A stretch of 64,000 bases of DNA from Candidatus Saccharimonadota bacterium (GTDB lineage: Bacteria; Patescibacteriota; Saccharimonadia; Saccharimonadales; Saccharimonadaceae). Positions 1 to 64,000 of the stretch are shown one piece after another. Position 1 is the first letter of the stretch. Each line of letters begins with the position of its first letter. The notes beneath the pieces are model-generated. The model was given only the letters and a program-made list of their open reading frames with translations. It ran no database searches and was not told where the DNA came from. The stretch spans positions 62,001 to 126,000 of the forward strand of contig QJZZ01000003.1 in assembly GCA_003246575.1 (NCBI GenBank), given 5' to 3'. The position numbers were made by a program, and so were the translations under genes.

Positions 1-311
1 GTATACGCGGTACGCATCGACGTGATTTCGCGAACGCGTTTTGATGATGTCTGCTGAACTTGCGTTGCCGGGTGGTCCGGGTCATTATCGAGCGATACGA
101 TACCCGTCTGATCAAGCGATAGCGGCTGGGCAATCGTTGCAAGTGCCGCCGTCTCCATCGGACCAACATACTTTCGCTGGATTGCGCGTGGATGATTTAT
201 ATTAAAAAACGCCATCACAGTAGATGGCTGAAACGTTGTTGCCGTCAGCACGACAACCAAACCCACAAGAAATATTCGCTGAACTAACCTACGCACAGAC
301 GCTCTTCGCAT
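1..311 (-). CDS. Secreted or membrane-anchored protein, N-terminal fragment
   Basis: A reading frame on the minus strand starts at ATG 311-309 and stays open to the left edge, giving about 103 residues with no stop. The N-terminus is basic (MRRASVRRLVQR) followed by a hydrophobic stretch (IFLVGLVVVLTATTF), a typical signal peptide or anchor. The mature part (residues about 38 onward) is polar and continues off the window. The function is not recognisable from this fragment. It was chosen over a plus-strand frame at 224-451 because it has a start, a signal peptide and compatible codon use. Confidence 0.6.
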   Translation of the reverse strand, partial: MRRASVRRLVQRIFLVGLVVVLTATTFQPSTVMAFFNINHPRAIQRKYVGPMETAALATIAQPLSLDQTGIVSLDNDPDHPATQVQQTSSKRVREITSMRTAY

Positions 312-384
312 CACACATCCCCCAATTAGTTACACGCTCAATATACGATACAAAATATCACAGTACAATAGATTTTTGTAAGAA

Positions 385-870
385 TTATTTACGATTTTTT
401 TCGTATATAACAATATCAAATGCAAACTCATTACGCTCATCCGCATCGTGATGCTCGCGTGAGACTTCGCGCCAGACCGTAGGGTCAATAACAGGGAAGA
501 AAATAGTCGCCTGCGAGAACTCTGCGTCAACATGCGTGATAACGAGTCGATCGACGTCGTTGACGGTCTGCGCGTAGACGCTGCCGCCACCGATAATGAA
601 GATAGGATAGCGCGCAAGCGCGTACGCCGCGTCGAGCGAGAGAGCGGTCAATACGCCAGCCGTACCCGTCGGCTCCGAGCTGAGAACAATATTCTCGCGA
701 TTCGGCAGCGGTCGACTATTCATCGACTGAAATGTCTTGAGTCCCATAATCATCGAACCGCCTGTAGTCGTTTGCTTGAAGTGTGCAAAGTCGGCAGGCA
801 AATGCCACAGCAGGTCGTTATTTGCGCCAAGTTCGTTATTGCGCCCAATCGCGGCGATGATCGTTTTCAT
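385..870 (-). CDS. folA: Dihydrofolate reductase
   Basis: 161 residues, the usual bacterial DHFR length. It reduces dihydrofolate to tetrahydrofolate with NADPH and serves thymidylate and formyl-folate metabolism in the cytosol. Visible motifs are the N-terminal AAIGRNNELG, the substrate loop LLWHLPADFAHFK, MGLKTFQSM, and the NADPH-binding FIIGGGSVYAQ. A -10-like TAGTAT lies a few bases before the ATG with no Shine-Dalgarno, so the mRNA may be leaderless. It is divergent from the HIT-family gene and lies near other dTMP-pathway genes (dcd, tmk). Confidence 0.95.
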   Translation of the reverse strand: MKTIIAAIGRNNELGANNDLLWHLPADFAHFKQTTTGGSMIMGLKTFQSMNSRPLPNRENIVLSSEPTGTAGVLTALSLDAAYALARYPIFIIGGGSVYAQTVNDVDRLVITHVDAEFSQATIFFPVIDPTVWREVSREHHDADERNEFAFDIVIYEKNRK

Positions 871-900
871 GTCCTTATACTAGCATGCTAGACTGATGGC

Positions 901-1317
901 ATGAGTCTACAAATCACAAAATCCTATCGCAGCGAAGCCGACGAACAGGCCTATACGACGTTTCGCGCTTCCTGGCCGCACGACAAATGTCCGTTTTGTG
1001 ACCATGAGCAGACAATCGTCGCCGAGCGCCCAAATTTTCTCATCCTGAAAAATGACTATCCGTACTATGCCTACGATGGAGAGAAGGTGGCCGAACATCT
1101 CCTCGTCGTCTCGAAGCGACACATTCGCTCACTTGGCGAATGCAATGACGCCGAACGCAAAGAATTCGTCGACCTGATCGCCGAATACGAAGGACGCGAA
1201 TACAATTTCGTCCTGCGCGCGCCAGACAGTGGCCGCCGCAGCGTGGCACACCACCACGGCCATTTCATCCGCCACGAGAAACAGGCTATGGCAACCAGCG
1301 AAGACAGCATGCTATAA
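901..1317 (+). CDS. HIT-family nucleotide-binding protein
   Basis: 138 residues. The histidine-triad motif is visible as SVAHHHGHFI (residues about 112-121), the H-x-H-x-H pattern of nucleotide hydrolases and transferases. An N-terminal CPFC pair (about 31-34) could bind zinc, as in some HIT/GalT-like proteins. The middle (YPYYAYDGEKVAEHLLVVSKRH) matches the HIT fold's substrate strand. The substrate cannot be assigned. It is divergent from folA and directly upstream of the dCTP deaminase gene, whose -10 box overlaps its 3' end. Confidence 0.8.
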   Translation: MSLQITKSYRSEADEQAYTTFRASWPHDKCPFCDHEQTIVAERPNFLILKNDYPYYAYDGEKVAEHLLVVSKRHIRSLGECNDAERKEFVDLIAEYEGREYNFVLRAPDSGRRSVAHHHGHFIRHEKQAMATSEDSML

Positions 1318-1329
1318 TCGAGCAAGATT

Positions 1330-2052
1330 ATGGGAGTATATAGCAACACCGAGATTCGGGAGGCAATCGACGATGGTCGCATCGTGTGTACGCCGTTCAA
1401 TCCTGACCACATTTCCGAAGCAAGTCTCGATTTTACACTTGGTCATTATTTTTACAAGCAAGAATTTCAATCAGAGTCGACTGGTATCTACAATCCATTT
1501 GATGAGTCTGACGTCGCGCGCTATTTCAAAGGCCCGCTCGAAGCCATGCCACACAAGCAGTGGTGCGAAAAGGAGGGCGTTCCGCTCTTTGCTAATATTC
1601 CCGAAGACCACCCGATCATCGTTCTCAAGCCGGGCGAACGCATCCTTGGACACACTCACGAATTCGTCGGTATCCGCACACATGGCGGTGCGTGTGAAGT
1701 CAAGAGCCGCTCCAGCTGGGGGCGCAACGGCGTCGCAGTCTGCTTCGACGCAGGCTGGGTTGACCCAGGCTACATCAACCGCATCACCCTCGAAATCTAC
1801 AACCTTAACATGCACGAATCGGTTGTACTCCCCGTCGGCGAACGTGTCGGCCAGCTCATCTTCCATCACACCGGTCCTGTCGAAGGCGGCTACGCATCTG
1901 GTCGCGGCGGCATGAGCGGCAAGTACCAGCACACTGATGACCTCGACGAACTCATCGCTACCTGGCGTCCAGACATGATGCTGCCACGTGCGTTCAAAGA
2001 CAAGCGCAAAGCAGCGCCAACTATCGACGGACTCGCCGAGGGCATCAAATAG
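1330..2052 (+). CDS. dcd: dCTP deaminase / dUTPase-family protein
   Basis: 240 residues, longer than the ~190 typical of Dcd. The conserved core is clear: VKSRSSWGRNGV (residues about 123-134), then FDAGWVDPGYINRITLEIYN, which contains the catalytic glutamate of the TLE motif, and GERVGQLIF. Members deaminate dCTP to dUTP, some also releasing pyrophosphate, and so feed dTMP synthesis. TATAAT lies at 1313-1318, only 11 nt before the ATG. dTMP kinase starts two bases after the stop, so the two are probably cotranscribed. The ~45 extra C-terminal residues have no known role. Confidence 0.85.
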   Translation: MGVYSNTEIREAIDDGRIVCTPFNPDHISEASLDFTLGHYFYKQEFQSESTGIYNPFDESDVARYFKGPLEAMPHKQWCEKEGVPLFANIPEDHPIIVLKPGERILGHTHEFVGIRTHGGACEVKSRSSWGRNGVAVCFDAGWVDPGYINRITLEIYNLNMHESVVLPVGERVGQLIFHHTGPVEGGYASGRGGMSGKYQHTDDLDELIATWRPDMMLPRAFKDKRKAAPTIDGLAEGIK

Positions 2053-2053
2053 C

Positions 2054-2722
2054 ATGGGACGCTTCATCGCAATCGAAGGCGGCGACGGGTCAGGCAAGGC
2101 AACACAGGCGAAACTTCTCGCCGAATACGCGACCGCACAGGGCTACGACGTCCTCACGGTCAGCTTTCCACGCTACGGCAACGACTCGGCCTACTATGCC
2201 GAGCGCTACCTGAACGGTGCCTATGGCACAGCCGAAGATGTCCCGGCAGAGCTCGGAATTCTCCCGTATGCACTTGATCGTTTTGCTGCCCGTGATGATA
2301 TCGCAGCGCACCTCGCAAAAGACAAGTCACTCGTCATCGCCGATCGGTACATGGCAAGCAATCTCGCGCACCAAGGTACAAAAGTTGATGAAGTTGATAC
2401 GCGTCAAGAATTTTATCGTCGCACGATGCTCACCGAATACGATATCCTCGGCATTCCGCGTCCTGATCTCAATATCGTACTCCTTGTTCCGTCAGCTATC
2501 TCTCAGGCGAACGTCGACAAGAAAGCCGCTCGCAGCTACACCGCACTCAAGCGCGACATCCACGAAGCCGACGCGGGCCATCTCGACAAAGCCAAGCGCA
2601 ATTACGAAGAAATTTGCGAACTATATCCAAATGAATTCACGGCACTCAATTGCATGAGTGACGAGCAACTACGTCCTATCGACGATATTCAGGCATCAAT
2701 ACGAGACCTGCTTAAACTCTAG
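2054..2722 (+). CDS. tmk: Thymidylate kinase
   Basis: 222 residues from the ATG at 2054; longer in-frame extensions read into dcd and lack family similarity. The P-loop IEGGDGSGKATQ is at residues 6-17, and the DR(Y/F) motif appears as IADRYMASN. The LID region is not strongly Arg-rich. It phosphorylates dTMP to dTDP. The gene follows dcd with a one-base gap and converges on the RSH-like gene, which overlaps its last bases. Confidence 0.9.
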   Translation: MGRFIAIEGGDGSGKATQAKLLAEYATAQGYDVLTVSFPRYGNDSAYYAERYLNGAYGTAEDVPAELGILPYALDRFAARDDIAAHLAKDKSLVIADRYMASNLAHQGTKVDEVDTRQEFYRRTMLTEYDILGIPRPDLNIVLLVPSAISQANVDKKAARSYTALKRDIHEADAGHLDKAKRNYEEICELYPNEFTALNCMSDEQLRPIDDIQASIRDLLKL

Positions 2723-4224
2723 GCGTTCTGAAGTGTTCGACGAATTATATCCAGAAGGAAGCGTCCGCCCTCGACCGTGTCGCCATCAAGTACGCGCGCG
2801 CCACAATCTTGTCCGTAACACTGCTCGGCACGCTGACGACGCTCAGCAATCGCCTCAAGCATAGCAAGCATACGCGTCTTCTCTTCTGGTGCGTCCATCG
2901 AATGATCGGAGTACTGCTTGAACAATATATGCGCGGCAGGCCCGACACGAGAATTACGTCGATCTTCGCTCGTCAACATCTGAAGTTCAACTGGGATTTC
3001 GACGCCATTTTCGCCGAGTACCATGAAGGTGACTTTGAGCACCTGATATGAACGTTCATCCTCATCAATATCAGTGACCCCGTACACATCAAGTACATCC
3101 TTGGCTCGGTCTAAATACTCGCGAGAGCCCTGCACACAAACAGGAAATTTCTTCGATGGGGCATTCTGTAGACGTACGCTCGGATTGTCACCAAGACTAT
3201 CGAGCAACGCACCAAAATCATGCGCCATACTTTCATCATCGGCAACAATTGTGACGCCGAGAACATCCATCGGAAGCTCGCCATCTTGGCGCTTAATCTT
3301 CTTGGCAAGTGATCCGATTGATTTGATACGGTGTATGACTTTCGTGAAATCAAACTGGTTGGTCTTGAGCTCGCGAGTTACGAAAATAGACGTCTCGCCC
3401 TCGGACAAGCCCGTTGATCGATACTCAACGTCACCAGAATACTCACCAAAGATGAGCTCAAGTGCTTTGTCTGCGCCCATACCAACTGTGCGTTCGTGCA
3501 GATCGTTTGCGGTCGCTAGATATTCTTGACCGCCAGTCATCTCCAGCTGTAGTTTACACACCTCACTGCGCAGACGAGCAGCCATTGCATCGAGCCCCCA
3601 AATTTCGAGGAGTGGCGCATAGACTGTTTCTGCTTCAATGAGGTCGTGCAGCAGTGCACGTGGTGATTTCGGTGGGTGCATGAGATTGTCGAGTGACTCG
3701 GCCGCCTTGAGAATTACCGCCTCCATGTTGGTATTCGATGCGATATCGAGAAGCCCGACGAGATCTGGGTTCCCGAGTTTCAGGAACATTTCCGGAGGAA
3801 TAGCAGCATTTGTATCAATCTGAAGCGTTGTGCGGTAGCGCTCAGCGACTGTCTCGATAATCATGAGGTCATGGAGAATTGTCGCAGAATACTCGATTGA
3901 CTCTTGTGTCATGCCGGGCAAGTGATACCTGTCGTCCAGCGCTTGAGCGGCACGCTTACGTCGTGCCATCGATTGATCATCACCGAGCAGACGATCGGGA
4001 AGATCATGAAGGATTGCAATCTCAAAAAGAGAATTTGGGACCAGGTTGTGCCCAAACTTATCTACAATCTCAGACACACGTCCAGCATGCTCAAGAAAAT
4101 CAGTGCGTTCATTCAGACCCTCGCCGTTACGGTACCAATCTATAGTTTTTAGCGAAGCAACCCATGAGTCGTATTCGTTCATGATTTTTGGTTGCTGCGG
4201 GACTGGTTCGGTAGGTCGGGACAT
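2719..4224 (-). CDS. Divergent RelA/SpoT-homologue-like protein (HD plus synthetase-like domains)
   Basis: 501 residues. The N-terminal half resembles the HD hydrolase domain of RSH enzymes: EHAGRVSEIV, then AILHDLPDRLL (about 68-78) and LKAAESLDNL in place of the family's K-A-D-R-L-H-N. Residues about 285-440 resemble the (p)ppGpp synthetase domain (HRIKSIGSLAKKIKRQ, MDVLGVTIVADD, VELQMLTSEDRR, GPAAHILFK). The HD metal ligand Asp is replaced by Glu and the ED pair is altered, so hydrolase activity is doubtful. No TGS or ACT domain is seen. The assignment rests on motif similarity only; a -10-like TATTAT/TATACA lies just before the ATG. Confidence 0.55.
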   Translation of the reverse strand: MSRPTEPVPQQPKIMNEYDSWVASLKTIDWYRNGEGLNERTDFLEHAGRVSEIVDKFGHNLVPNSLFEIAILHDLPDRLLGDDQSMARRKRAAQALDDRYHLPGMTQESIEYSATILHDLMIIETVAERYRTTLQIDTNAAIPPEMFLKLGNPDLVGLLDIASNTNMEAVILKAAESLDNLMHPPKSPRALLHDLIEAETVYAPLLEIWGLDAMAARLRSEVCKLQLEMTGGQEYLATANDLHERTVGMGADKALELIFGEYSGDVEYRSTGLSEGETSIFVTRELKTNQFDFTKVIHRIKSIGSLAKKIKRQDGELPMDVLGVTIVADDESMAHDFGALLDSLGDNPSVRLQNAPSKKFPVCVQGSREYLDRAKDVLDVYGVTDIDEDERSYQVLKVTFMVLGENGVEIPVELQMLTSEDRRNSRVGPAAHILFKQYSDHSMDAPEEKTRMLAMLEAIAERRQRAEQCYGQDCGARVLDGDTVEGGRFLLDIIRRTLQNA

Positions 4225-4272
4225 TTATTATGTATAATACAACAAATATCCGTCTATGTCCATACCGGGGTG

Positions 4273-4301
4273 TTGTCGAACGGGGAAACATGTGCTATAC
4301 T
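4273..4301 (+). promoter_or_regulatory. Promoter of the L10 leader-rplJ-rplL operon
   Basis: TTGTCG (4273-4278), a 17-bp spacer and TATACT (4296-4301), with TG one base upstream as an extended -10. It sits just before the predicted L10 leader. Confidence 0.8.
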
Positions 4302-4308
4302 GACGCTC

Positions 4309-4372
4309 AGACATTACCAAAGACAGTAGCCGTCCAAAAGACTTAATCCGCTACCGAGGGAATCATCTTCTC
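4309..4372 (+). ncRNA. Ribosomal protein L10 leader
   Basis: The 5' UTR of rplJ contains GACAGTAGC (4323-4331) and the complementary GCTACCGAGGG (about 4351-4361), separated by a TTAATCC segment. This is the arrangement of the L10 leader RNA, where the L10(L12)4 complex binds and represses its own operon. Boundaries are approximate. The UTR continues to the start codon at 4469. Confidence 0.7.
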
Positions 4373-4468
4373 TAGTATTGTCACCGGTACGAACCATTGT
4401 TCGTCTATGTCGGACGTTTACAATACGGCCCATTCAATCAAACCCAAGCTGAAACCGAAAGGATTTTT

Positions 4469-4993
4469 ATGGCTATTTCACGCGATAAAAAACAAGCTTT
4501 GGTAGGTGAAATGACTGAGTTGCTTGCCAACTCAAAAATGACTGTGTTCGCACAGTACCAGGGACTCAGCGTTGCTGATCTGCAGGCACTTCGTGCTGCA
4601 GCTCGTGACGCCGGTGTTGTTATCAAGGTCATCAAGAACCGTTTGGTTCGCGTTGCACTTTCTGGTAACGATTCGCTGAAAGACGTAGATACCTCTAGCC
4701 TCAAAGGCCAGCTCGTCTACGCAACAAGTGACAGCGACGAAGTCGCCCCAGCTCAGGTACTCGACAAGTTTGCGAAACAACACGATGCACTACAATTCGT
4801 CGGTGCTATTTCAGGTGACGGCGCACTCCTAAACGTCGATGAAGTCAAAGCCCTTGCAGGCCTCGCCAGCAAAGAGCAGCTCATCGCCGAAGTGGTTGCA
4901 CAACTGCTTTCACCAGTCAACGACATCACCAACGGTCTATCTGGCAACCTTCACGCGTTGCTCGATGGCATCGAAGCCAAAGCTACAGCCTAA
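4469..4993 (+). CDS. rplJ: 50S ribosomal protein L10
   Basis: 174 residues from the ATG at 4469, preceded by GAAAGG at 4457-4462. The N-terminus MAISRDKKQALVGEMTELL and the segment FAQYQGLSVADLQALR are typical of L10, followed by VIKNRLVRVAL. L10 anchors the L7/L12 stalk on 23S rRNA. The longer upstream frame reads through the leader RNA and was rejected. rplL follows after 49 nt. Confidence 0.97.
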   Translation: MAISRDKKQALVGEMTELLANSKMTVFAQYQGLSVADLQALRAAARDAGVVIKVIKNRLVRVALSGNDSLKDVDTSSLKGQLVYATSDSDEVAPAQVLDKFAKQHDALQFVGAISGDGALLNVDEVKALAGLASKEQLIAEVVAQLLSPVNDITNGLSGNLHALLDGIEAKATA

Positions 4994-5042
4994 TACGCTG
5001 TACATTAACCAAGTACAATTTGCATAGAAAGGATCTACCATC

Positions 5043-5423
5043 ATGGCAGACATCAAGAAACTTGCAGAAGAACTGACTAAGTTGACAGTTCTCGAAGTAA
5101 ACGAACTCAAGAACGTCCTCAAGGACGAATACGGCATCGAGCCAGCTGCTGCAGCTGTCGCTGTTGCTGGTCCTGCTGCTGGCGACGCCGGCGCAGCTGC
5201 TGCTGACGAAAAGAGCGAATTCACTGTGAAGCTTGCTGACGCAGGTGCACAGAAAGTTGCTGTTATCAAGGCAGTTAAGGAAATCACAGGCCTCGGCCTT
5301 GGCGAAGCTAAGGCTATCGTCGACGGCGCTCCTGCAAACGTCAAGGAAAACGTTCCTAAGGACGAAGCAGAAGCAGCTAAGAAGCAGCTCGAAGAAGCTG
5401 GCGCTAGCGTAGAGCTCGTCTAG
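5043..5423 (+). CDS. rplL: 50S ribosomal protein L7/L12
   Basis: 126 residues with a GAAAGGA Shine-Dalgarno (about 5027-5033). It has the N-terminal dimerisation domain ([17 protein letters not shown]), an Ala/Gly-rich hinge (residues about 38-58) and the conserved C-terminal domain ([33 protein letters not shown]). It recruits translation factors. It is the second gene of the rplJ operon and is followed directly by a terminator. Confidence 0.98.
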
Positions 5424-5460
5424 TTTCACCCTATATATGGGCCGTTCGTAACGAAATTTC

Positions 5461-5494
5461 AAAAAAGTCGTTGACGCATGTCAGCGGCTTTTTT
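5461..5494 (+). terminator. Intrinsic terminator of the rplJ-rplL operon
   Basis: A 15-bp stem with two G-T wobbles and a GCAT loop. The 5' arm starts with AAAAAAG and the 3' arm ends in CTTTTTT. The symmetry allows it to work in both directions. Confidence 0.9.
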
Positions 5495-5575
5495 GATTGT
5501 GGAAGCTCAACAATATTTACAACGGATTCTCCAACTACACTTGTCGGACTGTGGATATGAAGCAAAAAAATGCGG

Positions 5576-5604
5576 TTGACACTCAGGATTCATTGACTTA
5601 TACT
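5576..5604 (+). promoter_or_regulatory. Strong sigma70-type promoter
   Basis: TTGACA (5576-5581), 17-bp spacer, TATACT (5599-5604). It drives the conserved unknown gene at 5666 with a leader of about 55 nt. Confidence 0.85.
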
Positions 5605-5665
5605 CGCGCGTCCTGTACAACTAAGACTGATATTACAAAAAAATACAGACAAGGAAATGCGAGCA

Positions 5666-6184
5666 ATGTCTGAACTACCAGAGAAACAAGTCAAGCGACT
5701 GAAATCACTTATTACTGAAGCAGAAACAAACCTTGCGGCAGCCAAAGAACTTTTGATGAGCGTTCTCGGCGACGACGATATGATTGTGTCAAACACTCAT
5801 TCGGCTCGCGAAGAGGTAAGCGGCAAAGTCATCGAAGGCGTCTTCGACGGCCAAATTATGGCCGGCCCCGATGGCAAAACCTACCCAGTTCCAGCCAACT
5901 ACGCCAGCAAGTCAAAGCTTGTTGAGGGCGACATCCTCAAGCTTACGATTGCCGACGACGGTGGATTCATCTACAAGCAAATTGGCCCAATTCCACGCAA
6001 GCAAATCATCGGCACACTTACACAGCACGATGGCGCATACTACGTCGAAGCAAATGGACGCGAATACCGCATCCTCCTTGCAAGCGTCACCTACTTCCGT
6101 ATCAATATCGGCGACCAAGTCACCATTATTGTTCCAGAAGACAACCCAGATGCAACATGGGCAGCCGTCGAGGCAGCACTGTAG
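5666..6184 (+). CDS. Conserved protein of unknown function (coiled-coil N-terminus, beta-rich core)
   Basis: 172 residues from the ATG at 5666. AAGGA at 5651-5655 is well spaced for this start and too close to the ATG at 5657. The N-terminus (LPEKQVKRLKSLITEAETNL) is a predicted helix. The core (VIEGVFDGQIMAGPDGKTYP, PANYASKSKLVEGDILKLTI) looks beta-barrel-like, and the end is acidic. I believe this type of protein is common in CPR genomes, but no function is known to me. The strong promoter, separate leader and terminator suggest high expression. Confidence 0.75.
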   Translation: MSELPEKQVKRLKSLITEAETNLAAAKELLMSVLGDDDMIVSNTHSAREEVSGKVIEGVFDGQIMAGPDGKTYPVPANYASKSKLVEGDILKLTIADDGGFIYKQIGPIPRKQIIGTLTQHDGAYYVEANGREYRILLASVTYFRINIGDQVTIIVPEDNPDATWAAVEAAL

Positions 6185-6204
6185 CGCACATCAATTCGTA
6201 CACG

Positions 6205-6231
6205 AAAGCGACCAAAACTGGTCGCTTTTTT
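6205..6231 (+). terminator. Intrinsic terminator
   Basis: AAAGCGACC, loop AAAACT, GGTCGCTTTTTT. It ends the 5666 transcription unit. Its T-run abuts the -10 box of the thymidine kinase gene. Confidence 0.9.
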
Positions 6232-6245
6232 GTATACTAAGTGTA

Positions 6246-6818
6246 ATGGCTAAAATTCACTTCAAATACGGCGCTATGAATAGCGGCAAATCAGACACAC
6301 TCATCAAAACCGCCTACAACTACGAAGAGCGCGGGCTCAAAGTTATCGTCATCAAACCTGGTGTCGATACAAAAGGCGAGGACAAGGTCGTCGCACGCGG
6401 TGGACACGAACGAATCGTGGACATCATCGCCGATGTCGACCTTGATATCGAAGTGGCTGTTATGAAGACACCTGATGTAGCTGTCGTCTTGGTTGATGAA
6501 GCACAGTTCCTCTCTGGCGAGCAGATTAGTCAACTCTACCGCGTCGCGAAGCAACACAATATTTCGGTCATCTGCCACGGCCTGCGCGCCGACTTTCGTA
6601 CTGCGCTTTTTCCAGGCAGTGCGCGACTATTCGAAATCGCCGACAATATCGAGAAACTTCCGACTATGTGTTTTTGCGGAAGCCAGGCCGAATTCAATAC
6701 ACGCAAAGTCGACGGCGCATACATCTTCGACGGCGATCAAGTCGCGATCGAGCAAGGTGACGTCACCTACGACAGCCTATGTGGCAAATGCTACGTCCGC
6801 GAAGGTGGCACTATTTAG
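6246..6818 (+). CDS. tdk: Thymidine kinase (type II)
   Basis: 190 residues from the ATG at 6246. The P-loop GAMNSGKSDTL is at residues 9-19, the Walker-B-like VLVDEAQFLS follows, and the structural zinc site is kept as CFCG and CGKC. It phosphorylates salvaged thymidine to dTMP, upstream of Tmk. TATACT (6233-6238) is 7 nt before the ATG and there is no Shine-Dalgarno, so the transcript is probably leaderless. Confidence 0.93.
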   Translation: MAKIHFKYGAMNSGKSDTLIKTAYNYEERGLKVIVIKPGVDTKGEDKVVARGGHERIVDIIADVDLDIEVAVMKTPDVAVVLVDEAQFLSGEQISQLYRVAKQHNISVICHGLRADFRTALFPGSARLFEIADNIEKLPTMCFCGSQAEFNTRKVDGAYIFDGDQVAIEQGDVTYDSLCGKCYVREGGTI

Positions 6819-6933
6819 GCACGGTCACGTAGCAGCAACCCTTCAGTATCGAATCCACATGTAGCTCGACTGTAGACAAAAACCACAACGTGCACCGCGA
6901 ACAAAATAGCGTACAATAGTACCAAAGGGGAGT

Positions 6934-8373
6934 ATGAGCCAAGCACTCTATCGTAAGTACCGTTCGAAGACGCTCGATGAAATCGTCGGGCAAGATCATA
7001 TCACGTCGCTATTGAAACGCGCTATTGCTCAAGGTTCCGTCTCTCACGCCTACCTCCTGACTGGCCCACGCGGTGTTGGCAAGACATCGATTGCACGTAT
7101 CATCGCCCACGAGATCAACAAGCTCCCCTACGACGACGAGTCGCAACACCTCGACATCATCGAGATTGACGCGGCTAGCAACAATGGCGTTGAGGATGTT
7201 CGCGATCTCCGCGACAAAGTCCACATCGCACCAAGTTCTGCCGAGAAAAAAATCTACATCATCGACGAAGTTCACATGCTATCACGCCAGGCGTTCAACG
7301 CGCTCCTCAAGACGCTCGAAGAACCACCTGAGCACGTCGTTTTCATCCTCGCAACTACTGACGCCGACAAATTGCCTGCAACCATCATCAGCCGCGTCCA
7401 GCGCTTCAACTTTCGTTCGATCACGCCCGGTGATGTCATCAAGCACCTGCGCTCAATCGCCGACAAAGAGAATATCGACATCACTGACGACGCACTCGCA
7501 ATCGTCGCACGTCATGGCGGCGGCAGCTTCCGTGACAGCATCGGGCTGCTCGACCAACTCCAGCACGCAAACGAATCAACGATCGATGCAGAAGATGTGC
7601 GCCGAGCACTCGGCATCACCGCCGACGAGAGTATACAAACGCTTATCGATGCCTATCGCAGCGGCGACCTCTCGACACTCGCGGGCGTCATTCGTACACT
7701 TGAGGCGTCTGGTGTGCAGGCTTCGATTGCCGCAGAACAAATCATCGAACAACTCCATGCGAGCATCATTGATCATCCTGAGGATCTCCAACTACTTGAC
7801 GACTTACTTTCCGTACACGGCAGCTCGCATCCGTATATCAAGCTCCTGAGCGCGTTAGCTCGCAATGTCGCACAGCCAACCCGCACGACAACCGTCGCCA
7901 TGGCCACGGCATCACCATCGGTCCAAACGCCCGCACAACCAGCAGCAGTGCAAAAGCCTGTAGCATCAGCGAAACCGGCGACTGCAAAAAAGGCCGCTCC
8001 CGTAGTGCCGGCAACACCAGCACCGCAGCCGGTTCAGGTTATGCAATCGACTGTCGACGCGGCGGATTTTGACTGGAACCAGCTCATAGAAGCAACTAGT
8101 GACGATATCGCTCTCAAAAGTCTCCTGGCAAAATCTTCGTACGAAATCAAAGATGACACACTAATCATTTACTGCGGCACAAAGTTCAATGCAGGCAAGC
8201 TTTCCGGCGCACGACAACTACCGAAACTCAGTGCCGCGTTGCAATCTATCGGCCATGGCGGCCTCACGGTCGATGCCAGACCCGAGAAAGCACCCCCGAA
8301 AGATTCGCAACTTGCTAGCGTAGCTGCTATCATGGGCGGAGGAGAAGAAGTAGAGTTAGCACATGGCAACTAA
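6934..8373 (+). CDS. dnaX: DNA polymerase III subunit gamma/tau, without zinc module
   Basis: 479 residues with GGGGAG before the ATG. It is the clamp-loader AAA+ ATPase: RKYRSKTLDEIVGQDH, Walker A GPRGVGKTSIARI (about 44-56), Walker B IYIIDEVHMLS, sensor 1 ATTDADKLPATIISR. Domain III and an Ala/Pro-rich linker (residues about 310-370) lead to a short C-terminal domain. The four-cysteine zinc module normally found between Walker A and the DAASN motif is missing: residues about 57-75 have no cysteine. The dnaB start overlaps the 3' end by 11 nt. Confidence 0.93.
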   Translation: MSQALYRKYRSKTLDEIVGQDHITSLLKRAIAQGSVSHAYLLTGPRGVGKTSIARIIAHEINKLPYDDESQHLDIIEIDAASNNGVEDVRDLRDKVHIAPSSAEKKIYIIDEVHMLSRQAFNALLKTLEEPPEHVVFILATTDADKLPATIISRVQRFNFRSITPGDVIKHLRSIADKENIDITDDALAIVARHGGGSFRDSIGLLDQLQHANESTIDAEDVRRALGITADESIQTLIDAYRSGDLSTLAGVIRTLEASGVQASIAAEQIIEQLHASIIDHPEDLQLLDDLLSVHGSSHPYIKLLSALARNVAQPTRTTTVAMATASPSVQTPAQPAAVQKPVASAKPATAKKAAPVVPATPAPQPVQVMQSTVDAADFDWNQLIEATSDDIALKSLLAKSSYEIKDDTLIIYCGTKFNAGKLSGARQLPKLSAALQSIGHGGLTVDARPEKAPPKDSQLASVAAIMGGGEEVELAHGN

Positions 8374-9712
8374 AGAAGTACCAGCGGGGAAAATTCCGCC
8401 ACAAAATCTTGATGCAGAAAAAAGCCTGCTCGGCGCCTGCCTCATCGATGAAGAGGTGATTGCTGATGTTGCCGAACTGGTTAGCTCAGAAGACTTTTAC
8501 GACAAGCATCATGGCCTTGTGTTTGGCGGCATGATGCGCCTGTATGAAAAACACAAACCAGTCGATCTCCTCACGCTGACTGATGAACTCAAGAAAAAAG
8601 ACGAGCTCGAAACCGTTGGCGGCTCAGCGTTCCTGACTGAGCTCACCAACTACGTCCCGTCTGCGGCACACGCGCGCAGCTACGCCGAAATCGTCGCAAC
8701 TAATGCCGTACGTCGTCGTCTCATCAAAGCAAGTGCAGATATTTCAGAACTCGGCTTCGACGAGAATACCACCACTCAAGAACTGCTCGAAAAAGCCGAG
8801 GCCGAACTATTCAGCGTCAGCGACCAATCACTTAAGCAAGATCTCGTCAGCATCGAGAGCATCCTGACGGAGAGTTTCGACCGTATTGAAGAGCTGCATC
8901 GCAACAAAGGCGAACTCCGCGGCGTCCGTACTGGCTACCGCGACCTCGACAACATGACCGCTGGCCTCCAACGCAGTGACCTTATCATTCTCGCCGCACG
9001 TCCAGCCATGGGCAAGACCACGCTCGTGACCAACCTCGCGTACAACGTGGCGACGATCGCCAAGCAACCCGTGCTCTTCTTCTCGCTTGAGATGAGTAAG
9101 GAGCAGCTCGTTGACCGTATGCTTGCTGATGCGTCTGGTGTCGACAGCTGGAATATCCGCACAGGCAACCTGAGCGACGAAGACTTCGCCAAGCTCTCAG
9201 AAGCAATGGGCGAGATGGCTGAGGCACCAATCTACATCGACGACACACCAGGTCTTTCAGTACTCGAGATGCGCACAAAAGCACGCCGCAAGCACCACGA
9301 GCAACAGCTCGGCCTCATCATCGTCGACTATCTTCAGCTCCTCCAGGCCAGCGGTAATCACCAAGGCAACCGTGTCCAAGAAGTCTCAGAGATTTCCCGT
9401 GGCCTCAAGTTGATCGCGCGCGAGCTCAATGTACCGCTGATTGCCCTGAGTCAGCTGTCTCGTACCGTTGAAACTCGCACACCGCCAGTGCCGCAGCTCT
9501 CTGACCTCCGTGAATCTGGATCTATCGAGCAAGACGCCGACATCGTCAGCTTCATCTACCGCCCAGGCTACTATGAACCAGACAACCCCGAAGTTCAGAA
9601 CATTACTGACCTTATCATCGCCAAGCACCGTAACGGTCCGGTCGGAAAAGTCCAGCTCTACTTCCACCCAGAGCGCCTCCGCTTCATGTCGCTCGACCGA
9701 AAACACGAGTAG
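8363..9712 (+). CDS. dnaB: Replicative DNA helicase
   Basis: 449 residues. The N-terminal DnaB domain (PPQNLDAEKSLLGACLID) precedes a RecA-type motor: Walker A LAARPAMGKTTLVTN (about 212-226), FFSLEMSKEQL, Walker B LGLIIVDYLQLL, SQLSRTVETR and DLRESGSIEQDADIV. It unwinds DNA at the fork. Overlap with dnaX suggests coupled expression of loader and helicase. No intein is present. Confidence 0.97.
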   Translation: MATKEVPAGKIPPQNLDAEKSLLGACLIDEEVIADVAELVSSEDFYDKHHGLVFGGMMRLYEKHKPVDLLTLTDELKKKDELETVGGSAFLTELTNYVPSAAHARSYAEIVATNAVRRRLIKASADISELGFDENTTTQELLEKAEAELFSVSDQSLKQDLVSIESILTESFDRIEELHRNKGELRGVRTGYRDLDNMTAGLQRSDLIILAARPAMGKTTLVTNLAYNVATIAKQPVLFFSLEMSKEQLVDRMLADASGVDSWNIRTGNLSDEDFAKLSEAMGEMAEAPIYIDDTPGLSVLEMRTKARRKHHEQQLGLIIVDYLQLLQASGNHQGNRVQEVSEISRGLKLIARELNVPLIALSQLSRTVETRTPPVPQLSDLRESGSIEQDADIVSFIYRPGYYEPDNPEVQNITDLIIAKHRNGPVGKVQLYFHPERLRFMSLDRKHE

Positions 9713-9740
9713 AGCAGTATGCTAAAATGGTGGGGACTAT

Positions 9741-11195
9741 ATGAAAGCACACGTTAGCGATTATTTCCTGTACCGATGGCGCTACATCATTGGCTATTTG
9801 ATTGCGGCAGTCGTCGTAACAGCAATCTTCGTATTCGCTGCGTTCTACCTACCGAATGGCCTGCGTGTGGCCGAAAAAGCAACTGCTATTGCGAGCGGCG
9901 CACTCAGCTACAAAGAATTTGCGCCTGAGTCTGCAATCAACCTGCCGTACCTCGGATTGCAACGAGCTGCATTTGAAGTATTTGGCATTTCGACATTTAC
10001 TATCAAGCTTCCGTCGATTGTGCTTGGCATCATGACTGTGCTCGGTATTTTCCTCCTCATCAAAGAATGGTTCAGAAAAAACGTCGGTATCACCACCGGC
10101 CTCATCGCAACAACAATGCCTGCGATCATGTTTGCCTCACAAGACGGCACGCCAACCATCCTCATGTTTGCTGTATCCATCTGGCTCCTCCTGAGCGCTA
10201 CACACGTGACACGACGCCACGCGCCTCGTCTTTTTTGGAAAATAATGACATTCGCACTGCTTGGCATCAACCTCTACATTCCACTCGGCGTCTACCTCGA
10301 TCTCGCCATCCTAACGACACTCATTTTTCATCCACACGTCCGCCTGGCAACGCGCCGCATGAGTCTCGGACGTCTTCTAACGGGTGGCTTCATCGGCCTC
10401 ATTGTCATCACGCCGCTTATCTATAGTGTTGTGATGAATATAGAAGTTGGCGCTCGGTTGATTGGCGTCCCTGGCGAACTCCCATCACTTCAGGAAAGTG
10501 TGCTCGGTTTTGGCACAACGATATTCGGCAACTACGGTCATGATGCTGCGCCGCTTGCTCCGCCGCTCATTTCTCTCGGTATTCTGGCGCTTGTTATCAT
10601 CGGCGTCTACCGTTTCATCACCATCAAGCACACAGCGCGCAGCTACATCATTTGGTTCTGGACTCTGACGCTTATTCCACTGATATACCTCAACCAAAAC
10701 TACATCGCCTACATCATTCCGCTCACTATCCTCATGATCGCGATGGGGCTCAGTACATTGATGCACGAATGGTACCGGCTGTTTCCGCGCAACCCGTACG
10801 CACGCATTGTTGGCCTCATGCCACTCGCATTCATCGTCGGGGGCATCGCAATATCAGGCCTAACACGGTATGAACTCGCTTACAACTACTCACCAAGCAT
10901 CGCCGGACAATTTGACAATGATATCGTGCTCGTCGAACAAGCCGTTGCCGCTGCCAGTGTCACGGGTGAAATCAAACCGAATGTCGTCGTCAACGAAGAG
11001 GAGCTGCCATTCTATGCGCTCATCGCACTCTACAACGACGACTTCACACCATCGACAACAATCGGCACGGTCGTGCCAGTGGTTGTACGAGGCGACTACG
11101 TGGAACGCTCGACGATCGAATCAGAGCCCACACAAATCTTCACCAGTCCATTGAGCGAGCACAGCGACCGCTTCTACCTCTATACATCCCTCTAG
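9741..11195 (+). CDS. Polytopic membrane protein, GT-C / PMT-like glycosyltransferase family
   Basis: 484 residues with about ten predicted membrane helices, including FVFAAFYLPNGL, PSIVLGIMTVLGIFLLIKEW and LIPLIYLNQNYIAYIIPLT, and a polar C-terminal extracellular domain of about 110 residues. The organisation (TM1, first outer loop, then alternating helices) is that of lipid-linked sugar transferases of the PMT/GT39 and ArnT type. The acidic DxD/DE pair expected in the first loop is not obvious, so catalysis is unproven. TAAAAT (9723-9728) lies 12 nt before the ATG. Confidence 0.55.
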   Translation: MKAHVSDYFLYRWRYIIGYLIAAVVVTAIFVFAAFYLPNGLRVAEKATAIASGALSYKEFAPESAINLPYLGLQRAAFEVFGISTFTIKLPSIVLGIMTVLGIFLLIKEWFRKNVGITTGLIATTMPAIMFASQDGTPTILMFAVSIWLLLSATHVTRRHAPRLFWKIMTFALLGINLYIPLGVYLDLAILTTLIFHPHVRLATRRMSLGRLLTGGFIGLIVITPLIYSVVMNIEVGARLIGVPGELPSLQESVLGFGTTIFGNYGHDAAPLAPPLISLGILALVIIGVYRFITIKHTARSYIIWFWTLTLIPLIYLNQNYIAYIIPLTILMIAMGLSTLMHEWYRLFPRNPYARIVGLMPLAFIVGGIAISGLTRYELAYNYSPSIAGQFDNDIVLVEQAVAAASVTGEIKPNVVVNEEELPFYALIALYNDDFTPSTTIGTVVPVVVRGDYVERSTIESEPTQIFTSPLSEHSDRFYLYTSL

Positions 11196-11238
11196 GACTA
11201 GCGTACAATAGAACAAGAATTATTTAGGAGGAACTACC

Positions 11239-11529
11239 ATGGCCCTAGACCAAATGAAGATGCTGAATGACCTGCGTAAAGCCCAAAAAGCCCTTGCAAA
11301 AGAACTCGTTGAAGTTGAAGCAGGTGACGGCGCTGTTGTCGTACAGATCAACGGTGAACTCAAGGTGAAATCAATCAAAATCGATCCATCGATGGTCGAT
11401 CTCGACGATATCAGCGAACTCGAACACTGGCTCGAAATTGCTATCCGTGACGGCATGGCAAAAGCACAAGAAATCGCTGCCGAAAAAATGAAGCCTCTCA
11501 TGGGCGGACTCGGCAACCTAGGACTCTAA
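11239..11529 (+). CDS. ybaB: YbaB/EbfC-family nucleoid-associated protein
   Basis: 96 residues with an AGGAGG Shine-Dalgarno. YbaB hallmarks are the N-terminal helix LRKAQKALAKELVEVEAGD, a beta strand pair (VVVQINGELKVKSIKIDP) and a Gly/Leu-rich end (MGGLGNLGL). Family members bind DNA as dimers. Placement immediately before recR is the common dnaX-ybaB-recR order, here separated from dnaX by dnaB and a membrane gene. Confidence 0.9.
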   Translation: MALDQMKMLNDLRKAQKALAKELVEVEAGDGAVVVQINGELKVKSIKIDPSMVDLDDISELEHWLEIAIRDGMAKAQEIAAEKMKPLMGGLGNLGL

Positions 11530-11540
11530 TAGGGATCCAC

Positions 11541-12155
11541 GTGGCGCAAATACTCCCAAGCGCGCTTCTCGATGTCATCGAAGCGTTTGGACGCCTTCCC
11601 GGCGTTGGTGCGCGTACCGCTGAGCGGTATGCGTACTTTTTGCTGCGCACACAGACCCGCACCACTCACGAACTTTCGTCTGCTATCGAAAAGCTTCAGA
11701 CCGGCGTCAAAGTCTGCCCGCGCACCTTCGCGCTGATCAATCCCGATGAATCTCTTTCGCCGCTCTATACCAGTGCCGACCGTGACAAGCAGACAATTGC
11801 AATTGTCGAAGAACCGCTCGACATCGTCGCACTTGAACGTACCGGCAAATTCAAGGGCACCTATCACGTTCTCGGCGGTGTTATTTCACCAATTGATGGC
11901 GTTGGGCCGGAACAATTGCACATCCCCGAGCTCCTCGGTCGCCTCAAGGAAGACGAGGTAAGTGAAGTCATCATCGCAACCAACGCCAGCGTCGAAGGTG
12001 AGTCGACAGCACTCTTCATCCAGCGACAAATCAGCGACGCCGGGATAGAGACGCAGATTTCACGCCTCGCACGTGGCATCCCGGTTGGCGTCGACCTAGA
12101 ATATGCCGATCAAATCACGCTGGCGCATGCCCTTGAAGGTCGCCGCAAACTCTAG
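11541..12155 (+). CDS. recR: Recombination mediator RecR, zinc-finger cysteines lost
   Basis: 204 residues starting at GTG 11541. The HhH region (FGRLPGVGARTAERYAYFLL), the Toprim core (TIAIVEEPLDIVAL, YHVLGGVISPIDGVGP, IIATNASVEGESTA) and the C-terminal ISRLARGIPVG are all present. RecR works with RecO/RecF in RecA loading. The usual C4 zinc finger before Toprim keeps only one cysteine (VCPRTFALINPDES, residues about 58-71), so it cannot bind zinc in the known way. Confidence 0.93.
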   Translation: MAQILPSALLDVIEAFGRLPGVGARTAERYAYFLLRTQTRTTHELSSAIEKLQTGVKVCPRTFALINPDESLSPLYTSADRDKQTIAIVEEPLDIVALERTGKFKGTYHVLGGVISPIDGVGPEQLHIPELLGRLKEDEVSEVIIATNASVEGESTALFIQRQISDAGIETQISRLARGIPVGVDLEYADQITLAHALEGRRKL

Positions 12156-12176
12156 TTTTCTGGTACACTGATAGTA

Positions 12177-13166
12177 ATGTTTGACACTGCACACACCCTC
12201 ATCGACACCGCGAAACGAATCGTCATTATTCAGGCTGAAAACCCAGACGGCGACAGCCTTGGCTCGAGTCTTGCCCTCGAAGAAATTCTTGGCGACCTCG
12301 GCAAGGATGTTTCGATGTACTGCCCGGTTGATACGCCAAAATACCTTCGCTATCTCCGTGGCTGGGATCGTGTCGAAAATGTCTTTGACGCGCAGGCAGA
12401 CCTAGCGATTATTGTCGACACATCGGCAGATGTTCTCCTCGGAAAAGTCCTCGACACACCAGGCGTACGCTCATTCCTCGAGAGTCATCCCGTCCTGGTG
12501 CTTGACCATCACGCGACCGAAAGCACATTGAGTTTCGACCACACCATGGTCAGCGCACAAGTCGTCGCAACCGGCGAACTCATCTACAACCTCGCAAGCA
12601 GCGCCGATTGGACTATCAATGCGCAAGCCGCCGAAAATATGATGGCCGCCATGATGAGCGACAGCCTCGGCCTCACGACGCCAAATGTCACCGCCGCAAC
12701 CTTTCTCGTCGCAAGCAAACTCACCGAGCTTGGCGCTTCAAATGCCGCTATCGAAGAACGTCGTCGCGAGTTCATGAAAAAGTCACCAGAAATTCTCGCC
12801 TACAAAGGCAAATTGATCGAACGCGTCGAATATCTCCTCGACGGCAAACTTGCGCTCGTACACGTACCATTTGATGAAATCGAAGCGTATTCAGACCAAT
12901 ACAACCCAGGCGCTCTCATCGGTGACGAACTCCGTCTCGTCGAAGGCGTTGAAGTGAGCTGTGTTATCAAAACCTATCCAGACGGTCGACTCACCGCGCG
13001 CTTACGTTCAAGCGTACCCGTATCGGAAACCATTGCCGGATACTTTGGCGGCGGCGGCCACGCCTACGCCGCTGGATTCCGTGTCTATGAGGACTACGAC
13101 ACCATCGTACGCGAACTCGTCGACGCAACCAGTAAGGCATTCGATGCCGAAAAGGCCGACTCGTAA
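12177..13166 (+). CDS. DHH/DHHA1 phosphoesterase (NrnA-like)
   Basis: 329 residues. The DHH domain shows NPDGDSLGSSLAL (residues about 22-34), IIVDTSA and VLVLDHHATES. The C-terminal DHHA1 domain ends in GGGGHAYAAGFRV. Such proteins degrade nanoRNA or cyclic dinucleotides (NrnA, GdpP type); which substrate applies is not visible. TACACT (12164-12169) is 7 nt before the ATG. The stop codon overlaps the cysS start (TAATG), implying translational coupling. Confidence 0.85.
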   Translation: MFDTAHTLIDTAKRIVIIQAENPDGDSLGSSLALEEILGDLGKDVSMYCPVDTPKYLRYLRGWDRVENVFDAQADLAIIVDTSADVLLGKVLDTPGVRSFLESHPVLVLDHHATESTLSFDHTMVSAQVVATGELIYNLASSADWTINAQAAENMMAAMMSDSLGLTTPNVTAATFLVASKLTELGASNAAIEERRREFMKKSPEILAYKGKLIERVEYLLDGKLALVHVPFDEIEAYSDQYNPGALIGDELRLVEGVEVSCVIKTYPDGRLTARLRSSVPVSETIAGYFGGGGHAYAAGFRVYEDYDTIVRELVDATSKAFDAEKADS

Positions 13167-14593
13167 TGAAACTCTATAACACGATGTCGCGTTCCACCGA
13201 GAAGTTGGTACCGCTTCAAGAAAATCGTGTTTCGCTCTACACCTGTGGCTTGACCGTCTACAGTCAACCGCACATCGGTAACTGGCTCGGCTATATCTAC
13301 TGGGATGTGCTCGTTCGCGTACTGCGTGCCGAGGGCTACACTGTTTCGCGTACGCAGAATATCACCGACGTCGGACACCTTGTGAGTGACGACGACAGCG
13401 GTGAAGACAAAATGGAGAAAGGCGCACGCAGTGAAGGCCTGACTGCGTGGGATATCGCCAAGAAGTACGCACTCGTTGCCGAATATGAAGCCTACGACCT
13501 GCTCGATTTGATCCGTCCCGACCACCTCGTCACCGCCACGAGTTGCATCGACGCGCAACTTCGTTTCGCAAGCGAATTAGATGAAAAAGGCTTTTTGTAC
13601 CGCACCGAAGACGGTATGTATTTCGACACCAGCAAGCTCGACGATTACGGCAAGCTTGCTCGTCTCGACATCGCCGGACTCGAAGCCGGAGCACGCGTCG
13701 ACATGGCCGACAAAAAGAATCCGACCGACTTCGCCGTCTGGAAATTCAGCCCGCACGACGCCACTCGCGATATGGAGTGGAGCAGTCCATGGGGGACCGG
13801 CTTCCCGGGATGGCATCTCGAATGTTCGGTGATTGCCCGCGAAACGCTTGGTGACCAAATCGATATTCACACTGGCGGCATCGACCATATACCGGTGCAT
13901 CACACCAATGAAATCGCGCAAACCGAAAGCCTCACTGGCAAACAATTCGCGCAGGCGTGGGTACACAACAACCACATCAAAGTCGATAATCAAAAGATGT
14001 CGAAATCACTCGGCAATACATTCACACTGCAAGATATTCTCGACCGCGGGTACGCCCTCGACGCGTTCAAATTACTTGCGTTGAGCAAACACTACCGTAC
14101 GGAAGGTAATTTCACCTGGGATATACTGAGCGCCCACCAAAACCATCTCAACAACTGGCGTGACATCGCGGCTTTGCGCCACCAAACCCATGACACCCTG
14201 CGTGACGATGACGACAAATCGACCGACGAGCATAGCGTGAGCTTACTCGCGACGAGCCAGGCAATCCAGCAAGCAATCTCAAACGACCTCGACACCCCTG
14301 CGGCACTTGCGATTATCGACGAAGCCTTTGGTCGTCTCGACAACAAATCACTTGACAATATTCATCGACACGCCCTCGTACAATTGCTCGAAACAATCGA
14401 CGAGCTCCTCGGCCTTCACCTGATAGACTCTACGCCCGACATCGATGAAGATGCCAAGCGACTCATCATCGAACGCGAACGTGCTCGTGACGACAAGAAT
14501 TGGGAGAAGAGCGACCAGCTACGTGATGCGCTTTTCGAAAAGGGTGTCACTGTGCGTGACACCCTTCATGGAACGATCTGGTCGTATACTTAG
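13166..14593 (+). CDS. cysS: Cysteinyl-tRNA synthetase
   Basis: 475 residues. Class I signatures are PHIGNWLGYIYWD (HIGH) and KMSKSLGN. Zinc ligands are retained (Cys in YTCGLTVY, Cys in WHLECSVIA, His and Glu in GGIDHIPVHHTNE). A MshC assignment was considered, but the full-length C-terminal anticodon region favours CysRS. The gene ends tail-to-tail with the permease gene, overlapping it by 3 nt. Confidence 0.96.
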   Translation: MKLYNTMSRSTEKLVPLQENRVSLYTCGLTVYSQPHIGNWLGYIYWDVLVRVLRAEGYTVSRTQNITDVGHLVSDDDSGEDKMEKGARSEGLTAWDIAKKYALVAEYEAYDLLDLIRPDHLVTATSCIDAQLRFASELDEKGFLYRTEDGMYFDTSKLDDYGKLARLDIAGLEAGARVDMADKKNPTDFAVWKFSPHDATRDMEWSSPWGTGFPGWHLECSVIARETLGDQIDIHTGGIDHIPVHHTNEIAQTESLTGKQFAQAWVHNNHIKVDNQKMSKSLGNTFTLQDILDRGYALDAFKLLALSKHYRTEGNFTWDILSAHQNHLNNWRDIAALRHQTHDTLRDDDDKSTDEHSVSLLATSQAIQQAISNDLDTPAALAIIDEAFGRLDNKSLDNIHRHALVQLLETIDELLGLHLIDSTPDIDEDAKRLIIERERARDDKNWEKSDQLRDALFEKGVTVRDTLHGTIWSYT

Positions 14594-15723
14594 TCTTCGC
14601 CCTGCAATTTCTTGAGTAGTTTCTGAATCGGTTGCTTGTTGTGCTCACGCTTCTTCTTGCTGTGCGCCATATACTCTTCGATCAGCACTTTGATACACCC
14701 AGCGATTGGAATCGAGATAATACCACCGGCGAGGCCGAAGAGATACAGACCCACTGTCACTGACGCCAGCACTGCGAGCGGCGAAAGCTCGACATATTTC
14801 GACTGAATCGTTGGCGAGATGAAGTTGTTTTCGACTTGCTGATAGACGATGAAGAAAATAATGAAAGCAATACCAGCAGGAACGCTGTTGATCATGAGCA
14901 GCAGGGTAATCAGAATACCCCCGATTGTCGCACCGAACATCGGGATCAGCGAGAGCACAAACGCGATTGCAATGGCCGGCGGTGCCAGGCTGGCATCAAC
15001 ACCAGTGCTCACGAGGCTAATAATAAATACCATTAGTCCACTTGCGAGCGCCCCAATGCCTGATACGGTCAACTGTCCGGTGACGTACCCAGATACGACT
15101 TTGTTCATACGCGTGGCAATCGAACGGTGCCAGTTCATGCGATCCTCGTCCTCGTAGACATTCCAGATTCGTTTCATCCACTCTGGACCTTCGATTAGCA
15201 TCAAGAAAGTGAGGACAAGCGTCAGGATTGCTGCACCGATTAGTGCGAAGAATGACCCAACCTGCGACACAAGACCACTACTGAAGTGGGATAGCCATGC
15301 CGTCGACTCAGATTTGAGCCCCTCGATGGCAGTATCAATCTGTGGCTGAAGCTGGTACTTATCAATAAAATCACTTACACTACTCGACTGCGCCGCGACA
15401 CCCTGCACAAGCTGCGGTGCGCTATCGATCAACTTGACGGTTTGTTGAGCAATCGGTGGCACAACGATGAAAAAGAACGCGCCAAGGAATATCACAACTG
15501 CAAGGAATGCGAGGGCCGTTGCGCCGATACGACTACGCCCTGGTATATATTTGCGGAGCAAATTAACTGGACCACTGAGCGCAAGTGACAAAAAAGCTGC
15601 GCTGGCGAGAATGACAAGCGCCGTTCGAGACAAATACATGAGATAAATAGCGAAGACAAATCCGATGACAACAAGCCAAAACCGGACGAACGTACGAGTG
15701 TCGATTTCAATGTGGAGTTTCAT
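14590..15723 (-). CDS. AI-2E family transporter (PerM-like permease)
   Basis: 377 residues with about eight membrane helices and the family's central soluble segment between helix 3 and helix 4 (residues about 100-165). The C-terminal region AIAFVLSLIPMFGATIGGILI and VENNFISPTIQSKYVELSPL is diagnostic of the PerM/AI-2E exporter family. The tail is Lys-rich (SKKKREHNKQ). Substrates in this family are mostly unknown. Confidence 0.85.
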   Translation of the reverse strand: MKLHIEIDTRTFVRFWLVVIGFVFAIYLMYLSRTALVILASAAFLSLALSGPVNLLRKYIPGRSRIGATALAFLAVVIFLGAFFFIVVPPIAQQTVKLIDSAPQLVQGVAAQSSSVSDFIDKYQLQPQIDTAIEGLKSESTAWLSHFSSGLVSQVGSFFALIGAAILTLVLTFLMLIEGPEWMKRIWNVYEDEDRMNWHRSIATRMNKVVSGYVTGQLTVSGIGALASGLMVFIISLVSTGVDASLAPPAIAIAFVLSLIPMFGATIGGILITLLLMINSVPAGIAFIIFFIVYQQVENNFISPTIQSKYVELSPLAVLASVTVGLYLFGLAGGIISIPIAGCIKVLIEEYMAHSKKKREHNKQPIQKLLKKLQGED

Positions 15724-15750
15724 GATTTCAGTATACTACAGTTCACCCAG

Positions 15751-15930
15751 TTACATCGAGGCTCTACTCGTGATATACGCTACCAGTAGTAGCAATATGA
15801 CCGCAACGACCGCTACGAGAAACGGTACGCGGTTGGGATAATAGTCGACCTTCTTCACTGTCGACTTCGCAGCTTTCAACCGTTTGGCTGGAGCTTTTCG
15901 GGATGTAGGTGTCTTCTTTTTTGTCGCCAT
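15751..15930 (-). CDS. Small single-pass membrane protein (59 aa)
   Basis: 59 residues. It has a Lys/Arg-rich cytoplasmic N-terminus (MATKKKTPTSRKAPAKRLK) and one hydrophobic helix (FLVAVVAVILLLLVAYI, residues about 37-53). TATACT (15937-15942) is 6 nt before the ATG, the spacing seen for other leaderless genes here. It lies between the Erm/KsgA-like gene and the permease gene, same strand. Function unknown. Confidence 0.65.
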   Translation of the reverse strand: MATKKKTPTSRKAPAKRLKAAKSTVKKVDYYPNRVPFLVAVVAVILLLLVAYITSRASM

Positions 15931-15970
15931 ACCCAGAGTATACCTCTCTACTCACAGAGGTGCAAGCCGC

Positions 15971-16690
15971 TTATCCTAAAAAGAGCTGAATCCACTGCTC
16001 GGGCGTGAGTTCAGATGGCTTACGCTCAGGAGAGATGCCGAAACGCTGGCGCGGCGTGCGTGCGAATACCTTTGGATCGGCGAAGCACATCGAAATAAAT
16101 TCACGATAGGCCGGCATCTGTGCAGGTTCGAGTAATGGAGTCTCGCGCAACTTCAACTCGAGTAGTACCGTATCGACGGCGGGTGGTGGAGTGAAGTCAG
16201 TTTTGTGAAGTGGCTTGCGGATGCGTGCCGTATAGAGAGGAGACAGCGCAATGCCAAGTGCACTCGTAAAGTGCTGGTCACTCGGTACCGTCTTTCGCGC
16301 AAATTGTCTTTGCACGACGAAATACATGGCCTTTGGCGGTAGCGCACTCTCGGAGAGTCGCTTGATAAGTGCTGCCGTGATAGAAAAAGGCGGGTTCGCA
16401 AAGACTTTGTACGGCTCGTTCGGCAGTGACACACCGAGTGCATCACCGCGAAGAACTGTGACGTTCTCGAATTGGCTGACATTACGCTTCAAAAGCTCAA
16501 GCGCATTCGGCTCGAGCTCGACAGCCACGACACTGCGAACGCGACGCGCTAGCACGCTCGTGATCACACCGCTTCCAGCACCGAAGTCATACACAAGATC
16601 GTTCTTGCGCAAATTGCTGTGCCCGATCAACTCCGCAACAAGGCGGGGACCACTCAGATAGTGCTGATCATACTCATGACGTCGTTTCAT
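15971..16690 (-). CDS. rRNA adenine N6-methyltransferase, KsgA/Erm family
   Basis: 239 residues. The SAM-binding motif LVYDFGAGSGVITSVLA (residues about 31-47), the acidic VVAVELEPNAL and the target-base motif FANPPFSIT (NPPF in place of KsgA NLPY or Erm NIPY) are visible, followed by FVVQRQFARK. The fold is clear. The choice between 16S dimethylation (KsgA) and 23S A2058 methylation (Erm) is not: the start RRHEYDQHYL resembles Erm more than KsgA. It is divergent from the 5-FCL gene. Confidence 0.75.
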   Translation of the reverse strand: MKRRHEYDQHYLSGPRLVAELIGHSNLRKNDLVYDFGAGSGVITSVLARRVRSVVAVELEPNALELLKRNVSQFENVTVLRGDALGVSLPNEPYKVFANPPFSITAALIKRLSESALPPKAMYFVVQRQFARKTVPSDQHFTSALGIALSPLYTARIRKPLHKTDFTPPPAVDTVLLELKLRETPLLEPAQMPAYREFISMCFADPKVFARTPRQRFGISPERKPSELTPEQWIQLFLG

Positions 16691-16722
16691 GTTCGTATTG
16701 TACCACTGTTACAATAGATACT

Positions 16723-17217
16723 ATGGACAAACCGTCACTCCGCACCGTCTGCGCATCTCGTCTCGACTCACTCACGCACGAGCAGCGTGCCGAATATAGC
16801 CGCCGTAGCACGGCCACACTTCTGGCGACCATCGATTGGTCATCGGCTATGCGCGTCAGTTGCTATCAGTCGCAAGACAGCCTCCACGAAGTTGATACCT
16901 CAGAGCTTCTCGCGGCGCTGCGCCAGCGTTACCCGCATCTGACCATCGACACGCCAGCACCCAGCCCAGATGCCGCGCAGCCGACGACACACTATGACAT
17001 CATCATCGCGCCACTTCTCGGTTATGATGCGATGAATAATCGCCTGGGACGAGGCGAAGGCTGGTACGATCGGTTTCTCTCTACACAACGTTCCGCCAAA
17101 AAGATCGGTCTGGCATTTTCTATCCAAGAACTCGAAACAATCCCTACCGAACCACACGACATTCCGCTCGACAGTATCTTCACCGAAACAAAAAAGGCGC
17201 CCGTGGGGGGCGCCTGA
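16723..17217 (+). CDS. 5-formyltetrahydrofolate cyclo-ligase
   Basis: 164 residues, slightly short. The family motif is present as LLGYDAMNNRLGRGEGWYDR (residues about 100-119), where the Gly/Arg-rich loop binds ATP and folate. The enzyme converts 5-formyl-THF to 5,10-methenyl-THF and complements the DHFR in this window. TACAAT (16710-16715) lies 7 nt before the ATG. Its last codons overlap the terminator of the converging small gene. Confidence 0.85.
   Translation: MDKPSLRTVCASRLDSLTHEQRAEYSRRSTATLLATIDWSSAMRVSCYQSQDSLHEVDTSELLAALRQRYPHLTIDTPAPSPDAAQPTTHYDIIIAPLLGYDAMNNRLGRGEGWYDRFLSTQRSAKKIGLAFSIQELETIPTEPHDIPLDSIFTETKKAPVGGA
17190..17215 (-). terminator. Intrinsic terminator for the minus-strand small gene
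   Basis: Read on the minus strand: GGCGCC, loop, GGGCGCC followed by TTTTTTG. It is embedded in the 3' end of the 5-FCL gene. Confidence 0.85.
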
Positions 17218-17234
17218 TTGTGCGGCGATCCGGT

Positions 17235-17483
17235 TCATCCCGTGATAGACACGAGTGTCCAGTCGCTGCTACGGCCATCGCTGCGCAATCGGAATTGCTG
17301 CAGACCATCGGTGAGTGTCAGAATTTTGCTGATCGCACCTTCGCTACGCACCGTCAGGCTGAGACCTGCGTCGACGAACTCGTAGGTTCGACCGTCGCAC
17401 TCAACACGTGCCGGATATGCCACGAGGCTCTTGCTGAACCTCAGGGCAGTAACGTTGACCGTCTTGTTAATCATTTTTGTCAT
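17235..17483 (-). CDS. Small orphan protein (82 aa)
   Basis: 82 residues starting at ATG 17483, chosen because AGGAGTG precedes it at proper spacing. The sequence alternates polar and hydrophobic residues (NVTALRFSKSLVAYPARVEC, LRSDGRSSDWTLVSITG), suggesting a small beta-rich domain. There is no signal peptide or recognisable motif. A TTCACG-17-TATACT promoter (17691-17719) would give an unusually long leader of about 200 nt. A terminator follows the stop directly. Confidence 0.6.
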   Translation of the reverse strand: MTKMINKTVNVTALRFSKSLVAYPARVECDGRTYEFVDAGLSLTVRSEGAISKILTLTDGLQQFRLRSDGRSSDWTLVSITG

Positions 17484-17690
17484 AGTTTTCACTCCTGACT
17501 TCTGTCGGTTGGACAAAAGGCTAAATTTGATTAGCGAACGGATTTTGGAGTGGGCGAATTACAGATAGAGGAGTCAACCGCTCGAGACCGCCTTGTTTAC
17601 TGCATTCACAATGTACGAGACGTCAATGACGCCGATAAGGCTTGGTAGTGAAAAGGTACAGTGCGCACCAGTACTAACATAGCCATAACT

Positions 17691-17719
17691 AGTATAGGTC
17701 GAGGACGTCAATTCGTGAA
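17691..17719 (-). promoter_or_regulatory. Possible promoter of the 82-aa orphan gene
   Basis: TTCACG, 17-bp spacer and TATACT on the minus strand, inside the gene-free stretch 17484-17747. The remainder of that stretch would be a 5' UTR; no known riboswitch is recognised in it. Confidence 0.4.
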
Positions 17720-17747
17720 GAGGAAAATGACGTGAAAAATACGATAG

Positions 17748-18803
17748 TTATTCTTGTACTTGACCATCGAGAATTTGGCGACCCAAGGCCTGATGATTGA
17801 GCGCCTCGGCCACCAAACGAGCAAACTGTCGTGATTTCATGCCGCGTTCATCGGCCTTTTCCGCGACCCCGGCAATAAATTCTTGGTCCTCGGCCGACAG
17901 GGCATTGAACTGCTTCTGCGTTTTTTGCGCGGTAACCTGTGCGTCCAATATACTTTTTGCCTTTTCGATAGTGGCGGCATTCGCGGCCTGCGGCACAACA
18001 ATCGCAGCAACCGAGATTGTAATAGGAATACCAAGGCTGCGAATAACATTAATCTTATCAAGCTGCGATCCGTTATAGTTCGTCAAGAAGGTCTGGAATT
18101 CAGTGATAATTCTATCACGGATGCCGTGAATGCTGTCCCTGACGGCCGCTTCATGGTAGGCAATCACGTTGCCAGCTTCATCATGAAGAACGATTTGCCG
18201 ACGGCGCTCATCCACCTTGTCTGGGTCAAAGCCGTTAATGAGTGCAGCAACCCACATTTCATCACCGCCGACTCGACCAACCTGCGACTTTTCATCGCTA
18301 AGTCCGCGCAAATTGATGCTTTGCAGAAATTCAGCGACGACGATCAGTACGGCATCACCATACGCATGGCCCACAGAGTGATCAAGCACCTCCTCGTCTT
18401 CGACATAGTCAACGACCCACGGTTGATCTTCAGTATTGATTTCCTCAACCGACTCAATGCCAATATCATTAAACGTCTTCATGCCATCGACATCAATATG
18501 AATCAAAAGCGAAGGTCCGCGAGTGACTATTTCGTTCAGAGTATCCCAAAACGCATCACGTCCAAGTAGCCCCGTCAGGTCGTCAGTTTCCGACTTCCGA
18601 CGCAGTGCGTCAATTATGTTTTTAAGCGCAAGTGAAGAAACATCATCTTTGACAGCTTCCCACTCTGACTGAGGTCGTAGAGAATGCCCCATTGTCCTGC
18701 GCTCGCCAGTATCTACGCCGCCTTTATCAACAACCCGCACCTCAACAGGCTTCCATCCAGATGGAAGCGGCGGAATCGATGCTGGTTGTTGTTCTCTATC
18801 CAA
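17748..18803 (-). CDS. GGDEF-domain protein (putative diguanylate cyclase)
   Basis: 351 residues from a TTG at 18803 with GGGAG seven bases upstream. The GGDEF domain runs from about residue 75 to 290: DDLTGLLGRDAFW, LIHIDVDGMKTFND, GHAYGDAVLIVVAEFL and VGRVGGDEMWV, so the active-site motif is GGDEM with catalytic GGDE intact. A charged insertion (VEEINTEDQPWVVDYVEDEE) interrupts the domain near residue 120. There is no membrane helix or sensory domain. No RxxD inhibitory site is obvious. It would make c-di-GMP, an unusual signal for such a small genome. Confidence 0.75.
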   Translation of the reverse strand: MDREQQPASIPPLPSGWKPVEVRVVDKGGVDTGERRTMGHSLRPQSEWEAVKDDVSSLALKNIIDALRRKSETDDLTGLLGRDAFWDTLNEIVTRGPSLLIHIDVDGMKTFNDIGIESVEEINTEDQPWVVDYVEDEEVLDHSVGHAYGDAVLIVVAEFLQSINLRGLSDEKSQVGRVGGDEMWVAALINGFDPDKVDERRRQIVLHDEAGNVIAYHEAAVRDSIHGIRDRIITEFQTFLTNYNGSQLDKINVIRSLGIPITISVAAIVVPQAANAATIEKAKSILDAQVTAQKTQKQFNALSAEDQEFIAGVAEKADERGMKSRQFARLVAEALNHQALGRQILDGQVQE

Positions 18804-18850
18804 GCAATATCTCCCAGATGGTCTTAGCTATTGTAAAACTATATATTTTT

Positions 18851-18879
18851 ATTATAGCACAATTGCAATAAAAAAGCAA
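18851..18879 (-). promoter_or_regulatory. Promoter of the GGDEF gene
   Basis: TTGCTT, 17-bp spacer and TATAAT with an upstream TG (minus strand). The leader is about 40 nt and carries the Shine-Dalgarno. Confidence 0.75.
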
Positions 18880-18967
18880 TTCTAGATGTTCCGCCGCTCT
18901 CCCTTGTCGATATTATATACAGCGAGTATGCGCGCATATACCTGCGTCTACAAGCACAAGCGAAAAA

Positions 18968-19041
18968 CAAAAAAGCCCCGACAGGGCAGAGAAGTTGTGA
19001 GTGCGGCTCGCGGATACCGAAAGTGGTATCCGCGAGCCGCT
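18968..19041 (-). terminator. Tandem hairpins ending the 162-aa orphan transcript
   Basis: On the minus strand a 16-bp perfect stem (GCGGCTCGCGGATACC and its complement, 6-nt loop) is followed by GCCCTGTCGGGGC and TTTTTTG. The second hairpin is a canonical intrinsic terminator. The first may protect the 3' end or act as an attenuator. Confidence 0.8.
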
Positions 19042-19051
19042 GGTTGCACGC

Positions 19052-19540
19052 TTAGTTCACGAGGACGTCGCGCTTGGTATCGTCCATCGTTGAGGCCTTG
19101 GCCATAAACCCAATGTTCCGATACACGTCCACATCCAGCGGACGCTCATCGAAAAGGGCAAAGAACAGTTCGACCGCAACCAGATACAGTTTCTCCGCAC
19201 TGCGGATATCCTGCTCTAGGCGTCGACGCTCAGGAATATTGGCTCGATCTTCAGGGTTATCCGTGAAAATCAGGAGCTTTTCATCCTTGGTCTCGGCAGC
19301 TTCGAGTAGCTCCATCTTGGCGTGGGCGTCGTCAAACGCCGCTGCCGAGAAAACTACCGCTGAAAATGCTTGCTTCAATTCGTCGGTAGCGAGAGTGCCG
19401 CCGCTGATGCGACGACCATCCATAAACATGACGGCGCTGCATCCAGCGTCTTGCAGTGTCCACCCAGGGTTCAGGGTGACCACAATCTCATCTGGAACTT
19501 GACCCCTAGAGGTCACTCTCTCGAATTTCAAGGTGTGCAT
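19052..19540 (-). CDS. Orphan protein (162 aa) with consensus promoter
   Basis: 162 residues from the ATG at 19540; GGAG lies 7 nt upstream. An alternative ATG at 19552 adds 4 residues but has a badly placed Shine-Dalgarno. An N-terminal beta-rich part (MHTLKFERVTSRGQVPDEI, VMFMDGRRISG) is followed by a helical C-terminal half (ERRRLEQDIRSAEKLYLVAV). No family is recognised. Perfect -35/-10 boxes, an 18-bp palindrome at the start of transcription and a double terminator frame it as an independent, strongly transcribed and possibly regulated unit. Confidence 0.65.
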   Translation of the reverse strand: MHTLKFERVTSRGQVPDEIVVTLNPGWTLQDAGCSAVMFMDGRRISGGTLATDELKQAFSAVVFSAAAFDDAHAKMELLEAAETKDEKLLIFTDNPEDRANIPERRRLEQDIRSAEKLYLVAVELFFALFDERPLDVDVYRNIGFMAKASTMDDTKRDVLVN

Positions 19541-19567
19541 GGGAGACTCCATTCTCCTAGTACTTCT

Positions 19568-19585
19568 TGCTCCATCCATGGAGCA
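19568..19585. promoter_or_regulatory. Palindrome at the transcription start (operator or 5' hairpin)
   Basis: An 8-bp perfect inverted repeat, TGCTCCAT, CC, ATGGAGCA, begins about 8 nt downstream of the -10 box. It could be a repressor site or an RNA stem at the 5' end of the mRNA. Confidence 0.55.
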
Positions 19586-19592
19586 TAGAAAT

Positions 19593-19621
19593 ATTATATC
19601 AAAAAGCTAGTGTTTTGTCAA
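19593..19621 (-). promoter_or_regulatory. Perfect consensus promoter
   Basis: TTGACA (19616-19621), 17 bp, TATAAT (19593-19598), both hexamers exact. It drives the 162-aa orphan gene. Confidence 0.9.
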
Positions 19622-19632
19622 TATTAGCCTCG

Positions 19633-19657
19633 TGTGCGCACTCATCAAGTACGCACA
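19633..19657. repeat. Inverted repeat downstream of the prepilin-lectin gene
   Basis: TGTGCG, 13-nt loop, CGCACA, starting 9 nt after the stop of the prepilin-lectin gene. There is no T-run. In diversity-generating retroelements a hairpin just past the variable repeat aids target recognition; here that role is only a suggestion. Confidence 0.45.
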
Positions 19658-19666
19658 TTCGAACTA

Positions 19667-20725
19667 TCAGCGAGCGACTCGAAACCCAATGAGCGTATTC
19701 GAGAATGTTGCAGCATAATGCAAAGTGAGGGATAAAACGCCCGCATAGGAGCCGGCGTCCCAAGTACCGCCACGTCGAAACGCGCGAGTAGCAGAGTCTG
19801 TGTAATTCGCGTACACTTTTCCGACGCCCTTACTGCCGTCCCACGTGATGCCCGAGAGGCTGGCGTTATTCACCGGGTTCGTCCAGCCGTTCAGAATCGT
19901 GGGCTTGCTAACATTCGCAAGATTACCAAGACTCAATGATCCAAGCGTATAGTCGCGCCAGTTAAGACCAGTATCGCCAGGCACACCAACGTTACTCAAG
20001 GTCAGAGTCGGCGTGCCAATCGCTTGCTGCGTCCACTCCCACACGTTACCGCTGATATCCCAGATCGGATCACCACTTGAAAGATACAGGACGCGAGAAC
20101 TGTTACTACCCGATGTACTGCCTATACCACCGCTCATTCCGCTCAAAGTGTCCATATCATCATCCGAAGCAGCGAGGGCTGAAGCCGGGTTGTTATTGAC
20201 GTGCCCCTGATAGATAATGCCCGAATTAACGTTGCCGCCAGACCAGTTTTGTTTCATCGAAAGCACATCGGCAGCGATAGTCATCCACTCAGCCTCAGTC
20301 AGAAGGTGTCCGCCAATTTCAGTGGATTCGGTGATAGCTTGAGTCTGGGTGATATTCGTCCAAGGAGTACCTGATGCACGCGATTCTGCGGTCATATTCC
20401 CGTCATATGCTGTGGTACCATCGTCATTGCCGACAATCTTTGCCTCATACTTCATGACGCAGAATGGTGAAGTGCCAAGGACCGAGTTGCCATAGACAAA
20501 TGAGTAACCCGATGGGCAATCATCGATATTATTCTCAGTGCGGTAAATCGCAGCCGCTGTTCGTAGCTGTTTCATGTTCGCCGCAATAACCGTTTTACTG
20601 GCTCTTTGCGATATACCATTGTAGGCGACTACAGAGATAGCGGCGAGGATGGCAATCACGACGATTACAATGAGGAGTTCGACAAGAGTAAAGCCATTTT
20701 TTGTTATTTTGCGACTCAGATTCAT
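19667..20725 (-). CDS. Type IV prepilin fused to FGE/C-type-lectin domain (DGR-target-like)
   Basis: 352 residues from the ATG at 20725. Residues 1-40 form a class III signal: KNGFTLVELLIVIVVIAILA, cleavage G/F and Glu at +5. After a pilin helix, residues about 140-352 form an FGE-sulfatase/C-type-lectin domain (LLTEAEWMTIA, DISGNVWEWTQ, RRGGTWDAGSY, IGFRVAR). The last about 33 residues match the layout of DGR variable proteins, and the variable-position codons between 19691 and 19765 all end in C or T, as an AAY template predicts. The protein would be assembled on or secreted by type IV pili as a ligand-binding tip. No reverse transcriptase or template repeat was found in this window. Confidence 0.8.
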   Translation of the reverse strand: MNLSRKITKNGFTLVELLIVIVVIAILAAISVVAYNGISQRASKTVIAANMKQLRTAAAIYRTENNIDDCPSGYSFVYGNSVLGTSPFCVMKYEAKIVGNDDGTTAYDGNMTAESRASGTPWTNITQTQAITESTEIGGHLLTEAEWMTIAADVLSMKQNWSGGNVNSGIIYQGHVNNNPASALAASDDDMDTLSGMSGGIGSTSGSNSSRVLYLSSGDPIWDISGNVWEWTQQAIGTPTLTLSNVGVPGDTGLNWRDYTLGSLSLGNLANVSKPTILNGWTNPVNNASLSGITWDGSKGVGKVYANYTDSATRAFRRGGTWDAGSYAGVLSLTLHYAATFSNTLIGFRVAR

Positions 20726-20793
20726 ATGTCCGTAGAGTACCAAACATACTGCTTATGTTCAAGCTGCTCAGAAACGCACGTTTCGCGAGAGTA

Positions 20794-21177
20794 TCAACTC
20801 CGATTTAAAGACCCGCTCGGTCGCATAGTGGCGTTTCGACGGCCTATACGTGCCTTGCGCAGAAATATCACAAACGTACCCATAGCCAAGACAACGATCG
20901 CAAATGCCGTAACCTCACCAATGGCGCCGGACAGTTCCAGTGGTACATTAAAGTGTAACTGCGCCACAGAGTTTTTGCTCTCTATGGTATCACCGACGTC
21001 AACCAAAAACACACCATGAACGAATACCAACGCATACATCGATAGCAACAATCCAGAGTCTAGAGAACTAACTGTCTTCGTTAACCGCACATCTTTGCGT
21101 AGGCGCAACAGTATGAGATACGAGACTAGTGCAGTCATCAAGAGAGGAACAACTGTGATTAAATAGAAAATCGTCAC
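20794..21177 (-). CDS. Membrane protein with 3-4 TM helices, start uncertain
   Basis: 127 residues from GTG 21177. Helices include IFYLITVVPLLMTALVSYLIL, LLLSMYALVFVHGVFLV and TAFAIVVLAMGTFVIFL, with a basic C-terminal tail. The frame stays open upstream to 21270 and encodes a further convincing helix (SIVVALVVLPLWLIVG) but contains no ATG, GTG or TTG there. The real start may be an ATA or CTG, or there may be a sequence error or frameshift. It lies just downstream of and would overlap the rdgB-like gene. Function unknown. Confidence 0.6.
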   Translation of the reverse strand: MTIFYLITVVPLLMTALVSYLILLRLRKDVRLTKTVSSLDSGLLLSMYALVFVHGVFLVDVGDTIESKNSVAQLHFNVPLELSGAIGEVTAFAIVVLAMGTFVIFLRKARIGRRNATMRPSGSLNRS

Positions 21178-21254
21178 CCAACCGACACTTCCCAGTGAGG
21201 CCCGACCAACAATGAGCCACAGCGGCAGTACGACTAAAGCTACTACGATTGACG

Positions 21255-21809
21255 CTATGCACTCAAGTGATTAATGACCGCAGGCCAATTGCCATCACCC
21301 CAGAAATCAAGCTGCTCCTCGCGGGAAAGTGACCCGAGCGGGCGGTCATGTCCGCTTGGCATGAACAGTGCGTTTGCTGGCCACGGATCATCGGTATCTC
21401 CATCAAGTGCAAGCGTCCCGGCTTCTTTGCGCTCAAACGCAACAGAGCTTCCATCAGGATAGCCAATCGCTGTCACGTCGACAAAATGCGCGTTTCGATT
21501 CTCGACACCATCCATCAGACGAAGATACTCTCGCACACCAAGCATGTCATTGACGTATTTTACAAATGGACCAGGGAAGCCATTCAGCGCCTCGATACTG
21601 AATCCAACGTCCATTTTGATGCACGGCGCACCAGTGGACTGTGCCGCAGCTACCGCGGCGTGTCGCGCAATTTCTTCAACAGAAGTGCTTTGAATTTCCG
21701 GCGGTTCGACCTCGAGTTGCACAAGTTCATATACATCATCGATGCGAGAGAAATACTTTCGTGCAATATCAAATTTGAGCGAATTTGTGGTTGCGAAGTA
21801 TACTTTCAT
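21255..21809 (-). CDS. rdgB: XTP/dITP diphosphatase (RdgB/HAM1 family)
   Basis: 184 residues. It starts with VYFATTNSLKFDIARKYF, has the metal/substrate motif KMDVGFSIEALNGFPGPFVKY (around residues 65-85) and AFERKEAGTLALDG. The enzyme removes deaminated purine nucleotides such as ITP and XTP. TATACT (21816-21821) is 6 nt before the ATG, so probably leaderless. Confidence 0.9.
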   Translation of the reverse strand: MKVYFATTNSLKFDIARKYFSRIDDVYELVQLEVEPPEIQSTSVEEIARHAAVAAAQSTGAPCIKMDVGFSIEALNGFPGPFVKYVNDMLGVREYLRLMDGVENRNAHFVDVTAIGYPDGSSVAFERKEAGTLALDGDTDDPWPANALFMPSGHDRPLGSLSREEQLDFWGDGNWPAVINHLSA

Positions 21810-21832
21810 ATTCGCAGTATAGCAGAGGGGCC

Positions 21833-22042
21833 CTATGTGAGTTTGTCTGCGTCATTGCCAAGATGACGAAAGTGCGGCGAATCACCTGGCAACACAAGAC
21901 GGTACACAACGCCACGAGGAAATGGGGGACGGAATTTTACTCGCCCGCTTGGTCTAGCTACTACTTTCAAAGCTTCAGATCCAAGATTCGCAGCAACAGC
22001 CTGGCGCTCTTCGGCTTCAGGTGTGTTTGGCGCTTTTTCCAT
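21833..22042 (-). CDS. Small orphan protein (69 aa)
   Basis: 69 residues, basic, Arg/Pro-rich (ARPSGRVKFRPPFPRG), no signal peptide or membrane helix. A TATTCT box 6 nt before the ATG fits the leaderless pattern of this genome. It lies 23 nt upstream of the rdgB-like gene on the same strand. It is retained on context; no family is recognised. Confidence 0.45.
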   Translation of the reverse strand: MEKAPNTPEAEERQAVAANLGSEALKVVARPSGRVKFRPPFPRGVVYRLVLPGDSPHFRHLGNDADKLT

Positions 22043-22171
22043 ACAGATAGAATAGCATTGGGATACGAACCGCGCAAACTATGTCAGACTAGCGCGCGCT
22101 ATCGGTCGTTCTCTCGAACTAGCCCGCAATCAGCGCGAGCATAACTATTGGCGCCCATAGTCGCACCGAGG

Positions 22172-22411
22172 CTATTCCGCCTTCGGACCTTTTGCGTAGG
22201 CGACAAAAAGAACAGTTGCCACACTGACCGCCAAGACATTCAAGTACAGCCATAGGAGCTCATTTGAGTATGGGCTCACAACGACAACAAGCGCGTTTCC
22301 AAACACAATGGCAGCAAACAACAGTACCGTAAACCACCCTTGCCATGAAATGGGCTGCCATATATGACTTTGCGTCTTGAACCAATAGTTTTGTTCTTTG
22401 AGTTTATTCAT
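22172..22411 (-). CDS. Small membrane protein with two TM helices (79 aa)
   Basis: 79 residues from the ATG at 22411; TACAAT (22418-22423) is 6 nt upstream. It has a polar aromatic N-terminus (KLKEQNYWFKTQSHIWQPI), two helices (WFTVLLFAAIVFGNALVVVV and LYLNVLAVSVATVLFVAYA) and a short basic/acidic tail. The longer upstream frame has no initiation signal. Function unknown. Confidence 0.6.
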   Translation of the reverse strand: MNKLKEQNYWFKTQSHIWQPISWQGWFTVLLFAAIVFGNALVVVVSPYSNELLWLYLNVLAVSVATVLFVAYAKGPKAE

Positions 22412-22583
22412 GAAATCATTGTAGCAAAATGCCACAGCACAATCACCATTGGTGAGACGATGAGACTCAAGGAGCAGCATCTGCATATTAGTATAGGGTG
22501 GAGGGATACTGCTACGCCACGCCGAACCCCCGAATTGTTTTGCTTCGCAAGACTTCGAGCGCTCAGATCCCAGCCCAGAGACA

Positions 22584-22624
22584 AAGTAAAATCTCGTAAA
22601 CAAAAGGCTTACGAGATTTTACTT
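22584..22624. terminator. Terminator of the tRNA-Gln locus (16-bp perfect inverted repeat)
   Basis: AAGTAAAATCTCGTAA, 9-nt loop, perfect complement. The outer flanks CCCAGCC/GGCTGGG extend the symmetry. It begins at the 3' end of the outer tRNA-Gln half. Confidence 0.85.
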
Positions 22625-22933
22625 GGCTGGGGATGAGGGATATCAATAACTTTCTTCTGGCTGGGGTGGAGGGATTCGAACCCCCGAATGCTGGGACCAG
22701 AACCCAGTGCCTTACCACTTGGCGACACCCCAATGTCTACCAGAAGAAAATTATCGAATTGTCAAAGTGGGATTCGACCTACTCGTCGATTTCGCCGAAA
22801 TCGCTCGTAGGCTCGCCTCAGTCGGTGAGGGTGAACCTCATCCGGCTTCCGGCCTTGCGAACTGCCACCGGCAGTTCTCACCCCGAATGCTGGGACGATG
22901 GACCTCGGCGCCTTACCACTTGGCGAATCCCCA
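22624..22933 (-). pseudogene. Interrupted tRNA-Gln (outer), with a second tRNA-Gln inside
   Basis: The 5' half begins at 22933 with acceptor TGGGGAT and D-arm GCCAAGTGGTAAGGC, and stays similar to the inner tRNA-Gln up to CCCAGCATTCGGGG. The 3' end at 22624-22639 carries T-stem CCCTC, acceptor ATCCCCA (7/7 complementary), G73 and CCA. Between them lie about 110 nt of hairpins (for example GAACTGCC/GGCAGTTC and CGATTTC/GAAATCG) and the complete inner tRNA. The anticodon stem is disrupted and no mature tRNA can be drawn, so it is called a pseudogene, though it is likely transcribed from TTTACC-17-TACACT just upstream. Confidence 0.6.
22658..22732 (-). tRNA. tRNA-Gln (anticodon CUG)
   Basis: A complete cloverleaf: acceptor TGGGGTG/CACCCCA, D-arm GCCAAGTGGTAAGGC, anticodon stem CTGGG/CCCAG with loop TTCTGGT (anticodon CUG), T-loop TTCGAAT, encoded GCCA. 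Leader and trailer pair over 15 bp (14 matches; CCAGAAGAAAATTAT against 22646-22660), placing the tRNA at the tip of a long stem. With only GluRS in the window, charging is probably via Glu-tRNA-Gln amidation (inference). Confidence 0.93.
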
Positions 22934-23042
22934 GTACGGATTTGACTAGGGGATAGTGTAGCACAAAACTTCACCAAGGTAAACGTATTTACGCGCAACA
23001 GAGGTATACTGATTGTGTTTTTATTTTACAACGTGAATTTTC

Positions 23043-23095
23043 TTGACACCACATATATGGGGGGCGTAGGCTGTGTATAGCACTACATATAGTGT
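23043..23095 (+). promoter_or_regulatory. nrdD promoter with two NrdR-like boxes
   Basis: TTGACA (23043-23048) with a weak -10, TAGGCT (23067-23072). Two NrdR-type palindromes flank it: ACACCACATATATGGG (23046-23061), overlapping the -35, and GCACTACATATAGTGT (23080-23095), near +8. They resemble the acaCwAtATaTwGtgt consensus and are spaced about three helical turns apart, as expected for NrdR repression of ribonucleotide reductase. The rest of 22934-23188 is leader with no other structure recognised. Confidence 0.75.
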
Positions 23096-23188
23096 AACGG
23101 CAAAATAAAAAGACATCATCGTCAACTACCCACCGGCTTAGTACACCGGTCTGTTTCGAGATGCCTAACCAGAGAATTGGGAGGTTAT

Positions 23189-25288
23189 ATGTTCTCTAAG
23201 ATCAAAAAGCGTGACGGTCGAATCGTAAAGTTCCGACCAGAAAAGATCATGAGCGCCATCGAACGCGCTGGTCACGCGACAGGTGAGTTCAGCGAGGCTG
23301 AGTCAGAAACACTCACGAATAAGGTAATCGAAACAGCCGCGACCGTTATCACTACAAAGACCCCGACCGTGGAGCAGATCCAGGATGCAGTCGAAGACGT
23401 GCTGCTCACGAGCGGACACAAGCAAACCGCCAAGGCCTACATCATTTACCGCGATCAGCACAAGAAAATCCGCGATATCACCGAGGCCGCACACATCGAC
23501 CTGATCGATCAATATCTTTCGAACCTCGACTGGCGCATCAAAGAGAACTCTAACATGGGCTACTCGCTCCAGGGTCTCAACAACTACATCTCGAGCGCCG
23601 TCACCAAGACCTACTGGCTCAACAAAGTCTACACACCAGAAATCGGTGCCGCTCACAAGCAAGGTGACCTCCACATCCACGACATGGACCTCCTGAGCGT
23701 CTACTGCGTCGGTTGGGACCTCACTGACCTGATCCGCACCGGCTTCACCGGCGTTGCCGGCAAGGTTTCGTCGAAGCCAGCCAAGCACTTCCGCGCTATC
23801 CTCGGTCAAATCGTCAACTTCTTTTACACCATGCAGGGCGAATCTGCGGGTGCGCAAGCCTTCTCGAACTTCGACACACTCCTTGCGCCATTCATTCGCC
23901 AAGACAATTTGAGCTACGCTGACGTCAAGCAAGCACTGCAAGAGTTCGTCTTCAACATGAACGTTCCAACACGTGTCGGTTTCCAGACGCCATTCACCAA
24001 CATCACCCTTGACCTCGAATGCCCAACCCACATGGCCGGCACGCCAGTCATCATTGGCGGCGACATCATCGAGACCAACTACGGTGACTACCAGGACGAA
24101 ATGAACATCTTCAACAAAGCCCTCCTCGAAGTGCTCTCAGAAGGTGACGCAAACGGCCGCGTCTTCACATTCCCAATCCCGACCTACAACATCACACCAG
24201 ACTTCAACTGGGACAATCCAGTCATCGAAAACCTCTGGGAAGCCAGCGCAAAATACGGTATCCCGTACTTCTCAAACTTCGTCAACAGCGACATGAAGCC
24301 AGAAGACGCCCGCAGCATGTGCTGCCGCCTGCGCATCGACAACCGCAAGCTCGAATACCGCGGCGGTGGATTGTTCGGCGCTAGTCCAATGACCGGCAGT
24401 ATTGGCGTCGTGACCGTCAACTTGCCACGCCTCGCACTCAAGACTACGAACGAAAAGGAATTCCTCGAAGGTCTCGCTGACCTGATGGACATGGCCCGCG
24501 ACAGCCTCGAAACCAAACGCAAAGTACTCGAGCAGCTCACCGAAGCCAACCTCTACCCATACATCAAGTTCTACCTGCGCGATATCAAGAAGCGTTTCGA
24601 CCAATACTGGAAGAATCACTTCTCAACTATTGGTCTCGTCGGCATGAACGAAGCCTCGATGAACTTGCTCGGCAAGGACATTGGCTCAGAAGAGGGCAAG
24701 GCATTCGCCGAGCGCGTGCTCGACTTTATGCGCGATCGCTTACTCGAATACCAAGAGGCAACCGGCAACAACTTCAACCTCGAAGCCACACCAGCCGAAG
24801 GCACAACCTACCGACTCGCACAGCTCGACAAGGCTGAGTTCGCTGGTCGCGCCAACTTCGCCAACGGCCGCGGTGACGAAAACATCGAGCCATTCTACAC
24901 CAACTCAACTCACTTGCCAGTCAACTACACCGACGACTTGTTCGAACTGCTCGATCTCCAAGACGAGCTCCAGACCAAGTACACCGGCGGTACCGTGATT
25001 CACTTCTTCATGGGTGAGCGCGTCGACGACCCACAAGCACTCAAGAGTTTAGTCCGCAAAGTGTGCGAAAACTACCGCCTGCCATACTTCACCTTCAGCC
25101 CAAGCTTCAGCGTCTGTCCAACCCACGGCTACCAAGCAGGTGAACACGAATACTGTCCAAAATGTGACACGACCTGTGAAATCTACTCACGTGTCGTTGG
25201 TTTCTTGCGACCAACCTCGCACTGGAACAATGGCAAAAAGGCCGAGTTCGCGATGCGAGAGCACTATGACAAGGCCATCGATCAATAG
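23189..25288 (+). CDS. nrdD: Anaerobic ribonucleoside-triphosphate reductase (class III)
   Basis: 699 residues from the ATG at 23189, with GGGAGG at 23179-23184. An ATP-cone (residues about 1-95, KIKKRDGRIVKFRPEKI) precedes the catalytic barrel. The glycyl-radical site is RVVGFLRP near the C-terminus, after a four-cysteine zinc site (CPTH...YCPKC...C). It reduces NTPs to dNTPs without oxygen using formate or a thiol donor. It heads a four-gene overlapping cluster with nrdG, a flavin reductase and an acidic Cys4 protein, under putative NrdR control. Confidence 0.96.
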   Translation: MFSKIKKRDGRIVKFRPEKIMSAIERAGHATGEFSEAESETLTNKVIETAATVITTKTPTVEQIQDAVEDVLLTSGHKQTAKAYIIYRDQHKKIRDITEAAHIDLIDQYLSNLDWRIKENSNMGYSLQGLNNYISSAVTKTYWLNKVYTPEIGAAHKQGDLHIHDMDLLSVYCVGWDLTDLIRTGFTGVAGKVSSKPAKHFRAILGQIVNFFYTMQGESAGAQAFSNFDTLLAPFIRQDNLSYADVKQALQEFVFNMNVPTRVGFQTPFTNITLDLECPTHMAGTPVIIGGDIIETNYGDYQDEMNIFNKALLEVLSEGDANGRVFTFPIPTYNITPDFNWDNPVIENLWEASAKYGIPYFSNFVNSDMKPEDARSMCCRLRIDNRKLEYRGGGLFGASPMTGSIGVVTVNLPRLALKTTNEKEFLEGLADLMDMARDSLETKRKVLEQLTEANLYPYIKFYLRDIKKRFDQYWKNHFSTIGLVGMNEASMNLLGKDIGSEEGKAFAERVLDFMRDRLLEYQEATGNNFNLEATPAEGTTYRLAQLDKAEFAGRANFANGRGDENIEPFYTNSTHLPVNYTDDLFELLDLQDELQTKYTGGTVIHFFMGERVDDPQALKSLVRKVCENYRLPYFTFSPSFSVCPTHGYQAGEHEYCPKCDTTCEIYSRVVGFLRPTSHWNNGKKAEFAMREHYDKAIDQ

Positions 25289-25985
25289 TCGAGATTTGGC
25301 AATCGGCGGGCTTCAAAAGCTGACGCTCGTCGATTACCCAGGTCATACAGCTGCTACTGTCTTCACGATGGGCTGCAATATGCGCTGCGGTTACTGCCAC
25401 AACCCAGAGCTTGTCTTGCCGGAACAGTTTCTCGATACCATTCCAGTCGAAGATATCTTCGACTGGCTCGAGACCCGGCGAGGCAAACTCGATGGCGTCT
25501 GCATCACCGGCGGCGAACCAACCATGCACAGCGGCCTTATCGACTTTTGTCGCGGGCTCAAGTCGATGGGTTTTCTCGTCAAACTCGACAGCAACGGCAC
25601 GCACCCCGACATGCTCCAGACAATGCTCGACGAAAAGATCGTCGATTTCATCGCCATGGACATCAAAGGCCCGCTTGAACACTACAGCGAAATCGCTGCG
25701 CGTCCTATCGACACCGCTGCGATTCAGCGCAGCGTGCGCATGATTATCGACAGCGGCATCGACCACGAGTTCCGCACGACAATCGTTCGTAGCCAAATCG
25801 GCATGGAAGATTTTGAACTGATCGGAAAACTCGTCGAAGGCAGCAAACGCTATGCGCTGCAACGGTTCCAGCCAGGCAAAACACTCAGTCCGCAATTCGA
25901 ACGCGAGACAACCTACAACGATGAAGAACTGCAAATCCTAAAAGCAACCATGGAGCGCTACGTTACGCAATGCGTGATTCACTAA
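25266..25985 (+). CDS. nrdG: Anaerobic RNR-activating radical SAM protein
   Basis: 239 residues from the ATG at 25266, overlapping nrdD by 23 nt. The radical-SAM cluster motif is CNMRCGYC (CxxxCxxC, residues about 37-44), followed by GVCITGGEPT. It uses a reduced [4Fe-4S] cluster and SAM to install the glycyl radical on NrdD and therefore needs a low-potential electron donor. The next gene, a flavin reductase overlapping by 16 nt, is a candidate. Confidence 0.93.
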   Translation: MTRPSINSRDLAIGGLQKLTLVDYPGHTAATVFTMGCNMRCGYCHNPELVLPEQFLDTIPVEDIFDWLETRRGKLDGVCITGGEPTMHSGLIDFCRGLKSMGFLVKLDSNGTHPDMLQTMLDEKIVDFIAMDIKGPLEHYSEIAARPIDTAAIQRSVRMIIDSGIDHEFRTTIVRSQIGMEDFELIGKLVEGSKRYALQRFQPGKTLSPQFERETTYNDEELQILKATMERYVTQCVIH

Positions 25986-26629
25986 CCGTCACTATCGACC
26001 ACATTCGGCACGAAGCGCCCGACATCGTGACGCTCTATTTTACGCGTCCGTTCGAGTTCACAGCAGGCCAATATATCTCGGTCTATTTCGATGATGTCGA
26101 TGTCCCCGAAGGGAAGGCATACAGTCTGTCGAGCCGCCCAAACGATGAATTTGCTTCCATCACCGTCAAGGATGTCGGCGGTCCGTTTTCGTCACGCCTC
26201 TGTGCCATGCGAGCAGGGGATTCACTTGCGATCAGCCGCGCCTACGGCCATTTCAACCCCCAGACCGACAGTGCACTTGTCGGCATCGCCGCCGGTGTCG
26301 GACTCAGTCCTGTCTGGAGCATTATTTCTGCAAACGATCACGCCAAGCATACCCTCCATTTCGGCAATATCACCGACTCACACATTCCATTTCATGAGGA
26401 ACTTGCTCAGCTCGAAACACGGGTCGAGCACTACATCACTCGCCAAGCCGACACTATCTATCACCACGGGCGTATGGAAGTCACCCGCATCGTAGCGGAA
26501 GCTGAGGCCGAGGCGCACTACCTGATCTGTGGCAGCGTCGATTTTGTTCGCGACATCTTCCGTCAGCTCGAATCGGCGGGCATCAGTCGCAAAAAAATAT
26601 CAACTGAAATTTTCTTTGAGCATTCGTAA
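25970..26629 (+). CDS. Ferredoxin-NADP reductase-like flavoprotein
   Basis: 219 residues. The FAD domain shows FTAGQYISVYF and KAYSLSSRP (RxYS-type FAD motif) and VKDVGGPFSSRL. The NAD(P) domain has GIAAGVGLSPVWSII and LICGSVDFVRDI near the end. No 2Fe-2S domain is fused. The position between nrdG and the Cys4 protein, with overlapping ends on both sides, suggests it passes NAD(P)H electrons to the NrdG cluster (inference). Confidence 0.85.
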   Translation: MRDSLTVTIDHIRHEAPDIVTLYFTRPFEFTAGQYISVYFDDVDVPEGKAYSLSSRPNDEFASITVKDVGGPFSSRLCAMRAGDSLAISRAYGHFNPQTDSALVGIAAGVGLSPVWSIISANDHAKHTLHFGNITDSHIPFHEELAQLETRVEHYITRQADTIYHHGRMEVTRIVAEAEAEAHYLICGSVDFVRDIFRQLESAGISRKKISTEIFFEHS

Positions 26630-28146
26630 TGGAGCAAGTGGCTACAGCAGAATCAGTCGAAGCGATAGAGCTGGCAGAGGTGCCAGTTGCTGAAGTTGCC
26701 GTAGAGGCCGCTGAAGCTGTCGACGCTCCGCCGCTCGAAGCGCTTCGTGCCGAAAATGTATCGAAAGTTGCCTGTGCTATCGGCAAAACTTCGTGTGTAA
26801 GTTGCGAGGCGGTCATCGGTTGCCCGTTCGCTCGCATACCTCGCGACGTTGAACCGCCTGCAACGGAAAAGTCACCCCGCGAGCAATTATTCGACGAATC
26901 AATCGACTTCGTGCAACCGACCCAGTCTGCCGCGGAGGTCGCAGCTTCACCGACACCACAGTCAACGGAACCTATCATCACACCGCAAGTGGACGTGCGC
27001 CCACTACCAACGCCCATCATCGAGACGCCGCAAGCAACCGTTCCCACTCCCATCGAAACATTACAAACAGCCGCCAGCACAATTGCCGAGCCGCAACTCT
27101 CGCCAGCGGCAATCATCGAAACAGTGCGTCAAACTGTTGCCGCCGCACCAGAACTCGACACACCGTCATTTCAACCAACCGACTCAGATAGTTCATCCGA
27201 AACCACCACGCAGGCCATTAGCAATGAACAGGCTGCGATACCATCTGTCGTAGAGCTGAGTGGCGACGCACCTGGCGAAACCATAGTGCACAAACCAGCA
27301 CCCGACGAGCCGTCCGATGAAAGTGCGCCCATCGAAAGCAACCCCGTCAACATCATGAACGGCGCCGAATACACACTGCCACCACACGAACCTGCTATTG
27401 CATCATCGCCCGAAACCGAATTCGTCGATTCCATCGAAGCACCAGAAACTATCGGCGTAGTAGGCGAGTCAGTAGCGCCTATCAGCGACATCACCCCAAC
27501 TGCCGACATTCCGAAAGAACTTCCACGCGTCAGTGAAAGCATCGACGAGCCGATAGCCGATCTCTCGGCATATCCACTCGAGGATATCGAACCGGTGCAG
27601 ATGTCGACCGAACAAGAGTCGACGATTTTGCCCGAAACGATAAACAACACCGAGCCCATTACCCTAAATGAGCTACCTGCGCTCGATGATGCACCAATCG
27701 TTGAAATATCCCAGGACAGCGTAGCCGAAACTATCATCGCCGAAACCGTAGTCATGGACGCTCCCGCGAACGTCGAAGTCGTCGAGCCGAATATTACCGA
27801 AGAATCTACGCCTGAGCCTGAATCACGCATCGACGAAGAACCTGCATGCCCGTATCAGTGGGTCGAAGAAGATGCAGACCAGGATGAAACGGCGCCTGCT
27901 AGCGTCCCACTTCAACAAGAAACGAACCCACGCGATGACCTACCCGAATCACAATTCGCCGCGTACATCGATCGCGAACAAGAAGCGGAAAATGAACCAG
28001 TAGAAATACAGGAGCCTGACGATGTTTACAGCATCGAAGACTTAGGCGACCCGGAAGACGTGAGCGTCACACCATCGCACAGCACCAAGCAGGACGCCAC
28101 GCCTCAGCGAGTGCTCGGACGCATCGCATATACGCTCGCAGCCTGA
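26629..28146 (+). CDS. Long acidic low-complexity protein with N-terminal Cys4 motif
   Basis: 505 residues; its ATG overlaps the flavoprotein stop (TAATG). Residues about 46-63 hold CAIGKTSCVSCEAVIGCP, a C-x6-C-x2-C-x5-C-P pattern suited to an Fe-S cluster or zinc. The remaining about 430 residues are rich in Glu, Pro, Thr, Ser and Ala, with no hydrophobic core, so probably disordered; a late CPYQWVEEDAD adds one cysteine. No signal peptide. No family recognised. Context suggests an electron carrier or scaffold for the nrd system (inference). Confidence 0.75.
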   Translation: MEQVATAESVEAIELAEVPVAEVAVEAAEAVDAPPLEALRAENVSKVACAIGKTSCVSCEAVIGCPFARIPRDVEPPATEKSPREQLFDESIDFVQPTQSAAEVAASPTPQSTEPIITPQVDVRPLPTPIIETPQATVPTPIETLQTAASTIAEPQLSPAAIIETVRQTVAAAPELDTPSFQPTDSDSSSETTTQAISNEQAAIPSVVELSGDAPGETIVHKPAPDEPSDESAPIESNPVNIMNGAEYTLPPHEPAIASSPETEFVDSIEAPETIGVVGESVAPISDITPTADIPKELPRVSESIDEPIADLSAYPLEDIEPVQMSTEQESTILPETINNTEPITLNELPALDDAPIVEISQDSVAETIIAETVVMDAPANVEVVEPNITEESTPEPESRIDEEPACPYQWVEEDADQDETAPASVPLQQETNPRDDLPESQFAAYIDREQEAENEPVEIQEPDDVYSIEDLGDPEDVSVTPSHSTKQDATPQRVLGRIAYTLAA

Positions 28147-28159
28147 TATAATACTCAGG

Positions 28160-29599
28160 ATGAAAAAACCAGCTCGCACCCATATCGTCACTCTCGAAAA
28201 AATCGTTGGCGGCGGACAATCACTTGGCACGCTTGAAGACGGCCGCAAGGCATTTGTTTGGGGTGCGCTGCCTGGCGAAACGGCGCTGATCACAGAGACC
28301 AAGCGCAAGACCAACTTCATAGAAGGTATTGCGACCGAAATTCAGACCACTAGTCCAGAACGCGTCGAGCCACTCGACCCAGGAAGCTACCTCTCGACTA
28401 GCCCGTGGCAAATCATGACCTTCGAGGCAGAGCAGCACTACAAAGCAGCGCTCGTCGAAGAGGCATTCGAGCTCCACGATATCGTCCTGCCGGATACCAT
28501 CGATATGTACAGTGACGGCAAAACGACACACTACCGCAACAAAGTTGAATTTAGCTGGTACGGCGAACGTCCCGAAGAAGCAGCCTCCGAACAATCTCTG
28601 CAACCCGAGGCAAACGAAACACTAGATCTAGCATTCTTCCGTCGCGGATCGAAAGGCAAGATTTCCGTTGACCAGTTCAGCTTATTGCCTGATTCGATGA
28701 TGAATCTCGCACGAGAAATTCGTGACCATCTGGCCGCAAAAGGCGTCACCGCCCGACAGCTCAAAACCCTACTTATCCGCGCCGACCAATCAGGCACCTG
28801 CGCATGGCAACTCTACGTCAAGGACGAAGATTTCGATGCGCTCTCAGAAGACGACGCAAAAAGTTTCACCGCTCAGGGCGGGGAAGTCATCTACAGTGAC
28901 CCGCGCAGCCCAGCCAGCCGTATCACCAAGCGCCTCATGAGCGTCGGCAACCCAGTACTGTCAGACACCATCCTCGGCGTTCCATTCCGCTACGCAACCG
29001 AAGGATTCTTTCAGGTCAACGTGCCCGTCTACGAACAAGCACTGCGCGACATGCAGGGATGGGTGCAGAGCGATGACGGCTCAGCCCGAACGGCATCTGC
29101 AGCCCGAGAATCAATGGGCGCAGAGGCCCCAATTGATTCCCGGAGCGAAGCGTCTGAGGGCGAGGCGACAGAGCGAGCCATACGTCCAACAATCGACCTC
29201 TACTCAGGCGTTGGCTCCATCGGCCTGACAATCGGCGGCGAAAACTGTACACTTATCGAAATTGACGAGAACGCCATCCGCGAAATGCGCCGCAACATCG
29301 AAGAACTTGGCTCAAGTGCGACAGCAGTTCTGGCACCGGCTGAAAAAGCCCTCGACCACATCAACGGTGACGCGACAATCATTCTTGACCCACCACGCGC
29401 CGGCCTCCATATCGATGTAGTCAACAAATTGCTCGAAACAGAGCCTGCTCGCATCGTCTACCTGAGTTGCAATCCCGTCACACAAGCACGCGACGTCGCG
29501 CTGCTCGCCGAAAAATATGGCATCCGCGCACATCGCGGCTACAATTTCTTCCCGCGAACACCGCACATCGAACACCTCGTCGTTCTTGACCGAAAGTAG
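28160..29599 (+). CDS. TrmA/RlmD-type RNA m5U methyltransferase with palindromic-element insert
   Basis: 479 residues. An N-terminal TRAM domain (ITLE-type start, GGGQSLGTLEDGRKAFVWGALPGE), then FRYATEGFFQVN, SAM motif DLYSGVGSIGL, DPPRAGLH, and the catalytic YLSCNPVTQARD. The 4Fe-4S cysteines of RlmD are not all visible. Which uridine (23S U747/U1939 or tRNA U54) is modified cannot be told. A low-complexity insert (residues about 306-336) lies just before the SAM motif and is encoded by a palindromic DNA element shared with two other genes. TATAAT (28147-28152) is 7 nt before the ATG. Confidence 0.85.
   Translation: MKKPARTHIVTLEKIVGGGQSLGTLEDGRKAFVWGALPGETALITETKRKTNFIEGIATEIQTTSPERVEPLDPGSYLSTSPWQIMTFEAEQHYKAALVEEAFELHDIVLPDTIDMYSDGKTTHYRNKVEFSWYGERPEEAASEQSLQPEANETLDLAFFRRGSKGKISVDQFSLLPDSMMNLAREIRDHLAAKGVTARQLKTLLIRADQSGTCAWQLYVKDEDFDALSEDDAKSFTAQGGEVIYSDPRSPASRITKRLMSVGNPVLSDTILGVPFRYATEGFFQVNVPVYEQALRDMQGWVQSDDGSARTASAARESMGAEAPIDSRSEASEGEATERAIRPTIDLYSGVGSIGLTIGGENCTLIEIDENAIREMRRNIEELGSSATAVLAPAEKALDHINGDATIILDPPRAGLHIDVVNKLLETEPARIVYLSCNPVTQARDVALLAEKYGIRAHRGYNFFPRTPHIEHLVVLDRK
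29078..29166 (+). repeat. In-frame palindromic element, copy 1 (in the RNA methyltransferase gene)
   Basis: It contains CATCTGCAGCCC (29094-29105), an inner stem GAATCAAT/ATTGATTC (29108-29115, 29132-29139), outer CTCAG/CTGAG, and GGAGCGAAGCGTCTGAGG. The peptide is Ala/Ser/Glu-rich. It shares sequence blocks and reading frame with copies at 33888 and 37113. Confidence 0.7.
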
Positions 29600-29635
29600 A
29601 CAAGCACAAGCAACTTGGAGTATACTGAAGACATC

Positions 29636-30145
29636 ATGGCGAAGGTGTCGAAGCAGAACTCGAAACTCCTCCAGGCTCTCCTGTTTTTTGGCGCTCCTAT
29701 CATCATCCTCGCTATCGCCCTTGGCATCATCGCAACGCCAAGCCTTTTCGTGCATCCAGCACACAATTTCGTATTTTCATCCTGCCCAGATTATTCGTGC
29801 ACGAATTATTTTAGCGTCGATGCAAGCGGTGCAATCACAGAAGCAACAAGCTCTCGCTCATACCCATACGGCTCAACAGCTCAGCTATATCTCTACAACG
29901 TAACAACCGACTCCTACAGTCCGATCTCCGTCGAACAAGCCAATGCTATCTCGCTCAGCTCATCTTCAGCATCACCCGATGGCTATTCTGTGGGGCGTAG
30001 CAACTCAAGCGGCGGCTTCCTGTTTTTTGACAGCGGATCGACTAGTAGCTGGGTGGTTAAGAAGGGGAGTTTCGAAAAACCAATTACACTTTCGAATGGC
30101 CCTGACTATGCGACATCTATAACAATTTTGGGATGGGAACTATGA
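29636..30145 (+). CDS. Membrane-anchored extracellular protein
   Basis: 169 residues from the ATG at 29636. One N-terminal helix (LLFFGAPIIILAIALGIIATPSLFV) follows a basic start. The external part has two cysteines (SSCPDYSCTNYF) that may form a disulfide, and a Ser/Gly-rich beta-like region. TATACT (29620-29625) lies 10 nt before the ATG. The stop overlaps the next start (ATGA), so the two membrane proteins are coupled. Function unknown. Confidence 0.7.
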   Translation: MAKVSKQNSKLLQALLFFGAPIIILAIALGIIATPSLFVHPAHNFVFSSCPDYSCTNYFSVDASGAITEATSSRSYPYGSTAQLYLYNVTTDSYSPISVEQANAISLSSSSASPDGYSVGRSNSSGGFLFFDSGSTSSWVVKKGSFEKPITLSNGPDYATSITILGWEL

Positions 30146-31155
30146 GCGGTCACGACAAATCACGTCTACTCGACACGATTCAGCACAGTATCGATACCGG
30201 TGCGATCACCGTCGACGACCTACGGTCACTCGTTGCCAAGAATCAATTCCAAGCCTCTGCTCAACCAACCGAGCTCGCACACCCCGCCCATAAGCGGAGC
30301 GCAACGACCATCATCATCAACATTGCGGCGATTTTGATCGCTATCGCAGCAGTCCTATTCGTCTATCAAATTATGATGAGTGCACTCGCACAGGCCATTA
30401 CGATTATCATCATCGGACTCTGCGCCTGGGCATTTCGCTATGCGTCATCTTCGACTGACATGAGCGAGATCAATCGTGCACTCCGCGGCAATTTGACAGG
30501 TATCGGCTCGGCGCTCGTCGTGTATGGCGCCTACATGGCCGCCTACCAACTCATCGACGTAGCCGAACATCGCTCCGCACTGACAATCTTGACCGGCTCA
30601 GGCATCATCATTGCACTATTCACACTCTATAACCGCATCATCAAAGAACCGTCCCTGGGTGCAGTTGCATCACTTGCACTTGTCACACTCCCACCTGCAC
30701 TCATACACGCGAGCGTCGACGCGCAGTCCGTATCAAATGATGCGTGGATAACGATCTACACACTCGTCGGAGCGAGCATCATCGGTGCAGGTTACATCGC
30801 AGCCTATTTCTACCCAGAGAAGTTTCAGACAAACGTCCGCAAGGCATTCGCAACAACAGGAATCTTCTGTATGCTGGCCGTCGTCTATATCGGGTCATAC
30901 ATCAGCGAATACGCCTCCATATGGCTCCTGATCACCCCGATCGCCCTCGCAACCTTACTCTACGTCAGCATTCTAAAAAAACGCAGCGATTTTCTTGGCC
31001 TATCAGCTTTCTTCCTCGTCCTGTATGCACTACGAATTTCTTTCCTGCTATTCACTGGACTCGGAATATCAGTCGCGCTCATCATGGCAGCGCTAATACT
31101 CGTTGGCATCGCACTTGGCGCGAACTACGTCAATCGAACGTATATCAAAACCTAG
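30142..31155 (+). CDS. Polytopic membrane protein, DUF2157-like
   Basis: 337 residues from the ATG at 30142, chosen for the ATGA overlap with the previous stop. A soluble N-terminal segment (LLDTIQHSIDTGAITVDDL) resembles the helical start of DUF2157 proteins, followed by about ten membrane helices. No catalytic motif is seen. The partner relationship with the preceding anchored protein is inferred from coupling only. Confidence 0.6.
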   Translation: MSGHDKSRLLDTIQHSIDTGAITVDDLRSLVAKNQFQASAQPTELAHPAHKRSATTIIINIAAILIAIAAVLFVYQIMMSALAQAITIIIIGLCAWAFRYASSSTDMSEINRALRGNLTGIGSALVVYGAYMAAYQLIDVAEHRSALTILTGSGIIIALFTLYNRIIKEPSLGAVASLALVTLPPALIHASVDAQSVSNDAWITIYTLVGASIIGAGYIAAYFYPEKFQTNVRKAFATTGIFCMLAVVYIGSYISEYASIWLLITPIALATLLYVSILKKRSDFLGLSAFFLVLYALRISFLLFTGLGISVALIMAALILVGIALGANYVNRTYIKT

Positions 31156-31640
31156 CTTGTCAAAATTCGACGATAGGCGAACTTGGTCGCAACTCGCCAG
31201 TGGGTTCGTGCATCTGGATCGAATTGATAAATATGCCCGTCCTTGACCTCATGAATCAATATCAGCGCGGGATTGTATGGCGCGAGCGTACGATAGTAGG
31301 CGAGGTCATCATCGGCGACAGGGGTCCTGCCAGGAAATACTGAACGGAATTGCTTGACGGCGATATCATCAAAATAACTTGGCTGTCCTTTTGGTGGCAC
31401 ATAGAGCTCAGCCTTGAGTCCCATGCGCGAAACAATTTTGCGTATGTCGCCGAGTGTCAATTTTGCCGAACCATGAATGTAGCAAAAGAGCTGTTTCTTT
31501 TTGGTCAAATAGATGGTTGCCTGTACTGATCGCGAAACATCGACATCGCGCGCAATCACTTTGTCGACGTCAAATCCGACCCCAAATTGCTCGCGCGTTG
31601 ATCGTTCGAGCACCGTATCGCTGAAAGAATCTGTCGTCAT
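31152..31640 (-). CDS. Conserved-looking protein of unknown function (162 aa)
   Basis: 162 residues from the ATG at 31640. A compact alpha/beta protein: ATIYLTKKKQLFCYIHGSAK, LTLGDIRKIVSRMGLKAE and a C-terminal basic/aromatic segment (HWRVATKFAYRRI). It may be related to prolyl-tRNA editing-type or small binding domains, but no motif settles this. It converges on the DUF2157-like gene, overlapping by 4 nt. Confidence 0.6.
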   Translation of the reverse strand: MTTDSFSDTVLERSTREQFGVGFDVDKVIARDVDVSRSVQATIYLTKKKQLFCYIHGSAKLTLGDIRKIVSRMGLKAELYVPPKGQPSYFDDIAVKQFRSVFPGRTPVADDDLAYYRTLAPYNPALILIHEVKDGHIYQFDPDARTHWRVATKFAYRRILTS

Positions 31641-31675
31641 CTTGTATTTATCGTAGCATATTTTGCCACAATGTA

Positions 31676-31704
31676 TTGACAAGTCTAGATGGCACGCCTA
31701 GAAT
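31676..31704 (+). promoter_or_regulatory. Promoter of an unidentified noncoding transcript
   Basis: TTGACA (31676-31681), 17 bp, TAGAAT (31699-31704). No gene with a credible start follows until uvrD at 32065. Confidence 0.75.
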
Positions 31705-31710
31705 CTATAT

Positions 31711-32048
31711 TCACCACAACCGTGGTAGTGTCGGAAGTTTCGACATGCCCTCACATCGGCGAGACATGAGCTATGGTCATATGGCGGACCGCAGTAGGCT
31801 CATGGCGAGCGGAACGTTGGAATCATCACTCCAATACCCCGCATCAGTCTGTTCACGCAGATTTCTCAACCAAACATCTCGTGCACTGGTCACAGCACGC
31901 GGTGCCGACTAGGATGGCCTTGGAAAGAATGTTGGCTTGACCCTTTCCTCCGAGGCAGTGACTCCCTTGGTGGGCCGGCGGATTAGATACCCGCCGGCCC
32001 ACCTCGGGCCATCAACTTCGCTATGGTCCCCAGAAAGGGGATTTTTTG
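31711..32048 (+). ncRNA. Candidate noncoding RNA of about 335 nt
   Basis: The gene-free stretch between a near-consensus promoter and a strong terminator. It contains short stems (ACCAC/GTGGT; GTGC/GCAC), a perfect 12-bp GC-rich hairpin GTGGGCCGGCGG with its complement (31970-32002) and the terminator stem CCCC/GGGG plus T6 (32027-32048). The RNase P signature GGAAAGTCC, an SRP GGAAGG-type loop and tmRNA ends were looked for by eye and not found. Identity unknown. Confidence 0.5.
32027..32048 (+). terminator. Intrinsic terminator of the candidate ncRNA
   Basis: TCCCC AGAAA GGGGA followed by TTTTTTG. It lies directly before the uvrD -10 box. Confidence 0.85.
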
Positions 32049-32064
32049 TTTATACAGGGGTATA

Positions 32065-35000
32065 ATGAAACCAATGACTTTTTCCGAACGCTACCAGAAG
32101 CTCAATACCAAACAGCGACAGGCAGTCGACACGATCGACGGACCACTCCTCGTTCTTGCCGGACCAGGCACAGGCAAAACCGAGCTGCTCAGTATGCGCG
32201 CAGCTAACATTCTCCAAAAGACCGATACGCTGCCGTCGAGTATTCTTTGTCTGACGTTCACCGACAGCGGCGCAACTGCCATGCGTGAGCGCCTCGCCGA
32301 CATCATCGGAGCCGATGCGTACAAGATCGCTATCCATACCTTTCATAGCTTTGGCACCGAAATCATCAACCAGAATACGGAGCACTTTTTCCACGGCGCA
32401 CAGTATCAGCCAGCCGATGAACTTGCACAGTACGAAATCATGCGCGGCATTTTCGAGGAGCTCGACTACACCAATCCACTCGCCAGTAGAAACGGTGACG
32501 AGTATACGCACCTGCGCGATACCACAACGGTCATTTCTGAGCTCAAGCGTAGCGGTCTCACGAGCGATGAGCTCCGCGCGGTGCTCGATGCAAACGATCT
32601 CGTTCTCGACGAAATAGAAGCTGACATTCGCGACGCCTTCTCGACACGCATCTCGAAATCTACCGTTCATCTCCTAGGTCCAATCGCGCAAAAGGCTGCC
32701 AGTATAACTCAGCCGTCTCTTCCGCCCGCGATCACCCCTTATGCAAATGCATTTGCACTTTCCATCGCGCACGCCGTCGACGCTGCAATCGACACAGATA
32801 GTACCAAGCCCATCACTGCCTGGAAAAATACCTGGTGCGAAAAGAATGAAAGTGGCGATATCGTCCTCAAGGATCGCAAGCGTCACGGCAAACTTCGTGC
32901 CTTGTCGCATATCTACTATCAGTACATCACACGCATGCAGGCAGCGGGGCTCTTCGATTATGACGACATGATCCTCCAAGTGGTACACGCTATGGAAACC
33001 CAGCCGGAGCTTCGTGCCAACCTCCAAGAAAAGTTCCAGTACATCATGGTCGACGAGTTCCAAGACACCAACCTTGCACAGCTTCGTATCCTATTCGACC
33101 TGACGAACAACGTCGAAACGCCAAATGTCATGGCAGTGGGGGATGACGACCAAGCTATCTACAGTTTTCAGGGTGCCGACGTCGGCAATATTCAACGATT
33201 CCGCACCGAATACAATAATCCAGAAATCATCGTCCTCGTTGACAACTACCGTTCAGCGCCAGCTGTTCTGACGGCCGCACGAGCAGTCATCACCCAAGGA
33301 TCGGACCGTCTCGAAAATGGCGACAACGATATCGTCAAGGAGCTGACCCCACACGTCAGTGCCACAAAATCACACGTCGAACTCCACCAGTATGCTTCGA
33401 CCGATGATGAGCGTCGCGGTATCGCCGCATCGATCAAATCACTCATCACAAAAGGCGAGCAGCCGAATTCGATTGCGATTCTCGCTCGACGTCATCATGA
33501 GCTTGTCGCACTTCTTCCGTATCTGGCGGACGCCGATATAGCCGTCAACTACGAACGCCGCGAAAATGTGCTCGATCACGATATCATCCGACTCATCGAA
33601 CACGTGATGATGATTATCGACGCACTCCACCGTGACGCACACGACGAAGCAGATGCACTTCTTCCCGAAATCTTGTCACATCCCGCATGGGGCTACACGC
33701 CGCATGACATCTACAAGCTCAGTCTGGCGAGCTATCGCAACCATCAACTGTGGCTAGAAAGCATGCAGACAAACCCCGTATTCAAACCATTCGCCGATTG
33801 GCTCATCATCCGCACGGCTGCAATTCATGTCGAACCACTCGAGCTGCAAATCGATACCGTCCTCGGCGTGGGTGAGCAATCACAGCGTGCAATCGATGAG
33901 ACATCTACAGCCCCGTTATCTCCTGACCAAGGTCAAGAGATAACGGGCGCGCAGCCGTTGAATCGAGGGGACGATGCGATTGCGAACACGCCGTCAGATG
34001 CGTACCGCTCCCCACTCTATCGATATTTCTTCTCACCAGAAAAGCTCGCTCACGAGCCAGACGCCTACCTTTCGACACTCGAAGCACTCCGTACGATTCG
34101 CGACCAACTCCGCGAACACTACGGACACGAACAGCCAAACGTCCAGACGTTCCTCGAATTCCTCGCGATGCACCGTGAGCTCGGCTCATCTATCACCGCC
34201 GTTCGCCGTCGCGGCGAAGGTTCGCACGACCAGGTGAATCTCATGACCGCCCACAAATCGAAGGGCCTCGAATACGAACACGTCTTCGTCATCGGTGCCA
34301 TCGATAGTGCATGGGGTGAACGCGTACGTACACGTAGTCGATTGATTAGCTACCCGGTCAACTTACCGCTCGCGCCGGCAGGCGATAGTTTCGACGAACG
34401 ACTGCGCCTGTTTTTCGTTGCCATGACGCGCGCCAAAAAGACGCTCACGATGAGCTATAGCGATACTGACGGCACGAGCAAGACATCAATGGTCGCTAGC
34501 TTCCTCTCGGGTGTCGAACCAATCACGCACGACGTGTCAGACAATATCGCAGAGTTGACAGACCACGTCGAACTCAACTGGCGCGGCAGGCTGGCGGGCG
34601 CACTCGACAACGACTTACGCAGCCTACTGGCGCCAACACTCGAAACCTACAAGCTTTCAGCCACACACCTTGGTAATTTTCTCGACCTCTCACAGGGCGG
34701 CCCGCAGCACTTCTTGCTCAACAACCTCCTACGCTTTCCACAAGCAAAATCCGCCAATGCCATGTACGGCACCGCTATTCACGCTACATTGCAGCGCGCC
34801 CACGACTTTTATCAGGCGATGGGCGAGAAACGTCCACTCGAAGATCTCCTCGGCGACTACGAGCGAATCTTGCGCGATCAGCATATGTCCGAGAGTGACT
34901 TTGACACGTTCTACTCGAGGGGCATCGACAGCCTCAGCGCGTTCCTATCGAGCGAATACGACACATTCAGCCAGACCGAGCGCACAGAAGTCGGCTTCGG

Positions 35001-35457
35001 CAATCAAGGCGTCGTCATCGAAGGCGCTCGCCTGACAGGCGCACTCGACCTCGTCGATATCGACACATCAGAAAAGACCATCACCGTCACCGACTACAAA
35101 ACCGGCCATCCGTCACGAGACTGGAGAGGGAAGACCGAGTACGAAAAAATCAAGCTACACAAATATCGTCAACAGCTGATGTTCTACCAATTACTCGTCG
35201 AAAATTCTCGCGACTACAGCGCGTATACCTTCAGCGGAGCACTGCTACAATTCGTCGAGCCAACGCACTCGGGGGACATCCTGTCACTCGCTGATTCGTT
35301 TAGTAGCGAAGACCTCGATCGCTTCCGTCAGCTCATCCATGCCGTCTGGACGTGTATCATGCGCCTCGACCTGCCAGATGTCGCCGACTATCCGCCAACC
35401 CTCAAGGGGATTGAGCAGTTCGAGCAAGACCTTATTGACAAAAGTGTAAATTCTTGA
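32065..35457 (+). CDS. UvrD/AddA-type ATP-dependent helicase with C-terminal nuclease domain
   Basis: 1130 residues from the ATG at 32065; TATACA (32051-32056) is 8 nt upstream. SF1A motifs: QRQAVDTIDGPLLVLAGPGT plus GKTE (Walker A), IMVDEFQDTNLAQ, AVGDDDQAIYSFQGAD, VDNYRSAP, NLMTAHKSKGLEY, FVAMTRAKKTL. The last about 250 residues form a PD-(D/E)xK nuclease (GALDLVDIDTSEKTITVTDY, then KTG). Helicase plus nuclease in one chain suits double-strand-break processing, like AddA or actinobacterial AdnB; no partner is adjacent. An in-frame palindromic element adds residues about 610-640 in a linker. Confidence 0.92.
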   Translation: MKPMTFSERYQKLNTKQRQAVDTIDGPLLVLAGPGTGKTELLSMRAANILQKTDTLPSSILCLTFTDSGATAMRERLADIIGADAYKIAIHTFHSFGTEIINQNTEHFFHGAQYQPADELAQYEIMRGIFEELDYTNPLASRNGDEYTHLRDTTTVISELKRSGLTSDELRAVLDANDLVLDEIEADIRDAFSTRISKSTVHLLGPIAQKAASITQPSLPPAITPYANAFALSIAHAVDAAIDTDSTKPITAWKNTWCEKNESGDIVLKDRKRHGKLRALSHIYYQYITRMQAAGLFDYDDMILQVVHAMETQPELRANLQEKFQYIMVDEFQDTNLAQLRILFDLTNNVETPNVMAVGDDDQAIYSFQGADVGNIQRFRTEYNNPEIIVLVDNYRSAPAVLTAARAVITQGSDRLENGDNDIVKELTPHVSATKSHVELHQYASTDDERRGIAASIKSLITKGEQPNSIAILARRHHELVALLPYLADADIAVNYERRENVLDHDIIRLIEHVMMIIDALHRDAHDEADALLPEILSHPAWGYTPHDIYKLSLASYRNHQLWLESMQTNPVFKPFADWLIIRTAAIHVEPLELQIDTVLGVGEQSQRAIDETSTAPLSPDQGQEITGAQPLNRGDDAIANTPSDAYRSPLYRYFFSPEKLAHEPDAYLSTLEALRTIRDQLREHYGHEQPNVQTFLEFLAMHRELGSSITAVRRRGEGSHDQVNLMTAHKSKGLEYEHVFVIGAIDSAWGERVRTRSRLISYPVNLPLAPAGDSFDERLRLFFVAMTRAKKTLTMSYSDTDGTSKTSMVASFLSGVEPITHDVSDNIAELTDHVELNWRGRLAGALDNDLRSLLAPTLETYKLSATHLGNFLDLSQGGPQHFLLNNLLRFPQAKSANAMYGTAIHATLQRAHDFYQAMGEKRPLEDLLGDYERILRDQHMSESDFDTFYSRGIDSLSAFLSSEYDTFSQTERTEVGFGNQGVVIEGARLTGALDLVDIDTSEKTITVTDYKTGHPSRDWRGKTEYEKIKLHKYRQQLMFYQLLVENSRDYSAYTFSGALLQFVEPTHSGDILSLADSFSSEDLDRFRQLIHAVWTCIMRLDLPDVADYPPTLKGIEQFEQDLIDKSVNS
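33888..33975 (+). repeat. In-frame palindromic element, copy 2 (in the helicase gene)
   Basis: CATCTACAGCCCC is followed by an 11-bp perfect stem CCCGTTATCTC/GAGATAACGGG (33912-33922, 33937-33947) with inner TGACC/GGTCA, then GCGCGCAGCCGTTGAATCGAGG. The TCTCCTGACNA...TCAAGAGA core is shared with copy 3. Translated as TSTAPLSPDQGQEITGAQP. Confidence 0.75.
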
Positions 35458-35463
35458 TACAAT
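35435..35463 (+). promoter_or_regulatory. Promoter at the end of the helicase gene
   Basis: TTGACA (35435-35440), 17 bp, TACAAT (35458-35463). It would transcribe the small Cys-rich gene and the structured region behind it. Confidence 0.75.
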
Positions 35464-35603
35464 AGTCGACGTTCCATGTGAAAACGTTGAGCACTGTAGG
35501 TATGTCTGTCGCGAATGACAACAGCCCGCTGAGCTCCGCACGTGGAGTTCATTGACAATATAGTACTCAACCAACCCTTCGCCGCTACTGCGGCAGAGAG
35601 TAG

Positions 35604-35744
35604 GTGATCAAAACGGCAAAATGCATTGCATGCTGCGGCGGATGCGGCGGTCTCGGATACGTCCGTGACGGCATGGCCGGCAAGAACAATCCCTGTTCGA
35701 AGTGCCACGGCACGAAGCACAACCCGTCGTGCAAGAACCGGTAA
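35604..35744 (+). CDS. Cys-rich microprotein (46 aa), zinc-ribbon-like
   Basis: 46 residues starting at GTG 35604. Cysteines are arranged as CIACCGGCGG, then CSKCHGTKHNPSC, resembling half of a DnaJ-type CxxCxGxG zinc module, with a basic tail. The Shine-Dalgarno is weak (AGAGAG). The only support is composition, the upstream promoter and the clean open frame. It may bind one zinc. Function unknown. Confidence 0.5.
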   Translation: MIKTAKCIACCGGCGGLGYVRDGMAGKNNPCSKCHGTKHNPSCKNR

Positions 35745-36362
35745 ATCAGCCTGTAGTTGACGACATCTCGCACGTGCGCGAGTCGAATGACGGCCAATCC
35801 GTCACGGTGTTCGTCCACCAACGCTGGCTTGATAGCAGTATCAGTCAGCAAAGACCAGTGAAGCCCGGTGGCTTGGGCGCCTGTGAAAGCTTTTTCGTTC
35901 GGAATCCCCCTCCCGTCGAAATAGTCATAGCAAGACTTCTCGGTTCGAGTCCGACTCTGGTCACAAGTCTGAGATCAACGTGCGAGCAAGGACAACGATG
36001 TCCACGCACAATCTCAGATAGGAGAGCGCGTCGAGCAATCGATGCGTTTGCTGACACTGTCCGGTCAGCTCTCCGCTCCGTGCGGAAGGGATGGTGCCCC
36101 CTGCATCGCCCCAACCGTGCGGCAGTCTGTAGGTGTCGCTCGCCCATTACGGCTCGAGCGACACACCCCCGAAGATGAGGCTGAATCCGGGCGGACTCAG
36201 CTTCATCTTCGCCGCCCCGGCGGCGAGACATTTCCCCAATACACGCCCCCGTGTATGTCTCGCCGTCGGGATGCCGGCGGAGTACTATATCGTCAGCGAG
36301 TAGAGCCTAGCTCCTCGCACCCGAGCCCCGTTTACCCGGGGCTCTTCAACTTTTGTGAGATA
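35745..36362 (+). other. Gene-free, hairpin-dense region (possible structured RNA)
   Basis: No convincing ORF. At least five strong inverted repeats follow each other: TCTGAGAT...GTGCG...GGACA with complement (35969-36024), GTGTCGCTCG/CGAGCGACAC (36135-36163), CGAAGATGAGGCTGA with TCAGCTTCATCTTCG (36172-36210), GGCGAGACAT/ATGTCTCGCC (36223-36270), and a terminator-like GAGCCCCG/CGGGGCTC (36323-36348). A tRNA-like segment lies at 35853-35962. No Rfam-type family is recognised. Confidence 0.5.
35853..35962 (+). other. tRNA-like segment, not a normal cloverleaf
   Basis: Ends GACCAG...CTGGTC pair over 6 bp. There is a D-arm-like GCCC GGTGGCTT GGGC and a clear T-loop (GGTTCGAGTCC), but the 110-nt interior gives no acceptable anticodon stem and no CCA follows. 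It could be a decayed or interrupted tRNA. Confidence 0.3.
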
Positions 36363-36371
36363 ATGGAACAG

Positions 36372-37442
36372 ATGAAATCATTTTGGAACGACCTACCACA
36401 GCCTTTTTCAATACTGGCACCCATGGAAGCGGTGACTGATGTCGTATTCCGCCATGTCGTGGCAGCAGCAGCACCACCTGATATCTACTTCACTGAATTC
36501 ACCAATGCCACAGGTTGGGCGCATGCCGGTGAAAAAGCTATAGGTGGCCGACTCGTCAAAACCGACGACGAGCATCCAATGGTCGCGCAGATATGGGGCG
36601 GGGAGCCAGGCGACATGGAAAAGTTGGCACTCCACTGCCGTGACCTCGGCTACAATGGCATCGACATCAACATGGGCTGCCCTGCCAAAAGTGCCGTCAA
36701 AAGTGGTGGTTCAGCTCTCATACGTCAGCCCGAGCTTGCCGCCGAAGCAATTGCGGCGGCAAAGATTGCCGGACTGCCAGTGAGCGTCAAAACCCGCCTC
36801 GGCTATACGCGCGTCGACGAGTGGCGCGACTGGCTTGCACATCTCCTACGCCAGGATATCGTCAACCTGACGATTCACTTACGCACCAAAAAGGAAATGA
36901 GTAAGGTGCCAGCGCATCATGAGCTGATAGCAGAAATCGTCGCACTCCGTGACGAAATTGCACCAGAGACACTTCTCGTTATCAACGGCGATATCGAAAC
37001 ACGCACCCACGGTGAAGCGCTTATTACTGAGAATCCAGGCGTCAACGGCTACATGATTGGCCGCGGCGTCTTTCATGACCCGTATTGCTTTGCGAAGCAA
37101 GAGCGAGCAGCCCTCTCGCCAGAAACATCTGCAGCCGGAACCTCTCCTGACGACAAATCAAGAGAGGTCCCGCGCGAAGCCGTTTCTGACGAGAGCGGTT
37201 GTGAGATACCTCAGACAGTACTACCAAACCCCAAACGAAAAGAAGAGCTACTAGACCTTCTGCGCCTCCACCTCGACCTGTTCGACCAGTACCAGTCACA
37301 GATGCATCGCCCGTTCGAAACCTTGAAGCGGTTCTTCAAAATATATATCCGTGACTTTGACGGCGCGAGTGCGCTGCGCGATACGCTCATGCACACGCGT
37401 AGCACCGACGAAGTGCGCGAGATTCTCAACACTCTCGACTAA
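36372..37442 (+). CDS. dus: tRNA-dihydrouridine synthase with palindromic-element insert
   Basis: 356 residues from the ATG at 36372; the -10 GATAAT (36359-36364) overlaps the other ATG at 36363 and makes it unlikely. Flavin-binding start ILAPMEAVTD, catalytic-cysteine motif NMGCPAKSAVKSGGSAL (around residues 99-115), SVKTRLGYT and GYMIGRGVFHDP. It reduces uridines in the tRNA D-loop with FMN/NADPH. Residues about 248-278 are low-complexity and encoded by the third copy of the palindromic element. Confidence 0.93.
   Translation: MKSFWNDLPQPFSILAPMEAVTDVVFRHVVAAAAPPDIYFTEFTNATGWAHAGEKAIGGRLVKTDDEHPMVAQIWGGEPGDMEKLALHCRDLGYNGIDINMGCPAKSAVKSGGSALIRQPELAAEAIAAAKIAGLPVSVKTRLGYTRVDEWRDWLAHLLRQDIVNLTIHLRTKKEMSKVPAHHELIAEIVALRDEIAPETLLVINGDIETRTHGEALITENPGVNGYMIGRGVFHDPYCFAKQERAALSPETSAAGTSPDDKSREVPREAVSDESGCEIPQTVLPNPKRKEELLDLLRLHLDLFDQYQSQMHRPFETLKRFFKIYIRDFDGASALRDTLMHTRSTDEVREILNTLD
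37113..37195 (+). repeat. In-frame palindromic element, copy 3 (in dus)
   Basis: Outer arms CTCTCG-c-CAGAAAC (37113-37126) and GTTTCTG-a-CGAGAG (37182-37195). Inner arms CGGAACCTCTC (37136-37146) and GAGAGGTCCCG (37162-37172). CATCTGCAGCC and CGCGCGAAGCCGT are shared with the other copies. Translated as TSAAGTSPDDKSREVPREA. Confidence 0.75.
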
Positions 37443-37445
37443 ACA

Positions 37446-37472
37446 AAAACGGGCCCTAGCGGCCCGTTTTTT
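37446..37472. terminator. Bidirectional terminator between dus and the atp operon
   Basis: AAAAACGGGCC, loop CTAGC, GGCCCGTTTTTT. Placed between two converging units, it can end both. Confidence 0.9.
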
Positions 37473-37484
37473 GATACCCATACA

Positions 37485-37910
37485 TTAGCGACGACGTCGG
37501 TGACGCTGCAAGTCCGCAACCTTAAGTCGGACCATATGGCGGTCGACAAGCTGGTGTGCTTTTTCGAGTTCAACCTGGTTTGTGGCTTCGTCGCGCATCT
37601 TGAGTGCACGCTCGAGGGCTTTTTGACTCTCAGCTTCGACGATGTCTGGCGCGTGGTCGGCTTCATCAACGAGCACCTTGACCTGCTGGCCATCGATCTC
37701 GATGACACCACCACTGATCGCAAACAGTTCCATGCGGTCGTCAGGGTCGGTTTTGGCTTTGCGCACTTGGATGACGCCCGTCTTTGCGAGCGTCACAAGT
37801 GGTTCGTGATCTGGAAAAACACCGATTTCGCCGTCTTCGGTCGGCAAGATTACCTCGTAGACTTCTTCGTCTACTTTGGTACCTGCGAGCGTGACTAATC
37901 GTAGATTCAC
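37485..37910 (-). CDS. atpC: ATP synthase epsilon subunit
   Basis: 141 residues: the N-terminal beta sandwich (EVYEVILPTEDGEIGVFPDH) and a C-terminal helical hairpin rich in Glu/Ala (KALERALKMRDEATNQVELE) with an Arg-rich end. It is the rotor and regulatory subunit of F1, last gene of the operon, 3 nt after atpD. Confidence 0.93.
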   Translation of the reverse strand: MNLRLVTLAGTKVDEEVYEVILPTEDGEIGVFPDHEPLVTLAKTGVIQVRKAKTDPDDRMELFAISGGVIEIDGQQVKVLVDEADHAPDIVEAESQKALERALKMRDEATNQVELEKAHQLVDRHMVRLKVADLQRHRRRR

Positions 37911-37913
37911 GTC

Positions 37914-40167
<2,254 letters not shown>

Positions 40168-40168
<1 letters not shown>

Positions 40169-41697
40169 TAGCCCTCAAATCCCTTCGCAACCGCTTTGGC
40201 GACTTTTTCGATCAATTTGGCGATATCGCCTTCGACTTTTTCAGCGCCCTTGTTAAGCGTCTCCATGTCTTTCTTGTGGTCGGCCCATAGCTTGGTCAAA
40301 AGCGCCGATTGGACGTCTTTGATTTTGCCTGCAGGGACCCTATCGAACGCACCTTCGTTCACTGCAAAAATACTTGCAGACTGTTCCCAGATAGAAAGCG
40401 GCGAGTACTGTGGCTGCTTGAGCAATTCTGTCAGACGCTGACCACGCTCGATCTGGTTCTTGGTTGCCTCGTCGAGATCAGAACCAAACTGTGCGAAGCT
40501 CGCAAGTTCACGGAACTGACTTAGACCGAGTTTGAGGTGACCAGACACGCTCTTGACGGCCTTGGTCTGTGCATCACCACCAACACGAGAGACCGAGAGA
40601 CCAGCCGAAATTGCTGGGCGAATACCTTGGTTGAAAAGGTCGGTTTCCATGAAAATCTGACCGTCAGTGATAGAGATCACGTTCGTCGGAATGTACGCAG
40701 AAATGTCACCAGCCTGTGTTTCGATGATAGGTAGAGCAGTCAATGAACCTGCGCCGAGTTCGTCAGACAATTTCGCTGAGCGCTCGAGCAGGCGTGAGTG
40801 CAAGTAGAAGACGTCACCAGGGAAGGCTTCACGTCCTGGTGGACGACGAAGCAAGAGCGACATCTGTCGATAAGCGACTGCGTGCTTGGTGAGGTCGTCA
40901 TAAATCATGAGTGCGTGTCCACCCTTGTCACGGAAGTATTCACCCATAGCTGTACCAGCGTAAGGTGCGAGGTAGAGAAGTGAGGCTGGATCGCTTGGAC
41001 CAGTGGCGACGATAATTGTCTGGTCCATCACGCCTTCAGATTTGAGGCGGTCGACAAGGCGAGCTACCTTCGAAAGCTTCTGGCCGATAGCAACATAGAC
41101 GTTGATAACGCCCGTTTTTTGCTTGGCCTGGTTGATCATTGTGTCGATGGCGACAGCGGTTTTGCCCGTCTGACGGTCGCCAATGATCAGCTCGCGCTGG
41201 CCACGACCGATCGGGAACATGGCGTCGATTGCCATAATACCGGTCATCATAGGTTCGTGAACGTGCTTGCGTCCGAGGACACCGATTGCTTCGCGCTCGA
41301 CGAGACCACGTTGCTTGGTCGTGATGGCTGGACCGCCGTCAAGTGGCTCACCGAGTGGGTTCACAACGCGACCGAGGAGCTCTTCGCCCACAGGCACATC
41401 GAGGATCACACCCTTGAGACGCACCTTGTTGCCTGCGGCAACTTTGCTATCCTGTCCGAGGATCACAGCACCGATTTCATCTTCCATAAGGTTGAGCGCG
41501 AAGGCTTCGACAACACCGTCAACAGTTTCGATTTCGAGAACCTCACTGTAGCCAGCTTCACGAAGACCATGCACCCATGCAACACCGTCACCAACGCGAG
41601 TCACGATACCGTTCGCCTCAAGGCCTTCGGTCGTTTCAAGGTTGGCGATTGCGTCGCGCAAGTTTTGTGCAAGTTCTGCAACTGCTATTTCTGTCAT
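40168..41697 (-). CDS. atpA: ATP synthase alpha subunit
   Basis: 509 residues. P-loop [15 protein letters not shown], regulatory nucleotide site, [20 protein letters not shown] and [10 protein letters not shown]. It is the non-catalytic F1 subunit, in standard operon order. Confidence 0.98.
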
Positions 41698-41705
41698 ATA
41701 TTCTC

Positions 41706-42083
41706 CTAAATTTTCCTTTCGCGTAGCTGGCTCAAACGATGAGCAAACGTTGCATCGATTCGCTGCGATGGCGTCTCAAGGCGAATGCCGCCGAGGACCG
41801 ATTCGTCAACATGCTCACGAAGCGTCAATTGCTTGGCGCCCGTCAACTTCTGCAGCTCTGTCTTGATTGCTTCATCGATTGCCGTTGCCGACGTCACGTC
41901 CGCCAGGACGATGCCTTCAGCCTCGAGCTGCTCGAGTGTCGAACGCATGATCAAATCAGCCTCACCGGTGCGGCGCTCTTCAACGAGAAATGCAGCAAGT
42001 TCTGCGACGACGTCGCGCTTGCCGGCACGCAATTGCTCAGCGACATAGTGAGCAATCTTGGTTCGCGAAAGGTGGCTAGACAT
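41706..42083 (-). CDS. atpH: ATP synthase delta subunit, short form
   Basis: 125 residues against about 175-180 in most bacteria. The C-terminal part is recognisable ([31 protein letters not shown]), matching the strand-helix end of OSCP/delta. The N-terminal six-helix domain that binds alpha is shortened. The stop/start overlap with atpF supports the position. Whether the stator contact is weakened or compensated is unknown. Confidence 0.85.
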
Positions 42084-42649
42084 TACTTGTCCGCTCCCTT
42101 AAGCGCTTCAGCGATAACGGCCTTGTCGGCTTTTGCGCTGTGTGTTTTGCCAATGACTCGTTCGGTTGCGCTGGCAACCAGTTCGAGCGTTTCGTTGTGC
42201 AAAGCCTTCTTGGCAGCAATGACTTCTTTGCTGATTTCATCGTGCGCCTGGTCGAGAACGTGCTTTGCATTTTGCTTGGCTTTTTCGTCAGCCTTGCTTA
42301 GCATCGCCGTCGCTTCATCCTTGGCGGTCGCGACAATCTCTTTTGCTTCACGACGAGCTTCAGCAAGCTGATCATCGATCTTCGACTGTGCTTTTGTGGC
42401 GTTGTCTTCAGCTTCGCGAGCGGCTTTGAGACCTTCTTCGATTTTGGCGTTACGCTCATCAATCGAACGAAGCAATATAGGGAAGACAAATTTACCAAGC
42501 AAAAATACAATCAGAGCGAATCCAATAATCTGAAACGCCAGCATCTGCCAATCGATACCGAGAGATGACATGATGTCACCGCTGGCTTCGGTCGTTTCGC
42601 CGGTTGCTTCTGCTGCGCTTGCAACGTGAGTTAGTAATGTCTCTAGCAT
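42083..42649 (-). CDS. atpF: ATP synthase b subunit
   Basis: 188 residues. A membrane helix (WQMLAFQIIGFALIVFLLGK, about 31-50) and a long charged coiled coil (AKIEEGLKAAREAEDNATKA onward) form the peripheral stalk. One b gene only, so a homodimer is expected. Confidence 0.95.
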   Translation of the reverse strand: MLETLLTHVASAAEATGETTEASGDIMSSLGIDWQMLAFQIIGFALIVFLLGKFVFPILLRSIDERNAKIEEGLKAAREAEDNATKAQSKIDDQLAEARREAKEIVATAKDEATAMLSKADEKAKQNAKHVLDQAHDEISKEVIAAKKALHNETLELVASATERVIGKTHSAKADKAVIAEALKGADK

Positions 42650-42661
42650 CTATAGAGAGAC

Positions 42662-42874
42662 CTAAACAAACTTAATGATAAGCGCGAGCACAAGACCGAT
42701 AATTGCGAGGGCGTCCGTGAAGGCGATCGCAAGGATCATCATAGTACGAATGTCGTTGCCTTTTTCTGGGTTGCGGCCGAGTGCGTTAAGTGCAGCCATG
42801 CCGATAAGACCCACACCGATAGCACCACCGAGGGCTGCGAGTGAGTAGGCAAGTGCAATTCCTAGATCGTCCAT
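42662..42874 (-). CDS. atpE: ATP synthase c subunit
   Basis: 70 residues, two helices joined by the polar loop GRNPEKGND. The ion-binding carboxylate is Asp in AFTDALAIIGL of helix 2. The Gln/Glu-Ser/Thr pattern of Na+ c-rings is absent, so proton coupling is likely (inference from known signatures). Confidence 0.95.
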   Translation of the reverse strand: MDDLGIALAYSLAALGGAIGVGLIGMAALNALGRNPEKGNDIRTMMILAIAFTDALAIIGLVLALIIKFV

Positions 42875-42920
42875 TGTGTTAATAACTCCTTATTTATAGA
42901 TTTAATTACCTTTAATTGTA

Positions 42921-43733
42921 TCATTTCTGCTCGTCGCCACTGGGTACGGGAGAAGCTGAATGATCTGAGTGCTCGTCTCCGTGATGCTGCACGGCCAGAT
43001 AGGTGAAGATAACTGTCAGGATGAAGAAAATATATGCCTGAATGACCCCGATAAACATCTCGAAGGCGATAAATACTGGAAGGGTAATAAGCGCGCCGTA
43101 GCTCGTTAGCACCACCATCACCACCAGCAGTACTTCACCAGCAAAGGCGTTTCCGAACAAACGTAGACTCAACGCAGTGTAGCGACTAAACTCACCAATG
43201 AGTTCGAGAACACCCTCGAACGCACCGATAGGGTCCTTGATCGGATTGCGGAAGTATCGTTTGAGATTGCCGATGTGGCCAAGCTGACGGATGGCATACC
43301 ACTGGGTCGCAATCAGCGAAAGAATCGCGAGAGCAAACGTGAAGTTCAGGTCGGCAGTAACACTGCGAAGCACTGGCGCGTCGTTCCATTTGATACTATC
43401 GAGACCCGGTAGAACGCTCATCCAGTAGCTGATAAGGACGAAGAAAAATATCGAGAGTGCAAGCGGCGCTATACCGCGAGCAATCTTTTTGTCGGGGATG
43501 ATCTGCTCGATTTGACCGTACATTCCTTCGAACGCCCATTGCACGATCTGAACAAGACGGTTCGACTGACCTCGTTTTACTTTGCGACCAACATAGAAAA
43601 AGATCGCCAAGAATATGATCATACCGACGATCCCAGTCAGCATGCCATTTGTGACACCAAATTCGCCAACGTGGAACAACACACTCGTTTTGACTTCGAT
43701 ATGGAGACCGGTACTGGCAAATTGATTCAACAT
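42921..43733 (-). CDS. atpB: ATP synthase a subunit
   Basis: 270 residues. The essential arginine lies in ALSLRLFGNAFAGE (helix 4 of the a subunit), followed by LPVFIAFEMFIGVIQAYIF. It forms the proton path with the c-ring. An acidic/His-rich C-terminal tail (HHGDEHSDHS) is cytoplasmic. Its start overlaps the stop of the AtpZ/I-like gene. Confidence 0.95.
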   Translation of the reverse strand: MLNQFASTGLHIEVKTSVLFHVGEFGVTNGMLTGIVGMIIFLAIFFYVGRKVKRGQSNRLVQIVQWAFEGMYGQIEQIIPDKKIARGIAPLALSIFFFVLISYWMSVLPGLDSIKWNDAPVLRSVTADLNFTFALAILSLIATQWYAIRQLGHIGNLKRYFRNPIKDPIGAFEGVLELIGEFSRYTALSLRLFGNAFAGEVLLVVMVVLTSYGALITLPVFIAFEMFIGVIQAYIFFILTVIFTYLAVQHHGDEHSDHSASPVPSGDEQK

Positions 43734-43990
43734 TATGATTTAGAAATTCCCTTTAATTGTTGTCGCACAAGGAGAGCTGCTATCACGCCGCCGACAGCCA
43801 TCGAACTAAGCGTATACCAGGGAATCGTATTAAACGACATATCGGCGTAGATGCCGCATACGGCCATACCGACGAGGGGGAGAAAGATCCGCCAGGTGGT
43901 TTCGATGATATCCCCAAATACAATCAACACCTGGTTTTCAGCCTGCGGCGTTTCGGTCGTAGGTTGGTCTCTGTTTGGCTTCGTGCCCAT
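43733..43990 (-). CDS. AtpZ/AtpI-like small membrane protein
   Basis: 85 residues from the ATG at 43990, with two helices (WRIFLPLVGMAVCGIYADM and TLSSMAVGGVIAALLVRQQ). First gene of the operon, the place of atpI/atpZ in other bacteria, where the product helps c-ring assembly or Mg2+ uptake. TATAGT (44001-44006) is 10 nt upstream. Confidence 0.75.
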   Translation of the reverse strand: MGTKPNRDQPTTETPQAENQVLIVFGDIIETTWRIFLPLVGMAVCGIYADMSFNTIPWYTLSSMAVGGVIAALLVRQQLKGISKS

Positions 43991-44000
43991 GTACGCATAT

Positions 44001-44029
44001 ACTATACCAGTAGAAGGATACCCAATCAA
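44001..44029 (-). promoter_or_regulatory. Promoter of the atp operon
   Basis: TTGATT, 17 bp, TATAGT on the minus strand. The leader is at most a few bases, so the first gene may be leaderless. Confidence 0.75.
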
Positions 44030-44226
44030 TGCCTCGTCGAAACAATACCCCGAAACAGCAGCGTCAGCTCATACAACTTGCCAGCTGTCGTGACAAGCGA
44101 AAGTTTGGAAACGAAAAAGATGCTGAGTCAGCTGCAGAATTGCAGATGTTGCTGTCGCTAACGGTCGAGTTACACACGTACCAGTGTGACCAATGCCATT
44201 ATTGGCATCTCACCAGCAAAAAGTGA
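44029..44226 (+). CDS. Small zinc-ribbon-like protein (65 aa)
   Basis: 65 residues, basic (PRRNNTPKQQRQL), ending with YQCDQCHYWHLTSKK, a CxxC followed by W-H-L-T. GAAGGA lies 9-10 nt before the ATG. Divergent from the atp operon. A CxxC-x2-WHLT ending suggests a metal-binding nucleic-acid-associated protein, but function is unknown. Confidence 0.65.
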   Translation: MPRRNNTPKQQRQLIQLASCRDKRKFGNEKDAESAAELQMLLSLTVELHTYQCDQCHYWHLTSKK

Positions 44227-44263
44227 TATACTACTTATAGTAATTTAGAAGAGGAAAAACAAC

Positions 44264-44539
44264 ATGACCGACACTACGTCAGACGCAACCGTCGTCATCT
44301 ACAGCACACCAACCTGCGCATTTTGCCGCACCGAAAAACAATGGCTCGAAAGCCTTGGCGTGAGCTACGTTAGCCGCGACATCGAAGAAGATGAAGGTGC
44401 ACAAGACGAGCTGCTCGCAAAGCTCGATGGCAACTTCCAGGGTGTGCCAACAACGTTCATCGGTGATGAAGTTATCGTCGGCTTCGACCGCCCGAAGCTG
44501 CAAGCCGCTCTGGCCGCAAACAAGCTCGTCGCTGCGTAA
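44264..44539 (+). CDS. Glutaredoxin-like protein
   Basis: 91 residues with a GAGGAAA Shine-Dalgarno. The redox motif is TPTCAFCRTEK (CAFC, residues about 18-21); the cis-proline is in GVPTTFIGDE, followed by GFD, the glutathione/NrdH-type end. It is a thiol-disulfide reductase. Glutathione genes are not seen, so an NrdH-like or mycoredoxin-like role is possible. Confidence 0.9.
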   Translation: MTDTTSDATVVIYSTPTCAFCRTEKQWLESLGVSYVSRDIEEDEGAQDELLAKLDGNFQGVPTTFIGDEVIVGFDRPKLQAALAANKLVAA

Positions 44540-44552
44540 TTCGGTCAGACTA

Positions 44553-44587
44553 CAAAAAAATCCCTGGTTGATGCCGGGGAGTTTTTA
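44553..44587 (+). terminator. Terminator after the glutaredoxin gene
   Basis: TCCCTGG TTGAT GCCGGGGA then GTTTTTATT. Imperfect stem, overlapping the 3' end of the converging glycosyltransferase gene. Confidence 0.6.
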
Positions 44588-45934
44588 TTCTTCGATAAAT
44601 TCAACTTCTTTTTCGCGTCGTCGTAGGCGCAGACGCAATTTCGACTCGGGTCGAGGTATGTGGCACTCAACAATGTCCTCGTAGAGAGCGATGAGCGACT
44701 TGATCTGACGCGTCTCGCTGAACTCGCTCGCCAGTTTTTTGCTTTGCTTGCCGTAGGCAGCGCGCATAGCAGGATCATCGAGCAGAGCGCGTATCTGCCG
44801 CGCCAAATCAACTTCATCATTTTTGGCATAGCGCGCGTTGACGCCATCGATAGCTACCTCTGAAAGCTTCTGGTCGATGATGACAATTGGCAGCCCAGCG
44901 TGTGCTGCTTCATGAAGCACCCAGCCCTGAGTGTCCTTGAGCGACGGAAAGACGAAGACATCCATCGCGCCATACGCCACACCAAGCTGTTCCCGCGGCA
45001 TCGCTCCAGTGAACACAATATTTGCGGCAGCACGCGAACCCGCTGCGTGCGCCTCAAGCGTCTCGCGGTACTCAAAGTCCCCAACGAACATCAACTTGCT
45101 CCCAGGGTTTGTCCTGACGATATGCTCAGCGGCGTCAATCAAAATATCCAAATTCTTTTCGGCGGCCAATCGCCCAACGAACCCGTATACCTGTTCGTTA
45201 TCGGCGATGCCGAATGAGCGACGAAATTCGCGAATCGTAGCGGCATCTGGTTTTTCTAGTCCGTCAACGCCGTTTGGCATCAAGGTGACGTCATAGCGAT
45301 AATTCTCATGGTGCTGCCATGAACACAGCTGCTCAGAGCTTTTGCGACTCAAGGCGATAACGGCGTCCGCTTTGCTATATATCAGCGTGATTGCGCGCTC
45401 GATAATGTCACGATTCCACTTGGTGACGCCGCGGCGCGGGCGATATAGCTTCAAGATTTCACGAATATCCTGACCGCCGAGACGAAGTGTAAACGGCAGT
45501 ACAATCCCTATCAAAGCGAGAATGCCCGGCAAGACAACAGGGTAATGCTCAACAAACTCATACAGATCCGTCGAGTGCTGCATGACAAACGGTGTATCAC
45601 TCTTCCATGCTGCCTGCACACCAACGAGTCCGACTTGTGACGGCGTAAACACATGAACGACATCAAGTTCGAGATCACGAATTTGTTGCACGACGCGTGG
45701 CGGAAAGAAAATACTCGTATCGTAATCATCAAAAAACGCCCCCTTGATGCTTGGAAAGCGAACGATATGATCATCTTCAAATTCGAGATCAACAGAACGG
45801 CGAATCGATTTGGCCGGACAGAAAATAAACACTTCATGGCCTTCTTCTTCAAGGCGCTTCTTCAGCGTTTCGACGACAAAGACAATTCCATTGATCGACG
45901 GCCGGTACGTGTCAGTAAATAATCCAATACGCAT
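44585..45934 (-). CDS. GT4-family glycosyltransferase
   Basis: 449 residues, GT-B fold. The acceptor side starts IGLFTDTYRPSINGIVFVVE; the donor side has GFVGRLAAEKNLDILIDAAE and DVFVFPSLKDTQGWVLHEAA (E-x7-E-type motif). The family includes monoglucosyl- and mannosyl-transferases acting on diacylglycerol or PI. Residues about 130-180 include an extra hydrophobic segment (ILALIGIVLPFTLRLG) that could dip into the membrane. The Arg-rich C-terminus may bind lipid head groups. Confidence 0.85.
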   Translation of the reverse strand: MRIGLFTDTYRPSINGIVFVVETLKKRLEEEGHEVFIFCPAKSIRRSVDLEFEDDHIVRFPSIKGAFFDDYDTSIFFPPRVVQQIRDLELDVVHVFTPSQVGLVGVQAAWKSDTPFVMQHSTDLYEFVEHYPVVLPGILALIGIVLPFTLRLGGQDIREILKLYRPRRGVTKWNRDIIERAITLIYSKADAVIALSRKSSEQLCSWQHHENYRYDVTLMPNGVDGLEKPDAATIREFRRSFGIADNEQVYGFVGRLAAEKNLDILIDAAEHIVRTNPGSKLMFVGDFEYRETLEAHAAGSRAAANIVFTGAMPREQLGVAYGAMDVFVFPSLKDTQGWVLHEAAHAGLPIVIIDQKLSEVAIDGVNARYAKNDEVDLARQIRALLDDPAMRAAYGKQSKKLASEFSETRQIKSLIALYEDIVECHIPRPESKLRLRLRRREKEVEFIEE

Positions 45935-45952
45935 TACTTGCTTCCCAGTATA

Positions 45953-46963
45953 TCATCGATTGCCGAGACATGAGCGGTATATGTCGACAAGTTGGCGCGC
46001 AATCGTTCGACTATCGTAGCGCTTCGCGAGCATTGCTGCGTGTTTTTTCATCGTTGTGTAATGACTTGTATCAGTGGCCAGGCGACGAATCTCATCGGCA
46101 AATTCTCGCTCTTTACACATGACGGCATCAGGGCGAAATGTCTGGTCATAGTCATGAATATCCCGCAACACAATCGGTTGTCCGCTGGCGGCAGCTTCGA
46201 CGATCGCGATGCCGAATGTCTCCTGGTCGGAGGTCGACACGAAGATATCACTCGCGGCGAAGTAGTCGCGCACTTTTTCGAGCGGAATCACTCCGGTGAA
46301 TGTCACGTTCTCTGGTGCGGTGTCGATCGCACGTTGCATCTTGCTGGCGTCAGCAGCAACTTTGCCGAATGGCATACCGCCGATCCAGATGAACTGCATG
46401 TCAGCAAGCTCGCGCGCCAGCCGTACGAAGGTATCGACACGCTTACGTGGCTGAACCTGACCGTTGCTCGTCACCACCACGGCATCTGCTGGAATCCCGA
46501 GCTGCTTGCGTGCTGCGCGCTTGTCAGCGGCAGTCGTCTTGTAGCGCGCCGTATCGATCATGTTATAGACAACTTCGATTCGCCGCTTGACGCCGATCGC
46601 CTCGAGTTCAGCCTTGGTCGCATCTGATACTGCGATGACGACGCTGGCACGATTATAAAACCAGCGAAGGTAGGCGTGGGCGATTGGCAGCCAGTATTTT
46701 GCACCGACGAGACTTCCGACGAACGAAGCGGGCACAACGTGTCCTGAGATAACTTTCACGCCCGGTCGCATGAGCTGCAAGAGTGAATATGGACCGACCG
46801 TATGGATGTGTCGTATGTCGGCGGCGTCATAGGTATTTTTCGATACGCTGACGTCATCAAGTAGTTCGAGACCGCGCACGGTTTCGACGAACGCAGTATG
46901 AACGCCGTGTCCCTGGACGCTAAATTCGCTTTCTGAGATTTGGACGATGCGGAGTTGCTTCAT
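45953..46963 (-). CDS. GT4-family glycosyltransferase (second)
   Basis: 336 residues from the ATG at 46963; TATACT (46973-46978) is 9 nt upstream. GT-B motifs: QGHGVHTAFVETVRGL, SNGQVQPRKRVDTFVRLARE and DIFVSTSDQETFGIAIVEAA. It may act sequentially with the neighbouring GT4 enzyme to build a diglycosyl lipid (inference from adjacency and common strand). Confidence 0.85.
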   Translation of the reverse strand: MKQLRIVQISESEFSVQGHGVHTAFVETVRGLELLDDVSVSKNTYDAADIRHIHTVGPYSLLQLMRPGVKVISGHVVPASFVGSLVGAKYWLPIAHAYLRWFYNRASVVIAVSDATKAELEAIGVKRRIEVVYNMIDTARYKTTAADKRAARKQLGIPADAVVVTSNGQVQPRKRVDTFVRLARELADMQFIWIGGMPFGKVAADASKMQRAIDTAPENVTFTGVIPLEKVRDYFAASDIFVSTSDQETFGIAIVEAAASGQPIVLRDIHDYDQTFRPDAVMCKEREFADEIRRLATDTSHYTTMKKHAAMLAKRYDSRTIARQLVDIYRSCLGNR

Positions 46964-48495
46964 GGTTTTCTCAGTATAACAGGCGCGATATGCGCCGCCG
47001 AACGGATGCTTGCCCACGTACGACGAATGCGCAGCGGTGCGGGGCGCAGTGTTTCTACCGCTTCTTTCGCCGGGATGAGCTTCGCATCACTAATTGTCGC
47101 CAAGATCGATTCTTCTAGATCATATTTCCAGCCAGACTTCGCTGGCGTATGTCGTTTGTAGAGATGACGATAGGCAAGCGTGATCGCCGGGACGACCGTG
47201 AACGCAATCGATTGCTCAGGAATCATCTGCGCAGAGCGCGATTGTCGTGCGTGTTTACTCGGGCGACACAAGGCGCCCGCGCGATCGACGATCATGAATT
47301 CCGGGAACCCGCCCGTCGCGTTGATGCCATTCAATATGCGGTATTCAAGCTGACGTGCCAACCGGTACAACCCGTGTCGACGCAGGCCCTCGATCACCAT
47401 GAAATTAAACATCGGCCACACCGTCTCGGAGCCATGATAATCAATTACAGTTTCAAGCGGGTCATTCGTCGACAGGCTGCGCGTACGGATACCAACATCG
47501 GTCAAAAAGTCCTCGCTAAATAATCGCTTGACCACCGTGATGATATGCGCCTGTTCATCGACACGCGAGGGCATGTGCTCCCAAAATGATGCATTGAGCG
47601 CCCATCCCGTCGTGATCATCTCGGTATCAAGTGGTGCCAGTCGATGGCCACGCATGAAGAGCGCAGGGGCAAACGTCTGACGCGTCCCGATCCAGAATCG
47701 ATCGAAGAGTGCCGCATGTAATTTTTCAGTGGCGAGTCGCCAATAGTGCAGCTCTGGACTCGATGGCAAAATGCGCATCGCGTCTTGCAAGGCATCAAGT
47801 GCATACACCTGCGCTTCTATGTACGAATGATCTTGCGTGACGTCGGCCGGCGCGCCACTCGACCACACATACGCACTGACCGAATCGCAAAAGGTCTGAT
47901 AGGGAAGCGACCAGCGATTGGTGCGCCGAATGCGAAACACGCCGTCTTGGTCAACCTGGCGCACAAGCCAATTCGCCGCCGCCGTCACCGACTCGGCAAG
48001 ACTGACCGTCGAGCCATCTCGCTGCGGAACGTGTCGATCGATGATCGAGGGATCGATATTGGTCGCGTATTTGTGAATTAATCGCAGGTAGGTTGCCGTC
48101 GTATCGGTCGAAAAATACGTCAAGAATTGCTTGTTGCGCGCACCCCAGACACGCCCGGCGAGCACCAGGCCGAGTCGGTCGTACGAGCTACCCTGCCACG
48201 AGGTAAAATCACGCAGCTCATGATGGATGCGGCCTGGCTGCTCTTGCGTGACGTGATTGGTCGTCCGCCCCTGATACGAGGCAAGCGTCACGATCGTATC
48301 CCACGCAGTCTCGTGATCAAAATCACTGATAAATTTCGCCGTCATGCCTGCGTCACGAGCAAAGATAGTGTGATTGTAATAGCGCCCGAGACTCGTATAG
48401 ATTCCTTGATGCCGACTATCGCGCAAGCGTCGATAGGCATCGGCCGCTCCGGGCACAATCGCATCGATATCATCGGCTTCGCGTAGAAAATCCAT
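46960..48495 (-). CDS. Six-hairpin glycosidase-like protein (GH15/GH63/GDE type)
   Basis: 511 residues, mostly paired helices with aromatic loops: RYYNHTIFARDAGMTAKFI, SWQGSSYDRLGLV, DHSYIEAQVYALDALQDAM and YHGSETVWPMFNFMVIEGL. The fold resembles alpha/alpha-toroid glycosidases such as glucoamylase and amylo-1,6-glucosidase. Catalytic acids are probably in FARDAG and GSETVWP, but this is not proven. No signal peptide. Its end overlaps the second GT4 start by 4 nt, so trimming or breaking down an intracellular glycan is plausible. Confidence 0.6.
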   Translation of the reverse strand: MDFLREADDIDAIVPGAADAYRRLRDSRHQGIYTSLGRYYNHTIFARDAGMTAKFISDFDHETAWDTIVTLASYQGRTTNHVTQEQPGRIHHELRDFTSWQGSSYDRLGLVLAGRVWGARNKQFLTYFSTDTTATYLRLIHKYATNIDPSIIDRHVPQRDGSTVSLAESVTAAANWLVRQVDQDGVFRIRRTNRWSLPYQTFCDSVSAYVWSSGAPADVTQDHSYIEAQVYALDALQDAMRILPSSPELHYWRLATEKLHAALFDRFWIGTRQTFAPALFMRGHRLAPLDTEMITTGWALNASFWEHMPSRVDEQAHIITVVKRLFSEDFLTDVGIRTRSLSTNDPLETVIDYHGSETVWPMFNFMVIEGLRRHGLYRLARQLEYRILNGINATGGFPEFMIVDRAGALCRPSKHARQSRSAQMIPEQSIAFTVVPAITLAYRHLYKRHTPAKSGWKYDLEESILATISDAKLIPAKEAVETLRPAPLRIRRTWASIRSAAHIAPVILRKP

Positions 48496-48535
48496 TTGAT
48501 TCTACTGTAGCACTTTTTGGTTCAGAAATGACGAA

Positions 48536-48580
48536 GCCGCCCGTTCCCGTCGTGATGACGGTACTAGGGCGGCTCCCTTG
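48536..48580. repeat. Long hairpin after the membrane-protein gene
   Basis: GAAGCCGCCC...GGGCGGCT with an inner CCCGTC/GACGG stem. No T-run on either strand. Possibly a 3' stabiliser for the minus-strand transcript. Confidence 0.5.
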
Positions 48581-49273
48581 TCAGGGCTCTCTTGGTTCGG
48601 GGTACTCCCCATGGACGGGGAACACCCAGAACAGTCGGTAGGACGCAGGGTGCGAGAAGCGCTGCTTCTCAACAACCTCCGCAGGAGACAATTTGCCGTC
48701 GCTGCCGACAAAGTGCAACCACGGCAGGGCCGCAACGAATGCCACCAAGACCAACACGAGCCGCCAGCCGAACCAATTCCCGGCAACCGCGGCGACTAGT
48801 GAGGTGACGGCAATGTAGCCGTATCCACCGTAGAGCAAAAAGTTGTGATACAACTTGCTCGGCGACCACAAGGCCGATGCCGGCATGTTTGGGCCGTCCA
48901 CAAGGACGGTGATGACAAGCGCAACAACGATAGCACTCGCCAAAACAACACCGTGGAACACAGGCGACTGCCACCAGTGCCCATCGGTCTCAAGCCCGGA
49001 TATGCGCGCTGCAAAAATCAACAGCGCGACTGCGGCACCGAGGAATAGGTCTCCCGGAAAAAATGACTGCCACTGCCGCTTAGAGTCGAGCGGCACGATT
49101 ATTGCTTGGGCAATATACGCCCAGGCAATGTGACCGATGGGAGTCAACAGCCAGCACACCAAAAGCGTGCTCAGCAGCTGGCTCCACCACGAGTGGCCGA
49201 ACCACTCCTGGTTTGCGACCCAACCAAAGCCGGGCAAAAGGCCAATCTTATCCGCAGTATCCACGGATACCAC
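48581..49273 (-). CDS. Polytopic membrane protein (230 aa)
   Basis: 230 residues starting at GTG 49273, about six helices (LLSTLLVCWLLTPIGHIAWA, LFLGAAVALLIFAARISG, VVLASAIVVALVITVLV, LVLVLVAFVAALPWLHFVG). Trp-rich loops. No family recognised. Its promoter TTGATT-17-TATAAT (49357-49385) gives a leader of about 75 nt with a hairpin GGGGCGA/TCGCCCC (49293-49309), which might regulate expression. Confidence 0.65.
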   Translation of the reverse strand: MVSVDTADKIGLLPGFGWVANQEWFGHSWWSQLLSTLLVCWLLTPIGHIAWAYIAQAIIVPLDSKRQWQSFFPGDLFLGAAVALLIFAARISGLETDGHWWQSPVFHGVVLASAIVVALVITVLVDGPNMPASALWSPSKLYHNFLLYGGYGYIAVTSLVAAVAGNWFGWRLVLVLVAFVAALPWLHFVGSDGKLSPAEVVEKQRFSHPASYRLFWVFPVHGEYPEPREP

Positions 49274-49356
49274 ACATCCAATCTATGACAAGGGGCGATG
49301 CTCGCCCCGGAGGTGTATTCCGCGAGGGGTCCTCAACGAAACGAGTTATCTATACT

Positions 49357-49385
49357 ATTATAGCATATACTCGTTTAAAAATCAA
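49357..49385 (-). promoter_or_regulatory. Promoter of the 230-aa membrane protein gene
   Basis: TTGATT (49380-49385), 17 bp, TATAAT (49357-49362) with upstream TG, minus strand. The -35 overlaps the end of the CMP-kinase-like gene. Confidence 0.75.
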
Positions 49386-50197
49386 TCTTGGAGAGCTTCA
49401 GCGACAAGTCGTGCGACCGGCAGTGCCATGGCCTCTTTGGTCAGGTCAGCACTCGTGTCGATGATGAGCATTGGGCGGCCGTCGACGGCGAGCGAGACGG
49501 GCAGCGCTGGAAGAATATAGGTGTCAGCCGAAGCTGGCGGAACAATTGACTGGACAGCGCGTTCGCGATCAGAACGGTTGCGCTCGTTGATCTGGACGAC
49601 GAGTGCGTCAACCTCAGCCTGTTGCGCTTCATCCAACTCATCATATGGAGTTGTCGCGTAGCCGAGCGTACGACGCGCGCCAACCATCGGGTCGCACGTA
49701 AAGTACAACCCCATCACAAACTTGCAGAGCTTCTCACGTTCGAGCATCTCGCCAACCTCTTCGAGGGCCCGGCCATCGAGCAGCACCGTATCGAAGCCTT
49801 CATTTGCCGCGTCGTGCATCCATTTTTTGAGCAGGTCATCCTTGAAGCTTTGGCTGAGTGGGCGAGCACCGATTTTGGCGCTATTTGCACTCACTTCATT
49901 TGAGTAGAGTAGTTCGTCGCGCTCTTCTTTGGTCATATGGTAGACATCTTTGACGAGCTGAATACTGGCCTTGGCGTTCGCTTCATCGCCGAGAAAGGCA
50001 TCCACAGCGTCAGCGTCATTGACGTCGATACCGGCACGGAGTGTTGCCACCACTAGGACTCGGAACACCTGACCGAGGTCGATTAGCATTACTTTGTGGT
50101 CATGTTCATCGCGCAAATAGTCTTTGGTCGCCTGGACAATAGTCCCTTTGCCGCTGCGCGCTTCGCCGTCAAAGGTAACGATTCGTGGAGTATTCAT
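49382..50197 (-). CDS. Cytidylate-kinase-like P-loop NMP kinase
   Basis: 271 residues. P-loop TFDGEARSGKGTIVQ (around 8-22), then VLLDGRALEEVGEML and a late RNRSDRERAVQSIVPP segment, the order of CMP kinase (Cmk: GDGRD and RDxxDxxR). The P-loop EARSGKG deviates from the usual GPSGSGKG. Probably phosphorylates CMP/dCMP, which would complement Tmk and Tdk. It is divergent from smpB. Confidence 0.75.
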   Translation of the reverse strand: MNTPRIVTFDGEARSGKGTIVQATKDYLRDEHDHKVMLIDLGQVFRVLVVATLRAGIDVNDADAVDAFLGDEANAKASIQLVKDVYHMTKEERDELLYSNEVSANSAKIGARPLSQSFKDDLLKKWMHDAANEGFDTVLLDGRALEEVGEMLEREKLCKFVMGLYFTCDPMVGARRTLGYATTPYDELDEAQQAEVDALVVQINERNRSDRERAVQSIVPPASADTYILPALPVSLAVDGRPMLIIDTSADLTKEAMALPVARLVAEALQD

Positions 50198-50273
50198 CTC
50201 GAAAAACTATAGCACAGTCGGGCGAATGGGGCACACTACACAGACACCCACCTCTTGAGGTATACTAGTGGCA

Positions 50274-50741
50274 ATGGCCAAAGCAAAAAAACCATCGTCA
50301 GCACCCGGTGGACTCGTCAATCGACGAGCGCGTTTTGATTACGAATTGTCTAACGACATCGTGGCAGGCATGGTTTTGACCGGACCAGAAGTTCGTGCGG
50401 CCCGTGACGGACACGTTCAACTCAAAGGCGCATTCGTCAGTATCAAGGACGGGGAACTATGGCTCAACAATGCCAGTTTTTCACTCAAGCTCAATGAGCG
50501 CGGCGAAAGCAGCCGCACCGTCGACACACGCGCACGCAAGCTCCTCGCTAGTCGCAAACAAATTGACGCGTTCACCGAGTCAAAAAAGCAAGGCTTCACA
50601 GTCGTACCGACAAAACTCCTCACCTCTGGTAAATATCTCAAGGTTGTTATCGCACTCGGGCGAGGCAAAAAGCGCTGGGACAAGCGCGAAACCATCAAAC
50701 GCCGCGACCAAGACCGCGACGCCAAGCGCATGATGCGCTAA
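50274..50741 (+). CDS. smpB: SsrA-binding protein SmpB
   Basis: 155 residues from the ATG at 50274; TATACT (50261-50266) is 7 nt upstream. OB-fold motifs NRRARFDYELSNDIVAGMVL, TGPEVRAARDGHVQLKGAFV and the C-terminal DKRETIKRRDQDRDAKRMMR are typical. SmpB brings tmRNA to stalled ribosomes. No tmRNA gene could be recognised in the window. Confidence 0.96.
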   Translation: MAKAKKPSSAPGGLVNRRARFDYELSNDIVAGMVLTGPEVRAARDGHVQLKGAFVSIKDGELWLNNASFSLKLNERGESSRTVDTRARKLLASRKQIDAFTESKKQGFTVVPTKLLTSGKYLKVVIALGRGKKRWDKRETIKRRDQDRDAKRMMR

Positions 50742-50743
50742 AT

Positions 50744-51196
50744 CTACCGAACGAGACGAACGTCCTGCGGTGTGCGTAGTGATTGCGTTACGCATGTCGT
50801 AGCCACTCTGCCTACTCCACGTGATAGACGAATATTAAATGAGGCGATTCCGTGCTGCTCGAGCACCCCATCTCTACCAGTAATCAGTTTTGCGACGGTG
50901 TTTTCTGGAATAACAACTCTGTTCGCGCCCTCGAGAGGTGAATCGGCATCGACGAAGTCTTTATAATTCAAACTGTGAAACAATAGCTCCCCGGGTGTAA
51001 GTATCGCCTTATCGTATCCACGACTGCCAGGATCGTACTCATGTGCAAGCCGTGCGAGCTCTTCGATAAAGGTGTCTGCGGAACCACTTGTTGGACCATC
51101 AAGCACCAGCGAGCCTGCAAGTTCTTTTGCACGATCATGGCGAGCATTCCAAGACTGCGAGCCAGGACCCGTGTACGGTTTTATTTCAGCTGTCAT
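50744..51196 (-). CDS. Orphan soluble protein (150 aa)
   Basis: 150 residues. Promoter TTGCTT-17-TATAAT with the -10 at 51204-51209, 7 nt before the ATG, so leaderless. Segments such as FIEELARLAHEYDPGSRGYD, LTPGELLFHSLNYKDFVDAD and NRVVIPENTVAKLITGRDGV suggest a compact alpha/beta fold, with a basic C-terminus. No family recognised. It converges on smpB two bases apart and is divergent from xth. Confidence 0.6.
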   Translation of the reverse strand: MTAEIKPYTGPGSQSWNARHDRAKELAGSLVLDGPTSGSADTFIEELARLAHEYDPGSRGYDKAILTPGELLFHSLNYKDFVDADSPLEGANRVVIPENTVAKLITGRDGVLEQHGIASFNIRLSRGVGRVATTCVTQSLRTPQDVRLVR

Positions 51197-51249
51197 TAAT
51201 TCTATTATAGCATAAAATTAGAATAAAAGCAATGGTCTATACTGGTAGC

Positions 51250-52044
51250 ATGAAGTTATACTCATGGAATATCAACGGCATCCGCGCCGTCGTCCGCAAA
51301 GGCGAGATCCAATCATTTTTCGAGGCCCATCAACCAGATATTGTTTGCTTTCAGGAAACAAAAGCCGAGCAGGATCAAGCCGGCTTCGCGCCCGAAGGCT
51401 ACGAGCAATACTGGAATTCATCACGTACCAAGAAGGGCTATTCTGGTACCGCCATTTTCACCAAAGTCACGCCGCTCAATGTCACAAATGATATCCCCGA
51501 GACTATCGCCGCCAAGCACGGCCTGATTGCCGACGAATACGGTCACAGCAATGACGAAGGGCGAGTCATTGCTGCTGAGTTCGACGACTACTACGTCGTT
51601 ACCGCCTACACACCGAACGCCAAAGACGACTTGTCTCGCATCCCACTCCGCCAGCAATGGGACCAGGCCATGATTGATTATTGTGCCGATCTCCAGACCA
51701 AAAAGCCGGTACTCTACTGTGGCGATATGAATGTCGCGCACACCGAAGACGACCTCGCAAACCCCAAGCCGAATCGCGGCAAAAAGGGCTTTACTGATGA
51801 AGAACGACTGGGCTTCGACGCATGGCTGGCCGCAGGCTTCGTCGATACCTTCCGCATGTTCACAAGCGGCAACGGCCATTACAGCTGGTGGAGTCACTTC
51901 GCTCGTGCGCGCGAACGCAACGTCGGCTGGCGCATCGATTATTGGCTCGTCAGCGAATCTATCAAACACCGAATCTCGTCGGCAACAATCCACGCCGACC
52001 AACTCGGCAGCGACCACTGTCCAGTTAGTATCGAAATAGATTGA
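51250..52044 (+). CDS. xth: Exodeoxyribonuclease III / AP endonuclease
   Basis: 264 residues from the ATG at 51250; TATACT (51238-51243) is 6 nt upstream. EEP-fold signatures: LYSWNINGIRAVVRKG, CFQETKAEQDQ, YCGDMNVAHTEDDL, SWWSHFARARERNVGWRIDY and GSDHCPVSIEI. It repairs abasic sites and 3' blocks. Confidence 0.95.
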   Translation: MKLYSWNINGIRAVVRKGEIQSFFEAHQPDIVCFQETKAEQDQAGFAPEGYEQYWNSSRTKKGYSGTAIFTKVTPLNVTNDIPETIAAKHGLIADEYGHSNDEGRVIAAEFDDYYVVTAYTPNAKDDLSRIPLRQQWDQAMIDYCADLQTKKPVLYCGDMNVAHTEDDLANPKPNRGKKGFTDEERLGFDAWLAAGFVDTFRMFTSGNGHYSWWSHFARARERNVGWRIDYWLVSESIKHRISSATIHADQLGSDHCPVSIEID

Positions 52045-52104
52045 TTATCTCAAAATTTATAGTATAATAGTCAAATCCGTTCTAGTAGAAAAGGGGGTTA
52101 TGGC

Positions 52105-52680
52105 ATGCTGCCATCGCTCAAACGGACGTTTTTTCACAGCGCGACAAAGCGGGTTCGGCAGCCGGACCCCATGCGCTTCGAGCGCTTCAGTCCGGCAGGC
52201 AGCCGGACCGTCATCCAGCACACCGGCGACTTTGTACTCGCAGAGACTGCGCGCGTCGAGAACGGTGTGGTTTTCGGTGCCAATGTCTTCGTAGGCGAGT
52301 CGTCCCACATCGCGCGGGCTGCCAAACTTGGTCCAGCCACTAGGCTCGCCGGCGAGAACAAGGTCGGCGAAAGTTGCCGATTCGATGGACACACGTCTGT
52401 CGGACGCGGTAGCTCATGTGAGCACGGTGTCGTCGTTGGTAACGGCTCACGGATCGGTGATGGCGTCACCATTCGTGCCAACGCCATCCTTGGCGCTGGA
52501 GTCGCCGTGGAGAACGGCGCCACTATTGGTGCCCGAGTCAAGCTCGGAGCGGGTGCGGTCGTACGCAGAGGGGCCGAAGTTCCAGATGACATGGTCATCG
52601 AACCTGGCTGCCATGTCGAAGGTGCCGGTACATCCCTGAGGGTGTACCGGCCCATTGTGCGCGGACGCGCACAAATCTAG
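52105..52680 (+). CDS. Left-handed beta-helix (hexapeptide repeat) protein
   Basis: 191 residues; GGGGG (52093-52097) is 7 nt before the ATG at 52105. From about residue 55 a chain of hexapeptide repeats runs (VFGANVFVGESSHIARAAKL, GVTIRANAILGAGVAVENGA, ATIGARVKLGAGAVVRRGAE). The fold is used by acyltransferases, gamma carbonic anhydrases and sugar-nucleotide enzymes; no catalytic His/CoA site is evident. A 9-bp inverted repeat lies within the last codons. Promoter: TTGATT-16-TATAAT upstream. Confidence 0.7.
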   Translation: MLPSLKRTFFHSATKRVRQPDPMRFERFSPAGSRTVIQHTGDFVLAETARVENGVVFGANVFVGESSHIARAAKLGPATRLAGENKVGESCRFDGHTSVGRGSSCEHGVVVGNGSRIGDGVTIRANAILGAGVAVENGATIGARVKLGAGAVVRRGAEVPDDMVIEPGCHVEGAGTSLRVYRPIVRGRAQI

Positions 52681-52738
52681 CCCCCGTCGGCTCCGAGGAA
52701 CTCCTCGTCGAGCGATCGACGGGGGGTTCCTCATTTTT
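52681..52738 (+). terminator. Terminator after the hexapeptide-repeat gene
   Basis: CCCCCGTCG...CGACGGGGG with an inner stem, followed by GTTCCTCATTTTTG. The stem is long and the T-run is short. Confidence 0.7.
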
Positions 52739-52754
52739 GATATCATTGAAGTAT

Positions 52755-53411
52755 ATGGATTTTCTGCACAACACCACCCTCGTCATGCTCATCAGTCCGA
52801 GCGCAATGGGCAAGTCATCACTTATCGACCAACTCCTCGCCATCGACGCGCGACTAAGCCGCGTCAAAAGTTTCACCACACGGCCACCACGTCCTGATGA
52901 CGCATCGGGGCAGCTCTTTTATTTTGACGAACAGACACTGGCAGATAAACGCACTCGCGGTGATGTCGTCAGTGAAGTCACATTCCCGACGACTGGCTAT
53001 GCGTATGGCACTGTCCGCGAAAGTTATTCGAGCGACATCTGCATCCTCGAGACGCTCGCAAACAGTGTCGAGACCTATCGAGCGCTGCCATTCAAACGCA
53101 CCATCGCCATCAGTATTACCGCACCAGCAGAGCTGTGGCACCAGCGCTTCACAGCGCGCTACCCAGAGCCAAGCGACGAAGCGCTCAAACGCCTCGAAGA
53201 AGCACGCCTCTCGATGCAATGGTCGCTGGCACAAACGACAGATCACCACTGGGTATCCAACGACGCATCACTCGACGCAGTTGCGCGTCGTATTCTCGCC
53301 ATTATCGACGAGACATCGCCCAGCGTCGTCGACACGGCTCGGCAGAATGCGCTCGAGTGTGAACAGGTGAGCCAAGCAATGTGGTCGAATTCATCAGATA
53401 CGCTACAATAG
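52755..53411 (+). CDS. Guanylate-kinase-like protein
   Basis: 218 residues from the ATG at 52755. P-loop VMLISPSAMGKSSLIDQL (around 10-27) and the GMP-binding FTTRPPRPDD match guanylate kinase, where the usual P-loop is GPSGVGKST. The rest is less conserved and the C-terminus (about 30 residues) is extra. It may phosphorylate GMP or be a repurposed relative. Confidence 0.7.
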   Translation: MDFLHNTTLVMLISPSAMGKSSLIDQLLAIDARLSRVKSFTTRPPRPDDASGQLFYFDEQTLADKRTRGDVVSEVTFPTTGYAYGTVRESYSSDICILETLANSVETYRALPFKRTIAISITAPAELWHQRFTARYPEPSDEALKRLEEARLSMQWSLAQTTDHHWVSNDASLDAVARRILAIIDETSPSVVDTARQNALECEQVSQAMWSNSSDTLQ

Positions 53412-53415
53412 AACC

Positions 53416-54141
53416 ATGCAAAAACTCGCGATTTTCGACATCGACGGAACACTATTCCGATGGCAGCTCTTTCACGAGCTCGTCTTCGAGTTGAAATCGC
53501 TCGGACGATTTAGCCAGTCAGAAGCCGCCGAACTCGACAGCGCACTGACATCATGGCAGGCCAAGCATATCTCATGGCGCGACTACGAACATCTCGTTAT
53601 TCACACCATCGACAACAATTTGACCGCAATCAAACCGTCAGAACTCGAAGACGCCGCTCGCTCGGTCGTCGAACGCTCTGGCCACAAAGTCTATAGCTAT
53701 ACCGCCCAACTATTGAAGCGTCTGCAGGGTGAAGGGTACTACACGCTCGCCCTTAGCTCATCGCAGTACGAAATCGCTGCGCAATTTGCAGACCGTTACG
53801 GCTTCGACGCTTGCATTGGCCAAACCTACGAACGCGACGGTGATCGTTACACAGGCACCAAGCAACTCATCGTGCACGGCCGAAAGGATATCATCATCAA
53901 GGAGTTTCTCGCAGCACACCCAGAGCTGACGCTCGACGATAGTGTCGCAATTGGTGACAGCGGGGGAGACACGGCGATGCTCGAACTTGTCGCGCGTCCA
54001 ATTGCGTTCAATCCGGCCGAAGAACTTCTCGAGACGGCGCTCGAACGTCATTGGAAGATTGTGCTCGAACGAAAAAATATTGCCTACACACTAGAGGACC
54101 ATGATGGACACGTCGTATTGGCGAAAACAGACCGCTTCTAA
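53416..54141 (+). CDS. HAD-superfamily phosphatase (SerB-like, IB)
   Basis: 241 residues. Motif I FDIDGTLFRWQLF, motif II LALSSSQYEIA, motif III region GRKDIIIKEF, motif IV VAIGDSGGDTAMLEL. The helical cap between I and II is of the phosphoserine-phosphatase type. Substrate unknown. TACAAT lies 7 nt before the ATG. The next gene starts inside its last 41 nt. Confidence 0.85.
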   Translation: MQKLAIFDIDGTLFRWQLFHELVFELKSLGRFSQSEAAELDSALTSWQAKHISWRDYEHLVIHTIDNNLTAIKPSELEDAARSVVERSGHKVYSYTAQLLKRLQGEGYYTLALSSSQYEIAAQFADRYGFDACIGQTYERDGDRYTGTKQLIVHGRKDIIIKEFLAAHPELTLDDSVAIGDSGGDTAMLELVARPIAFNPAEELLETALERHWKIVLERKNIAYTLEDHDGHVVLAKTDRF

Positions 54142-54892
54142 GCCGCTTTTTCCGGACATCGAATGGAGTAAACCCGAACAGCGCTCACAAGCAGGGCGAC
54201 TTGGTGTCATAGGCGGCAACAAGCTCGGCTTCGCTGGTGTTGCCGAAGCCTATACGATCGCGCTCAAATCCGGGGTAGGCGAAGTACGGGCACTGCTACC
54301 TGATGTCCTCAAAAAAACCATCCCACCCGTCATCACCGACACCGTCTATGCCGACACAACGCCAAGCGGCAGTCTCTCGCAAGATGCGCTCGCAGAAATG
54401 CGCGCACTCGGCGGATGGGCGACAGGCGTACTCCTCATTGGTGATGCGGGTCGCAACAGTGAGACGGCCATCGCCTACGAACAATTTATCGAATCCTACG
54501 ACGGACCACTCACAGTGACACGCGACGCTGTCGACCTTATCAAAAATTCACCACGCCTTCTCGTAGAGCGCCCGAACACCTTGATCGTGGCGAGTTTTGC
54601 GCAAACCCAGAAGCTCCTGCAGGGCGTCTACTATCCAAAAATCCTAACCTTCAGCATGCAACTCATGCAACTTGTCGATGCACTGCACAAATTCACCATC
54701 ACGTACCCGTGTACACTCGTGACGCTCCACCGCGATACCATCATCATCGCGCACGGCGGGCACGTAGTGACGCAAGATTTTACTGAACCGATGCGAATTT
54801 GGCGCGGCGAAACTGCCACCCGAATGGCCAGTTACTGGCTCTGGACCCCCGGCAAGCCTCTTGAGGCAATCACGGCATCACTTGCTACATAA
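54101..54892 (+). CDS. ADP/ATP-dependent NAD(P)HX dehydratase-like (YjeF C-domain)
   Basis: 263 residues. Ribokinase-like features: AGRLGVIGGNKLGFAGVAEA, GVLLIGDAGRNSE, DAVDLIKNSPRLLVERPNTL and LVTLHRDTIIIAHGGHVVTQ. The domain resembles NnrD (YjeF C-terminal), which repairs hydrated NAD(P)H, but the GTGDxL catalytic loop is not obvious, so activity is uncertain. Overlaps the HAD gene by 41 nt. Confidence 0.65.
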   Translation: MMDTSYWRKQTASKPLFPDIEWSKPEQRSQAGRLGVIGGNKLGFAGVAEAYTIALKSGVGEVRALLPDVLKKTIPPVITDTVYADTTPSGSLSQDALAEMRALGGWATGVLLIGDAGRNSETAIAYEQFIESYDGPLTVTRDAVDLIKNSPRLLVERPNTLIVASFAQTQKLLQGVYYPKILTFSMQLMQLVDALHKFTITYPCTLVTLHRDTIIIAHGGHVVTQDFTEPMRIWRGETATRMASYWLWTPGKPLEAITASLAT

Positions 54893-54920
54893 AAACAGCT
54901 CCTCAAAGGAGCTGTTTTCG
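54891..54920. terminator. Bidirectional terminator between NnrD-like gene and tRNA-Leu locus
   Basis: AAAAACAGCTCC TCAAA GGAGCTGTTTTC. On the minus strand it ends the tRNA-Leu transcript (T5 run). Confidence 0.9.
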
Positions 54921-54929
54921 ATATCGTTG

Positions 54930-55177
54930 TGGTACCGCGAGCCGGACTTGAACCGGCACGTCCCGAAGGACACAAGATTTTGGGCGCAGCGTTGCCTGTA
55001 GACAACCGACTGGCGCAAAAAGTATCTATTTGGTGGGCCAGGGGGGACTTGAACCCCCACTCACGATTGTGAACCAGATTTTGAGTCTAGCGCGTCTACC
55101 AATTCCGCCACCAGCCCATCAAATAGATACTTTTTAAAAATTGCTGTGGCAATTTCTACCAATTCCACCATCGCGGC
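54930..55177 (-). pseudogene. Interrupted tRNA-Leu (outer), with tRNA-Leu(CAA) inside
   Basis: The 5' part at 55177 has acceptor GCCGCGA and D-arm GGTGGAATTGGTAGA. The 3' part has a long variable arm (TGTCCTTCGGGACG), T-arm GCCGGTTCAAGTCCGGC, acceptor TCGCGGT, A73 and CCA at 54930. Acceptor strands pair 7/7 (one G-T). The anticodon stem's 5' strand is missing; in its place are hairpins (AAATTGC/GCAATTT; GTTG/CAAC within a GCGC..GCGC stem) and the complete inner tRNA-Leu. A TTGACA box lies upstream of the 5' end and a terminator follows the 3' end. Confidence 0.65.
55031..55117 (-). tRNA. tRNA-Leu (anticodon CAA)
   Basis: A complete class II tRNA: acceptor GGGCTGG/CTGGCCC, D-arm GGCGGAATTGGTAGACGC, anticodon loop CTCAAAA (CAA), long variable arm, T-loop TTCAAGT, A73 and encoded CCA. 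Leader and trailer carry a perfect 15-bp inverted repeat (AAAAAGTATCTATTT at 55017-55031; complement at 55121-55135), so the tRNA tips a long stem. Confidence 0.95.
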
Positions 55178-55252
55178 GTGTGAAATAACCACAAGCGTAA
55201 CATGTCAATTACGTCCTCGTTATTGTATACTAAAGAGCAGTAGGAATCTAGT

Positions 55253-56572
55253 ATGCGCCCAGATGAACCTCAGCAAAACCAGTCAGGTCTTCATGTTCCG
55301 CAGCGTTCAATAACGCCGCAGGTCGATGATAGCCGACCGACAACCGCTTCGCATCAGACCGCTGCTGCAGATATTGCGCGCACCCAGATAGATTCCATCT
55401 ATGATACTGATCCAAATTCGACGATGCCGGCTCCAACCCACACCACAGTTACGAGCCCTGAACCGATCATCATGGACCCGTCGCTCACCGCGCATTCGAC
55501 ACCCGAGCCCGTCCATCAAGTCATCACCGACCGCAAGCAGCAGTATTCTCAGCACATTACCAAGCAGTCCGATGAGCCGGACAATCCCTATGACCGCACC
55601 CACGATGAATCGAAGCTGCATGCGAACCCGGCTGAATGGGATCGCTATCACAGCGCGTGGCAGAAGTACTACCAAGAATACTTTCAGCGCTACTATACCG
55701 GCCACATCATGCAGACACGCGCAGCTTATGAAGCACAGTCTTCACGTATTCGCGAGCTTGAAGCCAAAGCGAACGAGGAGACACCCGAACAGGCAATGGA
55801 TTCGCTACGCTCACAACTTCGCTCCAAGATTGCAGCCCAATCGCAAAAAGTTCGCAAAAGTCGTCACTTCGTACCAATTATTGCTGGGCTGAGCGTCATG
55901 TTGGTATTTGTATTCCTGCAATACAACCGCATCATCTTTGCCTATGCCAATGCCTACGTCAGTCCGGGAGCAATTGAGCCACAAAACATCATCGTGGACC
56001 CGAATCAGAGCCTCGCTGTCTCGAGCGAGCCACGCCTAATTATTCCGAAGATCAATATCGACGTACCTGTGATTTACGACAACACTATGGGTTCAACTCA
56101 GGCTGAAACCTACACTAAACAAATGGCCGCTATGGCGACCGGACTGGCGTGGTTTGGCATCTCTGGCGCCGATTCAAAGCCTGGCCAAAACGGCAACACG
56201 GTGCTTTCTGGCCACTCCAGTAATGACTGGTACGACTTCGGCGACCTCAAATTCGTCTTCGCAAATCTTGACAAACTCAAAGCCGATGACGTCATCTATG
56301 CAAACTACAAAGGCGTTCGTTACACCTACCAAGTAACCGACACTAAGGTTGTGCTTCCGACCGAAATCGGAGCGCTACGGGTTGGTACCGATAAACCAAT
56401 GCTGACGCTCATAACCTGTACGCCGCTTGGCACTTCACAAAAACGCCTCCTTGTTTTCGCCGAACAAATTAGCCCAGACCCAGCTACAGCCACGGCCGCA
56501 AGCTCGTCAGCAAGCGACGGAGCGTCGACCGAAATCCCCGGCGTTCAATCAAAATTCCTCGGCGTCTTCTAA
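55253..56572 (+). CDS. Sortase (class D/E-like) with long N-terminal region
   Basis: 439 residues. Residues 1-200 are polar, Gln/Pro/Thr-rich, with a Tyr-rich patch (YHSAWQKYYQEYFQRYYTGH) and a coiled coil. A membrane helix follows (FVPIIAGLSVMLVFVFL). The sortase core has IPKINIDVPVIYD, the catalytic His in NTVLSGHSSND, Cys in LTLITCTPLG and Arg in QKRLLVFAEQ. It anchors surface proteins by transpeptidation. TATACT precedes it by about 25 nt with a weak AGGA. Confidence 0.9.
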   Translation: MRPDEPQQNQSGLHVPQRSITPQVDDSRPTTASHQTAAADIARTQIDSIYDTDPNSTMPAPTHTTVTSPEPIIMDPSLTAHSTPEPVHQVITDRKQQYSQHITKQSDEPDNPYDRTHDESKLHANPAEWDRYHSAWQKYYQEYFQRYYTGHIMQTRAAYEAQSSRIRELEAKANEETPEQAMDSLRSQLRSKIAAQSQKVRKSRHFVPIIAGLSVMLVFVFLQYNRIIFAYANAYVSPGAIEPQNIIVDPNQSLAVSSEPRLIIPKINIDVPVIYDNTMGSTQAETYTKQMAAMATGLAWFGISGADSKPGQNGNTVLSGHSSNDWYDFGDLKFVFANLDKLKADDVIYANYKGVRYTYQVTDTKVVLPTEIGALRVGTDKPMLTLITCTPLGTSQKRLLVFAEQISPDPATATAASSSASDGASTEIPGVQSKFLGVF

Positions 56573-56581
56573 GTAGGCCAC

Positions 56582-58015
56582 TCAGAGAATCATTTGTGCG
56601 CGAACAACCGCATAGCCATCGGCGGTCTTTTGCAGACAGTATAGGTAGCGTCCATCACTCGACAATACTGAGGCAAACTGTGTGTCAACATCAACAATCG
56701 GCACTACGTTTCCACCATCGAATTCCAACATCATAAGCTTACCGTCGACACGATCGAGCAGGTGATAGTCGTCAAGCCAGTGCAGCGATGCCGTACCCAT
56801 GGTCATCGGAATCGTACTAAGCTGGTCAAGTTCAAAATCATACGAGCGCAGCTCATTTGTATCACGGGCCAAAACGAAACGTCCATTCGGTGATCCGACA
56901 AGTGTCTTCATAGTCGTCGGGACCGCAACTGTTCGGATTACATTCAACTCGACAGGAGTCGTGTCGCTACTTGAACCAAGCGAAACCTGTGCGATAGACA
57001 GCAGTCCACTCGTGAGCACAACAACATATTGACGGTGGTCGTAGGTCACTAGCACACTCGAAAGTACCGGCTTGGTCGATTCAAGGGTAAGCGTACGCGA
57101 AAGCTGCTGACCATGAGACACATAGCTCATGACCGTATCACCACTCGCCGAACGCGAAACAATAATAACTGTTCCGTCATTTGCACAGGTCGCAGAGATA
57201 ACATTCGTGGCAATCGCATCGGATAGCACTCCCTGAGATTGATCATATTGGTACAGCGCGTTGCCTGCGAGTATATATACATAGCGATCGTCCGATGCGT
57301 CGAAAAATGCTGTCGTCACCGTTAGCTTCGATGTCGTCGATAGATTCACTGATTTTGTCTCGTCCTGACGATCAAGCACGAGCCACGTATTCGTCTCGCC
57401 GACCGTCTGACGTAGCATCACATAGCGAGCCGACTCACTCCATGCGGTCGCCGCGAATGATTGATCGGGCGCAGGCGTATACATATCCTGCGGCAGAGAA
57501 ACAGACGTATCACTCGACGCGCCGCTTGCTGCCGCGATCGTCGTGAAGCTTGGCGCTGCTGGGTCTGCAAGCACGCCAAGGAGATTTGCATCTTTGTGCG
57601 CCAAGACCGACCCCATCGATGCGTAGGTATTGAGTGTTTCGGTCGTAACCATCTCAGGCACGAGACGTGCGTACGTTAGCCAGAGCACCGATCCCGGCTC
57701 AACAGTGACGGTTTTTTGCCACGGCACATAATTTGCTCGCGCCATACCGATAGTGCGTTGACCACTGCTCACATTGATTCGAGTTCGGGTTCTTGACGCC
57801 AGAGTTGCACCATCGACTGTCACGGTTGCGCCATTTGGCGTCGTCCCAAATTGCACCAAGCCCGCCTGGTAGACAGTATTATTTGTTGCGCTGAAACGAT
57901 ACCCCTGAATCATCAAGACAAGCAGTGTTACGATAGCAATAATCAATAACGGAACAAGCGTGTAGGTGAGTACAAAAAGTGTGCGTTGTGTGCGTTTTGA
58001 TCGTTTACGATACAT
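56582..58015 (-). CDS. Membrane-anchored PEGA-domain / beta-propeller-like protein
   Basis: 477 residues from the ATG at 58015, with TATAAT 10 nt upstream. After basic residues (YRKRSKRTQRT) comes one helix (LVPLLIIAIVTLLVLMIQG), then a PEGA domain (QFGTTPNGATVTVDGATLAS) and about 330 residues of repeated beta segments (for example RYVMLRQTVGETNTWLVLD, RYVYILAGNALYQYDQSQ). Likely external, with the propeller for binding. Function unknown. Confidence 0.7.
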   Translation of the reverse strand: MYRKRSKRTQRTLFVLTYTLVPLLIIAIVTLLVLMIQGYRFSATNNTVYQAGLVQFGTTPNGATVTVDGATLASRTRTRINVSSGQRTIGMARANYVPWQKTVTVEPGSVLWLTYARLVPEMVTTETLNTYASMGSVLAHKDANLLGVLADPAAPSFTTIAAASGASSDTSVSLPQDMYTPAPDQSFAATAWSESARYVMLRQTVGETNTWLVLDRQDETKSVNLSTTSKLTVTTAFFDASDDRYVYILAGNALYQYDQSQGVLSDAIATNVISATCANDGTVIIVSRSASGDTVMSYVSHGQQLSRTLTLESTKPVLSSVLVTYDHRQYVVVLTSGLLSIAQVSLGSSSDTTPVELNVIRTVAVPTTMKTLVGSPNGRFVLARDTNELRSYDFELDQLSTIPMTMGTASLHWLDDYHLLDRVDGKLMMLEFDGGNVVPIVDVDTQFASVLSSDGRYLYCLQKTADGYAVVRAQMIL

Positions 58016-58072
58016 TACTGCGTAGATTATATCACCCAGCACCGCCCTTGCACAAAAAGGTTATGATGTATT

Positions 58073-59092
58073 ATGATGGAACCTAGTAACACCAACGGGG
58101 GCAAAATAAGCAAAATGGTTAGCGAGATTGTTAATATCAACGGTCGTAAATACGACAAACATACTGGAATGCCGCTCAGCGAAAGCGCAAAATCATCTCC
58201 CGACCATCACGCTGCCTCCGTTCACTCTCGTACTGCAAAATCAAAGACGCTCGACCGTCGCTATGTCAAACGCGCAGCCGCCGTCAAACGAACCGCCAGT
58301 TCAATGGATGTCGTCGCCCCCGCGAAATCCACTCCCGCTCAGCCACTTGTCACCAAACTCTCACCGCGAGTTAAGCCATCTGCTAGCATTCATACGATCA
58401 CGAAATTTGCTCCCCGCAAAAGCCCCGTCAAAAACATCGACGGCATGACACGACCAGCCGTTCACCCGATGGTTCAGAAAGTGAATGCCGCACGCCCTAT
58501 GCAGTCAGACGATATCAAGCGCATACACAAACCATCAGACGTTATCAAGGCAGAGGCCATCGATACCGCACTGGCGAGTGCGCCAAGCCACGGACGCGAT
58601 CGTCACAAAGAGCCAAAATCTCCAGCGACCAAGCGCAGGCAACGAATGTCTTCGCTGGCGGCTGCTGGCACCGCACTCCTCCTCCTTGGCGGATACTTTA
58701 CGTACCTCAACATGCCGAACCTTTCTGTTCGCGTTGCCGCTGTTCGCGCCGGTATCGACGCAACCTATCCTTCGTACCGACCGAGTGGCTATAGTATCTC
58801 TGGTCCTGTCGCCTACGATAATGGCAAGGTTCAGATGACCTTCGCCTCAAACGGCACTACACAAAGCTTCCAGCTCTCACAAGAACGTTCTGGCTGGGAC
58901 TCAAACGCCGTGCTCGAAGATTATGTTTCACCAAAGGCAGGTGACAATTACGCCGTAACAAGTGAAGCAGGTCTCACAATCTACACATGGGACGGTAACG
59001 CAGCCTGGGTATCAGGCGGCATCCTTTACACAGTGACAGGTGACAACAATATCTCACCCGACCAAATCCGCCACATGGCCGCAAGTATGTAG
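58073..59092 (+). CDS. Membrane protein with DUF4367-like extracellular domain
   Basis: 339 residues. A long basic Ser/Lys/Arg-rich cytoplasmic region (residues 1-200), one helix (SLAAAGTALLLLGGYFTYL) and an outer domain (YSISGPVAYDNGKVQMTFAS, LYTVTGDNNISPDQIRHMAA) that resembles DUF4367. The long basic tail may bind nucleic acid or cell-wall polymer. Function unknown. Confidence 0.65.
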   Translation: MMEPSNTNGGKISKMVSEIVNINGRKYDKHTGMPLSESAKSSPDHHAASVHSRTAKSKTLDRRYVKRAAAVKRTASSMDVVAPAKSTPAQPLVTKLSPRVKPSASIHTITKFAPRKSPVKNIDGMTRPAVHPMVQKVNAARPMQSDDIKRIHKPSDVIKAEAIDTALASAPSHGRDRHKEPKSPATKRRQRMSSLAAAGTALLLLGGYFTYLNMPNLSVRVAAVRAGIDATYPSYRPSGYSISGPVAYDNGKVQMTFASNGTTQSFQLSQERSGWDSNAVLEDYVSPKAGDNYAVTSEAGLTIYTWDGNAAWVSGGILYTVTGDNNISPDQIRHMAASM

Positions 59093-59098
59093 CTGAGG

Positions 59099-59968
59099 CT
59101 ACAGTGCTTTTGTAAATTCGTAGTTCTTAGTATCCATACCTTCGGTGCCAACAACTCTACTGACGTGAGTATAGACTGAAATATCACACACCAACTGAGT
59201 TGCTCGCCATGTCGAGTCAGGTACAGAATACAGCAACGAAACTTGCTGCGGACCAGCCTGTAATTGTTCGTACGTAGGCGCGTTAAGGTATTTATTTTGC
59301 TGCGAGGCTGCTGGATACTTGGCACCGTTTTGATCTTCGTCAAGCCCATAGTTGTATATCGCCAACGGAACAGCCGTACCAAGTCTCATGTCCATGACGC
59401 CCGCTGTCCATCCACTCACACCGCTTGGCGCACCCGAAAAAGCCACCGTCACCCCATTATAATTTATCCGCGCGCTTGTCGAGATTGTAATGGTCAGCAA
59501 GGCAAATCGCTGACCGTCGGAATACTCATATTTCGCAGCACGATCGAAATACCTATCCGCACCCTCAGGCGCTTTATAATACGCCCAGTCATCTGTGGCA
59601 TTCTTTATCGAGTAGGGCACGTAGTCGTACTCAATAGTATCAACCGTGACATCATACGGACCGAATTCCATCGGCTCATTTGCTGCAAATTCTCGCCGCG
59701 CGCCTTCAGGGAATTGCGTCGCCGTGTTGTCGAGCAGCCCAAGCAAGGGCAACAAGGCGAACAATACCAATAGCGAACCAACCGCTGCAAGCGCAATATA
59801 CTTCGGCGTTAACTCATTCAGGCGGGGGAACAAGATACGTCGTAATTTCTTGTGCCACGGCAAAGAAGCAAAGGGCACTGCCTGATTTTGTTGAGGCTGT
59901 CGCGCCTCTTGTATAGGCGGTTGCTGTGAACCGGGTTGTTGCTCGGGCGGTATTTGTGTTGGCTGCAT
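59099..59968 (-). CDS. Membrane-anchored extracellular protein (DUF4352-like)
   Basis: 289 residues. Gln/Pro-rich cytoplasmic start, one helix (YIALAAVGSLLVLFALLPLLG) and a beta-rich outer domain (PYDVTVDTIEYDYVPYSI, FALLTITISTSARINYNGVT) like DUF4352 immunoglobulin-type domains. Same surface-protein neighbourhood as the sortase. No sorting signal seen. Confidence 0.6.
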   Translation of the reverse strand: MQPTQIPPEQQPGSQQPPIQEARQPQQNQAVPFASLPWHKKLRRILFPRLNELTPKYIALAAVGSLLVLFALLPLLGLLDNTATQFPEGARREFAANEPMEFGPYDVTVDTIEYDYVPYSIKNATDDWAYYKAPEGADRYFDRAAKYEYSDGQRFALLTITISTSARINYNGVTVAFSGAPSGVSGWTAGVMDMRLGTAVPLAIYNYGLDEDQNGAKYPAASQQNKYLNAPTYEQLQAGPQQVSLLYSVPDSTWRATQLVCDISVYTHVSRVVGTEGMDTKNYEFTKAL

Positions 59969-60032
59969 CTACTTTTCCTTATATTGAGTGCTGACTACTG
60001 TCGTATATCTATAGGTATGCTACTATACTATC

Positions 60033-61460
60033 ATGATTCGTACTCGTTTTGCCCCTAGTCCTACCGGTTATATTCACGTTGGTAATGTTCGTGCCGCGCT
60101 CTTTCCGTGGCTGCTTGCACGTCAACAAAGTGGCAAATTTATCCTGCGCATCGAAGACACAGACCAAGCACGGTTCGTCGAAGGCGCGACCAATTTGATC
60201 CTTGATACGCTCGATTGGCTCGGCATCGATTGGGATGAAGGACCACGCGTAGGCGGTGAATTTGGCCCGTACACACAGACCGAGCGCCGCGACATCTATA
60301 TGGCATGGGCGCAGAAACTAATCGACAAAGGTCTCGCGTACGCCGACCCGTACACCCCCGAGCAAGTCCAAGCCTTCCGCGAAGAAGCAAAAGCACTCAA
60401 AAAGCCGTTTCTGTACCGTAACCATCGCCCCGAGAATCCCCCTGCGTGGGACGGCTCACAGCCACTGCGTCTCAAAGTGACGAGCCCAAAACGCTACACC
60501 TGGAATGATCCCGTCATGGGCGAACTGTCAGCGGGCGAGGAAGTCCTCGATGACTTCATTCTCATCAAAGCCGACGGCTTGCCGACGTACAACTTCGCGC
60601 ACATCGTCGATGACGCAGAAATGGGCGTGACGCACGTCATCCGCGGGCTTGAATACATATCAAGTATTCCACGCTACCTCAATCTCTACGAAGCACTCGA
60701 GATTGAACCGCCGGTGCTTGCATGCCTGCCACATATCATGGCCCCAGATGGCAAGAAAAAACTCGGTAAACGCGATGGCGCCAAAAGCGTCACCGATTAC
60801 CAGACAGACGGTATCTTGCCAGAAGCAATGCTCAACTTTCTCGCCAGCATGGGCTGGAACGATGGCACCGAACAAGAACTGTTTAGCCGCGAAGAATTGA
60901 TCGAGAAATTCAGCCTCGAGCGCGTTCAGCGCAGTGGCGCTCGTTTCGATGAACAGCGCCTTCTTTGGATGAATGGCCAATGGATCCGTCGTCTTGACAT
61001 TGGAGACCTCTACGAACGTATCGCCAAATACTGGCCAGAGTGCGCAGAGCAGGCAAGTGATGAATACAAAAAACACGTTCTTGCGCTCGTTCAAGACCGC
61101 CTCAAAACACTCGCCGAGTTACCACTGATGACCCGCTATTTCTTCGAAGAACCCATCCGCAATGACGAACTCATCTCGAGCAACAAACAGCTTGCAAAAC
61201 TCCCAAATGACGAACGACACGAGCTGCTTCAGACAGCTCACGATACACTTGCGGGACTTGACGAATGGACTGCCGAATCAATTCAGACTGCGCTCAATAG
61301 CCTCCTCGAAACCACTGGCCAAAAGCCGGGCATTCTCTTCAGTCTCATCCGCATCGTGACCACGTGGGCACCGTTTAGCCCACAGCTCAACGATACACTC
61401 GCGCTTCTTGGTCGCGATACCACGCTCGCACGTATCAAATCCGTTCTATCTGAATCGTAG
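60033..61460 (+). CDS. gltX: Glutamyl-tRNA synthetase
   Basis: 475 residues. HIGH-type motif FAPSPTGYIHVGNVRAALF, RIEDTDQARF, and KMSKS-type KKLGKRDGAKS. Probably non-discriminating, charging tRNA-Glu and tRNA-Gln, since no GlnRS is seen (inference). A -10-like TACTAT lies 6 nt before the ATG. Confidence 0.96.
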   Translation: MIRTRFAPSPTGYIHVGNVRAALFPWLLARQQSGKFILRIEDTDQARFVEGATNLILDTLDWLGIDWDEGPRVGGEFGPYTQTERRDIYMAWAQKLIDKGLAYADPYTPEQVQAFREEAKALKKPFLYRNHRPENPPAWDGSQPLRLKVTSPKRYTWNDPVMGELSAGEEVLDDFILIKADGLPTYNFAHIVDDAEMGVTHVIRGLEYISSIPRYLNLYEALEIEPPVLACLPHIMAPDGKKKLGKRDGAKSVTDYQTDGILPEAMLNFLASMGWNDGTEQELFSREELIEKFSLERVQRSGARFDEQRLLWMNGQWIRRLDIGDLYERIAKYWPECAEQASDEYKKHVLALVQDRLKTLAELPLMTRYFFEEPIRNDELISSNKQLAKLPNDERHELLQTAHDTLAGLDEWTAESIQTALNSLLETTGQKPGILFSLIRIVTTWAPFSPQLNDTLALLGRDTTLARIKSVLSES

Positions 61461-61465
61461 AACTA

Positions 61466-61873
61466 TCAGGCGACATTCTCGCGATCGGAGTCATCGCCGT
61501 CTTCCTGCTTGGGCTGATCGCCCACTTCCACCTCGGGGTTCTTGACGGTAGTATTTTTGCGCTTTTTTGGTTTTTTGAGTTTGCGACGCTCACGCTCTGA
61601 CAAACCGCCCCATATTCCAAACTTCTCATCGTGCTCAAGCGCATAGTCTAGGCACGCCTCCCTTACATCGCAGCTATTACATACTTTTTTTGCTTCGCGT
61701 GTACTTCCGCCCTTTTCGGGGAAAAATATCTCTGGATCCGTCTGAGCGCAAATAGCATAATCCCGCCAATCTGGATTTTTTTGATCGACACCCAACGTCA
61801 TAGGCAGCAGGACATCAATGGCATCCGGTATCAAAGTAGGACGATTTCGCCCCTGTTCAATACCAAGCGGCAC
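61466..61873 (-). CDS. WhiB-like iron-sulfur protein (first)
   Basis: 135 residues from a GTG at 61873; an internal ATG (MTLGVDQ) is an alternative start. The WhiB pattern is complete: AICAQTDPEIFFPEKGGSTR, CNSCDVREAC and the G-[IV]-W-G-G turn FGIWGGLSERERRKLK. The four cysteines bind a [4Fe-4S] cluster. A Lys-rich then acidic tail follows. WhiB proteins regulate transcription through the sigma factor; outside Actinobacteria they are rare, but I recall them in Saccharibacteria. Confidence 0.9.
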   Translation of the reverse strand: MPLGIEQGRNRPTLIPDAIDVLLPMTLGVDQKNPDWRDYAICAQTDPEIFFPEKGGSTREAKKVCNSCDVREACLDYALEHDEKFGIWGGLSERERRKLKKPKKRKNTTVKNPEVEVGDQPKQEDGDDSDRENVA

Positions 61874-61914
61874 GACACGATCTAGGTAAATAATTGTCTT
61901 CGCGGGTGACTGCG

Positions 61915-63033
61915 CTACTTCTGGTTCGCAGCCATCTGCACTAAAAAATCCGTACTACTTGACTCTGGCGCATTCAGCCCAATGATCCTGTATCTTCTTT
62001 CTGCCATCGCGTTATTACTATCATGCTGAAGTTTATCGCGATGATCGTGACCTCCAAGGGCGCCACGAATTGCCGTAAGTGCAACATCGACATTGCCCGT
62101 GTTCGTGCTATTGGTACCTCCACTCTCTTCACGAATGATCTTTCCAATCTCATAGGATCGCAAACCGCCCGGATGGTTCACCAAGACATCAAGCACTCGA
62201 GCATGGCGTGCATGCAACTGAACTCGACGGTCGCCAATGTAGTACTGTGACCCCGTCCCATCACCAGAATACACAACACTCAAACCCCAATCAGTCAGCA
62301 TGTCGGGCTCCAGCTCATGTGTGAGTGGCACCTCAGCAGGGGACTGAGCTTCCGCTGGCTGTGATGGAGCAGCTTCACTCACGACAGTAGCATCGCCTGA
62401 CGCTACATCAGCATTCCAGAAATATCGACGACCGTTCGTTTGTCCTTCTGCAACGATTAGTAGTCGCGGATCGGCAACTAGTTCTTTCATCATCATCGAG
62501 GCGAATTGCTTGACCGCTCCAGGTGTTGAGTTTGGTCGCGCTGCCGCCACAAGTTGACGAATGTCGGCAGGCGCAAATCTTACGCCAGGCCTGGACCTCA
62601 AAAGTTGTATAACCGAATTTTCGAGAGGGCTGCACTCCGAATACTCTTCCGGCCCGGAAGCATCAATAGTATCTACTGGCAGAGCGATGACATCAGGAGT
62701 TACCGTAGCTGCCGGAGTGTCATCGACGAGAATATCACCCTGGGCAACATCATGTATATCGTCAGCCAGAGCGTATGCTGCCGCGACTTCAGCAGTATCA
62801 CCACGTAACGCCACCGACTGTGGTTGAGTATCGATGACCGCATGGAGCTTGGAGCAAAATGCTGCACCGGCTACCGATGCTTCGCCGATCGCCACCCCAA
62901 CATTAAATAGCCTCGCATCATGTTCGAGCGTGGCCATACGGCGCGCCGCTTCTGCTAGTTTGCTCGCGACAGGGCATCCGTCGCAGATTCTTTGTGTTTC
63001 TTGTGTTGCGCTCGTTTGTTCTCCGTGTGTCAT
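61915..63033 (-). CDS. Putative transcription regulator with two winged-helix-like domains
   Basis: 372 residues. The N-terminal segment has CDGCPVASKLAEAARRMATL and a further cysteine near residue 60. Residues about 135-205 look like a winged helix (ENSVIQLLRSRPGVRFAPAD, GRRYFWN). The C-terminal part resembles the OmpR/PhoB type (GDRRVQLHARHARVLDVLVN, HPGGLRSYEIGKIIREESGG, RRYRIIGL). It sits between the two whiB genes on the same strand. A role as their partner is an inference. Confidence 0.6.
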   Translation of the reverse strand: MTHGEQTSATQETQRICDGCPVASKLAEAARRMATLEHDARLFNVGVAIGEASVAGAAFCSKLHAVIDTQPQSVALRGDTAEVAAAYALADDIHDVAQGDILVDDTPAATVTPDVIALPVDTIDASGPEEYSECSPLENSVIQLLRSRPGVRFAPADIRQLVAAARPNSTPGAVKQFASMMMKELVADPRLLIVAEGQTNGRRYFWNADVASGDATVVSEAAPSQPAEAQSPAEVPLTHELEPDMLTDWGLSVVYSGDGTGSQYYIGDRRVQLHARHARVLDVLVNHPGGLRSYEIGKIIREESGGTNSTNTGNVDVALTAIRGALGGHDHRDKLQHDSNNAMAERRYRIIGLNAPESSSTDFLVQMAANQK

Positions 63034-63067
63034 AACCTCTACCCCTAAATGTTATTCGACTAGTTTT

Positions 63068-63412
63068 TTATACTGCTCGACGTGTGAGTTTGCGACGCTC
63101 ACGCTCTGACAAACCGCCCCATATTCCGAACCGTTCATCGTGTCTCAGTGCGTAGTCTAGACATTCAGCCTTGACGTCACAACTTGCGCAAACTTTTTTT
63201 GCTTCCCGTGTACTGCGACCTTTTTCTGGAAAGAATGCTTCTGGATCGGTCTGGGAACAAAGTGCTCGATCCTGCCAGTCGAGTTCACCGACTGGATCAT
63301 CTCCATCTAGATGAAATAATTCCGCAAGCTTGTGTGCGGACGCCCCTAGTTCCGCACTAGCAACACGGCTCTGAACAGGTTGTTCGATCCTAGAATGTAA
63401 CCCCTCTGCCAT
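63068..63412 (-). CDS. WhiB-like iron-sulfur protein (second)
   Basis: 114 residues from the ATG at 63412. ALCSQTDPEAFFPEKGRSTR, CASCDVKAEC, FGIWGGLSERERRKLTRR: all four cysteines and the DNA/sigma-contacting turn are present. About 70% identical by eye to the first WhiB over the domain, but with a different N-terminus and a very short tail, suggesting a duplication with divergence of regulatory regions. Confidence 0.92.
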   Translation of the reverse strand: MAEGLHSRIEQPVQSRVASAELGASAHKLAELFHLDGDDPVGELDWQDRALCSQTDPEAFFPEKGRSTREAKKVCASCDVKAECLDYALRHDERFGIWGGLSERERRKLTRRAV

Positions 63413-63531
63413 ATACGTAACACTACCCCCGTTTAGTTGTATTCGATTATGCGTTTTGCAGTTATCTTGTTTTGTATTGTATACGCCAAGCGCTCTCGTA
63501 AAAAGCATAAGCAATTTGTTATACTAAAATT

Positions 63532-64000
63532 ATGCAAACTCCACCGGATCCGCTACGTGGGATTGATACCGACTCCGGCACAACTAGCCTCCCAAAACTC
63601 CAGCAAACGCGACGAGGCCTTTTGCCGTGGCTCAAGTCACACCGCACGCGCATCATTATCGCTGTCGGTCTCTTGCTTATCGGCGGATGGGCGGTAGCGG
63701 CTTGGTGGTGGTATCAATCGACCGCACCTGTTTTTACTGAAGCACCTGACATCGCCATCGCCGAGCGTCCCGTACATTACTATTCACCACTCACTGGCGT
63801 CGAAGTAACCGATGAAGCTACGACGAAATTACCTGTGACCGCCATCATGATCGAGAACAGTCCCGATGCGCGCCCACACAGTGGCCTCAAGCAAGCAGGC
63901 ATTGTCTATGAAGCCATTGCCGAAGGTGGGATTACTCGTTACGCCGCTATTTACCAGGAGGACAAGCCGACACTTATCGGCCCCGTTCGCAGCCTCAGAC
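63532..64000 (+). CDS. DUF3048 (YerB-like) membrane-anchored protein, 5' part
   Basis: A frame from the ATG at 63532 stays open to the right edge (156 complete codons). One helix follows Arg-rich residues (IIIAVGLLLIGGWAVAAWWW, about 42-61). The outer part matches DUF3048: AIMIENSPDARPHSGLKQAG, VYEAIAEGGITRYAAIY and LIGPVRSLR. TATACT (63520-63525) is 6 nt before the ATG. C-terminal part missing. Confidence 0.85.
   Translation, partial: MQTPPDPLRGIDTDSGTTSLPKLQQTRRGLLPWLKSHRTRIIIAVGLLLIGGWAVAAWWWYQSTAPVFTEAPDIAIAERPVHYYSPLTGVEVTDEATTKLPVTAIMIENSPDARPHSGLKQAGIVYEAIAEGGITRYAAIYQEDKPTLIGPVRSLR

Follow-up and report, generated by a model that had tools for sequence, protein, structure and literature searches.

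Saccharibacteria carry a previously unlisted repeat, an element of three hairpins lodged in broken copies of tRNA genes. One copy lies at 22778-22881 of the window, as we call the whole analysed stretch of 64,000 nucleotides (G000:C4:62001-126000, part of a 931-kb genome in four contigs). The three hairpins covary and keep to one strand. The element sits in a loop on the sense strand of a broken tRNA copy that has an intact tRNA of the same kind as its neighbour; copies have spread between loci, and the host genes are found in native as well as in split states. We assign a probability of roughly 55% to the reading that 22778-22881 is a copy of a small mobile structured element which spreads among the tRNA genes of Saccharibacteria and is tolerated where an intact tRNA stands beside or inside the broken one. 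In these reduced genomes most tRNA genes are essential and present once, yet this structured repeat appears to favour them as its home.

Architecture of the tRNA-Gln(CTG) locus

All parts of this locus, and all parts of the sister tRNA-Leu(CAA) locus, lie on the minus strand. Read along that strand, the tRNA-Gln locus consists of the following features.

22882..22933, minus: outer 5' half, remnant of the native tRNA-Gln(CTG) (TGGGGATTCGCCAAGTGGTAAGGCGCC...CATTCGGG), with acceptor 5' strand TGGGGAT, D-arm, degenerate anticodon arm and T-stem 5' strand; matches the intact tRNA-Gln(CTG) of G002 (L028)
22778..22881, minus: three-hairpin element, body type A, 104 nt, in place of part of the outer T-loop; repeated in relatives
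22767..22777, minus: 3' strand of the outer T-loop and T-stem, TCGAATCCCAC, assigned from its letters
22740..22753, minus: left arm of the leader/trailer stem (TAATTTTCTTCTGG), a 15-nt stem with one mismatch; same stem in L229/L114
22658..22732, minus: intact inner tRNA-Gln(CTG), called by ARAGORN; Rfam RF00005, 61.3 bits
22647..22660, minus: right arm of the leader/trailer stem, its first letters being the inner CCA; from stem search and fold
22624..22643, minus: outer 3' half ATATCCCTCATCCCCAGCCA, with T-stem 3' strand, acceptor ATCCCCA, G and CCA; 7/7 pairing with the outer 5' acceptor, matches the G002 gene
22584..22624, minus: long A/T-rich terminator-like hairpin 3' of the outer CCA, seen in the alignment
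22496..22537, minus: further broken T-arm copy (CAATTCGGGGGTTCG, insert, TATCCCTCCACCC) with a small T-loop insert of another kind; comparable inserts in L088, L090, L091 and L108

The sequence-only reading had described a tRNA-Gln(CUG) nested in a split tRNA-Gln, with correct coordinates and base counts. We confirm this arrangement: the outer TGGGGAT...ATCCCCA-GCCA encloses an intact tRNA-Gln(CTG), and the reported leader/trailer repeat of 15 bp is matched at 14 positions, with one mismatch (ATAATTTTCTTCTGG versus CCAGAAGAAAGTTAT). The acceptors of the two copies differ, the outer one reading TGGGGAT/ATCCCCA and the inner one TGGGGTG/CACCCCA. In the predicted fold of the 313-nt strand the outer acceptor stem is closed with a probability of 0.79-0.98 and the inner tRNA-Gln forms a cloverleaf on a stalk. 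Both halves of the outer tRNA are present as claimed, but its anticodon arm has lost pairing and does not contain CTG as anticodon. Judged by its sequence, the outer copy is therefore not a working tRNA. The GC-rich hairpins of about 110 nt had also been seen; what was overlooked is that they are a covarying element repeated at many tRNAs. A terminator had been proposed after the outer CCA, and a strong hairpin is indeed found at 22624-22584, but a simple terminator scan made no call on it. The window element is matched by the R1 model at 22882-22794 with 35.7 bits.

Sister loci and the tRNA complement of the genome

A similar nested arrangement occurs elsewhere in the window.

55155..55177, minus: outer 5' half of the native tRNA-Leu(CAA); matches the intact genes of G001 and G002
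55031..55117, minus: intact inner tRNA-Leu(CAA), whose type occurs in other genera; 92-97% identical to g16/g18 Leu(CAA)
54930..54981, minus: outer 3' half of the native tRNA-Leu(CAA) with CCA; the downstream gene is syntenic with G001

Outer and inner tRNAs belong to the same family at both window loci, as had been noted. The claim that one design at two loci argues against chance holds in that the arrangement is beyond chance, but the designs are not identical: the three-hairpin element was not found at the Leu(CAA) locus.

ARAGORN called 39 tRNAs in the genome, with Gln(TTG), Gln(CTG) and the full set of five Leu tRNAs among them; the outer copies are therefore unneeded for decoding. No tRNA-Ser and no Arg(ACG) were found in this assembly, for which contig gaps are a possible cause. 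The sole tmRNA call, a doubtful one, was made over the Leu locus and was rejected, having no Rfam support at the gathering threshold. Repeats of at least 11 bp flank only Gln(CTG) and Leu(CAA) among the 39 tRNAs, their stems having 14 and 16 matches, respectively. Shuffling gave at most 9 for these two regions and up to 14 at a few other genes.

Broken halves of the same type as the adjoining tRNA occur on both sides of Glu(TTC), as 5' halves at Lys(CTT) and Thr(GGT) and as 3' halves at two Met genes. This makes Glu(TTC) the third nested locus of the genome, in which GGTCTCATCGTCTAA and the element precede the intact tRNA, followed by ATTCCCGGTGAGATCACCA and then a hairpin. Further nested cases, which the sequence-only reading had named as support, thus exist in this genome, in another genus (Gln(CTG), L229/L114), and among sampled relatives, where both outer halves were present in 20 of 138 tRNA loci. 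The tRNA-like ends are kept in relatives, which goes against the refuting case named by that reading, an unrelated RNA at 22733-22933 with no such ends in relatives.

Native and possible replacement tRNAs

For both window loci, intact genes of the outer type exist in genomes of the same genus. In G002, of the same genus, a simple tRNA-Gln(CTG) has the acceptor TGGGGAT/ATCCCCA of the window's outer halves, a comparison made on sequence and not on synteny. Intact Leu(CAA) genes of the outer type (GCCGCGG...) exist in G001 and G002, both of the same genus, and the gene downstream of that in G001 is syntenic with the window, with 76% identity over 251 residues (tblastx). The inner Leu(CAA), on the other hand, had no match in G001 or G002 at E <= 1e-12. 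Since the outer halves match these intact genes, at both window loci a native tRNA was split, with an intact tRNA of the same anticodon now inside it. The outer tRNA-Gln is, judging by its sequence, the native gene type in broken form.

In G144, which belongs to another genus (L229/L114), the same leader/trailer stem surrounds the inner Gln(CTG) and the nested design is intact; TCGA stands on both sides of the inner cassette there (L114) and is degenerate in the window. Un-nested Leu(CAA) genes of other genera (G019, G117) have similar leader/trailer stems of different sequence, judged by eye, and therefore the stem seems to be a property of the inner precursor rather than an insertion scar. 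Across genera, Leu(CAA) stems (L281, L284 and L283 versus window 55017-55135) are similar in pairing and differ in sequence. This suggests that the Leu(CAA) stem may be a conserved precursor structure.

Structure of the element

Copies are about 90-110 nt long and consist of three adjacent hairpins (H1, H2 and H3) set directly within the closing tRNA stem, with the common motif GTGAGAACTGCC-loop-GGCAGTTCGCAAGG. Two kinds of body occur, A of about 105 nt, to which the window copy belongs, and B of about 90 nt. A GTGAG foot and H1 are seen in the alignment of 101 copies (92 of them distinct), which was fitted to the model. Here 97.4% of paired cells pair, and 28 of the 32 pairs show double changes. 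The covariation score was 0.550, against 0.166 for shuffled and at most 0.086 for slid alignments, and none of 500 shuffles scored as high. A plain MAFFT alignment of 17 copies (0.534 against 0.199) agrees with the model-fitted one. Outside one fixed G.U pair, G.U is found 48 times and A.C 12 times (p = 1.6e-6). This excess implies that the structure is selected on one strand, namely that of the tRNA.

Distribution

A DNA search with the window locus found two more copies: one in the same genome, 79% identical and located upstream of tRNA-Glu(TTC), and one in G001, upstream of tRNA-Gln(CTG). In a first search of the family the element was present in 30 of 151 genomes, nearly always adjoining a tRNA. 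With a covariance model built from 17 type B copies, it was found in at least 77 of 394 family genomes and in 24 of 61 genera. The large multi-genome searches used stricter filters and scored eleven candidates per genome, so that copy and genome counts are lower bounds; many of the surveyed genomes are metagenome bins. Up to 16 copies per genome occur, with 88 copies in 12 genomes.

Among 380 genomes from across the phylum, matches were confined to this order, in three of its families. When 84,980 species were scanned for the exact motif, nearly all records with a match were titled Saccharibacteria, Saccharimonadia, Patescibacteria or unnamed bacterium, and one was labelled 'Parcubacteria'. 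No element match was found in viral, phage and plasmid collections. When the window and L112 were compared with Rfam at E<=5, only tRNA was significant, with no match to group I or II introns, ribozymes, HEARO or tmRNA. We found no description of the element in the open-access literature.

Position in tRNA loops

Of the 88 copies in the 12 genomes, 77 have a tRNA called by ARAGORN at no more than 300 bp, and 76 of these 77 share its strand; by our own estimate (40 tRNAs, 300-bp margins, 0.9 Mb), about 3% would be expected by chance. An independent exact-motif set from named genomes gave 41 of 45 near a tRNA, all 41 on the same strand. The distance between element and tRNA is typically about 40-120 bp.

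The flanks of the element are themselves tRNA halves, usually of the neighbouring tRNA. The left flank ends and the right flank starts about 2 nt apart, near tRNA nucleotides 25/28, 30-38/33-41 or 53/56. These sites correspond to the D/anticodon junction, the anticodon loop and the T-loop. In T-loop copies the right flank starts from tRNA nucleotide 55-57 and about two T-loop nucleotides are gone. A clean insertion is seen in L115 (GGG^GTTCGATT), and in L127 one tRNA-Glu remnant bears an element in each of its three arms. Copies downstream of a tRNA typically show this order: intact tRNA with CCA, hairpin, T-arm reverse complement, T-stem, element, 3' part of the T-loop to CCA, hairpin.

For a few copies no tRNA was called nearby and the surrounding sequence has a structure of another kind, which counts against the main reading. 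They read GGGTGACGTTCGGCGGGG, element, CGCCCC...CGGACGGCAGGACCC; one is upstream of rpsB and one upstream of tRNA-Cys, and Rfam gave no match at this context. The element there occupies a GGGG/CCCC stem (L225 1694-1784, L140 1501-1590 and L220 4415-4504). Of a different kind is L113 (1448-1610; G131:C3:251264), where a tRNA-like sequence stands alone; it has an element in the T-loop, an acceptor stem and an anticodon stem lengthened to 10 bp, and no tRNA was called in this 3-kb locus.

Spread between loci and conservation of outer ends

For 52 of the 84 copies compared, the closest relative lay within the genus but at another tRNA (shuffled mean 27.6, maximum 40 in 1000 runs); for only 5 did it lie at the same tRNA. 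This indicates that the element spreads between tRNA loci. Copies 99% identical within one genome, located at Glu and His (G139), Lys(CTT) and Lys(TTT), or Gln(CTG) and Gln(TTG), require copying between loci, by transposition or by gene conversion. Insertion need not be involved, since gene conversion could produce such movement.

Conservation was uneven at four Glu loci from three genera: identity was 97% in the outer 5' 15 nt, 95% in the outer 3' 20 nt, 75% in the element and 99% in the inner tRNA, with linkers and flanks at or near the shuffled background. The outer ends, kept at 95-97%, are thus maintained, whether selection acts on them or the inner gene converts them. Such conservation suits retained function or gene conversion better than it would suit dead remnants. 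The idea that outer acceptors are generally unlike inner ones was dropped, the outer acceptor strands being equal to the inner in 10 of the 20 loci with both halves.

Candidate movers

Two enzymes were considered as possible movers of the element. Reverse transcriptase (PF00078) occurs in 10 of 24 genomes and is missing from carriers G072, G073, G101, G139, G029, G019, G171 and G167, several of the genomes without it being high in copies; it was rejected for this inconsistent presence. Of 15 carriers 9 have the Y1 transposase (PF01797), as does 1 of 9 genomes without the element, a suggestive enrichment, but its absence from the high-copy genomes G017 (11 copies) and G101 (14 copies) speaks against it as the mover. 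No constant target-site duplication was found at element copies.

At one locus (L217, G017:C1:126000-137500) a large serine recombinase, an HTH protein and a type III restriction-modification pair occupy positions 1039-8423. The cluster has tRNA-Gln(CTG) on one side and, 9 kb from this tRNA, a broken copy with the element on the other, and the end of the recombinase gene overlaps the 3' end of the tRNA. The tested ends of this serine-recombinase element showed no direct repeat longer than 10 bp. This G017 locus is the exception, as nearly all loci have no integrase between the halves.

Discussion

The element may copy itself by insertion into loops of tRNA genes or of their transcripts, the insertion taking place at the level of RNA or single-strand DNA. 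Survivors would be those insertions that leave an intact tRNA, the host having duplicated the gene or imported a replacement. In the window, the element would have struck the T-loop of the native tRNA-Gln(CTG). Decoding would be left to the intact tRNA-Gln(CTG) inside this outer copy, which brings a leader/trailer stem of its own. Insertion would be tolerated because an intact tRNA stands beside or inside the broken one. We propose only tentatively the wider picture of an RNA module that multiplies in tRNA loops through a transcript or single-strand DNA and survives through tRNA duplication or replacement, the tRNA genes of Saccharibacteria being split, nested and replaced by this parasite time and again. 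Should the element be mobile, it would be a parasite of tRNA loops and a route for the splitting and inter-genus exchange of essential tRNA genes. If instead the broken copies have a function, they form a class of tRNA-derived RNA that is new. In both cases these are precise and recurrent loci, open to tests in cultured Saccharibacteria.

This latter possibility, that broken copies are functional tRNA-derived RNAs whose acceptor ends are seen by tRNA-processing enzymes and whose loop elements serve as a regulatory, decoy or processing scaffold, deserves attention, even if we consider it rather improbable. Its strongest point is the 95-97% conservation of outer halves across genera next to linkers and flanks at or near background, and the strand-specific covariation, the pairing of the outer acceptor in the predicted fold and the lone tRNA-like L113 with its T-loop element and 10-bp anticodon stem fit it as well. 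A fixed function is hard to reconcile with the varying site of the element (D, anticodon or T; upstream or downstream) and with its patchy presence, 317 of 394 family genomes being without a match and one genome of the same genus without the element; moreover, half of the two-sided outer acceptors equal the inner ones, so that gene conversion could explain the conservation. It is doubtful that the loci are scars of integrative elements with tRNA attachment sites, in which the intact tRNA was rebuilt and the three-hairpin module belongs to the site. Right-hand copies do resemble the 3'-half repeats of tRNA integration, and the G017 recombinase and type III restriction system lie between tRNA-Gln(CTG) and a broken copy. 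Left-hand 5'-half copies and two or three elements per tRNA misfit a single crossover, however, and integrases between the halves, phage, plasmid or viral matches and direct repeats over 10 bp at the tested G017 ends are wanting from nearly all loci, from the collections and from that element, respectively.

Tandem tRNA duplication followed by neutral decay, with hairpins that arose by chance, would account for equal outer and inner acceptors at 10 of 20 two-sided loci and for near-complete left copies such as L152 and L174. It is contradicted for the hairpins, which covary strongly and belong to a conserved family. Conservation also extends to the outer ends but not to the linkers, and the outer halves of the window Gln and Leu loci differ in gene type from the inner tRNAs; we thus think this explanation unlikely to be correct. 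Least credible of all is an outer tRNA, split or intron-bearing, that is spliced into a second working tRNA-Gln: its acceptor strands pair 7/7 and differ jointly from the inner pair, but the anticodon arm is unpaired and without CTG, T-loop copies lack about two nucleotides of that loop, neither group I nor group II introns gave a match, and intact tRNAs for Gln and Leu codons are already present.

The element, read as a small mobile repeat of tRNA genes, can be compared with several known systems. Like REP sequences and MITEs served by Y1 transposases (RAYT), it is short, forms hairpins, occurs in many copies, has no ORF and shows a short foot before a mismatched hairpin; it differs in having three hairpins and in residing in tRNA loops instead of general intergenic DNA, and the Y1 gene is missing from two genomes with high copy numbers. 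Group I introns of bacterial tRNA genes are likewise structured RNAs in a tRNA gene, but the element is about 90-110 nt long, uses several loops, has no Rfam match and does not restore its host tRNA. At tRNA attachment sites of genomic islands, too, a 3'-half repeat stands beside an intact tRNA, whereas most of our loci have no island and include 5'-half copies and a structured element. Archaeal split tRNA genes also have their acceptor halves apart with other sequence in between; here, in contrast, the outer copy lacks a usable anticodon arm and an intact tRNA lies inside. Duplicated tRNA genes and pseudogenes share the broken copies adjoining an intact gene, but here the broken copies have a common covarying insert and conserved ends.

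Other T-loop inserts and T-arm palindromes

Right-hand broken tRNA copies may carry a second kind of T-loop insert (the window copy at 22496-22537 and those of L088, L090, L091 and L108), which reads GGTTCGGCG.AG.G...AAAGAAAGCAGCG..GCTATTTTCTTT...GAGCGGAGGAG...CGATATCC. Reverse complements of the T-arm beside an element-bearing T-arm, on the right-hand side in L095/L200, L102 and L118 and on the left-hand side in L174 and L226, create palindromes at the edge that faces the intact tRNA. These palindromes could mark fold-back synthesis or a strand switch.
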